From an uncultured marine group I thaumarchaeote (lineage in GTDB: Archaea > Thermoproteota > Nitrososphaeria > Nitrososphaerales > Nitrosopumilaceae), in assembly GCA_902578515.1 (NCBI GenBank), contig CACHDH010000005.1:1-32820 (forward strand): a DNA stretch of 32,820 nucleotides, in the 5' to 3' direction. The translations under genes and the position numbers were made by a program. Position 1 is the stretch's first letter. Each line of letters opens with the position of its first letter. Positions 1-32,820 of this stretch are shown piece after piece. Under the pieces are notes generated by a model. It was given only the letters and a program-made list of their open reading frames with translations, searched no databases and had not been told where the DNA came from.

Positions 1-222
1 CTGTCTTGCTGATTCAAACTTTGTTGAAAGTGGTTCTGATTCTTCTTTACTTTTCTCAATCTGATTTTTTTGTTCTATTTCGTCAGATTTTTCTTCTGTT
101 GCTTTCTTCTGTTTTGATGTCTTCTTCTTTGGTTTTGATTTTTCACCCTTTTTGTATCTAGTAAGATAATCTTTTTCATAATCCTCCGTTTTTTTCCCTC
201 TAGAACTTTTAAACCAGTCCAT
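1..222 (-). CDS. Lys/Glu-rich hypothetical protein, cut by window edge
   Basis: This is an open frame with no stop before the window edge, so it is missing from the ORF track. I read a start at MDWFKSSRGKK because GGAG lies five bases before this ATG. An in-frame ATG at 243 (MKKVGVSMDWF) is the alternative and lies only five bases past the stop of the upstream gene. The visible 74 residues are very rich in Lys, Glu and Ser, with a run like KPKKKTSKQKKATEEK, and look disordered. It is the last visible gene of the elp3-lysK operon. I do not recognise the family; the charge suggests nucleic-acid or ribosome contact, which is only inference. Confidence 0.6.
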   Translation of the reverse strand, partial: MDWFKSSRGKKTEDYEKDYLTRYKKGEKSKPKKKTSKQKKATEEKSDEIEQKNQIEKSKEESEPLSTKFESARQ

Positions 223-248
223 ACTAACTCCAACTTTTTTCATGTTGA

Positions 249-446
249 TTATTTGTTTGCTTTCCCTCTTACATACTTTAAGTAAAAACCAAATCCACCC
301 AAAATGAATCCAGAGATAAGAGCAAGTATTGCTAATTCAGGATAATTTTGATATTGCGTTGGACCAACCATGAATAATACAGCGCCAAAAATGATCAAAA
401 ATAAAGACTGGCTTCTTTTTGGTTTGTTATGTTCATTATGAGCCAT
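249..446 (-). CDS. Small two-helix membrane protein
   Basis: A 65-residue protein with a short basic N-terminus (NKPKRSQS), then two hydrophobic segments at about residues 14-31 and 38-56 separated by a short polar turn, and a basic C-terminal tail (KYVRGKANK). This pattern predicts a helical hairpin in the cytoplasmic membrane with both ends in the cytosol. It begins with ATG five bases after the lysK stop and is followed closely by the Lys-rich gene, so it should be co-transcribed with them. No catalytic motif is visible and I do not recognise the family. The tight operon position supports it being real. Confidence 0.65.
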   Translation of the reverse strand: MAHNEHNKPKRSQSLFLIIFGAVLFMVGPTQYQNYPELAILALISGFILGGFGFYLKYVRGKANK

Positions 447-451
447 GATGA

Positions 452-2047
452 TCAGATATGCCTGGAAATAGCATCTGCAACATTTTTCGTTCCAATATCT
501 TCAATGAATGGACCAATTTTTGGTCCACGATCAGTTGAAAGTATGATTTGGTATAGTAATTTGAAGAAATCCCTTGGTTGAACTTGATTTTCCTTTGCTA
601 TACTGTATATTGAATTTTGTAAATCATCAACTTTCTCATTTTCTGATAATAATTTTGCTAGTTGTTTCAAGGCAATTTTTGATGAACCATCAATTGTGAT
701 TTTAGCTGCTGGTATTTTTGTTTCTTCAAAGTCATCAGAATAATTTCCAGCAAGTTTGATCAAGTTTTCTACATCAGAATTTGTTTCCTTTATTGTACCG
801 TAATCAATCAGTTTTGATGTTACACGCTCTAGTCGATCATCCTTGAATATCTTGCATAATTCTATTAAGAGTCTGTAGTTTACGTGTATTGCAGGATTTT
901 TTTTGGGGCTTAACAGGTTAACGTATTCATAGAGACCTCTAGATTTTACAAGTTTTGCTTCATTATCGATTTTGGTTTTTCCAAAATAGATGTCTTCCAG
1001 TTCATTGTATTCATTCATTAATCCAGGAATGTCATCAAATCCAAGTTCCCTTGCACCAGTAATTCTCTTGTAAAGCAAGAGAAGAATTGATTCTGGTGTT
1101 CCATACGATAACCATTTTCCTGATGTAACTACATTGCCCAGGGATTTTGATATTTTTTTACCTCCCTTATCCAAGAACATTTCATATTTTATGTGATGTG
1201 GGTGTGGGAATGCTAATATTTCATCTGAAACCCAGTCATTTACTTTTACTGAATCCATAATATCTTTTCCATATGCCTCAAATCGTATATCAAATGCTTG
1301 CCATCTAGCAGCAAATTCAACTTTCCATGCTAGTTTACCAAGATCCTTTGTGATGTCAGATTCTCCTTCATGTCCACAACCTTTGATAATATTAGAACCA
1401 ATTTCAGAATCTTTACATCTGTATCTAATTTTTTTTTCGTTTTCAATGTACTCAAAAGATTCTGTAGTGTAGAGCCTATCACAGTTTTTGCAAACAGGAA
1501 AATATGGTAGAACATTTTGAAATTTTTGTTGCCCAGTTAGCTCTTCAATCTTATCTCCAATTTTTTTGCTGCCTACAAGTATTCTATGAATTTGATCTTT
1601 TAGGAGACCATTTTTGTATGTATCATGTGCTGTTTTATGTACATATTTTATTCCTAAACTGTCAAGTCCATCAAGTAACATACTACTCATATGACTTCCA
1701 TAGGAATCATGTTTATCACATAACGGATCATCAATTGCTGAAACTCTTTTTCCAATATCTTCTTCCTTTACGTCTAATCCTTCTGGTATTTTTCGTAGAC
1801 CGTCCAAATCATCAGAATATGCAATAAGTTCGGATTTGTATCCAAAGTTTTCAAGTGCAAGTTTTATCCCATATGCTCTTACAGCATCACCAAGACTACC
1901 AATATGAGGTATGCCTGAGGCACCTAGACCGCTTTCTACTCTAATCAAATCAGTATTTCGTCCAATCTGTTTTTCTCTTTCTAGTAATTCAAAAGCTAGC
2001 TTATCTATCCATGTACCCTTGCCAATTATTTCTTGTTCCGTCATCAT
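452..2047 (-). CDS. lysK: Lysyl-tRNA synthetase, class I
   Basis: This enzyme charges tRNA-Lys. It is the class I form typical of many archaea and unrelated in fold to bacterial class II LysRS. The class I signatures are clear: HIGSLGD near residue 49 (HIGH motif) and KISKS near 299 (KMSKS motif). A Cys-containing insertion lies between them (CKNCDRLY near 187 and further Cys/His to about 226), consistent with a zinc knuckle. The C-terminal helical region fits the anticodon-binding part. Length of about 530 is normal for the family. The ORF track starts at a TTG directly abutting the elp3 stop; two ATG codons follow at once (2047 and 2044) and are better starts. It is co-transcribed with elp3. 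Confidence 0.95.
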   Translation of the reverse strand: MMTEQEIIGKGTWIDKLAFELLEREKQIGRNTDLIRVESGLGASGIPHIGSLGDAVRAYGIKLALENFGYKSELIAYSDDLDGLRKIPEGLDVKEEDIGKRVSAIDDPLCDKHDSYGSHMSSMLLDGLDSLGIKYVHKTAHDTYKNGLLKDQIHRILVGSKKIGDKIEELTGQQKFQNVLPYFPVCKNCDRLYTTESFEYIENEKKIRYRCKDSEIGSNIIKGCGHEGESDITKDLGKLAWKVEFAARWQAFDIRFEAYGKDIMDSVKVNDWVSDEILAFPHPHHIKYEMFLDKGGKKISKSLGNVVTSGKWLSYGTPESILLLLYKRITGARELGFDDIPGLMNEYNELEDIYFGKTKIDNEAKLVKSRGLYEYVNLLSPKKNPAIHVNYRLLIELCKIFKDDRLERVTSKLIDYGTIKETNSDVENLIKLAGNYSDDFEETKIPAAKITIDGSSKIALKQLAKLLSENEKVDDLQNSIYSIAKENQVQPRDFFKLLYQIILSTDRGPKIGPFIEDIGTKNVADAISRHI

Positions 2048-2050
2048 CAA

Positions 2051-3628
2051 TCACAATTGCTTTGACATATATGGACCATCTAGTGAGTACCCTAATTTTT
2101 TGTAATATTCACGTGTACCAATTGCACTAATGACAAGTAGTTTTTTTGCATCAAATTCTTCACTTGAAATTTTTTCTGCTTCGCTCACCAATTTTTTACC
2201 TAATCCAGAATGTTGGATACCATTTTCTTCGTGTTCACCAATCTTAATTGATTTTCCAAATACGTGTAATTCTCTTACTATACATGAATTTTGTGTAATC
2301 TCTTTTCTGTGAGACAATTCACTAGGCTTTCTTAACCGTAAGAAACCATAAATTGTTTCATCCTTATCGTCAAAAGAAATGAATGTCTCTCTTCCACCGG
2401 AAGAATCATACTCTTCTCTATTTATTTTCAGTAATTCTGAAGGCATATACTTTCGAGTAAGACCTGCTTCCCTACATCTAATACATTTACAAGAAAATCC
2501 TTGGTCTTTCAGTCGTTTATGAACAATCTGTCTTAGGTTACCCATTTTTGGTCCAGCATGAATTTCATTTGGTGTGATTTCTCTCTGAACACGCATTATC
2601 CTAACCCATTTTGGAACCATTTTTTTTGCTTCAGTAAGAACATGTATCATTTCTTCATCAGTATACGGCTTGTATTTTTTGTCCAGGTAGTCATCATACA
2701 GTGGTGTATTTTCCAAAACTAATGATGGATAGATCTTTAGCATGTCTGGTTTGAGGCCAGAATCGTTGAATAGTTTTTTGAAATCATTGATATCTTCATC
2801 AGGTGTGAGGGTAGGTAATCCTGGCATCATATGTGCAACTATTTTGTAACCTGAATCCTTTGAAATTTGAAATGAATCTATAACATCATTGTAGTCATGC
2901 CCCCTGTTAACAATCTTGTAAACTTTTTCGTGTAAGCTTTGTACACCAATCTCAACCCTTGTTACACCATATGAAAGCATTAGATCAATATGCTCTTTTT
3001 TGCAATAGTCTGGTTTTGTTTCAATTGTAAATCCAACGTTACGATTTTTTGCTTTTTGATTGTTTTTAATGGCATCTTCCAAGCTTGATGATGTAAATCC
3101 ATTCAATGCATCATAGCATGATTTTATGAAGTTTTCCTGATAATCTTGTGGCATAAAGAGAAATGTTCCACCAACTATAACTAATTCAATTTTTGTTGCA
3201 TCATGTCCAAACATGTGCAGTTGGTTGAGTTTTGAGGTGATCTGTACATTTGGTTCATATTCATTTTCAATTGCACTAATTGTAACTGGTTCCTTTCCTG
3301 TATAGCTATTTGGTGTGTTGAATTCGATTCCACCTGGGCAATAGGTACACCTTCCATGTGGACATGCATATGGTTTTGGCATTAGTGCTATTACTGCAAC
3401 ACCAGATGCAGTTTTTACTGGTTTTTTAAGTAAAATTTTTTGGAGTTTTTCATATGATTTTCCATCTACTGTTGATAGTATTTCATAATTTTTCGGGATT
3501 TTATCTAGTGAATATTTTGTACAAATTCTTTTGATCTCTGATTTTGTGTTATTTTTTGTTGGTTCATTAATTTGTAAGAGATTTTGTGATATCTCATGAC
3601 ATGCCTTGGAAAAATTTGAGCTTTTCAT
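2051..3628 (-). CDS. elp3: Elp3-type tRNA U34 modification enzyme (radical SAM + GNAT)
   Basis: Archaeal Elp3 acts alone to modify wobble uridine 34 of tRNAs, using S-adenosylmethionine radical chemistry and acetyl-CoA to give a carboxymethyl-type group. The N-terminal part has the family pattern CPHGRCTYCPGG (residues 89-100), whose CX4CX2C cysteines bind the 4Fe-4S cluster. Downstream comes the radical SAM barrel, a Cys-rich stretch CKCIRCREAG, and a C-terminal GNAT acetyltransferase domain with GLGKKLVSEAEK near residues 475-487. Length of 525 matches archaeal Elp3. The gene starts at ATG 11 bases after the membrane protein gene and its stop abuts the lysK start region, so the three form one operon. 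Confidence 0.95.
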   Translation of the reverse strand: MKSSNFSKACHEISQNLLQINEPTKNNTKSEIKRICTKYSLDKIPKNYEILSTVDGKSYEKLQKILLKKPVKTASGVAVIALMPKPYACPHGRCTYCPGGIEFNTPNSYTGKEPVTISAIENEYEPNVQITSKLNQLHMFGHDATKIELVIVGGTFLFMPQDYQENFIKSCYDALNGFTSSSLEDAIKNNQKAKNRNVGFTIETKPDYCKKEHIDLMLSYGVTRVEIGVQSLHEKVYKIVNRGHDYNDVIDSFQISKDSGYKIVAHMMPGLPTLTPDEDINDFKKLFNDSGLKPDMLKIYPSLVLENTPLYDDYLDKKYKPYTDEEMIHVLTEAKKMVPKWVRIMRVQREITPNEIHAGPKMGNLRQIVHKRLKDQGFSCKCIRCREAGLTRKYMPSELLKINREEYDSSGGRETFISFDDKDETIYGFLRLRKPSELSHRKEITQNSCIVRELHVFGKSIKIGEHEENGIQHSGLGKKLVSEAEKISSEEFDAKKLLVISAIGTREYYKKLGYSLDGPYMSKQL

Positions 3629-3639
3629 CTGTATTGTAA

Positions 3640-4257
3640 CTAATTTCCAACATAATTCTTTATCGAAATTTTATGGTTCAGTATAGCAATAATTCCAACA
3701 ATACCAATTGCCACGATTTCTAAATATAGCCAATCTAATCCCCCAAGTTGAACAATCTCAACCGTAAATGGGGAAAACAGGGGAAATCCACTTGTTGAGT
3801 TAGGAAAAGTTTGTTGGGCAAGCCATACATCAAATGCAATGTGTGAGATAATGGCAGCAAATGAAATACTTGCTAAACGATAGTCCCTTTTTCCAAAGAT
3901 AAACAGCATTATCACCGCGATGATTATCGCAAATGGTATGGAGTGTACCATTCGACCAATCATTTCAATATCAAAAAATTGCAGTAAATGATCAGCATCA
4001 AGTAATATCGCAAAGGCGCCAGTTAGGAAAACATACCTCAAACTTAGACTAATCGCACCGGCAATCATTCCAAATAAGATATGTCCAAAAATATGTTCAA
4101 AACTTGGATTAGATATTACCAATGGGTTTCCAATTATGTATGATTCACCCTGAAAAAGAATACCAGTTAATGAGAGACAAAAAGATAGAGCTGAGAAGAT
4201 TATAGATGATTTTATAAAAAATTTGATTTGATTTGATTTATCCACATGCAAATTCAT
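3640..4257 (-). CDS. YdjM/DUF457-type membrane-bound metal-dependent hydrolase
   Basis: A 205-residue protein with about five hydrophobic segments. Conserved polar residues sit at the ends of helices in the pattern of the YdjM (DUF457) family: HIFGHI near residue 55, LLDADHLL near 86, RMVHSIP near 103 and SHIAFDV near 138. In the family these His and Asp residues are thought to form a metal site near the membrane; the substrate is not known. It is the first gene of the elp3-lysK transcript, separated from elp3 by 11 bases. The start is ATG. A link to tRNA metabolism is suggested by position only. Confidence 0.7.
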   Translation of the reverse strand: MNLHVDKSNQIKFFIKSSIIFSALSFCLSLTGILFQGESYIIGNPLVISNPSFEHIFGHILFGMIAGAISLSLRYVFLTGAFAILLDADHLLQFFDIEMIGRMVHSIPFAIIIAVIMLFIFGKRDYRLASISFAAIISHIAFDVWLAQQTFPNSTSGFPLFSPFTVEIVQLGGLDWLYLEIVAIGIVGIIAILNHKISIKNYVGN

Positions 4258-4350
4258 TTTTTAGTCATTTTTATTCTTCACTATGAGTTCATAAAATTAC
4301 AATATTACAATATTGATTATTATGTGAATTAGTTTGTTATTTTACAAATG
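4258..4350. promoter_or_regulatory. Intergenic region with promoter of the elp3-lysK operon
   Basis: This AT-rich gap holds the minus-strand promoter region of the operon. A TATA-like ATTTTATGA lies at about 4290-4298. A short tandem duplication, ACAATATT twice (4299-4314), lies just upstream of it. No further gene is visible. Confidence 0.35.
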
Positions 4351-4821
4351 TTATTTTTTCTTTCTTTTAGTACGAGACTTTAGTATCTGCAACATTTTTG
4401 CCTTAGTTCTTTTAGTACGAGACTTTTTTCTTTCCAAACTCTTGCGATACTCTAAATTTTTTAGTTTAGCTAATTCTACTTTTGTCCCAGAACTTTTGGT
4501 TTGAGCGTCAAGGTACTTTTTACCACTATCAGTTAGGATAGTTCTCCCATTCTCACCCAATGTTACATAACCAGACTTTACAAGGTTTTCAACAAACATT
4601 TTTTTTAATTCGTCCAGCTTTGGTGGTGTTTTTTTTGCCTTAGTTTTAACTTCCTTTACACCCTGCTGAAGTAACATTGTTGTAAGATAATCAGCACCCT
4701 TGTCTAGGTGTTCAACTTCCTCACTTTCAACATTCTTATTCTCATCGTGCTTCTTTTTCGCACCAAGTAGGTGTGTTATTAACTCCTCATCTTGAATTGA
4801 TTTATTGTTACTTTCAGACAA
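4351..4821 (-). CDS. Basic hypothetical protein with repeated KSRTKR tail
   Basis: A 156-residue protein of unrecognised family. The N-terminal third is acidic and polar. Residues of about 65-105 (LDELKKMFVENLVKSGYVTLGENGRTILTDSGKKYL) look like a small winged-helix fold ending in a beta-hairpin wing. The last 30 residues are strongly basic and contain KSRTKR twice with a 15-residue period, encoded by a 19-base direct repeat. The start is TTG: an in-frame stop lies only 27 bases upstream and the first internal ATG is at codon 49. A TATA-like box at 4843-4852 is 27 bases away, fitting a leaderless message. Binding to DNA or RNA is a reasonable inference from the charge and fold guess. Confidence 0.65.
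   Translation of the reverse strand: MSESNNKSIQDEELITHLLGAKKKHDENKNVESEEVEHLDKGADYLTTMLLQQGVKEVKTKAKKTPPKLDELKKMFVENLVKSGYVTLGENGRTILTDSGKKYLDAQTKSSGTKVELAKLKNLEYRKSLERKKSRTKRTKAKMLQILKSRTKRKKK
4362..4425. repeat. 19-bp direct repeat inside coding sequence
   Basis: The same 19 bases (TTCTTTTAGTACGAGACTT) occur at 4362-4380 and 4407-4425, a 45-base period. On the minus strand both copies are in frame and encode KSRTKR. This points to a recent in-frame duplication of the basic tail. Confidence 0.85.
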
Positions 4822-4842
4822 TATCGATCTAGCGAAACACTA

Positions 4843-4852
4843 GAATTTATGT
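4843..4852 (-). promoter_or_regulatory. TATA box of the 156-aa gene
   Basis: ACATAAATTC on the minus strand is centred about 27 bases upstream of the TTG at 4821, which supports that start and a leaderless transcript. Confidence 0.45.
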
Positions 4853-4863
4853 TCTTTTTTTTA

Positions 4864-4923
4864 TTAGAAGAAAAATACTCTTACGTAAAACGCTCCAAAC
4901 GCGACCATTGTGATTATAACCAT
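4864..4923 (-). CDS. Possible 19-residue hydrophobic micropeptide
   Basis: Within the 184-base gap between the antiporter and the 156-aa gene, a minus-strand ATG opens a 19-codon frame reading MVIITMVAFGAFYVRVFFF and then TAA. It would be a single membrane-spanning peptide. The frame is short enough to occur by chance and no clear ribosome binding site is seen, so this is a weak call. Nothing else was found in this gap. Confidence 0.15.
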   Translation of the reverse strand: MVIITMVAFGAFYVRVFFF

Positions 4924-5005
4924 GAGTGGCAGTTATTTGATAAGAATTCCCTAAAGAATCTTTTTCATATTTTGAAAGTTTTTCTTCTTTAGATCTCACC
5001 CAGAC

Positions 5006-6223
5006 CTAATACAAAGGCCTTGTTGCCTTTCTATAATCCAGCCTCAACCAAATTGGTGTGATTATAGTTGTGACTGCTACCATGAGAACAATTGTCGTGT
5101 ATACATCTCCTGTTAGTACTCCTGATGATAATCCAACTCCTGCAACAATCAATCCTACCTCTCCTCTTGAAATCATTCCTATTCCTACTCTCATTCCTGC
5201 AGCTTTATCTTTCAAAAATAAGATTGATGGTAATCCACATCCAAATAATTTGGTTGCAATTGCAACTGCGATTACAACACCACTTAACATCAATATATCT
5301 AAGTTTACAGTTGAGAAATTTACTTGTGCACCAATTATCGCAAAAAATAATGGTGCAAAAATCAATCCAATCCTATGAGTGAACGACTCTACTTTCTTCA
5401 ATACTGCTGTAGCTGAAAGAGCCATTCCTACCGCAAATGCTCCTACTATTGGAGATAATCCTAGTGATCCTGCAATTGCTGCTGCTCCAAAGAACGATGC
5501 CGTTGCTATTCCTTCTATACTTCCAGTTGATTTCCATAATCTTGTTGTCATAATTTTTGGAATTACGAAAATGGCTACAATTAATATTGCTGCAAAGAAT
5601 CCTAATACCTTAAGAATTGTAAATGTAACATCTATTAAATCCACAGTATCTAATGCTTCAGCACCTCCAAATGATGTAACGACAGATAATACTGCAATAG
5701 CCAAAATATCGTCTACAACTGCTGCTGCAATAATTAAACGAGCCTCAGGCGATTTAATCTTATTGAACTCTTTTAGCACTTGAATTGAAATTGCTATACT
5801 TGTTGCAGTAAGTGCAGTGGCAATCATCATTGCCTGTAATGCATCAAATCCGAAATGTTGGAATACTATAAATCCCGCAATGAATGGAACTACTACTCCT
5901 AAAGCTCCTACTGTAAATGATGCCTTTCCGCCACGCAAAAATTCTTTTGGTGTCATCTCTAATCCTGCCATAAATAAAATTACAATTGCACCAATTTCTC
6001 CAAGTGCTCTAACTTCTGGTCCGATTTGTAAAATTGATTCTCCTGTATTTGGATGAAGCAAAAATGCACCTAGTGCAAATGGTCCAATAATCATTCCTGC
6101 TATTAATTGCCCTAACACGACTGGCAGATGTATTCTACTGAATAATTCGCCCATCATTATTGCGGCAGCTAACAATATTCCTACTCCCATGATAACATCA
6201 ATGAAGCCTGCTTCTGCTGCCAT
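5006..6223 (-). CDS. CPA2-family Na+(K+)/H+ antiporter
   Basis: A 405-residue integral membrane protein with about 12-13 hydrophobic segments, which exchanges monovalent cations for protons across the cytoplasmic membrane. Its length and motifs fit the Kef/NapA (CPA2) group. The key feature is AAAVVDDILAIAVLS with paired aspartates 171-172, the proton/ion-binding pair of electrogenic members. LGQLIAGMIIGPFALG near residue 37 and LFMAGLEM near 83 are further family hallmarks. There is no C-terminal TrkA-N domain, so KefB/C-type ligand gating is unlikely. The start is ATG, with a TATA-like TCATATAAG (plus-strand reading) 28 bases upstream. It appears monocistronic. Confidence 0.88.
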   Translation of the reverse strand: MAAEAGFIDVIMGVGILLAAAIMMGELFSRIHLPVVLGQLIAGMIIGPFALGAFLLHPNTGESILQIGPEVRALGEIGAIVILFMAGLEMTPKEFLRGGKASFTVGALGVVVPFIAGFIVFQHFGFDALQAMMIATALTATSIAISIQVLKEFNKIKSPEARLIIAAAVVDDILAIAVLSVVTSFGGAEALDTVDLIDVTFTILKVLGFFAAILIVAIFVIPKIMTTRLWKSTGSIEGIATASFFGAAAIAGSLGLSPIVGAFAVGMALSATAVLKKVESFTHRIGLIFAPLFFAIIGAQVNFSTVNLDILMLSGVVIAVAIATKLFGCGLPSILFLKDKAAGMRVGIGMISRGEVGLIVAGVGLSSGVLTGDVYTTIVLMVAVTTIITPIWLRLDYRKATRPLY

Positions 6224-6246
6224 TATCAGATCTTTTTAGAATACCC

Positions 6247-6255
6247 TCATATAAG
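6247..6255 (-). promoter_or_regulatory. TATA box of the antiporter gene
   Basis: CTTATATGA on the minus strand is centred 28 bases upstream of the ATG at 6223, fitting a leaderless or near-leaderless message. Confidence 0.5.
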
Positions 6256-6296
6256 CAAAATCTGGTAAAATTTCTAAGACAAGTTGTTATTGATTT

Positions 6297-7319
6297 CTAT
6301 GCAATTTTTTTCGAGTTAACAAAAACTCCTTTTTTACTAGTAATTTTGCCTATTTCGTAAGTTGTGAACTTGTATTTTTTAAATATCGATCTAATCTTTG
6401 CAACGTTGTTTTTTGGCGCCACTATGCAAAATCCTATTCCCATGTTGAATGTTTTGTACATTTCTTCACTTTTAACGCCTGTATCTTCTATTAATTGCAT
6501 TAGAGGTGGAGTCTTTGGAAGATTATTCAGGTCGTATCCAATGTTTTTTAATCGCAAAAGCTTGGTGAACGAACCGCCAGTAATGTGAGCAAGACCATGG
6601 ATTTGGCATTTTGATAATGCCTCAAGCACTGGTTTTACGTAAATCTCCGTAGGCTTGAGCATGGCATTACCCAAATGCCCTACTCCCTTTATCTTCGAAT
6701 TTAGTTTGTATTTCGATAACAGCACATTTCTTGCAAGTGTATAACCATTAGAATGAAGACCACTGCTTTTGATTCCAATTATTACATCACCAGTCTTGAT
6801 TGACTTTCCAACCACCATATCCTTTTTTGAAAGAATTCCTACAACGGCTCCAGCCAAATCCATTGCAAAGCCCTTTCCGGAAAAGAGATCAGGCATGATT
6901 GCAGTCTCCCCACCAATGATGGGCACCATGGCATCCTTTGCACCTTTTGCAAGTCCCTTGACAACTTTTTTGAAGATAGCCTGATTGTTCTTGTTCGCAG
7001 CTATATAGTCAACAAATGAAATTGGTGTCGCCCCAATGCAAATTATGTCGTTCACATTCATGGCAATGCAGTCTATGCCTATTGTATCGTATTTTTTCAT
7101 CATATTGGCAATCATAATTTTTGTGCCTACTCCATCTGTATGAGTAGCCAAGAATTTGTTCCCAGGAATCTGCACTATCCCAGCATAATGTCCAAATCCA
7201 TGCGCCACTTTGGCCAGTTTTTGTGTTCTGTGTGTTGATGATATGATGCGTCCTATCGCGCCCTGGCTTTTTTTAATCTCAGCAATATCTACTCCAACCT
7301 TTTTGTAAGTCGTTACCAT
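6297..7319 (-). CDS. purM: Phosphoribosylformylglycinamidine cyclo-ligase
   Basis: PurM (AIR synthetase) uses ATP to close the imidazole ring of FGAM in de novo purine synthesis, in the cytosol. The 340-residue length is normal. Recognisable motifs include FLATHTDGVGTKIMIAN near residue 57, MNVNDIICIGATPISFVDYIA near 87, the glycine-rich IGGETAIMPDLF near 134 and IGIKSSGLHSNGYTLARNVL near 182. These cover the N- and C-terminal halves of the PurM fold. The start is ATG. The 39-base gap to the PAC2 gene contains an AT-rich TATA candidate 26 bases upstream, so it may have its own promoter. No other purine gene lies in the window. Confidence 0.95.
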   Translation of the reverse strand: MVTTYKKVGVDIAEIKKSQGAIGRIISSTHRTQKLAKVAHGFGHYAGIVQIPGNKFLATHTDGVGTKIMIANMMKKYDTIGIDCIAMNVNDIICIGATPISFVDYIAANKNNQAIFKKVVKGLAKGAKDAMVPIIGGETAIMPDLFSGKGFAMDLAGAVVGILSKKDMVVGKSIKTGDVIIGIKSSGLHSNGYTLARNVLLSKYKLNSKIKGVGHLGNAMLKPTEIYVKPVLEALSKCQIHGLAHITGGSFTKLLRLKNIGYDLNNLPKTPPLMQLIEDTGVKSEEMYKTFNMGIGFCIVAPKNNVAKIRSIFKKYKFTTYEIGKITSKKGVFVNSKKIA

Positions 7320-7340
7320 GTTTTCGCACCTGATTTTACA

Positions 7341-7349
7341 AAATATTTT
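7341..7349 (-). promoter_or_regulatory. TATA box of purM
   Basis: AAAATATTT on the minus strand is centred 26 bases before the purM ATG, within the 39-base gap after the PAC2 gene. Confidence 0.4.
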
Positions 7350-7358
7350 TTTAACATA

Positions 7359-8081
7359 TTACATGTACATGTTAGAGTCTATTTTTCTATGCTCTGTATA
7401 TTTATCTGAAAGTTCCTTAAAGTCAGCACCTATTCGTTTCTTCTCCTTTCTAAGATCGGCCGTATCAATATCCATACCATATGCTCTATTGACAGCATCC
7501 ACCAATGTAGCAGCAGCAAGTGGATCTGGTTCCTTATCATTTGCTTTTACTAATAGAGTGACTCCCTGAATCCTTCGTACTAGACATTCATTTAGTATAC
7601 CACCAGCAACACCGGTGATAAATCCCTGTGGTATCATTTTGATGTCATTATCTTCCATAACGCGACAAAGATCATCTTCTGCAGCGCAAAACGCCTTATC
7701 ATCATGAGTTGCACTAGCAACGCCATCTAAAATCACAATTTCATGTGAGCCTTTTTTTTCTGCCCAATCTAAAATTGTAGAGACAACATCATACAATCCC
7801 TCTGCGCGTAATGTGATTTCACATATTATTGCACAAATTGTTCCGTCACTGTTTGAGTATAAGCGGAATGGATGTCGCAATCGTCCTTGCATGAAAACAG
7901 TTGATGGAGGAAGATGTCTTGATCTAAGATATCCAATCTCTTCCATTTTGAGCTTATCAATAATATAACCCACAGATAATGGACCAACAAGTCCAGCACC
8001 CACAAAACCGGCAAATACTATCGGTGTTTTCAAAACAGTTTTTTTAATTTCAAACACTTGATCATCTGAAGGCATTTTCAT
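7359..8081 (-). CDS. PAC2-family proteasome assembly chaperone-like protein
   Basis: A 240-residue soluble protein of the archaeal PAC2 (DUF75) family, related to chaperones that help assemble the 20S proteasome. Family features include the N-terminal VGAGLVGPLSVGYIIDKL, LRSRHLPPSTVFMQGRLRHPFRLY, a central VILDGVAS and GFITGVAGGILNECL. The C-terminus has a charged helical stretch (DTADLRKEKKRIGADFKEL) and ends NMYM rather than the HbYX-type tail of proteasome-docking proteins, so direct docking is uncertain. The start is the ATG at 8081, with a TATA-like GAATAATTAG 27 bases upstream; a second ATG follows two codons later. No proteasome gene is next to it. Confidence 0.85.
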   Translation of the reverse strand: MKMPSDDQVFEIKKTVLKTPIVFAGFVGAGLVGPLSVGYIIDKLKMEEIGYLRSRHLPPSTVFMQGRLRHPFRLYSNSDGTICAIICEITLRAEGLYDVVSTILDWAEKKGSHEIVILDGVASATHDDKAFCAAEDDLCRVMEDNDIKMIPQGFITGVAGGILNECLVRRIQGVTLLVKANDKEPDPLAAATLVDAVNRAYGMDIDTADLRKEKKRIGADFKELSDKYTEHRKIDSNMYM

Positions 8082-8102
8082 ACTTTGTTAAATTTTGGAT
8101 GG

Positions 8103-8112
8103 CTAATTATTC
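8103..8112 (-). promoter_or_regulatory. TATA box of the PAC2 gene
   Basis: GAATAATTAG on the minus strand is centred about 27 bases upstream of the ATG at 8081. Confidence 0.45.
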
Positions 8113-8130
8113 TTTTACTGAATAATGATG

Positions 8131-8475
8131 CTAGTCACGATTTTTCATAAACAAATCAAGCATCGTAGTACCATTTTCCGTAATAGAGTATAGTACGTTT
8201 GCTCCAACTGGTTTTTTTGTGATGAAGTCATAGTCAAGGCAGAGGCGTAGATAGTTCAGGAATGATTTTTTCATTCTTATCTTCGATTTTGTATACAGGT
8301 CGGAGAATGTCATAGAGTTGTTGCGCACCTGATACAGGAGTTTGAGAAGCGATAAAGTGCTATAGTCACGGGTTCTGGCCTTTACCGCGCCTAGCACCTG
8401 TTCATCTCTCTGTATTATGAAGTCGTCAAACTGTTCTGCCACGTCAAGGGGAACATAGGTCAATCTGGCTCTCAT
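8131..8475 (-). CDS. Winged-helix transcriptional regulator
   Basis: A 114-residue protein whose residues of about 36-110 read as an archaeal winged helix: TLSLLKLLYQVRNN (helix 1), TFSDLYTKSKIRMKKSFLNYLRLCLDYDFI (helix 2 and recognition helix), then the wing VLYSITENGTTMLDLF. This resembles small archaeal HTH proteins of the PadR/ArnR-like kind. The N-terminal 35 residues may be an effector or dimer segment. The start is ATG. A perfect 8-base-arm palindrome overlaps the first base of the start codon and lies just downstream of a TATA box, which suggests autoregulation. Neighbours are the PAC2 gene downstream and a divergent cation exchanger that could be a target. Confidence 0.7.
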   Translation of the reverse strand: MRARLTYVPLDVAEQFDDFIIQRDEQVLGAVKARTRDYSTLSLLKLLYQVRNNSMTFSDLYTKSKIRMKKSFLNYLRLCLDYDFITKKPVGANVLYSITENGTTMLDLFMKNRD

Positions 8476-8493
8476 TACCGTACTATACGGTAA
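8475..8493. promoter_or_regulatory. Palindromic operator candidate on the winged-helix gene start
   Basis: TTACCGTA-CTA-TACGGTAA is a perfect inverted repeat of two 8-base arms with a 3-base centre. It reaches the first base of the ATG at 8475 and lies between the TATA box and the predicted transcription start. A dimeric regulator bound here would block RNA polymerase. Confidence 0.6.
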
Positions 8494-8497
8494 ATTA

Positions 8498-8506
8498 CTT
8501 TATTAA
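8498..8506 (-). promoter_or_regulatory. TATA box of the winged-helix gene
   Basis: TTAATAAAG on the minus strand is centred 27 bases upstream of the ATG, the spacing for a leaderless transcript. Confidence 0.55.
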
Positions 8507-8573
8507 TCTTAACGTAAGTTTTTTTTGAGCTGACCTACCCATATCTTGAGCTGGGCTTGCCTAGATCTAGATT

Positions 8574-8622
8574 GGTTGTTTCAAGTGTAAATTTTCAGTA
8601 AAACACTTGTTTTAAACAAACC
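8574..8622. promoter_or_regulatory. Nested inverted repeats around the exchanger TATA box
   Basis: CAAGTGT (8582-8588) is matched by ACACTTG (8603-8609), and the flanks GGTTGTTT and AAACAAACC can pair imperfectly. A smaller repeat TTGTTT-T-AAACAA (8607-8619) is centred on the TATA-like TTTTAAAC at 8610-8617, about 26 bases before the GTG start at 8639. The arrangement could be a regulator site on the core promoter. Confidence 0.4.
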
Positions 8623-8638
8623 ATTTTGAAGATTTCAC

Positions 8639-9574
8639 GTGGAAATTACCATTAATGCGTTATTGACAGTTGTCGGTCTAGTCTTGCTATGCTTTGGTGG
8701 TAATTGGCTGGTAAGTGGTGGTGTGTCCATTGCCAAGAAGCTTAGAATTAGTCAGATGGTAATTGGTTTAACAGTTGTAGCATATGGAACATCAACTCCT
8801 GAATTGGCAGCTAGTGTTGCGGCATCGCTAGGTTCGCACACAGATCTAATTCTGGGAAACATAGTTGGAAGTAACATCAGCAACGTGGGAATGGTAATCG
8901 GCATATCAGCAATCATCTCTCCTTTGGTAGTAAGCAAGGCAACCACAAGGAAAGAAGTTCCAATCATGATTGGCGTTATGCTGCTCTTGGTTGCAATGTC
9001 TATAGATGGAGAAATATCACAGTACGACGGAGTTTTGCTGATTGCTGGACTGATTGCGTTTACTGTTTATACAGTTTCAAGGGCTAAAAAAGAACGAAAG
9101 AAGGAAGAGGAAGATACGTCAGCTCAAAAATCATCCATGCCAAAGGCAGTGGGGTTAGTTGCAATCGGCTCTGGACTTTTGTATCTTGGAGGTTATCTTA
9201 CAATAGAAAACGTCGTGTCAATTGCACAGAGCATCGGAGTGTCGGAAACCGTAGTGGGAATAACCATAGTTGCCATAGGAACATCACTCCCAGAACTCAT
9301 CACATCTTTAATTGCAATAAAGAAGGGCCACACCGACATAGGAATTGGAAACATTGTTGGAAGCAATATTTACAACATACTTATGATCATGGGAGTAGCT
9401 TCTGTGATAACCGGCATAGCTGTTGTACCTGAGATCTTCAATGATTATATCATAATGATTGGATTTGCTGTTGTACTAATTGCATTCTTAAGATCTGGCA
9501 TAATTCCACGAGCTGCTGGAATTGGATTGGCAATTGCGTATGCAGTGTATCTTGGTTACACTTTGTTGTTCTAG
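8639..9574 (+). CDS. CaCA-family Na+/Ca2+ (K+-dependent type) exchanger
   Basis: A 311-residue membrane protein with about ten hydrophobic segments, of the YrbG/MaX1 branch of cation/Ca2+ exchangers that export calcium against sodium or protons. The two inverted alpha repeats are clear: YGTSTPELAASVAAS followed by GNIVGSNISNVGMVIG near residues 49-88, and IGTSLPELITSLIAI followed by GNIVGSNIYNILMIMG in the second half. The Glu of each TPEL/LPEL motif is the ion ligand in the family. A charged cytosolic loop (KKERKKEEEDTSAQ) separates the halves. The start must be GTG, because a stop lies four codons upstream. The stop overlaps the convergent neighbour by four bases. Confidence 0.9.
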   Translation: MEITINALLTVVGLVLLCFGGNWLVSGGVSIAKKLRISQMVIGLTVVAYGTSTPELAASVAASLGSHTDLILGNIVGSNISNVGMVIGISAIISPLVVSKATTRKEVPIMIGVMLLLVAMSIDGEISQYDGVLLIAGLIAFTVYTVSRAKKERKKEEEDTSAQKSSMPKAVGLVAIGSGLLYLGGYLTIENVVSIAQSIGVSETVVGITIVAIGTSLPELITSLIAIKKGHTDIGIGNIVGSNIYNILMIMGVASVITGIAVVPEIFNDYIIMIGFAVVLIAFLRSGIIPRAAGIGLAIAYAVYLGYTLLF

Positions 9575-10251
9575 GTTCTCTTTCCCTTTGATTCCTTTAA
9601 AGACGAAATATCAAATCCTTTTGCTAATCGTATACTAGTTTTGACTTTTTTGTTTGGGTCAAACCCGTCAGGGACAACAAATTCATTCCAATCAAAAATC
9701 TTGTAAAACGATTTTTTCCCTTTTTCTAGAATGATTAAAATTTTTAATTTAGACTTATTCTCTTTAACAATTCTATTAAAGTTTAGAACTTCATAATTAG
9801 TCACATAAAATCTATTCATGTTTTTATTTTTTTTGTAAGTTTTGTGCTTGACTTCAAACACATAGTATGACTTTCCTTTTTTACAAAAAATATCTACATA
9901 GCTTAACTCGAATAGGCTGTTTCCGCTTTTCAGACTATCAATTTGCTTTTGATAATAGGATTTGCTAAAGTCAGTTGGGCGCCCCAGTGCTTTTGTGTCT
10001 CTCCCATGTTCAAAGAAGCCAATCCATTCATTTCTGTTGATTTCAGGCATAATTGATTTTCCAACGTATAGTTTGATTAAGGAAAATAGCTTCTTCCTTT
10101 TTCTAATCTTGATAACCCAAGACCGTTTTTCTCTTTTTAATTTTTCTTCGGAATAAATAATTTCATACCCTTCTTTTTCTAAAATATCTAATGCCATAAT
10201 TTCAGCATCAAAGCCTTTTTGAGAAATGGCAGACAATGTTACCATCTGCAT
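9571..10251 (-). CDS. PD-(D/E)XK-fold nuclease-like hypothetical protein
   Basis: A 226-residue soluble, Lys-rich protein. The N-terminus GFDAEIMALDILEKEGYEII resembles the first helix and strand of restriction-endonuclease-like folds. Residues 117-138 (SYVDIFCKKGKSYYVFEVKHK) give Asp120 and, after 12 residues, Glu133-Val-Lys135, the spacing of a PD-(D/E)XK active site. I do not recognise a specific family. It follows cofH by 22 bases and could be in that operon. Its sequence looks more AT-rich than cofH and the exchanger, a hint of separate origin. The ATG at 10251 is used; a second ATG is at codon 3. Enzyme activity is an inference from the motif only. Confidence 0.6.
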   Translation of the reverse strand: MQMVTLSAISQKGFDAEIMALDILEKEGYEIIYSEEKLKREKRSWVIKIRKRKKLFSLIKLYVGKSIMPEINRNEWIGFFEHGRDTKALGRPTDFSKSYYQKQIDSLKSGNSLFELSYVDIFCKKGKSYYVFEVKHKTYKKNKNMNRFYVTNYEVLNFNRIVKENKSKLKILIILEKGKKSFYKIFDWNEFVVPDGFDPNKKVKTSIRLAKGFDISSLKESKGKRT

Positions 10252-10273
10252 TATTCTAGAATATGAGTTTGAT

Positions 10274-11527
10274 CTACGTTCTTTCGTACCTGAATTTTTT
10301 AATTTTGATCAAATCAAAATAAGAGCCAAACTTTGAATCATCTACATTGTCCAAATCCTCGTCGTTTGGTTCATTTTCAAACGTCCTGAGAATTTTATAG
10401 GTGGTATTTCTTTCTGCGGGAATCCTGCCAACATCTCTGACAAGGCGCCGGATTTGCTTTGGCTTCAACAGTTGGCCATACTGTGAGCCTGCAGCAGTTG
10501 AGATGCTCTCATTGATCAGTGTTCCCCCAAAGTCGTTTGCGCCACATTTCAGTAGACGCTGTGACATTTTTTCACCAGTTTTTACCCATGACATCTGTAT
10601 ATTGTCGATGCAGTTGTTCAACATGATTCTGGAGACCGCATGTGTCAACATTATGTCGTCTGAATCAGCGCCAGAGCGAATTCCCTTGTGCAAACCATGC
10701 TTGTACATGGGCGCTTCTGTATGTACAAAATTGAGCGGCACAAATTCGGTAAATCCTCCAGTCTCCTTCTGTATTTTGCGAATGATTCCAATGTGATTGG
10801 CACGGTCTACATAACTTTCCATGTGACCATACATCATAGTTGACGTTGACCTTATTCCAATCTTATGGGCAGTTTTGATAACCTTAATCCAGTCCTTAAC
10901 AGAAATTCTGCCTGGTGAAATTTTATCACGCATTTTTTGATCTAAAATTTCAGCTGACGTACCTGGAATAGTATCCACGCCCGCATTCTTTAATCTCAAA
11001 AGGTAATCTCTTATTGTAATACCGTTTGTTGTTGCTCCATACAAAATCTCTTCAGGTGAAAATCCATGAATGTGCATCTTTGGAATTTCTTTCTTTATCT
11101 CACGACAAATTTTTTCATATAGTTCGCCGTCCATGTCAGGTGGTAGACCAGCCTGTATGCAAACTTCCGTCGCACCTAACTCATGTGCTTCCTTGGATCT
11201 TCTAACTATTTCTTCTACTGGGAGGAGATAACCTTCCTCTTCCCTGAAGTCTCTGCTGAATGCGCAAAATCCACATTGCTTTATACATACATTTGTGAAG
11301 TTGATGTTTCTGTTTACAACATACGTGACAATATCTCCCACTCTTCTTTTTCTAAGTTCGTCAGCTACGGAACAAACAAGTTCATGATCAGTTCCTCTTG
11401 CGGAAAATAACATTACAGAATCTTTTATGTCGATTTCCTTTTCTGACAATGCGTCGTTTAGTATTCCGGCAATGACTGGATCAGCGTGTTTAAGTTCTGA
11501 ATCAAAATTTGTATTTTCTAATGTCAT
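10274..11527 (-). CDS. cofH: FO synthase subunit 2 (CofH)
   Basis: CofH is a radical SAM enzyme that joins a tyrosine-derived fragment to 5-amino-6-ribitylaminouracil; with CofG it forms FO, the deazaflavin chromophore of F420. The cluster motif is NVCIKQCGFCAF, giving CX3CX2C at about residues 81, 85 and 88 from this start. HIHGFSPEEILYG, PGTSAEILDQKMRDKISP and STMMYGHMES are family hallmarks, and the length of about 417 is normal. The ORF track begins at a TTG, but the ATG two codons later overlaps the cofG stop as ATGA, the classic translational-coupling arrangement, so I prefer it. It is co-transcribed with cofG. Confidence 0.94.
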   Translation of the reverse strand: MTLENTNFDSELKHADPVIAGILNDALSEKEIDIKDSVMLFSARGTDHELVCSVADELRKRRVGDIVTYVVNRNINFTNVCIKQCGFCAFSRDFREEEGYLLPVEEIVRRSKEAHELGATEVCIQAGLPPDMDGELYEKICREIKKEIPKMHIHGFSPEEILYGATTNGITIRDYLLRLKNAGVDTIPGTSAEILDQKMRDKISPGRISVKDWIKVIKTAHKIGIRSTSTMMYGHMESYVDRANHIGIIRKIQKETGGFTEFVPLNFVHTEAPMYKHGLHKGIRSGADSDDIMLTHAVSRIMLNNCIDNIQMSWVKTGEKMSQRLLKCGANDFGGTLINESISTAAGSQYGQLLKPKQIRRLVRDVGRIPAERNTTYKILRTFENEPNDEDLDNVDDSKFGSYFDLIKIKKFRYERT

Positions 11528-12693
11528 CTCCAAAATTCCCTCCTAACATAGTTTTCATCATCTGAAAGCCGTTCGATTTTTTCTTTTAGGTTTGAATTAA
11601 TCATACTGATGAATTCCGGATACACTGGGAAGCGTGCTTTTAATTCAAAATCTTGCGCTGTACATTTTTTTTCCAAGGTGTTAATCTGAGGCCAAGCGAA
11701 TTCTGGGTTAACATAATCCACAGTTATTGGTGATATTCCTCCCCAATCATTTATTCCAACATCAAGAAAGTCATCGTAATTAGTGGGTGAGAGGTTTGGC
11801 GGAATCTGGATATTCATTTCAGGCAAAATTATCCTTGACATCGCTACTATCCTCTTGAAATATTCTTTTGATGTAGATGGATGATCCTTCATCTTTGTAT
11901 CATGTTTTGGCTCAAAGTTTTGTAAGATTACTTCTTGGATATTTCCAAATTGTTTGTGAAGTGTTTTGATTGTAAAAAGAGAATCAATTATTTCATGTTC
12001 GTTCTCTCCTATTCCAACTAGGATTCCCGTCGTCATTGGTATTTTTAATTCGCCCGCATTTTTTAAAATCTGGATTCTTGCCTTTGGGTCCTTGCTTGGT
12101 GCATCGTGATGTGGCATTCCTTTTTCTGCAAGTCTATGGCTAGAATTTTCTAACATCAGTCCCATGCTAACATTTGTTTTTTTCAGCTCATTCATCTCGG
12201 ACTTGTTGAGATTTCCAGCATTTGTATGAGGAAACAATCCTTCGTCTAATAGTAATTCGGAACAATGCGCCAAATATTCACCAGTGGATGAAAAGCCATT
12301 TTGTCTAAGCCATTTCGATGCTTCATCATACTTTTGTTCGGGACTTTCACCAGTAACAAGCAATGCTTCTACACATCTTAGTTTTCTAGCTGATTCCGCT
12401 AGATTTTTCACGTCATCAATGTTCATCATTGAAAGCTTTGATTCGCCAATTTCAGCCTTGTATGTGCAGTATGAACATGTATCCCTGCAAAGATTTACGA
12501 TGTTAAAGAATGCCTTCTTTGAAAAAGAAACAACTTTTCCCTTATGGTGGTCACGAAGATTATTAGCAACTTTGAAAATTTTTTCCGAGTCATATTTTGA
12601 ATGTGAAAATAATTCATATGCGTCATCTTTCGTGATCTCCTTTCCTTCCAAAACTTTGTTTAATGGTTCAAAATCAAATTCTAATCTGCTCAA
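11524..12693 (-). CDS. cofG: FO synthase subunit 1 (CofG)
   Basis: CofG is the second radical SAM partner of FO synthesis and closes the deazaflavin ring from the CofH product. The cluster motif NLCRDTCSYCTYKAE has Cys69, Cys73 and Cys76 (CX3CX2C). Other family features are ALLVTGESPE, ENSSHRLAEKGMPHHDAPSKDP and DWGGISPITVDYVNPE. Length of 389 is close to other archaeal CofG. The start must be TTG, since an in-frame stop lies six codons upstream with no ATG between. A TATA-like AAATAAATA 27 bases upstream supports a leaderless TTG start, and a perfect palindrome overlaps the promoter. It overlaps cofH by four bases. Confidence 0.94.
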   Translation of the reverse strand: MSRLEFDFEPLNKVLEGKEITKDDAYELFSHSKYDSEKIFKVANNLRDHHKGKVVSFSKKAFFNIVNLCRDTCSYCTYKAEIGESKLSMMNIDDVKNLAESARKLRCVEALLVTGESPEQKYDEASKWLRQNGFSSTGEYLAHCSELLLDEGLFPHTNAGNLNKSEMNELKKTNVSMGLMLENSSHRLAEKGMPHHDAPSKDPKARIQILKNAGELKIPMTTGILVGIGENEHEIIDSLFTIKTLHKQFGNIQEVILQNFEPKHDTKMKDHPSTSKEYFKRIVAMSRIILPEMNIQIPPNLSPTNYDDFLDVGINDWGGISPITVDYVNPEFAWPQINTLEKKCTAQDFELKARFPVYPEFISMINSNLKEKIERLSDDENYVRREFWR

Positions 12694-12700
12694 CAGAAAT

Positions 12701-12720
12701 AATACTTGATTTCAAGTATT
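12701..12720. promoter_or_regulatory. Perfect palindrome in the cofG promoter
   Basis: AATACTTGA-TT-TCAAGTATT has two 9-base arms around two bases. It sits in the 43-base gap between the htrA stop and the cofG TTG and overlaps the downstream edge of the cofG TATA box. It could be an operator for F420 synthesis, or a hairpin ending the htrA transcript; no strong U-run follows it in the htrA direction. Confidence 0.5.
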
Positions 12721-12724
12721 TATT
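12716..12724 (-). promoter_or_regulatory. TATA box of cofG
   Basis: AAATAAATA on the minus strand is centred 27 bases upstream of the TTG start at 12693 and overlaps the palindrome. Confidence 0.5.
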
Positions 12725-12736
12725 TTTGATTTTTAA

Positions 12737-13885
12737 TTATAGATCTGGTCTTTCAACCAATTCTAAGGATATGTGCATAAACTCTCCATCCCTTAGTATA
12801 CCCAATGACATTGTGTCACCAACAGATTTCTCACGTTGCAAGTGAACTAGTATATCGCTAATTTTTCTCACTTCTTTATCATCAACTGATAATATGATAT
12901 CACCATTTGCAGGGTATTCCTTACCATCAATCATTTGAGTTTCCGTCATTCCTTTCAAACCAGCCTTATCTGCGGGACTTCCATCAACCACTGTGATCAC
13001 GATAAATCCTTTAGCATCTTTGAGGTCTAACACTCTAGCAAGTTCTGGGTCTATATCTCTGCCAGAAATTCCAATCCATGGATGTTTGTATTCCCCGTCT
13101 TCTATCAGACCTGGAACTATTTTCAATGCAGTGTTGGATGGAACTGCAAATCCAATTCCACTAAATTCACCAGATATAGATTGTATAGCTGTATTGATTC
13201 CTATCACTTCTCCCTTCATATTCAATAATGGTCCACCTGAGTTTCCTGGATTTATTGCTGCGTCAGTTTGAATAACATCTGGAATTGAAAACCCGCTGTC
13301 TTGAGTAGGGAGTAATCTGCCAATCTGACTAACAATACCAGAAGTCATTGAACCTGAAAGTCCAAATGGGTTTCCAATAGCAGCTACCGGTTCACCAACA
13401 TGAAGTTGTGATGAGTCACCCATCTGTAATGGATGTAGTAAACGTGGTTTTTCACTGACCTTGATGACAGCAATGTCTGTAAATTTGTCCTTTCCTACTA
13501 TCTCAGCATCATATTGTGTTCCATCCAAAAATGTTACAGTTGCTTTACTAGCGCCTTCAACAACATGTGCATTTGTAATAATGTGACCCAAATTATCATA
13601 AACAAAACCAGAACCCATACCAGGCGTATCCCTTGGTCCATCAGGTCCTCTCTGAACACCAATTTTCACTACACCAGCCTCAGATTTTTCAAACAGTTGG
13701 ACTAGATTGAGATTACCTTTTGCTGTATATGACGTTTCATCACCCAATATTGTTGTGTCATGTCCATTTGACGTAATCAGTTCAGGTGTTCCAACATTTT
13801 CAGAGGGAATTACAATAAACGCGAAAAGCAGTATTGCTATAGTAGCTCCCACTATACCACCAACAACAAATCCAGATTTTGCCAA
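12737..13885 (-). CDS. HtrA/DegP-type membrane-anchored serine protease
   Basis: A protease for damaged or misfolded proteins on the outer face of the membrane. Residues 6-26 form a single N-terminal membrane anchor with no obvious signal peptidase site. The trypsin-like domain has the full triad: His107 in IITNAHVVEG, Asp137 in FTDIAVIKV and Ser216 in NPGNSGGPLL. One PDZ domain follows (about 275-380) with IGISGRDI and SPADKAGLKG. Length of 382 is normal for a one-PDZ HtrA. The start is TTG; AGAGG lies about ten bases upstream and a TATA-like TTTATAGATAAA is 27 bases upstream. The downstream cof genes have their own promoter, so linkage may be incidental. Confidence 0.92.
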   Translation of the reverse strand: MAKSGFVVGGIVGATIAILLFAFIVIPSENVGTPELITSNGHDTTILGDETSYTAKGNLNLVQLFEKSEAGVVKIGVQRGPDGPRDTPGMGSGFVYDNLGHIITNAHVVEGASKATVTFLDGTQYDAEIVGKDKFTDIAVIKVSEKPRLLHPLQMGDSSQLHVGEPVAAIGNPFGLSGSMTSGIVSQIGRLLPTQDSGFSIPDVIQTDAAINPGNSGGPLLNMKGEVIGINTAIQSISGEFSGIGFAVPSNTALKIVPGLIEDGEYKHPWIGISGRDIDPELARVLDLKDAKGFIVITVVDGSPADKAGLKGMTETQMIDGKEYPANGDIILSVDDKEVRKISDILVHLQREKSVGDTMSLGILRDGEFMHISLELVERPDL

Positions 13886-13905
13886 GTGTTTTTTTCCTCT
13901 TATTT

Positions 13906-13917
13906 TTTATCTATAAA
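13906..13917 (-). promoter_or_regulatory. TATA box of htrA-like gene
   Basis: TTTATAGATAAA on the minus strand is centred about 27 bases before the TTG at 13885. Confidence 0.5.
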
Positions 13918-13922
13918 CCATT

Positions 13923-15131
13923 CTATACATTGATGGATTTTTGGACCTGCCCTTTCATATGATACGTTCTTCCTCTCCATGATACAGCTGTCTTGCTTTT
14001 TGCCTGAATTAAGCCAGCCAAAAAACCACAAGCCACAATGAAGCCACCAACAGGTGCAAGCAACGAGTATCTTAATTTCAGATCAAGACCCTTTGTTGCA
14101 TCCAACATTCCTCCTAAGTATACAAGTGAAGATGTAATACATGAGATTACAAAAAGTACCAAAGACGAATCTGAATTAAAAATAATTGCAGAGTATGCAA
14201 GAATCGGAAATGGCATGAACAATAAAAATAAAACTCCAAAAAAACTTGCCACAGCAATTTTTGCATTTTGAAGATAGAGTGGTATCATAAGTCTCTTTAG
14301 CGCGTTCCATAGTGTGGAGGAATCTCTTGCCCATACAGCGTCAATAAGATGTTCACCCCTTACCATACGCATTTTGAAGTTGGATTCTTTGACTTTTTTT
14401 CCAAGCGCACCATCTTCAACAATTTCACTTTTCACACCTTCATGTGTTCCAACAGAATCATAAGTTGTTTTTTTCATAATAAAGAAACTTCCAAAAAAAT
14501 ATCCAGTGTTTTTTGATTTATCATTTACACGTAACGCAGAAAATCTAGTATGCAAAAATGTGGAAATCATTGGCAGCGTTATTTTTGTTATTCCATCTAA
14601 ACACAACATTTTTGGAATAACTGTTAGCGCATCAAGTTCTAATGACAGTAGATGAGATACAGCAAGGGAAATTACAGATTTTTTATGTGTAGTATCAGCA
14701 TCGGTAAATAGAAGTAAATCTCCTGAAGCAACTTTGTATCCCTCCATGCATGCCCAATTTTTTCCCATCCATCCATCAGGTTTTGTCTTAGCATCTACAA
14801 AAATTACTTTGGGAAATTTTTCAGAATATTTTTTCATTATATTTCCAGTTGAGTCATCTGATGAGTCGTTAATCGCTATGATCTCATAGTTGTCATAGTC
14901 TTGTTCGACTAAGGAGTTAAGACATTTTTCAATAAATTTTTCTTCATTTCGTGCAGGTAAAATTACTGAAACCTTTGGATTTGAATGATTCTTTTTTTCG
15001 AATTTATCCAAGAATGGTGAATTACTGAACGTGTTTAGCATCGACTTAATCAAAGAGATCCACGTTGCTGAAACTCCAATTAGGATTGCAACAAGTATGT
15101 AATTGATTACATCCAATATTATGTCAATCAA
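13923..15131 (-). CDS. Membrane glycosyltransferase, family 2
   Basis: A 402-residue GT-A glycosyltransferase anchored at both ends. One N-terminal membrane helix (about 8-30) precedes the catalytic domain, which starts at KVSVILPARNEEKFIEKCL and has INDSSDDSTG and the metal-binding LLFTDADTTH (DAD near 144-146). An EDGALGKKVKE segment near 244 fits the acceptor-side catalytic acid. About three or four C-terminal membrane helices follow. The layout resembles HpnB/CrtQ-type enzymes that glycosylate lipids, though the acceptor here is unknown. The TTG start directly abuts the TAA of the SRPBCC gene and no ATG is available for 30 codons, so translation is probably coupled. Confidence 0.85.
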   Translation of the reverse strand: MIDIILDVINYILVAILIGVSATWISLIKSMLNTFSNSPFLDKFEKKNHSNPKVSVILPARNEEKFIEKCLNSLVEQDYDNYEIIAINDSSDDSTGNIMKKYSEKFPKVIFVDAKTKPDGWMGKNWACMEGYKVASGDLLLFTDADTTHKKSVISLAVSHLLSLELDALTVIPKMLCLDGITKITLPMISTFLHTRFSALRVNDKSKNTGYFFGSFFIMKKTTYDSVGTHEGVKSEIVEDGALGKKVKESNFKMRMVRGEHLIDAVWARDSSTLWNALKRLMIPLYLQNAKIAVASFFGVLFLLFMPFPILAYSAIIFNSDSSLVLFVISCITSSLVYLGGMLDATKGLDLKLRYSLLAPVGGFIVACGFLAGLIQAKSKTAVSWRGRTYHMKGQVQKSINV

Positions 15132-15551
15132 TTAGGAACTCTCAGCCTGTTTTTTTATTGATTCTATAGCTTGCTCTGTTCCACTTCGTATGTGTTTCTT
15201 AATCATACCTGTAAACATGCCAGCTAAGCCACCCATTTTAATATCCCAGTTAGCCTCAAGTAAAGAACCAGCGTCTTTAGATTTTAGGTTTAGAGTTTTT
15301 GAACCTTTGATTATTCCCTCAGTGAATTCAGCATGAATTCTTTCCTTTGGTTCTAAAGTGATTTTTTGCATACACTTGGAATCCCTGAACGCGATAACTA
15401 TTTCTCTAGTTATCAAATTACCATCACGAGAAATTATCTTTGTTTCCTTTGTTCCCTTCCAAAATTTTGGTTCTGCATCAAGATCTGAAATTATATCCCA
15501 AACTTTATCGATTGGTGCATTAATCTCAATTGATGTATCTATAGTTGCCAT
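15132..15551 (-). CDS. SRPBCC (START-like) lipid/hydrophobic ligand-binding protein
   Basis: A 139-residue protein beginning TSIEINAPIDKVWDIISDLDAEPKFW, the characteristic first strand and helix pair of the SRPBCC/polyketide cyclase fold, and ending with a long amphipathic helix (GTEQAIESIKKQAE). Such folds form a deep cavity for hydrophobic ligands. The strands between fit the family, and length is typical. The start is ATG, with AT-rich promoter sequence (TTAATATTTAAA) about 24 bases upstream. It is the first gene of a two-gene unit with the membrane glycosyltransferase, so its ligand may be a lipid acceptor of that enzyme; that is inference. Confidence 0.8.
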   Translation of the reverse strand: MATIDTSIEINAPIDKVWDIISDLDAEPKFWKGTKETKIISRDGNLITREIVIAFRDSKCMQKITLEPKERIHAEFTEGIIKGSKTLNLKSKDAGSLLEANWDIKMGGLAGMFTGMIKKHIRSGTEQAIESIKKQAESS

Positions 15552-15568
15552 ACGGGCATGATTTTTTT

Positions 15569-15605
15569 TTTAAATATTAATTTTGATTCCGTAATTAATT
15601 TTAAA
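15569..15605. promoter_or_regulatory. Divergent promoter pair (SRPBCC and tRNA-binding genes)
   Basis: TTAATATTTAAA on the minus strand (15569-15580) serves the SRPBCC gene and TTAATTTTAAA on the plus strand (15595-15605), 26 bases before ATG 15626, serves the tRNA-binding protein gene. Confidence 0.45.
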
Positions 15606-15625
15606 CAGTCAGATTAACGTGTTTC

Positions 15626-15949
15626 ATGTCTATAAGTTATGATGATTTTCAGAAGCTAGATTTGCGAGTTGCAAAGATACTCAAAATAGAAGAGATTCCT
15701 GGCAAAAGCAGAATTGTCAAGGGAGAAATTGACCTTGGTGAGGAAACAAGAGATGTCATTATTGGCGGTGCAGAATTTTATGATCCAGAAGAATTGATTG
15801 GTAAGACTGTGATAGTTGTATCTAATCTTGAGCCCAAAAAGATGGCTGGTGTAGAATCTAATGCTATGCTTCTAGCAGCTGACATTAACGATAAGCCTTT
15901 TTGGTTAACTGTTGACTCCGAGGTTCCACCTGGAACAAAAATCAAATAA
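15626..15949 (+). CDS. tRNA-binding OB-fold protein (MetRS C-terminal domain-like)
   Basis: A 107-residue stand-alone EMAP/Trbp111-type OB fold. It opens with DDFQKLDLRVAKILKIEEIPG, continues with GEIDLGEETRDVIIGG and IGKTVIVVSNLEPKKMAGVESNAMLLAA, all typical of the C-terminal domain of methionyl-tRNA synthetase and of CsaA. In archaea this domain is often a separate gene that binds tRNA and assists MetRS. The length and the absence of a catalytic domain fit that form. The start is ATG with a TATA-like box 26 bases upstream. It converges on tbp with an eight-base gap. A CsaA-like chaperone role is the less likely alternative. Confidence 0.88.
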   Translation: MSISYDDFQKLDLRVAKILKIEEIPGKSRIVKGEIDLGEETRDVIIGGAEFYDPEELIGKTVIVVSNLEPKKMAGVESNAMLLAADINDKPFWLTVDSEVPPGTKIK

Positions 15950-15957
15950 TTCTGTGT

Positions 15958-16518
15958 CTACTCGTACAGCATTAACTTCTTTTCCTCAAGTAATGAATGA
16001 AGATTATTAACAGACCTGTAAACATCTGGTTCCTTTTTTGCACCTGTACAAACAAGTTTTCCAGATGAAAACAAAAGGATTACAGTTTTAGGTTCAACCA
16101 TTCTATGTATTAGTCCAGGAAATTGTTCTGGTTCATACATACTTCGTGGAAGTGTTCTTGCAGCTTGTTCTAGATGTATTCGTCCACCCAAATTAATTGA
16201 CGCAACAATGTTTTGAATATCCACAATTGCATCTTTTTTCACTTTTATTCCACCCTTGCGCAATTTTTGAACAACAGATTTTACAGCGTTACGTGACATT
16301 GTTTCAGATTTTGCACCAGTGCATACCATCTTACCAGATGAAAAAATTAGAGTTGCTGTTTTTGGTGATTTTATTCGAAAAACCAATCCAGGGAATTGGT
16401 CCGGATGATATTCTACATCCGCAAACTTACGTGTAATTTCATTGAGATCCATTTTTTGATTTACCGTAGCTGAGGCCACAACATTCTCAATACTTACGAT
16501 AGGCTTAGTTTGAGGCAA
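15958..16518 (-). CDS. tbp: TATA-box binding protein
   Basis: TBP binds and bends the archaeal TATA box and recruits TFB and RNA polymerase. The protein is the expected saddle made of two direct repeats of about 90 residues: FPGLVFRIKSPKTATLIFSSGKMVCTGAK in the first and FPGLIHRMVEPKTVILLFSSGKLVCTGAK in the second. Length of 186 is normal, with a short acidic-free C-terminal tail. The start is TTG: TAA lies immediately before it in frame, and MPQTKPIVSIENVVAS is the expected N-terminus. A TATA box 27 bases upstream fits a leaderless message, so tbp itself appears to depend on a TTG leaderless start. Confidence 0.97.
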   Translation of the reverse strand: MPQTKPIVSIENVVASATVNQKMDLNEITRKFADVEYHPDQFPGLVFRIKSPKTATLIFSSGKMVCTGAKSETMSRNAVKSVVQKLRKGGIKVKKDAIVDIQNIVASINLGGRIHLEQAARTLPRSMYEPEQFPGLIHRMVEPKTVILLFSSGKLVCTGAKKEPDVYRSVNNLHSLLEEKKLMLYE

Positions 16519-16540
16519 TTAGATATGTTCTAATCATCTG

Positions 16541-16549
16541 TAATAAAAA
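16541..16549 (-). promoter_or_regulatory. TATA box of tbp
   Basis: TTTTTATTA on the minus strand is centred 27 bases upstream of the TTG at 16518. Confidence 0.55.
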
Positions 16550-16597
16550 GAATCACCACATCTTAGCCTGAAGAATTGGTCTTTTGTTTTCGAATGG

Positions 16598-16605
16598 TTT
16601 AATTT
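16598..16605 (+). promoter_or_regulatory. TATA box of the DUF1512 gene
   Basis: TTTAATTT is centred about 26 bases upstream of a GTG at 16628 and overlaps the TTG the ORF track uses, which argues for the GTG start. Confidence 0.45.
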
Positions 16606-16627
16606 GATATGCAACTTGCTTTGGTTT

Positions 16628-17752
16628 GTGGATTTTAGCAGCTTAGATGTACTTGACGAATTTTTTGGAATGGGCGACGATTCAAACCCATTCATGATGC
16701 TGATTTGGATACTTCCGATTATTCTTTTTGTGTTCTATGGTCAACGTATTCAATTGATAATCACTTCTAGAGACATTAAAAAAAGAATGGCTGAATTAGA
16801 ACAATTCAGAAATGAATCTAGGGATGATTTGATTGATTATGTTAAACAAAAACTAACTCCTAACGATGATCCAACTAAAAAACTTGACAGATTTTTTGAG
16901 TACTTTACAATAATGCCAGTGGACATTGATCCAAATGGAATAATTCCCAAGATTCATCACCTTGTGCGTTCAAGAGAGGATACTACAAGAAAACAGATCA
17001 AATCAATGTTCTCTGAGATTGATACGTTGGAGATTACAAAGGTTCAAAACCTTTTGGAAATAGTCGCGACATTACAACTTTTACACAAAGTCGTTAGGCA
17101 TTTGTTTTTGACTGCAAAGAAACAAAACAACTATCCTCTAATTCTGCCTCTCCAGATGTTACTTCCGTTCATTATGGAGCAGGCTGAGGCTCTTAAAGAC
17201 GCAGTTCCAGCATTTAAAAGCGGACAGCCGATCGGTGATGGAATTGGTCCACTAGTAGTTGGTGGAATGATGCTTGATACTAAAAAACAAGAAGCTGAAT
17301 TTGAAACTGTTTACAGTGAATCAGAGTTTGATGGTAGAAAACTAATTCTACTAAAAGCTGAAGGTCCATATGCTACGGTTGGTAGACCAGGCGAAGCTAC
17401 TGAATCTCTTGTAGAAAAACTAAAACCAAACGCCATAATCATGATTGACGCTGCACTGAAACTAGAAGGAGAAGATACGGGAGAGGTTGCACAAGGGTTT
17501 GGAGCTGCAATAGGTGGTATCGGCACTGATAGATTTAAGATTGAAGAAGTAGCAACAAAATATAACATTCCAGTATTTGCAATTGTAGTCAGGCAATCTG
17601 TTAAAGATGCAATTACACTTATGAAGAAAGAGATTTCTGATCAGACTGAAAATGTAAGAAACCAAGTTTATGAAATGATAACTGATAATTCAAATCCTAA
17701 TGACACTGTACTTGTCATCGGTGTTGGGAATACTCTTGGAGTTGCTCAGTAA
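16628..17752 (+). CDS. DUF1512 archaeal membrane-anchored protein
   Basis: An archaea-specific protein of unknown function that I recognise as DUF1512. From this start it has about 374 residues: a short acidic N-terminus, one membrane helix (MMLIWILPIILFVFYG), then a long soluble domain on the cytosolic side. The soluble part begins with a charged helical region (DIKKRMAELEQFRNESRDD) and ends with an alpha/beta domain containing EGPYATVGRPGEATESLVEKL, NAIIMIDAALKLEGE and TVLVIGVGNTLGVAQ, which reads like a nucleotide- or ligand-binding fold. The track starts at TTG 16604; the TATA position favours GTG 16628, and ATG 16670 is a further option. The stop overlaps the start of a small zinc-ribbon gene. 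Confidence 0.8.
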   Translation: MDFSSLDVLDEFFGMGDDSNPFMMLIWILPIILFVFYGQRIQLIITSRDIKKRMAELEQFRNESRDDLIDYVKQKLTPNDDPTKKLDRFFEYFTIMPVDIDPNGIIPKIHHLVRSREDTTRKQIKSMFSEIDTLEITKVQNLLEIVATLQLLHKVVRHLFLTAKKQNNYPLILPLQMLLPFIMEQAEALKDAVPAFKSGQPIGDGIGPLVVGGMMLDTKKQEAEFETVYSESEFDGRKLILLKAEGPYATVGRPGEATESLVEKLKPNAIIMIDAALKLEGEDTGEVAQGFGAAIGGIGTDRFKIEEVATKYNIPVFAIVVRQSVKDAITLMKKEISDQTENVRNQVYEMITDNSNPNDTVLVIGVGNTLGVAQ

Positions 17753-17931
17753 TGTCTGATAAAAATGAAATTGTAACTGCATATACAATACAACAGTGTA
17801 ATTCTTGTAAAGAACAATCAAAACGAAAATTTTCTGATGGGGATTATGTTTTCAAGGAAATTTCAAAATGTTCATCATGTGATGGGCAAATAATAGTGAC
17901 TAAGATCTTTGGCGAATCTCTTACCCGATAG
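17752..17931 (+). CDS. Small zinc-ribbon protein (59 aa), not in ORF track
   Basis: An ATG overlapping the DUF1512 stop (TAATG) opens a 59-codon frame that was missed by the track's length cutoff. The product begins MSDKNEIVTAYTIQQCNSCK and contains CNSC and, 22 residues on, CSSC, the paired CXXC knuckles of a zinc ribbon. The strands between the knuckles (KRKFSDGDYVFKEIS) fit that fold. The start overlap implies translational coupling with DUF1512 and a shared process. The 3' end overlaps the convergent methionine aminopeptidase gene by 11 bases. Binding to nucleic acid or to a partner protein is likely for this kind of ribbon, but the exact role is unknown. Confidence 0.75.
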   Translation: MSDKNEIVTAYTIQQCNSCKEQSKRKFSDGDYVFKEISKCSSCDGQIIVTKIFGESLTR

Positions 17932-18814
17932 TAGTTACTGTAACGCCAGTTTGATTTGGAATAAATGTATGTTCTGCCTGTGCAACAGTCTTACCACTTG
18001 CTTCAACAAGAATAGCATATGCTTTGACTACCTTCTTTTTAATCAAAATATCAAGTAATCTTCTAGCTTCTTTTTCTTCCCATTCGTTTAACAGCCATCT
18101 TAAGGCAAATGGCAACATGTTAAAGTTGTTCCAGATGTATTCCTGCACTTTATCTGCTTCATCATCCTTTGTTCTTTTTCTTGAAGATAATGCAAAGATA
18201 TTCTTAACTTTGCCATTACGAACAAATCCTAGACCATTTTTAGCTGTAACAAACGGTTCACATGCGTATGCTTCATTCTCTGAAAAGTCAAATGAGCCAA
18301 TTGACCACATGTTAGGAACTGTTTTTCCTGCATGAATTGTATATTGATCAAGTGAATGACCGCTTAGATTGGCAATTGGCTTGAATCCCATGTCCTGTAT
18401 AGTATTCTGAATTTTCCTTCCAACATCCTTCGATTTTACGCCTGATTTGATCATTGACATAGCTGCCTCCAAGGCATTTTCTGCTGCCTGAACCAGCGAA
18501 TCGTGTTCCTGGTTATAGTTCACGGTTACAGCAGTATCAGCTATATACCCATTAATCTGAGCACCAAGATCAATTTTTATCAAGTCGGAATCTGATACTG
18601 TTTTTGTATCATTTGGCTCGGCTGTATAATGCGCTGCTATTTCATTCAGGCTAGTATTCACAGGAAATGCACATTTTGCACCACGCTTGATAATTTCTGA
18701 TTCAGCATAATCACATATTTCTGCAACTGTCTTACCAATCCAATCTTTCTTACGAACGTTTTCTCTTACTTCACCAGCAATTTTTCCCGCTTTAATGTAA
18801 TCCTCAATTTGCAT
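17921..18814 (-). CDS. map: Methionine aminopeptidase, type II
   Basis: This enzyme removes the initiator methionine from new proteins. The dinuclear metal ligands of the pita-bread fold are all visible: the two Asp of IKIDLGAQINGYIADTAVT, the His of LSGHSLDQYTIHAG, the Glu of AYACEPFVT and the Glu of AQAEHTFIP. The insert of about 60 residues between the last two ligands (around FALSSRKRTKDDEADKVQEY) and the overall length of about 297 mark the type II archaeal/eukaryotic form. The ORF track begins six bases upstream at 18820; the ATG at 18814 is preferred because a TATA-like TTTTAATAAC is centred 27 bases from it. It converges with the zinc-ribbon gene. Confidence 0.95.
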   Translation of the reverse strand: MQIEDYIKAGKIAGEVRENVRKKDWIGKTVAEICDYAESEIIKRGAKCAFPVNTSLNEIAAHYTAEPNDTKTVSDSDLIKIDLGAQINGYIADTAVTVNYNQEHDSLVQAAENALEAAMSMIKSGVKSKDVGRKIQNTIQDMGFKPIANLSGHSLDQYTIHAGKTVPNMWSIGSFDFSENEAYACEPFVTAKNGLGFVRNGKVKNIFALSSRKRTKDDEADKVQEYIWNNFNMLPFALRWLLNEWEEKEARRLLDILIKKKVVKAYAILVEASGKTVAQAEHTFIPNQTGVTVTTIG

Positions 18815-18835
18815 TAACATTAACTGATTTTGTAT

Positions 18836-18845
18836 GTTATTAAAA
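18836..18845 (-). promoter_or_regulatory. TATA box of map
   Basis: TTTTAATAAC on the minus strand is centred about 27 bases upstream of the ATG at 18814. Confidence 0.45.
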
Positions 18846-18893
18846 TCCTAATCATTCAATGACTATATTTGCCTGCAGGATAGATAGGTTGTT

Positions 18894-19040
18894 CTATCGA
18901 ATTATTTCCTTAAGCATCGAGTTTTGTTGGTATCGAGCATTTTTGAGCATGAATTTCAGGAACCTAATTTCTGATTTTATTAATTTGACCTCAATTTTGA
19001 CTAGGTCCTTTCGTAATTCATCAGGGTTTTTCTCTGGCAT
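18894..19040 (-). CDS. Possible 48-aa charged helical protein, not in ORF track
   Basis: In the roughly 350-base gap between map and the tRNA gene, a minus-strand ATG opens 48 codons beginning MPEKNPDELRKDLVKIEVKL. The product is highly charged, has heptad-like hydrophobic spacing and would form one or two coiled-coil helices. Codon content looks more natural than the overlapping plus-strand frame listed in the track (rich in Phe, Ile, Cys and Trp). A TATA-like TTTATTTTATG lies about 23 bases upstream. It has no known family and could still be chance. The rest of the gap (18846-18893 and 19041-19136) shows nothing I can name. Confidence 0.45.
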   Translation of the reverse strand: MPEKNPDELRKDLVKIEVKLIKSEIRFLKFMLKNARYQQNSMLKEIIR

Positions 19041-19136
19041 AATGAAATATTATGGCATAAAATAAAAAAACGATCAAGTTATGGATTTCTGACTTAATTA
19101 TTGTAATTTTCTGACACGATGGAATTCTATCTATTG

Positions 19137-19146
19137 TCTTAAATTG
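19137..19146 (+). promoter_or_regulatory. TATA box of the tRNA-Pro gene
   Basis: TCTTAAATTG is centred about 25 bases upstream of the first base of the mature tRNA. Confidence 0.4.
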
Positions 19147-19166
19147 GGCAATTGTTTTTGTTTGCT

Positions 19167-19240
19167 GGGAGCGTGGTCTAGCTTGGTATGATTCTGCGTT
19201 TGGGACGCAGAGGTCGCGCGTTCGAATCTCGCCGCTCCCA
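19167..19240 (+). tRNA. tRNA-Pro (anticodon TGG)
   Basis: A full cloverleaf: acceptor GGGAGCG pairs with CGCTCCC, followed by discriminator A; the D arm is GTCTAGCTTGGTATGAT; the anticodon stem CTGCG/CGCAG closes the seven-base loop TTTGGGA with anticodon TGG; and the T loop is TTCGAAT. No intron is present and CCA is not encoded. The T stem GCGCG/CTCGC has one C-U mismatch next to its loop-closing pair. A run of six T follows directly as terminator. Pro identity follows from the anticodon. Confidence 0.95.
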
Positions 19241-19246
19241 TTTTTT
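19241..19246 (+). terminator. Oligo-T terminator after tRNA-Pro
   Basis: Six T directly after the discriminator base match the U-run at which archaeal RNA polymerase stops. Confidence 0.4.
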
Positions 19247-19279
19247 GTTCTTGAAGTAATTCATCGGTATTTAGAATAG

Positions 19280-19288
19280 AATATTAAC
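19280..19288 (+). promoter_or_regulatory. TATA box of tsr3
   Basis: AATATTAAC is centred 27 bases upstream of the ATG at 19311, which favours that codon over the ATG at 19290. Confidence 0.5.
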
Positions 19289-19310
19289 AATGACTGGCAA
19301 TTTTTTATTA

Positions 19311-19817
19311 ATGCACCTTAATGTTCTCATGTTAAAGCAAGATGATCCTAGAAAATGTAGTGCTGCTAAATTAGTAAAATTCAATCTGGCAAAGCCTGTT
19401 ATACGAACAACATCACGCACATTGGTTTTGAATCCATTTTCAAAAAAAATATTATTAAAATCAGATAGGAAACTCGTTCATTCCGTTACTGGGATTGACT
19501 GTTCGTGGAATCTTGCTGTTCCAGCGTTTAAAAAACCGTTTACTGGTGTAGCACGAAAGCTTCCACCGTTATTGGCAGGAAATCCAATTAACTATTCGAA
19601 ATTAAATAAGCTGACCACTGTGGAAGCATTAGCTGGCGCTGTGTATATTCTGGGTGAATCAGAACTAACGCATACGCTTCTTCAGAAATTCAAATGGGGA
19701 CCCACATTCTTTGCACTAAATGAGAACCTACTTGGAGAATACTCAAAAGCCAAGTCTGAATCTGAGATTCTTGAGATTAGCCATGAATATGGGCTCACCG
19801 ATGCTCAGTTTATGTGA
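19311..19817 (+). CDS. tsr3: Tsr3-family rRNA aminocarboxypropyltransferase (DUF367)
   Basis: Tsr3 transfers the 3-amino-3-carboxypropyl group of S-adenosylmethionine to a pseudouridine of small-subunit rRNA, a late ribosome maturation step. Family motifs are QDDPRKCSAAKLVKF at the N-terminus, SVTGIDCSWN in the middle, RKLPPLLAGNPINY and LTTVEALAGAVYILGE. The size (168 residues) matches archaeal members, which lack the yeast C-terminal tail. The track starts at the ATG at 19290; family length and the TATA position point to the ATG at 19311. It stands alone between tRNA-Pro and the transporter, each with its own promoter. Confidence 0.9.
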   Translation: MHLNVLMLKQDDPRKCSAAKLVKFNLAKPVIRTTSRTLVLNPFSKKILLKSDRKLVHSVTGIDCSWNLAVPAFKKPFTGVARKLPPLLAGNPINYSKLNKLTTVEALAGAVYILGESELTHTLLQKFKWGPTFFALNENLLGEYSKAKSESEILEISHEYGLTDAQFM

Positions 19818-19844
19818 TGTTGATCAATTTTACTAACAATTACA

Positions 19845-19853
19845 GATTTATTC
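19845..19853 (+). promoter_or_regulatory. TATA box of the APC transporter gene
   Basis: GATTTATTC is centred 28 bases upstream of the ATG at 19877. Confidence 0.4.
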
Positions 19854-19876
19854 AAGTGTAATTCAGACGCATCGAT

Positions 19877-22243
19877 ATGAGCGTGGAAACCAACTCAAGT
19901 GGACTTGTTCGAAGCCTATCCCTCTCACAGGCAATAATGATTGGTGTTGCCTCAATGATTGGTGGGGCAATCTTCGTACTAGTTGGACCTGGAATATCTG
20001 CAGCAGGACCTGCGTTAATTATCGCATTCCTTCTTAATGGAATTATTACACTATTCACTGCATTAACTTATGCTGAACTTGGTTCTGCCTTACCAGCTAC
20101 TGGTGGTGGATACAAGTGGATACGAGAAGGACTTCCTAGACCGAATGCATATCTAAGTGGATGGATGGCATGGTTTGCACATACTATTGCGGGAAGTTTA
20201 TACGCCGTAGCATTTGGAACATTTTTTGGCCATTTGTTAGAATCTGCAGAGATAATTAGCAATCCAACTGGAATTCCACTTGATAAGCTATTTGCGGCAA
20301 TAGCAATTATCATATTTGCATTTGTAAACATTAGGGGTTCATCACATACGGGAAAGGTAGGAAGTGCAATCACCTTCTCACAATTAGCCATAATTGCTGG
20401 CTTGATTGTAGCTGCGCTTGTTGCTATGACATTTACAAATCCAAATTGGCCAACTAATTTTCGAGATTTCTTTCCTAATGGAACATCTGGTCTCGTAATG
20501 GCAATGGGTCTCACATTCATAGCATTTGAGGGATATGAAATTATTGCACAAGCAGGAGATGAGATTAAAAAACCAAAGAAGAACATTCCGAAAGCAATTC
20601 TTATCTCCTTGGGAATAGTGGTTTCCGTTTACATTTTGTTTGCTTTTGTTTTTATTGGTGGACTTGATCCTTTGCAACTTGGACAACCTGCATGGGAATT
20701 CATTGGTAGCTATGGCGAACTTGGAATAATTGAAGCTGCAGAATATTATCTTCCATTTGGCGCATTAATTGTACTTGCTGGTGGATTTGTATCAACATTG
20801 GCTGCATTAAACGCGACAACATTTGCTGCCAGTCGTGTTTCCTTCGCCATGGGAAGAAACCATGATCTTCCTCCAATGTTTAACAAATTACATGAGAAAT
20901 ACCGAACACCATTTGTTTCCACAATATGTTCTGCTGTAGTCATGATGGTACTTGCGATGTCATTTGATCTAACTATGATTGCACTTGCCGCCAGTGTTAT
21001 GTTCCTATTTTTGTTTGCACAGGTTAATGCAGCCTGTATAACAATACGAAGACTTGCCAAAGAAAAAGGTCTGTCATACGGCTTTAAGACACCATTTTTT
21101 CCTCTAGTTCCAATTGTTGGGTTTGCGGTTGTTTCCATTCTTGCAGTTTACTTGCTGTTTTCACAGCCATTAAGTTGGGTAATTGCTCTTATTTGGATAG
21201 CAATTGGCTTTGTAATTTACAAACTATACACATCAAAAAAAGAGAAACAAGCTAATACTCCACTTGTTTTTACCCAAGAACCTGAAGAAAGAAAGGAGTA
21301 TAGAATCTTGGTGGTATATTCGAGGAATACAGCTAAGAAGCTTACCAAGATTGCGACAGCAATTGCTGATCAAAATGATGGTGAGATATCTTTCCTTAAC
21401 ACAATAACCATTCCAAAACAAACCCCATTATCTTTTGCAAACAAATTTGGTGAGATGGGAATAGGAGTATTTGACGAATTTAAGAAATCAATTTCCCATT
21501 CAATACGACATAGATATCTTGTCAGACTATCACATGATCCTACTGAGGCTATATTGGCTACAGCCGAAGAAGAAGGAATTAACACTATGTTGGTTGATTT
21601 CTCATTCTTGCGCAATAACAGAAAATTGTTATCGTTGTCTACATGTGACATAATCGGTGTAACGCCAGGAAGGGACTTTGAGAAGGACATCTCTAACATA
21701 ATTATTTCATATGATAGGGGTCGTCATTCAAACCTTGGACTTGAAATTGCCCACGCAATCTCACTCGATTACAAAAGTAAGATAAGGGTAGTTCGTGGAA
21801 TAACACAGTCACCAGAAGTGGAACAGGAGATTGTTAGCAGGATTAATGAAGTTATGTTTGATTTGGACCTCAGAAAAGTACAATTTGAGAAAGTCTATCC
21901 AAAAACCAAAAACATGCTGATATCATCTGAACTAATAAAAAATTTTAACAAGGTTAAGAATGGTATACTAGTTTTAGGTGCAGGGAACCAGGCTGATGCA
22001 GCATTTAGTCCAAAAGCGTTAGAGCTAGCCGATAAAACAACAAAGACAGTGTTAATAGTGCGTAATCATATGTTCTCTGAATTTCATACTAGATCATTTT
22101 TCAATATATTGTTACAAATAATCAAAGAAAATAAGATTCTATATCGTATTTACATTGAGATTTTGGCAGGAATTTCATTCGTAAAATCCAGGCAGAAGCT
22201 TGGAAGATATGATGAGGAATACTTTGATTCAAAACACAAGTAA
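19877..22243 (+). CDS. APC-family amino acid permease with C-terminal USP-like domains
   Basis: A 788-residue fusion. Residues 1 to about 455 form a 12-helix APC transporter, opening with LSLSQAIMIGVASMIGGAIFVLVGPG, where the unwound GXG-type helix 1 binds the amino acid alpha groups. GLTFIAFEGYEIIAQAGDEIKKPKKNIPKAI near 210 is another strong APC signature. From about 470 the cytosolic tail has two alpha/beta segments that look like universal-stress-protein folds: YRILVVYSRNTAKKLTKIATAIA and NIIISYDRGRHSNLGLEIAHAIS, the second ending near GILVLGAGNQADAAF. These probably sense a nucleotide or a cell signal. The ATG start has a TATA-like box upstream. The substrate is not evident. Confidence 0.88.
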   Translation: MSVETNSSGLVRSLSLSQAIMIGVASMIGGAIFVLVGPGISAAGPALIIAFLLNGIITLFTALTYAELGSALPATGGGYKWIREGLPRPNAYLSGWMAWFAHTIAGSLYAVAFGTFFGHLLESAEIISNPTGIPLDKLFAAIAIIIFAFVNIRGSSHTGKVGSAITFSQLAIIAGLIVAALVAMTFTNPNWPTNFRDFFPNGTSGLVMAMGLTFIAFEGYEIIAQAGDEIKKPKKNIPKAILISLGIVVSVYILFAFVFIGGLDPLQLGQPAWEFIGSYGELGIIEAAEYYLPFGALIVLAGGFVSTLAALNATTFAASRVSFAMGRNHDLPPMFNKLHEKYRTPFVSTICSAVVMMVLAMSFDLTMIALAASVMFLFLFAQVNAACITIRRLAKEKGLSYGFKTPFFPLVPIVGFAVVSILAVYLLFSQPLSWVIALIWIAIGFVIYKLYTSKKEKQANTPLVFTQEPEERKEYRILVVYSRNTAKKLTKIATAIADQNDGEISFLNTITIPKQTPLSFANKFGEMGIGVFDEFKKSISHSIRHRYLVRLSHDPTEAILATAEEEGINTMLVDFSFLRNNRKLLSLSTCDIIGVTPGRDFEKDISNIIISYDRGRHSNLGLEIAHAISLDYKSKIRVVRGITQSPEVEQEIVSRINEVMFDLDLRKVQFEKVYPKTKNMLISSELIKNFNKVKNGILVLGAGNQADAAFSPKALELADKTTKTVLIVRNHMFSEFHTRSFFNILLQIIKENKILYRIYIEILAGISFVKSRQKLGRYDEEYFDSKHK

Positions 22244-22278
22244 TGTTGAAATTACTGATTGAATTAACATAACTAAGT

Positions 22279-22560
22279 GTGAGCTGGTGGACGACATGCT
22301 GCTACGGCAGAGGAAACTCCTCCCTTCATACAGGAAGTGTGATCTGTAGATGGATAGTCAGAGATGGCTGGCAACAGAACAGAAAACAATCCCATCTGGA
22401 GTGTACAGTGATGGTAATGCCTGAGGTTTCCAGAGACGGAATGAAAATCTGTCCCACACGAAGCAAGGTCAAAACGAACCGTATGTTCCTGTACTAGGTT
22501 CAGGTAGACCGCAAAGCGAAATATCGTTAAAACAGAAGGAGGGTTACGGCTAGCACTCAC
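22279..22560 (+). ncRNA. rnpB: RNase P RNA (archaeal)
   Basis: The catalytic RNA of RNase P, which trims the 5' ends of tRNA precursors. The 5' part contains the conserved GAGGAAACTCCTCCC and the 3' part ACAGAAGGAGGGTTAC, the hallmark pairing and core elements of the family. The ends can pair as helix P1 (GTGAGCTGG with CTAGCACTCAC, allowing a two-base bulge). The size of about 280 bases is normal for archaea. The overlapping 95- and 72-codon frames in the track are artefacts. Exact ends are estimated from P1. The 3' end abuts the stop codon of the convergent secreted-protein gene. Confidence 0.92.
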
Positions 22561-23844
22561 TTACTCTTTTGGCTCAAAACCTTTTGGCAGTGCACCACGT
22601 TTACTATCTGGTTTGTCTTCAGTTTTTTCTTCAACTTGTGGTTTTTCTTCATCATAGTAACTTCTATGTTGATTATAATCTTCCAGACCTGTTACTTGTG
22701 CTTCTCCTCTAACAGTTTGGTATCCACCTGCGCTTGCACTGGTTTGATAACCAGTAAGTTGTGATGGATCAATGCCTTTTTGTTCATAATGTCCTTTTTC
22801 TTTATCTAGTTTTCTTTTACTTATCATCATCATAGCAGCACCACCTGCAGCTGCCGCACCAGCCATTCCATAGAGGATAAATGCTGGGAATTCTCCAGAT
22901 GATGTTGATGCATATCCTTCAGGTGCATTTGGTGTAACACCAAAAATTTCTGAAGTTCCTAAGACATCTCTATTTGCAAATCCAAGTATATCGATACTTG
23001 CATTACCGGATGACTCAAAGCTTGATACTCTGTATGTTTTATCGATTGTAACTGTTCCTTCACGTACCTGTTCTCTTATCAAACCTTCTCGTAGACTACT
23101 TTCACCCATTGTAAATGAGGAAATTACAGAGCCTGTTTGAAATCCATGCTGTGCAGCATCTACACCTATTCCAGTTGGATCAAACAAAAAGTGCCAGTTA
23201 CCAATTGGTTGTTCTTTTATTTCATCTCCATTCATTAGTCTAGTGGACATAATTTCTGCCGCATCACTAGCCTTCATTGACAATGCCAAAGATGGTGTAA
23301 ATCTTTCAAACGTTGAGATTGGTAAGTTGATTTCAACATCGCCATATGCTGGTGTATTTATCACAACAGGTCCAACAGCGCCAAATCCTCTCCAATCCAC
23401 ATCTATCAAAGTTGGATCGTTTCCAGAACCAGCTTTAATTACAAAATTCTGAATTGTAGGATGCAATACTATAGTATAATCTACTGACATGCTTGTACTT
23501 CTTCCAGTCATTACTGTTCTGTAATCTACGGTAAGGTCAGTAATCTGAGCTTGGCTGCCCTTTGAAAGAATGTACGAATTTATTTTTGAAATTAATGACT
23601 GTACTCCTGGGTTTGATGAATCAGCAGAAAACGACATCTCTTTTTTTAGACCATTCATCTCAGTAAGGTTTCCACCATCTGAATAGTCTATGTTAATGGA
23701 TCGTTGGTATGTCATCTTAGCAACAGCTGTATCTGAGGTAGGCTCAATTGTGACTTCCAGTTGTGATGATGCAAAAACAGGAGATATACCACTAATAGCT
23801 ATAAAAATCGATAAAAATGCAATAATTACTATAGACTTCTTCAA
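22561..23844 (-). CDS. Secreted, C-terminally anchored membrane protein of unknown function
   Basis: A 427-residue protein with a clear signal peptide (MKKSIVIIAFLSIFIAISG, likely cleaved after VFA at residue 25), an extracellular domain of about 290 residues rich in beta structure, one membrane helix (about 319-341, AFILYGMAGAAAAGGAAMMM) and a polar cytosolic tail of about 85 residues. The tail carries a GYQT motif twice and an acidic run (DEEKPQVEEKTEDKPD). I do not recognise the domain. The start is TTG; a TATA-like CTTTAATTAA (plus-strand reading) 27 bases upstream fits a leaderless message. It converges on rnpB and diverges from cofD. A surface or signalling role is only inference. Confidence 0.75.
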   Translation of the reverse strand: MKKSIVIIAFLSIFIAISGISPVFASSQLEVTIEPTSDTAVAKMTYQRSINIDYSDGGNLTEMNGLKKEMSFSADSSNPGVQSLISKINSYILSKGSQAQITDLTVDYRTVMTGRSTSMSVDYTIVLHPTIQNFVIKAGSGNDPTLIDVDWRGFGAVGPVVINTPAYGDVEINLPISTFERFTPSLALSMKASDAAEIMSTRLMNGDEIKEQPIGNWHFLFDPTGIGVDAAQHGFQTGSVISSFTMGESSLREGLIREQVREGTVTIDKTYRVSSFESSGNASIDILGFANRDVLGTSEIFGVTPNAPEGYASTSSGEFPAFILYGMAGAAAAGGAAMMMISKRKLDKEKGHYEQKGIDPSQLTGYQTSASAGGYQTVRGEAQVTGLEDYNQHRSYYDEEKPQVEEKTEDKPDSKRGALPKGFEPKE

Positions 23845-23866
23845 TACGTACTTTTACTTGTTGTAT

Positions 23867-23876
23867 CTTTAATTAA
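23867..23876 (-). promoter_or_regulatory. TATA box of the secreted protein gene
   Basis: TTAATTAAAG on the minus strand is centred about 27 bases upstream of the TTG at 23844. Confidence 0.5.
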
Positions 23877-23936
23877 TTTTACCCAAAAAACTACGTGAGA
23901 AATGAAAGGGTAATATTGGTAGCATGTTTTTGCTAA

Positions 23937-24878
23937 ATGGTTCTAGGAGATAAAAAATTGATTACAATACTTGCTGGCGGGTCTGGTTCGGTTAAACTAG
24001 TGCGTGGATTAGCTACCCATAGGTCAGACATCAATGTGATTACTAATGTTGGCGATAATTACTGGCTTTATGGTATGTATATCTGTCCTGACATTGATAC
24101 TATTACTTATGGTTTATCCGATTTACTTGATCAAGATAAGGGCTGGGGAATAAAAAAAGATACATTTGGATTTTTACGACAGATGGAAATTTTTGGAGAA
24201 GAGACGTGGTTTAGAATAGGTGATAGGGATACAGCTACACATCTTACTAGAACTAATATGTTAAAAAATGGAAAAAGTTTGAGTGATATTACAAAATGGA
24301 TGTCTGAAAAATTTGCAATTGAAATTAAAATATTACCAATAACTGACAATTCAGTCGAAACCAGAATTATAACAGACAAGGGTGATTTGCATCTTCAAGA
24401 ATTTTGGGTTAAGCATAGAGGCATGGATGAAGTAAAAGGAATTGAATATCAGGGAGCAGACAAGGCACGACCAAATCCCGACGCAGTAAGCGCAATTCAT
24501 GATTCTAGTCTAATCGTTATTGCACCTGGCAATCCGCTTACTAGTATAGGACCAATGTTAGCAATCAAAGGAATAAGAAAAGAATTAGCAAAAAAGAAAA
24601 ACAAAGTTGTTGCTGTAAGTCCAATAATTGGCAATGCTGCTATTAGTGGACCAACAGGCAAGTACATGGAAGCAGCTGGAATTGAAGTATCAGCTGTAGG
24701 AATCGCAAAGATGTATGCAGATGTATGTTCAAACTTGATTATAGACACTAAAGATCGTAAGCAAATAAAACAGATTGAGTCATTGAACATAAATGTACAT
24801 GATACAAAAATCAAAATGACAAACAAGCAAGCTGAAGATGCACTTGGCGCATCCATTCTAAAACAGTTTCATGCATAA
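23937..24878 (+). CDS. cofD: 2-phospho-L-lactate transferase (CofD)
   Basis: CofD transfers the phospho-lactyl (or related) group from its GDP-activated form to FO, giving F420-0. The N-terminus TILAGGSGSVKLVRGLA is the nucleotide-binding opening of the family, followed by VITNVGDNYWLYGMYICPDIDTITYGL, in which the Asp/Asn residues bind metal and FO. IVIAPGNPLTSIGPML and VVAVSPIIGNAAISGPTGKYM are further CofD signatures. Length of 313 is normal. The start is ATG. The stop overlaps the cofC start by eight bases, so the two are translated together. The upstream 92 bases hold the divergent promoters. Confidence 0.95.
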   Translation: MVLGDKKLITILAGGSGSVKLVRGLATHRSDINVITNVGDNYWLYGMYICPDIDTITYGLSDLLDQDKGWGIKKDTFGFLRQMEIFGEETWFRIGDRDTATHLTRTNMLKNGKSLSDITKWMSEKFAIEIKILPITDNSVETRIITDKGDLHLQEFWVKHRGMDEVKGIEYQGADKARPNPDAVSAIHDSSLIVIAPGNPLTSIGPMLAIKGIRKELAKKKNKVVAVSPIIGNAAISGPTGKYMEAAGIEVSAVGIAKMYADVCSNLIIDTKDRKQIKQIESLNINVHDTKIKMTNKQAEDALGASILKQFHA

Positions 24879-25506
24879 GTTGAAAACTTCCGCAATTATT
24901 CCAGTCAAAACATTTTCTAAAGCTAAAACAAGGTTAAATTTACAACCGGATTGTAAGGAAGAAATATGTAGTTTAATGTTACAGGAGGTTCTTAGGACTG
25001 TTTCTGATTGTAAAATTGTTAATCAAATAGTACTAGTAACGAAAGATGAAGATGCTTTAAAGATTGGTAAACAATTTAACGCTGTAGGAATTTTCGATGA
25101 TGAATTAGGAGTTAATAACGCAATAAATTTAGCTGACGAATATCTCTCTGACAAAAATTTTGATTGCTCAGTAATATTTCCACAAGACATACCAACAATG
25201 ACATCTACCGACATTGAGACATTGTTAGGTTTTATCAAATCCACAAACTCTGTAATTATTGTTCCCTCAAGACAGTTTAATGGAACTAATGCATTAGTTA
25301 GATGCCCTTCAGGTTTAATGCAGACAAAATATGATTTGGGTAGTTATACACATCAAATAGACGCAGCAAGAACACGAACTAACAATATATCAATTGCACT
25401 GATTCGTAGAATGATGCTTGATATTGATGACGAATCTGATCTTGCATTTATGCTAAAGCAAAATAGCAAACATGGTTTTTGTAATAAAATTGCATCATAC
25501 TTCTAG
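24871..25506 (+). CDS. cofC: 2-phospho-L-lactate guanylyltransferase (CofC)
   Basis: CofC activates phospholactate (or phosphoenolpyruvate, in some lineages) with GTP and hands the product to CofD. The nucleotidyltransferase opening SAIIPVKTFSKAKTRL is characteristic, and the central VIFPQDIPTMTSTDI carries the metal-binding acidic site. VIIVPSRQFNGTNALVRCP and LDIDDESDLAFML are later family motifs. The 211-residue length is normal for archaea. It overlaps cofD by eight bases and converges with the CPBP protease gene, overlapping it by 12 bases. Which acid it uses cannot be read from the sequence. Confidence 0.92.
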   Translation: MHKLKTSAIIPVKTFSKAKTRLNLQPDCKEEICSLMLQEVLRTVSDCKIVNQIVLVTKDEDALKIGKQFNAVGIFDDELGVNNAINLADEYLSDKNFDCSVIFPQDIPTMTSTDIETLLGFIKSTNSVIIVPSRQFNGTNALVRCPSGLMQTKYDLGSYTHQIDAARTRTNNISIALIRRMMLDIDDESDLAFMLKQNSKHGFCNKIASYF

Positions 25507-26484
25507 TTCATGTTTTTTTGAGTATACATAATTTAATGCCAAAACTGCAACTGATATTATTCCAGTAACCACAAGTATTATCTCAACTGTACTCAACAAT
25601 GAATGCTCGAATGCACTGGTAATGGAAATTTGGTTGATGTCAGCCACGATATATCCATACGAATAAACAAAGTAGTTTGTTGCCCAATGAATCAATACAG
25701 CTGGCGCAAGACCATACCTGTAGTATACCCATCCAATTATAATTCCGCTTGCAACTGCCTGCGCTAATTTTCCACTACTCCACGATTGATCTGAAAAAAT
25801 ATGTGCAGCGCCAAAGAGTATTCCCACTATTACAATTACAGTCAATGCCTTCTTTGTGCTTACATTGCGTAGATTTTTCCATGGCCACCATAATGATTTT
25901 CCAAAAAGTTTTAGTGATGACCCATAAGAGTATAGGGCAAAAAGAGGAACACCTATCAGTATAACTCTGAAGCCAATTTCTTCTATAATAGGCGCAAGCG
26001 ATATATCAAAAAATTGTATCAGTTGGTTTGGGGCTTCCGGTTGCTCAATAGGAATACCAAGAAGTTCTTGCACGCCAATTATTCCAGCTGAAACAATCAC
26101 TAAAATCGAGAACCATTTGATTGTGGTAACAATGTAGTTGTCTTGTATTTTGTATTTGCCCTCTGTGATCATTGATTGTAACACAGAAACAAAATTGGTT
26201 TTTGGACCAAAAAGTGCAATTGTAAAAATAATCAAAAACACACACCATATAACAGCGAATCCATCTCCTAGCTCAAATTCCATTGTAGCCTCAAAGCCTA
26301 TACCAGCAAGAAAAATGCTAAGACTATCCATGGGGTATTCATATGTCACATCATCTCCTATTCCCGAATTGAAAACCAAGTACATTCCAGTTGGAAATGA
26401 TATCACCATCAAACAAAAAATCACTGATATCAATGCAGTGTGCGGTATTGCCAACCCTTGCAAAATTTTATTCTGCGTTGACAC
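25495..26484 (-). CDS. CPBP-family intramembrane metalloprotease
   Basis: A 329-residue membrane protein with about eight hydrophobic segments. The CAAX-protease/bacteriocin-processing signature is complete: APIIEEIGFRVILIG (Glu168, Glu169 and Arg173), FGAAHIF (His228) and LIHWATNYF (His266), which form the metal site in the membrane. Such enzymes cleave within or near membranes; the substrate here is unknown and archaeal prenylated CAAX proteins are not assumed. The start is GTG, six bases after the stop of aIF1, so the two are co-transcribed. A short hairpin (ACACT with AGTGT) spans the aIF1 stop and this GTG and might influence its translation. Confidence 0.88.
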   Translation of the reverse strand: MSTQNKILQGLAIPHTALISVIFCLMVISFPTGMYLVFNSGIGDDVTYEYPMDSLSIFLAGIGFEATMEFELGDGFAVIWCVFLIIFTIALFGPKTNFVSVLQSMITEGKYKIQDNYIVTTIKWFSILVIVSAGIIGVQELLGIPIEQPEAPNQLIQFFDISLAPIIEEIGFRVILIGVPLFALYSYGSSLKLFGKSLWWPWKNLRNVSTKKALTVIVIVGILFGAAHIFSDQSWSSGKLAQAVASGIIIGWVYYRYGLAPAVLIHWATNYFVYSYGYIVADINQISITSAFEHSLLSTVEIILVVTGIISVAVLALNYVYSKKHELEV

Positions 26485-26490
26485 TTTTTT

Positions 26491-26799
26491 TCAGTGTAAT
26501 TCTATCGTGTCTTCTGCAAAACCAAGTCCTACTAATGTTTCTTTAATTGTATCCCTATGGTCTCCTTGTAAAAACACGTAGCCTTCTTTTGCGGTTCCAC
26601 CACAAGCATATTTGCTTTTTAGTTCCTTTGCAACATTTTCAAGATTATTGATCTTAGGATCAAGTCCTTCAATCATTGTTCCCTTTTTCTTAAAACGTCG
26701 AGTTTCAAGACGTATTATAATATGAGTACTGTCTTTGTCAAGGTCACCACAGGCGCATAAATCGTCAGGAAGTCCACAAGTATTACAAATTACCGCCAT
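26491..26799 (-). CDS. Translation initiation factor 1 (aIF1/SUI1 family)
   Basis: aIF1 binds the small ribosomal subunit and checks start-codon selection. The C-terminal SUI1 fold is clear: THIIIRLETRRFKKKGTMIEGLD, then LKSKYACGGTAKEGYVFLQGDHRDTIKETL. The N-terminus carries CNTCGLPDDLCACGD, a small zinc knuckle seen in many archaeal SUI1 proteins. The track starts at 26817 (MMKLELMAV); I prefer the ATG at 26799 (MAVICNTCG, 102 residues) because the TATA-like TTAATAATAA is about 27-30 bases upstream of it and nothing similar lies upstream of 26817. It is followed by the CPBP protease gene. Confidence 0.93.
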   Translation of the reverse strand: MAVICNTCGLPDDLCACGDLDKDSTHIIIRLETRRFKKKGTMIEGLDPKINNLENVAKELKSKYACGGTAKEGYVFLQGDHRDTIKETLVGLGFAEDTIELH

Positions 26800-26823
26800 T
26801 AGTTCTAATTTCATCATCTAGCA

Positions 26824-26887
26824 TTATTATTAAGCCTTGTCAGCCTTGGACCAAGCAAGTTTAGGAAACACTAGGACTTTTTACAAA
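26824..26887. promoter_or_regulatory. Divergent promoters of aIF1 and UPF0148 genes
   Basis: TTAATAATAA on the minus strand (26824-26833) serves aIF1 and TTTTTACAAA on the plus strand (26878-26887) serves the UPF0148 gene. A small palindrome CTTGG-A-CCAAG (26845-26855) lies roughly midway between the two. Confidence 0.45.
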
Positions 26888-26906
26888 CTAATTTAATGAT
26901 CTATTA

Positions 26907-27233
26907 TTGCCAGATGATTTGACTCAGAAAGCGATTAAAATACTACTTGGCGGCGGAACATTGCTAAGTGAACCGTGTCCATACTGTAAGGGTGTAAGAG
27001 TGATGAAGGATGGTAACGCATTGTGTGTAAATTGTGGTAAAGAGCCAGAAGGGAAGCAGGTAAAAGCACAAAGTGAGAATGAAGATTCAACTTCCACAAT
27101 ACAAACACTTGAGGGTAAACTTGAAAAATTATCTAGTCAACTTGAAAAGGAAAATGAACCAGCAAAACAGCAGGAATTGATAAAATCCATTGATTTGTTA
27201 ATAAATCTAATAGCGAAATTAAAGTCAAATTAA
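26907..27233 (+). CDS. UPF0148 (autoantigen p27-like) zinc-ribbon protein
   Basis: A 108-residue protein of the UPF0148 family, related to the human Sjogren syndrome/scleroderma autoantigen 1. The N-terminal LTQKAIKILLGGGTLLSEPCPYC and VRVMKDGNALCVNCGKEPE give two CXXC knuckles of a zinc ribbon, and the C-terminal half (TLEGKLEKLSSQLEKENEPAKQQELIKSI) is a coiled coil. The role in archaea is not known. The start is TTG: no in-frame ATG lies between it and the upstream region, and a TATA-like box is 25 bases upstream. Sec61-beta follows 39 bases downstream with its own promoter. Confidence 0.85.
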   Translation: MPDDLTQKAIKILLGGGTLLSEPCPYCKGVRVMKDGNALCVNCGKEPEGKQVKAQSENEDSTSTIQTLEGKLEKLSSQLEKENEPAKQQELIKSIDLLINLIAKLKSN

Positions 27234-27236
27234 AAA

Positions 27237-27250
27237 AGTTTTTATCTTTA
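27237..27250 (+). promoter_or_regulatory. Promoter of the Sec61-beta gene
   Basis: GTTTTTATCTTTA gives a TATA-like box about 28-30 bases before the ATG at 27273. Confidence 0.4.
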
Positions 27251-27272
27251 CCACTCTGCCCAAATACCAAGG

Positions 27273-27443
27273 ATGGCAGAAGGTAAAAAGAAAAACGCTC
27301 CACTCCCAGCATCTAGCGCTGGTTTACTAAGATTCTTTGAGGATGAGACCAAAGGAGTTAAGATTGATCCAAAGATTATCGTTTGCATGCCAATCAGCCT
27401 TGTTGCACTATCTTGGGCTATTGATCTTCTTCTGATTCCATAA
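27273..27443 (+). CDS. Preprotein translocase subunit Sec61-beta (SecG-like), not in ORF track
   Basis: A 56-codon gene below the ORF-track cutoff. The product begins MAEGKKKNAPLPASSAGLLR and continues FFEDETKGVKIDPKIIV before one hydrophobic helix (MPISLVALSWAIDLLLIP). This basic start, the SSAGLLRFFEDET segment and a single C-terminal helix are the signature of archaeal Sec61-beta, the small tail-anchored subunit of the SecYE-beta channel. The start is ATG and the size is normal for the family. DUF2070 begins five bases after its stop, so the pair is co-transcribed. Confidence 0.9.
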   Translation: MAEGKKKNAPLPASSAGLLRFFEDETKGVKIDPKIIVCMPISLVALSWAIDLLLIP

Positions 27444-27447
27444 TATC

Positions 27448-29190
27448 ATGTCAGATTCAAACGATATAGAAAATATTCATAGGAGATATACACTTACACT
27501 GATAAATCCATCATCATACTATGTTTCACTGTTTGGTTCTATTGCAATAGCATGCGTAATCTCTTTTCTTTGTTTTAACAACTTCATCACAAATTACGAG
27601 ATAGTTTATCATCTACCAGCTGCTTTAGGTGCACTACTTGCGATCCAATACATAGATTCACGCTTTACACGACACAAGGAATACTCAAAATCACTTCATA
27701 TGTCATTTTTTGGAAACGTGTTGTGGTTGATCACGATAGTAGCTGGAATCATAGGTTCTAGTATGTTATCAATAGAACCAGCTTTGTTTTATGTTGCTCT
27801 TGGCATGTTCATATTTTCTAGCTTTAGGATTGGAATTATGACTACCACACTTGGAATAAGTATGAAAAAAGCATGTGCATTGTGTTTTGTTCAACCGTTA
27901 GCAATGTTTTTTGCCTTAGTTCCGATTAGCATGTGGTCTGTTCTTTACGATGTACAGACATTATCATTTGCAGTTGTATTTCTAGGAGTTGCAGTAGCTT
28001 GGTCATATATTACAAATAGAACTGGATTGCCTATGATCAAAAGCACGCATAAACTATTACAAGCATACTTACAGTCAGTTTCACAAAATGACCCACGTGA
28101 CATGGAGTCAATTATACTTGAAACATCAATGCAGTCAGATATCTCAACGTCACAAATTCGTTTCTCTACAAATGATGACAAGAACGACTTCAGAATGATA
28201 CTACCTGATCTACATCCAGGACCATTCCATCCAGTAGGGGGCAGTAACATTCCATATGAAATTTACAAAAGTATGAATTCATCTGCAATGGTTTTGCATA
28301 GCATCTCTGACCATTCTCTTAATCTTCCATCCCAGCAAGATGTACAGGATTATTTACAGGAATTATCGAAGAGTCGTGTATCCAAAAAGGGCATGACATG
28401 TACGGAACCTGTTACTGCGCAAATAAACAAGGCACATGTTGTAGGAATACGACTTGACGAAACTGCATTACTATTCTTATCATTATCCCCACATGGAATG
28501 GAGGATGTTCCTGTAATCTTAAAGACAGAGATTGAACAAATGGCAAAAAATAGAAATTTCGAGCACGCATTAATTGTAGATACACACAATGCTATGGGCG
28601 GAGAGATATCACAGGAAGATTCTCAAGATTTGTTAACTGCAGCAAAAAACGTACTTGACATTCTTATCACTAAAAGTAACCATCCATTACAATATGGATA
28701 TGCAAACTCGCAATCTATGAATATTCAAACTAGCGACCTTGCGGGTGGCGGTATTGGAATGCTTTGCCTTGCTTTTGAACAAAAAAAATACTTTTTGTGT
28801 TGGGCTGACGCTAACAACATGGAAAACGGTGTACGCGAAGAAGTTATAGCTCATCTAAAAAATCATGGGCATGAACTGGTTGAGATGTTTACATCTGATA
28901 CACATTCAACAACAATGGGAGTAAGAAACAGAAATGGTTACTATGAGCTTGGCAGTGTTACTAAATCAGAAAGATTAGCAGATTGGTGTTTAACTATTGC
29001 AAAGCAAGCAGAAAAAAATATCGCAGAAGGCAAATTTGAAATCTTAGAAAACAACGCAAAGGTAAGAGTAATGGGATCAGGAATATTTGAACATCTTTCC
29101 AAAGCACTTGACAGTTCCCTGAATATGACAAAATGGTTTATGATCCTATGTACTGGTATTTTCTTGATATCTATTTTTCTACGGTTCTAA
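27448..29190 (+). CDS. DUF2070 archaeal membrane protein, possible metalloenzyme
   Basis: A 580-residue archaeal protein I recognise as DUF2070, function unknown. Residues 25-190 hold about six membrane helices, a large soluble domain spans about 200-555, and a last helix (WFMILCTGIFLISIFL) ends the protein. The soluble domain carries acidic/histidine motifs that look like metal ligands: LPDLHPGPFHP (Asp254, His256, His261), VDTHNAMGG (Asp378, His380), WADANNME (Asp453) and TSDTHSTTMG (Asp484, His486). Enzymatic activity is my inference. It starts with ATG five bases after Sec61-beta, which suggests work at the translocon or on membrane proteins. The stop overlaps the convergent Mrr-like gene by 20 bases. 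Confidence 0.82.
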   Translation: MSDSNDIENIHRRYTLTLINPSSYYVSLFGSIAIACVISFLCFNNFITNYEIVYHLPAALGALLAIQYIDSRFTRHKEYSKSLHMSFFGNVLWLITIVAGIIGSSMLSIEPALFYVALGMFIFSSFRIGIMTTTLGISMKKACALCFVQPLAMFFALVPISMWSVLYDVQTLSFAVVFLGVAVAWSYITNRTGLPMIKSTHKLLQAYLQSVSQNDPRDMESIILETSMQSDISTSQIRFSTNDDKNDFRMILPDLHPGPFHPVGGSNIPYEIYKSMNSSAMVLHSISDHSLNLPSQQDVQDYLQELSKSRVSKKGMTCTEPVTAQINKAHVVGIRLDETALLFLSLSPHGMEDVPVILKTEIEQMAKNRNFEHALIVDTHNAMGGEISQEDSQDLLTAAKNVLDILITKSNHPLQYGYANSQSMNIQTSDLAGGGIGMLCLAFEQKKYFLCWADANNMENGVREEVIAHLKNHGHELVEMFTSDTHSTTMGVRNRNGYYELGSVTKSERLADWCLTIAKQAEKNIAEGKFEILENNAKVRVMGSGIFEHLSKALDSSLNMTKWFMILCTGIFLISIFLRF

Positions 29191-29584
29191 TCTCTTCCAA
29201 GTTACCATAAAACTCGTCAATAAATGAAGAGAACTGCATTATTGGTACAATCGGTACTTTGTTAACCAGTTTTACACCTTCCTGATACAGTGTTACAATT
29301 ACTGGCGCAGCCATGACTTCATTTGTTATTGCCACATAATGTTTCACACGGTCTATCTGTTTTAGAACAATATTCTCAAGAGCAGAATTGGTCATTCTCT
29401 TCCAATGTTTACAATCAATAAGTACTGCCGTACCAAGATGTATTCCAACAACATCTATTTCCATTGTAGGCTTCTTCATCCTAAAATTACGTGTAACTTC
29501 AAAATTTTTTGATTCCAAAATTTCAGCTACTAATCCCTCAAAATCTTTCCAATCAACATCACGTGATGCCTCTTCAATTGGCAC
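29171..29584 (-). CDS. Mrr-like restriction-endonuclease-fold protein
   Basis: A PD-(D/E)XK nuclease-fold protein of the Mrr_cat type. DWKDFEGLVAEILESKNFEV is the first helix and strand with Glu16; MEIDVVGIHLGTAVLIDCKHWKRM contains Asp44 and Asp57-Cys-Lys59, the metal and catalytic residues. The rest (IVLKQIDRVKHYVAI and APVIVTLYQEGVKLVNKVPI) fits the core. No methylase or specificity gene is nearby, so it is more likely a repair or housekeeping nuclease than a restriction system. The track start is GTG 29584, but the frame stays open and protein-like for another 15 codons upstream without ATG, GTG or TTG; see findings. Confidence 0.75.
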   Translation of the reverse strand: MPIEEASRDVDWKDFEGLVAEILESKNFEVTRNFRMKKPTMEIDVVGIHLGTAVLIDCKHWKRMTNSALENIVLKQIDRVKHYVAITNEVMAAPVIVTLYQEGVKLVNKVPIVPIMQFSSFIDEFYGNLEEIRTVEK

Positions 29585-29670
29585 GCCAGATTTTATTGCC
29601 GAGATTGCATCTTTTAGTTTATTTTCTATGAAGAATCACCAGATAGATTTTTTGTTAATGCCTAATGAAC

Positions 29671-29680
29671 CTTAAATTAT
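29671..29680 (+). promoter_or_regulatory. TATA box of the solute-binding protein gene
   Basis: CTTAAATTAT is centred about 26 bases upstream of the ATG at 29701 and so favours that start over 29692. Its complement ATAATTTAAG could also serve the divergent Mrr-like gene. Confidence 0.45.
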
Positions 29681-29700
29681 GATAAGATATCATGTCTGAC

Positions 29701-32169
29701 ATGAAATTTTGCCTAGTTTGGATAGCAGCAATCCTGTTTCTATCACCATTTATGCTTCATTCTTCATTTGCGGAGAAGGGAACATTCGTTGAACAAGTCA
29801 AGTTTATCCAGTACTTGGATGAGAACACTGCGCTTGAGGAAGTCAGAAATGGAAACTTGGACATTTACTTTTTCCGTGTATCATCAGACAGAATAGAATC
29901 AAACGAGGCAAGGGAAGGAATACAAATCTTTGAATCGACTGGCGGCTCATACAGCATGCTGGTTAACCCGTCAGTATCTGATAATTTCAATCCATTTTCA
30001 ATTACTGAGTTGAGATTTGCATTGAATTATCTCATAGATAGAAATCTAATTGTTAACGAATTAATTGGTGGTTATGGAAATACTATGATTTCAAACTATG
30101 GAATATTTTCTGCTGATTATCTTTCCATTATTGAAGAACTGGAATCGTTTCACTTCAAGTATAATCCAGCATTGGCAGACGAGATAATTTCACATGAGCT
30201 TGAAGAGGCAGGTGCCGAAAAAATTGATGGACAATGGTATTATGATGGAGAACAGATTGAGATTACATTTTTTATTAGAAGTGACGATCCAGTAAGGAAA
30301 TCTATAGGTGAGATTCTGGCTTCAGAACTTGAACATATTGGTTTCAAGGTTAACAAGGATTTTGGTGACCTAAACAAGGCGTTTGTAGTTGTTTATGGTT
30401 CAAATCCAGCAGACCAGAAATGGCATCTTTACACAGAAGGATGGGGCAGTTCTGGATTTGCAAAATATGATTCCGTTGGACTTGCACAAATGTATTCTCC
30501 ATGGTTTTCAAACATGCCAGGTAACAATGACCCAACATACTGGAATTACAAAAACGACTACATTGATTCCATAACAAAAAAAATCTATGTCAGTGACTTC
30601 AAATCTGCCGAAGAAAGATCTTCATTGATTAAGCAAGCAACAAAAGAGGGTATCAATGAATCTGTTAGAATTTTTCTTGCAAGCAAGACGGACCAGTATG
30701 TAGCTAATGATGACATAGACGGAATCATCAACGCACTTGGTGCAGGAGTTCCAACCAGATTTACAATAATGAATGCAAAATCAGATAATGATTTGTTGGT
30801 AGTCGGTGTAAAACAGATTTACCAGGGAGCATGGAATCCCATTAGTGGATTTAGTGATACATACAGCAATCAAATATGGCTAAACCTCTATGATCCTGGA
30901 GTATTTAGCCATCCGTTCACTGGAAAGACAATCCCAATTCGCACAAGCTGGCAGGTTGAAAATCTTGGCAATGATGAAAAGATCAACGTTCCTGCAGATG
31001 CAATTTCATGGGATATAGGTACTCAAAAATGGAAAAATGTTGGAGATGGAATAGATGCAACAAGCAAAATCACATTTGATTTAGTACTAGGCGATTGGCA
31101 TCATGGGGAGACGATGGATATGAATGACATACTGTATTCACTATACTTCCTGCAAGAATGGGGTTCAGAGCTACAAGATGGCGATAATACATATGATTCT
31201 GAATATTCACCACAGGCTGCACAAAATGCCAAAACACTAGTTGGGATAAAGCAAATAGATCATGATACTGTTGAGGTTTATGTTGACTATTGGCACTTCG
31301 ATGAAGCCGAAATAGCTGGATGGGCAGCACCATGGAGCAGCATGCCATGGGAGATTGTTGCTGCATCTGAGGAGTCTGTTCTCAATGGAAAAGTTTCATT
31401 CTCACGTTCTGGTGGAGTTAGCAAGAGTGTAAACTGGCTTTCACTGATTGTTCCAAATGATGCGAACATAATCAAGGAACAGCTTGCAGAATTCAAAGAA
31501 ACAAAGCACATCCCATCATCATTGCAAGACTCGGGACACGATTGGCAATATTTTGAACAACGCTATGACACAGCGATAAAATGGATTGATGAAAATAAAC
31601 ACGCAGTGATCAGCAACGGACCTTTTTATCTTAATAATTATTCACCAGAATCAAGGACAATCACCATAAATTCATTTGATTCAACAGGATATCCGTTTGA
31701 TGCTGGTAAATGGAAAAAATTTGAGCAGATCAAGTTTCCAAAAATTACCAACGTGGAAATTCCAAGCGTTGTAGATTTGAAAAAGGATCTATCTGTTAGA
31801 GTTCATACAGACGACACATCTGCAATTCATTATTTCATCTCAAACCCTAAGGGAGAAACTGTCTCATCAGGAATCAAATTAGTTTCCAACGGTTTGTCTG
31901 AGATTAGCTTAACAGAAACAAAGATTTCAGAACTTAATGTTGGAGCAAACACACTGAAGATATTTGCATCATCAGAGGAAGCACTAAGACCAGATGTCTA
32001 TGAGACAAGCTTTCTAGTAGTTGAGGGGCAAACTGAACTTCCAACAGTTCCCATTTCTGATGTAGAGTCTAGTTCTGATGGTACGTCATACACTGGTATT
32101 GTTCTAGCGATCATTGGTGCAATAATAGTTGGAATAATTGTGTACATACGAAGAAAAAGAAAATCCTAG
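29701..32169 (+). CDS. Membrane-anchored family 5 solute-binding protein (OppA-like)
   Basis: An extracellular binding protein of the peptide/nickel ABC-transporter type. From this start it has a signal peptide MKFCLVWIAAILFLSP with likely cleavage after SSFA. The SBP family 5 body includes ITELRFALNYLIDRNLIV, YNPALADEIISHELEEAG, GDWHHGETMDMNDILYSLYFL and HAVISNGPFYLNNYSPES. An Ig-like beta domain follows at about 690-785, then a Ser-rich linker and a C-terminal membrane helix (IVLAIIGAIIVGIIVYI) with a basic end. At 822 residues it is longer than usual because of these additions. The track start at 29692 is three codons upstream. No permease or ATPase is in the window. Confidence 0.85.
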   Translation: MKFCLVWIAAILFLSPFMLHSSFAEKGTFVEQVKFIQYLDENTALEEVRNGNLDIYFFRVSSDRIESNEAREGIQIFESTGGSYSMLVNPSVSDNFNPFSITELRFALNYLIDRNLIVNELIGGYGNTMISNYGIFSADYLSIIEELESFHFKYNPALADEIISHELEEAGAEKIDGQWYYDGEQIEITFFIRSDDPVRKSIGEILASELEHIGFKVNKDFGDLNKAFVVVYGSNPADQKWHLYTEGWGSSGFAKYDSVGLAQMYSPWFSNMPGNNDPTYWNYKNDYIDSITKKIYVSDFKSAEERSSLIKQATKEGINESVRIFLASKTDQYVANDDIDGIINALGAGVPTRFTIMNAKSDNDLLVVGVKQIYQGAWNPISGFSDTYSNQIWLNLYDPGVFSHPFTGKTIPIRTSWQVENLGNDEKINVPADAISWDIGTQKWKNVGDGIDATSKITFDLVLGDWHHGETMDMNDILYSLYFLQEWGSELQDGDNTYDSEYSPQAAQNAKTLVGIKQIDHDTVEVYVDYWHFDEAEIAGWAAPWSSMPWEIVAASEESVLNGKVSFSRSGGVSKSVNWLSLIVPNDANIIKEQLAEFKETKHIPSSLQDSGHDWQYFEQRYDTAIKWIDENKHAVISNGPFYLNNYSPESRTITINSFDSTGYPFDAGKWKKFEQIKFPKITNVEIPSVVDLKKDLSVRVHTDDTSAIHYFISNPKGETVSSGIKLVSNGLSEISLTETKISELNVGANTLKIFASSEEALRPDVYETSFLVVEGQTELPTVPISDVESSSDGTSYTGIVLAIIGAIIVGIIVYIRRKRKS

Positions 32170-32789
32170 ACTTTCTTTCCGGTAACAAACAATGTACCAA
32201 ACTCCCGTTTCCATTTCGCTCTATGATTTGTGTCCTTCACTTGTCTTGTAGTTGTCTTAAAGCCAGCTTCGTTGAACATTCTTTTCCATTCAGCCTTAGA
32301 GCGCAAGTCCATTGGCACATTCATGACTTTTTTCCATCTCTTGGTGAGATGGTTGTCACTGTAAAAGTCGGTTCCACAGTAAAAGAAACCACCAGCTTTG
32401 AGCATCTTGAAAACCTTAGCTAGTGCTGGTTCCATCGGCACCGAATAGTATAACGATTCCATTGAAAAAATGATGTCAAACTTTCCAGTATAATTCCAGG
32501 ATTCAAGATCAGTGCATGCATATTTTTCCTTTTTTGAAGTCCGTTTCGATACGGCTCTTTTTATCATGTTTTTGCTTTTGTCTATTCCCATCGCATTTTT
32601 GCATTTGGGAAGATGCGCAATTTTTCTAACAACCCAGCCGTTGCCACATCCAATATCCAGGAATGAAAATGGCTTGTCAAAGGAAATACTGCCTAGAAAT
32701 TTACCTACAGTCACACCATGTCCCTCTTCCATCTCTTCAGCCCTTCCGGCTTTTGCCCAGCTGTTAAAGACTTTGGTTGTCCTGTCCAT
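32166..32789 (-). CDS. Class I SAM-dependent methyltransferase
   Basis: A 207-residue Rossmann-fold methyltransferase. Motif I is FSFLDIGCGNGWVVRKIA (residues 42-57), the acidic end of strand 2 is NAMGIDKSKNMI, KYACTDLESWNY follows, and motif IV/V is FDIIFSMESLYYSV with AKVFKMLKAGGFFYCGTDF. This is the pattern of Methyltransf_11-type enzymes acting on small molecules or lipids; the substrate is not evident. The start is ATG directly after a possible TGA of an upstream gene, so it may be the second gene of a unit that continues outside the window. Its stop overlaps the solute-binding protein gene by four bases. Confidence 0.85.
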   Translation of the reverse strand: MDRTTKVFNSWAKAGRAEEMEEGHGVTVGKFLGSISFDKPFSFLDIGCGNGWVVRKIAHLPKCKNAMGIDKSKNMIKRAVSKRTSKKEKYACTDLESWNYTGKFDIIFSMESLYYSVPMEPALAKVFKMLKAGGFFYCGTDFYSDNHLTKRWKKVMNVPMDLRSKAEWKRMFNEAGFKTTTRQVKDTNHRAKWKREFGTLFVTGKKV

Positions 32790-32820
32790 TCAAGCACCCT
32801 TTACTATATTGAAGAATTGT
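32790..32820 (-). CDS. Possible C-terminal end of an upstream gene, partial
   Basis: Reading the minus strand from the window edge, one frame gives QFFNIVKGA followed by TGA, which directly abuts the methyltransferase ATG. This looks like the last codons of a co-transcribed upstream gene, but nine codons cannot prove it. Confidence 0.2.
   Translation of the reverse strand, partial: QFFNIVKGA

Follow-up and report, generated by a model that had tools for sequence, protein, structure and literature searches.

The locus described here lies in a 32,820-nucleotide stretch of marine group I thaumarchaeal DNA (the window), drawn from a partial genome assembly of 690,691 bases in 58 contigs (58% complete), and the window's genes include CofD, CofC, SUI1, Sec61-beta and DUF2070 (Table 1). 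Gene content and nearest relatives both indicate Nitrososphaerales, the ammonia-oxidising order of archaea. The predicted DUF2070 product matches the PF09843 profile from residue 12 to residue 574 (E 2e-125; 419.7 bits against a cut-off of 30), making it a full-length member of its family, and its ATG at base 27448 is separated by a four-base gap from the Sec61-beta stop codon, which ends at 27443. Internal TAG codons that seemed to interrupt many same-genus DUF2070 genes were dismissed, the alignment having overrun the terminal stops; the reading frames are intact.

Three further genes recur around the pair. An Rce1-like CAAX protease, which makes two predicted membrane metalloenzymes at this locus, is found near DUF2070 in 42 Nitrososphaerales-side loci; a zinc-ribbon protein of the Auto_anti-p27/SSSCA1 family, adjoining Sec61-beta upstream, is kept in 41; and a homologue of the Mrr/NERD-like nuclease frame, which in the window overlaps the DUF2070 3' end in antisense by about 20 bases, stands at that end in 47 of 60.

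Table 1. The DUF2070 locus: genes, protein segments and conserved codons, by position in the window
Feature	Position	Strand	Basis
Rce1-like CAAX protease	25495..26484	-	
Zinc-ribbon protein (Auto_anti-p27/SSSCA1 family)	26907..27233	+	
Sec61-beta, 56 aa, directly upstream of DUF2070	27273..27443	+	PF03911 E 4.3e-13; NF002318 above cut-off
DUF2070 protein, 580 aa	27448..29190	+	PF09843 profile match
Six-helix membrane domain, residues 23-191	27514..28020	+	AlphaFold helices, hydropathy, positive-inside bias
Soluble domain, first part, residues 226-312 (H256, H289)	28123..28383	+	Aligns to ceramidase His204 segment
Codon H256	28213..28215	+	86/86; ceramidase His204 position
Codon H289	28312..28314	+	86/86
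Soluble domain, middle part, residues 313-403 (D353, H380, N381)	28384..28656	+	Conservation
Codon D353, candidate acidic ligand	28504..28506	+	86/86
Soluble domain, last part, residues 404-546 (D454, N456, N457, D484, H486)	28657..29085	+	Aligns to ceramidase His97 segment
Codons D484-T485-H486	28897..28905	+	D484 and H486 86/86; H486 at ceramidase His97 position
C-terminal helix 546-579, second half hydrophobic (seventh membrane helix)	29083..29184	+	AlphaFold, hydropathy
Mrr/NERD-like nuclease frame	29171..29584	-	

Distribution and gene neighbourhood

DUF2070 was detected in 234 of the 250 Thermoproteota genomes with a completeness of 85% or more and in 49 of the 79 Asgard genomes (~60%; 47 of them score above the cut-off), several of which have extra copies; three Asgard genomes (G310, G316 and G320) carry three to four each, including a divergent paralogue type (E ~1e-50). 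Among 14 control genomes it was detected only in Haloferax volcanii and Sulfolobus acidocaldarius, and the controls Methanocaldococcus jannaschii and Methanosarcina acetivorans yielded Sec61-beta with no DUF2070 found. Within Thermoproteota, the five genomes of group f27 and three of group f31 likewise have Sec61-beta without DUF2070, and complete genomes are among those in both groups, marking natural losses. Since it is missing from some lineages that bear Sec61-beta, DUF2070 is a core but not an indispensable archaeal protein. One single-contig genome (G135, 99% complete) has the whole segment from SUI1 through Sec61-beta and DUF2070 to a downstream SBP gene absent or masked; a specific co-loss of Sec61-beta and DUF2070 was rejected there, as SUI1 and SBP on either side are gone too. 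In the library searched, no paper describes DUF2070, the term appearing in two unrelated papers only; a survey from 2015 of membrane proteins conserved in archaea (PMC5898192) yielded no mention of Sec61, ceramidase or COG3356 and, in the sections consulted, no treatment of DUF2070.

With at least one locus per family-level group and roughly 1-3 kb examined around each, Sec61-beta proved to be linked to DUF2070 in 27 of the 38 groups sampled. The eleven groups without linkage are f19, f25, f33, f34, f36, f37, f41, f44, f50, f52 and f59, contig breaks perhaps mattering for f44 and f50; Sulfolobales-like lineages lack the linkage, and a tblastn search of plasmids found no euryarchaeal DUF2070 neighbourhood. 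Where the linkage exists, its form varies. In Nitrososphaerales the two genes lie on the same strand, four to tens of bases apart, at every locus with intact upstream sequence. The usual Bathyarchaeia order is Sec61-beta (+), a small gene (-) with weak similarity to Sm proteins, and DUF2070 (+), with ~500-600 bases between the pair and with a DNA polymerase D-like gene and MazG also nearby on mixed strands. The two genes converge in two groups and diverge in others. Four Asgard loci are linked: two have Sec61-beta ~0.7 kb upstream, separated from DUF2070 in one case by a ZPR1-like gene (-), and two have it on the other strand, downstream. In the majority of Asgard loci there is no Sec61-beta within 1.5 kb of DUF2070.

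In genomes of 1.5 Mb, chance would bring a given gene this near in well under 1% of cases; the neighbourhood is thus old, and either selected or slowly decaying. The sequence-only reading had proposed that DUF2070 is made together with a translocon subunit and had asked whether the adjacency recurs in distant archaea. Recurrence is borne out across the 27 groups and the four Asgard loci, yet the arrangement is operon-like in only part of that range and absent from several lineages. Joint production is plausible for Nitrososphaerales and a few other groups, but not for Bathyarchaeia, where an opposite-strand gene intervenes, nor for the convergent groups; only a minority of groups, then, could plausibly co-transcribe the pair.

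Fossilised genome order could leave the same trace, with DUF2070 a lipid enzyme unrelated to protein export, and we put this at somewhat under even odds; it is compatible with the enzymatic part of the explanation we favour. The mixed company of the Bathyarchaeia pair is what such a fossil might look like, as are the unlinked groups, the many unlinked Asgard loci and the occurrence of Sec61-beta without DUF2070. Against it, the pair stays within ~1.1 kb in most linked groups although the rest of the neighbourhood is entirely different in Nitrososphaerales, in Bathyarchaeia and in Asgard archaea, and the narrow gap holds in all Nitrososphaerales examined. The conserved proximity suggests that DUF2070 may be functionally coupled to the translocon.

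Architecture and invariant residues

AlphaFold2 was run with 80 relatives on the full-length protein (pLDDT 84, pTM 0.84) and separately on the soluble domain (pLDDT 91, pTM 0.90). The models place six N-terminal helices (residues 23-43, 51-73, 76-107, 112-135, 139-157 and 169-191) before a 350-residue sheet-and-helix domain, which is followed by a C-terminal membrane helix. Mean Lys/Arg counts are high at the N-terminus (2.7), in the loops between helices 2 and 3 (3.8) and 4 and 5 (2.1) and in the segment after helix 6 (4.0), as against 0.4-0.7 in the other loops; by the positive-inside rule, this bias, together with the six helices preceding the domain, leads us to predict that the soluble domain lies on the cytosolic side of the membrane.

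Conservation was assessed first in 48 Thermoproteota proteins sharing under 60% identity, then in 86 proteins from Thermoproteota and Asgard archaea, most of them less than 60% identical. Eight residues are invariant in the larger alignment (H256, G258, H289, D353, N456, N457, D484 and H486), and E220, H380 (82/86), N381, T482 and Y498 are nearly so. Some members carry H380Q or other changes; four proteins (L066, L073, L077 and L078) have Gln at position 380 and keep all the other invariant residues.

These counts sharpen the sequence-only reading, which had picked out the motifs DLHPGPFHP (254-262), VDTHN (377-381), WADANN (452-457) and SDTHS (483-487) along with H289 and H349, all of them present in the sequence, and had asked whether six Asp/His residues are invariant. 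Three of the six are (H256, D484 and H486), and H380 is close behind, with D378 kept in 74 of 86 sequences; D254, however, is found in just 14. Of the two His residues it had singled out as likely metal ligands, H289 is fully conserved and H349 is variable (11/86). Both D254 and H349 were discarded as metal ligands, as they vary among homologues. Free variation, which the sequence-only reading had named as evidence against itself, thus holds for these two residues and clearly not for the rest. D353, N456, N457 and G258 had gone unmentioned.

A circular permutant of neutral ceramidase

Sequence searches of the PDB, with either the protein or the family profile, gave chance matches only. Foldseek searches with the models led to neutral ceramidases: 2zws (E 1.9e-4) and 4wgk (2.5e-4) head the matches to the full-length model, and 2zws (7.3e-6), 4wgk (2.0e-5) and 2zxc (2.4e-5), all at probability 1.00, those to the soluble domain alone. 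They are the sole high-probability PDB matches in both searches, the next for the soluble domain being a methionine adenosyltransferase (4ws9; E 5.2e-4, probability 0.18). TM-scores against the ceramidases are low (0.36-0.46 in a sequence-order alignment), as would be expected if a permutation leaves only part of the fold alignable in that order.

Profile searches gave fainter traces of the same relationship. The ceramidase profile PF04734 does not match the window protein at E<=1; its positions 48-149 match the C-terminal part of one Asgard DUF2070 gene below threshold (E 0.0026), and positions 422-526 of PF09843 match the N-terminal part of ceramidase-like proteins (E 0.0093, 0.013 and 0.13). 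A local ceramidase HMM gave weak matches, mostly to DUF2070 proteins, one of which (L135) is hit weakly in both its pieces, in swapped order. Separately, three Asgard proteins of 650-670 aa (L216, L217 and L219) carry a PF04734 ceramidase-like domain together with a PIG-L GlcNAc-PI de-N-acetylase domain, a fusion that hints at chemistry on N-acyl glycolipids.

For profile-profile comparison with hhalign we built a ceramidase profile from 22 PF04734 proteins of Asgard, haloarchaeal and bacterial origin; one member of this set matches 4wgk at E 4e-21 and 2zws at E 8e-16. Residues 404-548 of DUF2070 align to the N-terminal THTH segment of ceramidase with a score of 62.9 (maximum of 100 shuffles, 21.5), and residues 226-312 to the following segment, which bears the second zinc His, with a score of 33.3 (maximum of 100 shuffles, 21.9); the THTH-type segment thus comes first in ceramidase and last in DUF2070. 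Rejoining the parts in ceramidase order gave scores of 86-90 at 97% probability, in one colinear alignment of 204-216 columns, against 65.8 in native order, and the permuted-order score held for every cut tried between 330 and 412. Because hhalign E-values cover single comparisons, we relied on controls, which stayed far below: at most 23 for 100 column shuffles, at most 26.2 for 28 unrelated families, 15.9 for the reversed profile and 11.8 for the membrane domain. The computation shows the DUF2070 soluble domain to be a circular permutant, and a distant homologue, of neutral ceramidase. Permutation within the ceramidase fold is also why ordinary sequence searches failed to place the family. 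Neither the ceramidase link nor the permutation had figured in the sequence-only reading.

Convergence on a common sheet-and-helix unit with His/Asp loops might instead account for the likeness. Identity is only ~10-14%, and there is weak similarity between the middle and last segments of DUF2070, and likewise between the ends of ceramidase, so that repeated units may inflate the scores. Convergence would sit poorly with the much lower shuffle and family controls, with the cross-matching of two independent Pfam models and with the alignment of zinc His to zinc His in both segments, and we regard it as very improbable. PF09843 is, we believe, equivalent to COG3356, which newer COG releases presumably name a predicted neutral ceramidase superfamily lipid hydrolase; that name, which did not turn up in the literature searched, suggests that curators had already recognised the superfamily link, if perhaps not the permuted order.

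The permuted homology bears directly on a putative metal site. We take the zinc ligands of Pseudomonas aeruginosa ceramidase to be His97, His204, Glu411 and Tyr448, whose numbering coincides exactly with THTH, H, (P)AE and Y, motifs that are conserved in the alignment of 2zws. H486 aligns to His97 (posterior 0.76) and H256 to His204 (0.98), which would make them two ligands of a single zinc; D454 aligns to a conserved Asp that precedes THTH (0.997). H289 sits by the ceramidase G[DN]xS motif, whose Ser is not kept at the aligned column, 291 (L, Q, F and others). The middle segment, with D353, H380 and N381, fits the Glu411/Tyr448 segment in order, with a similarity at or barely above that of shuffled controls; an equation of D353/H380 with Glu411/Tyr448 is suggestive, its score not clearly exceeding controls. 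With similarity near control level, D353 is a third ligand that we infer, a candidate substitute for Glu411/Tyr448.

Proposed activity and relation to known systems

The earlier suggestion of a membrane-bound metalloenzyme is well supported by the invariant His/Asp set, by a zinc amidase as the sole confident fold match in the PDB and by the two zinc-ligand positions that are kept. We consider DUF2070, with a probability of roughly 0.7, to be a membrane-embedded hydrolase that needs a metal, probably zinc, and whose catalytic domain, facing the cytosol, is a permuted relative of neutral ceramidase; a membrane-anchored amidase or lipid hydrolase dependent on metal is its most likely identity. 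The further idea of a hydrolase or modifying enzyme acting on membrane proteins or lipids was right as to the kind of enzyme, a ceramidase relative with a membrane anchor, whereas the activity, the substrate and the translocon link are matters that we infer. Zinc would be held by H486 and H256, its coordination completed by D353 and/or D484/H289, and the bound metal would activate water to cleave an amide or ester bond of the substrate, a lipid or a lipid-linked molecule that may reach the site along the six-helix membrane domain. No archaeon is known to make ceramide, and the substrate must therefore differ from it. At lower confidence, the enzyme may act at the membrane as proteins are inserted or afterwards, a role proposed because its gene has stayed close to Sec61-beta.

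Several features count against this explanation: the ceramidase Ser is not conserved, Glu411 and Tyr448 have no clear counterpart, TM-scores are low, and some members depart from the conserved set, as in H380Q. The first of these, together with the Sec61-beta neighbourhood in 27 groups, would suit a non-enzymatic, metal-binding Sec61/SecYE partner, an old hydrolase fold turned membrane-protein chaperone or assembly factor. We find such a pseudoenzyme quite improbable: eight invariant positions, three His and two Asp among them, over two phyla exceed what a scaffold needs, and several lineages have Sec61-beta without DUF2070 while others have DUF2070 unlinked. A bolder version of the enzymatic explanation, in which a permuted ceramidase-type zinc amidase, fused to six helices and facing the cytosol beside Sec61, removes acyl or lipid moieties from membrane proteins as they are made or from lipids surrounding the channel, would add a class of enzyme to membrane-protein biogenesis that is not known in bacteria or eukaryotes; we rate it as unlikely.

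The fold, the two mapped zinc ligands and the list of invariant residues make the proposed enzymatic role of this uncharacterised core membrane protein of archaea open to test. Should the Sec61-beta link be functional, an undescribed enzymatic step in the handling of archaeal membrane proteins or lipids would follow, in lineages that include those nearest to eukaryotes.

Compared with other DUF2070 (PF09843) proteins, the window protein is an ordinary member, with no difference to report. With accessory proteins of the Sec61/SecYEG translocon the family shares a conserved Sec61-beta gene neighbourhood; its own linkage is incomplete, and its physical association with the translocon is putative. 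The alkaline ceramidases (ACER/CREST) are membrane-embedded zinc amidases, as we propose for DUF2070, but their active site lies within membrane helices and their fold is unrelated to that of neutral ceramidase (PMC6303388), whereas the conserved residues of DUF2070 sit in a soluble domain. The closest parallel is the neutral/alkaline non-lysosomal ceramidase (PF04734; 2zws, 2zxc, 4wgk): DUF2070 departs from it in its permuted segments, in lacking a clear match to Glu411/Tyr448 and a conserved Ser, in its added six-helix membrane domain and in its predicted cytosolic location, and shares with it the fold, the two zinc-ligand His residues, the preceding Asp (D454) and two contiguous homologous segments.
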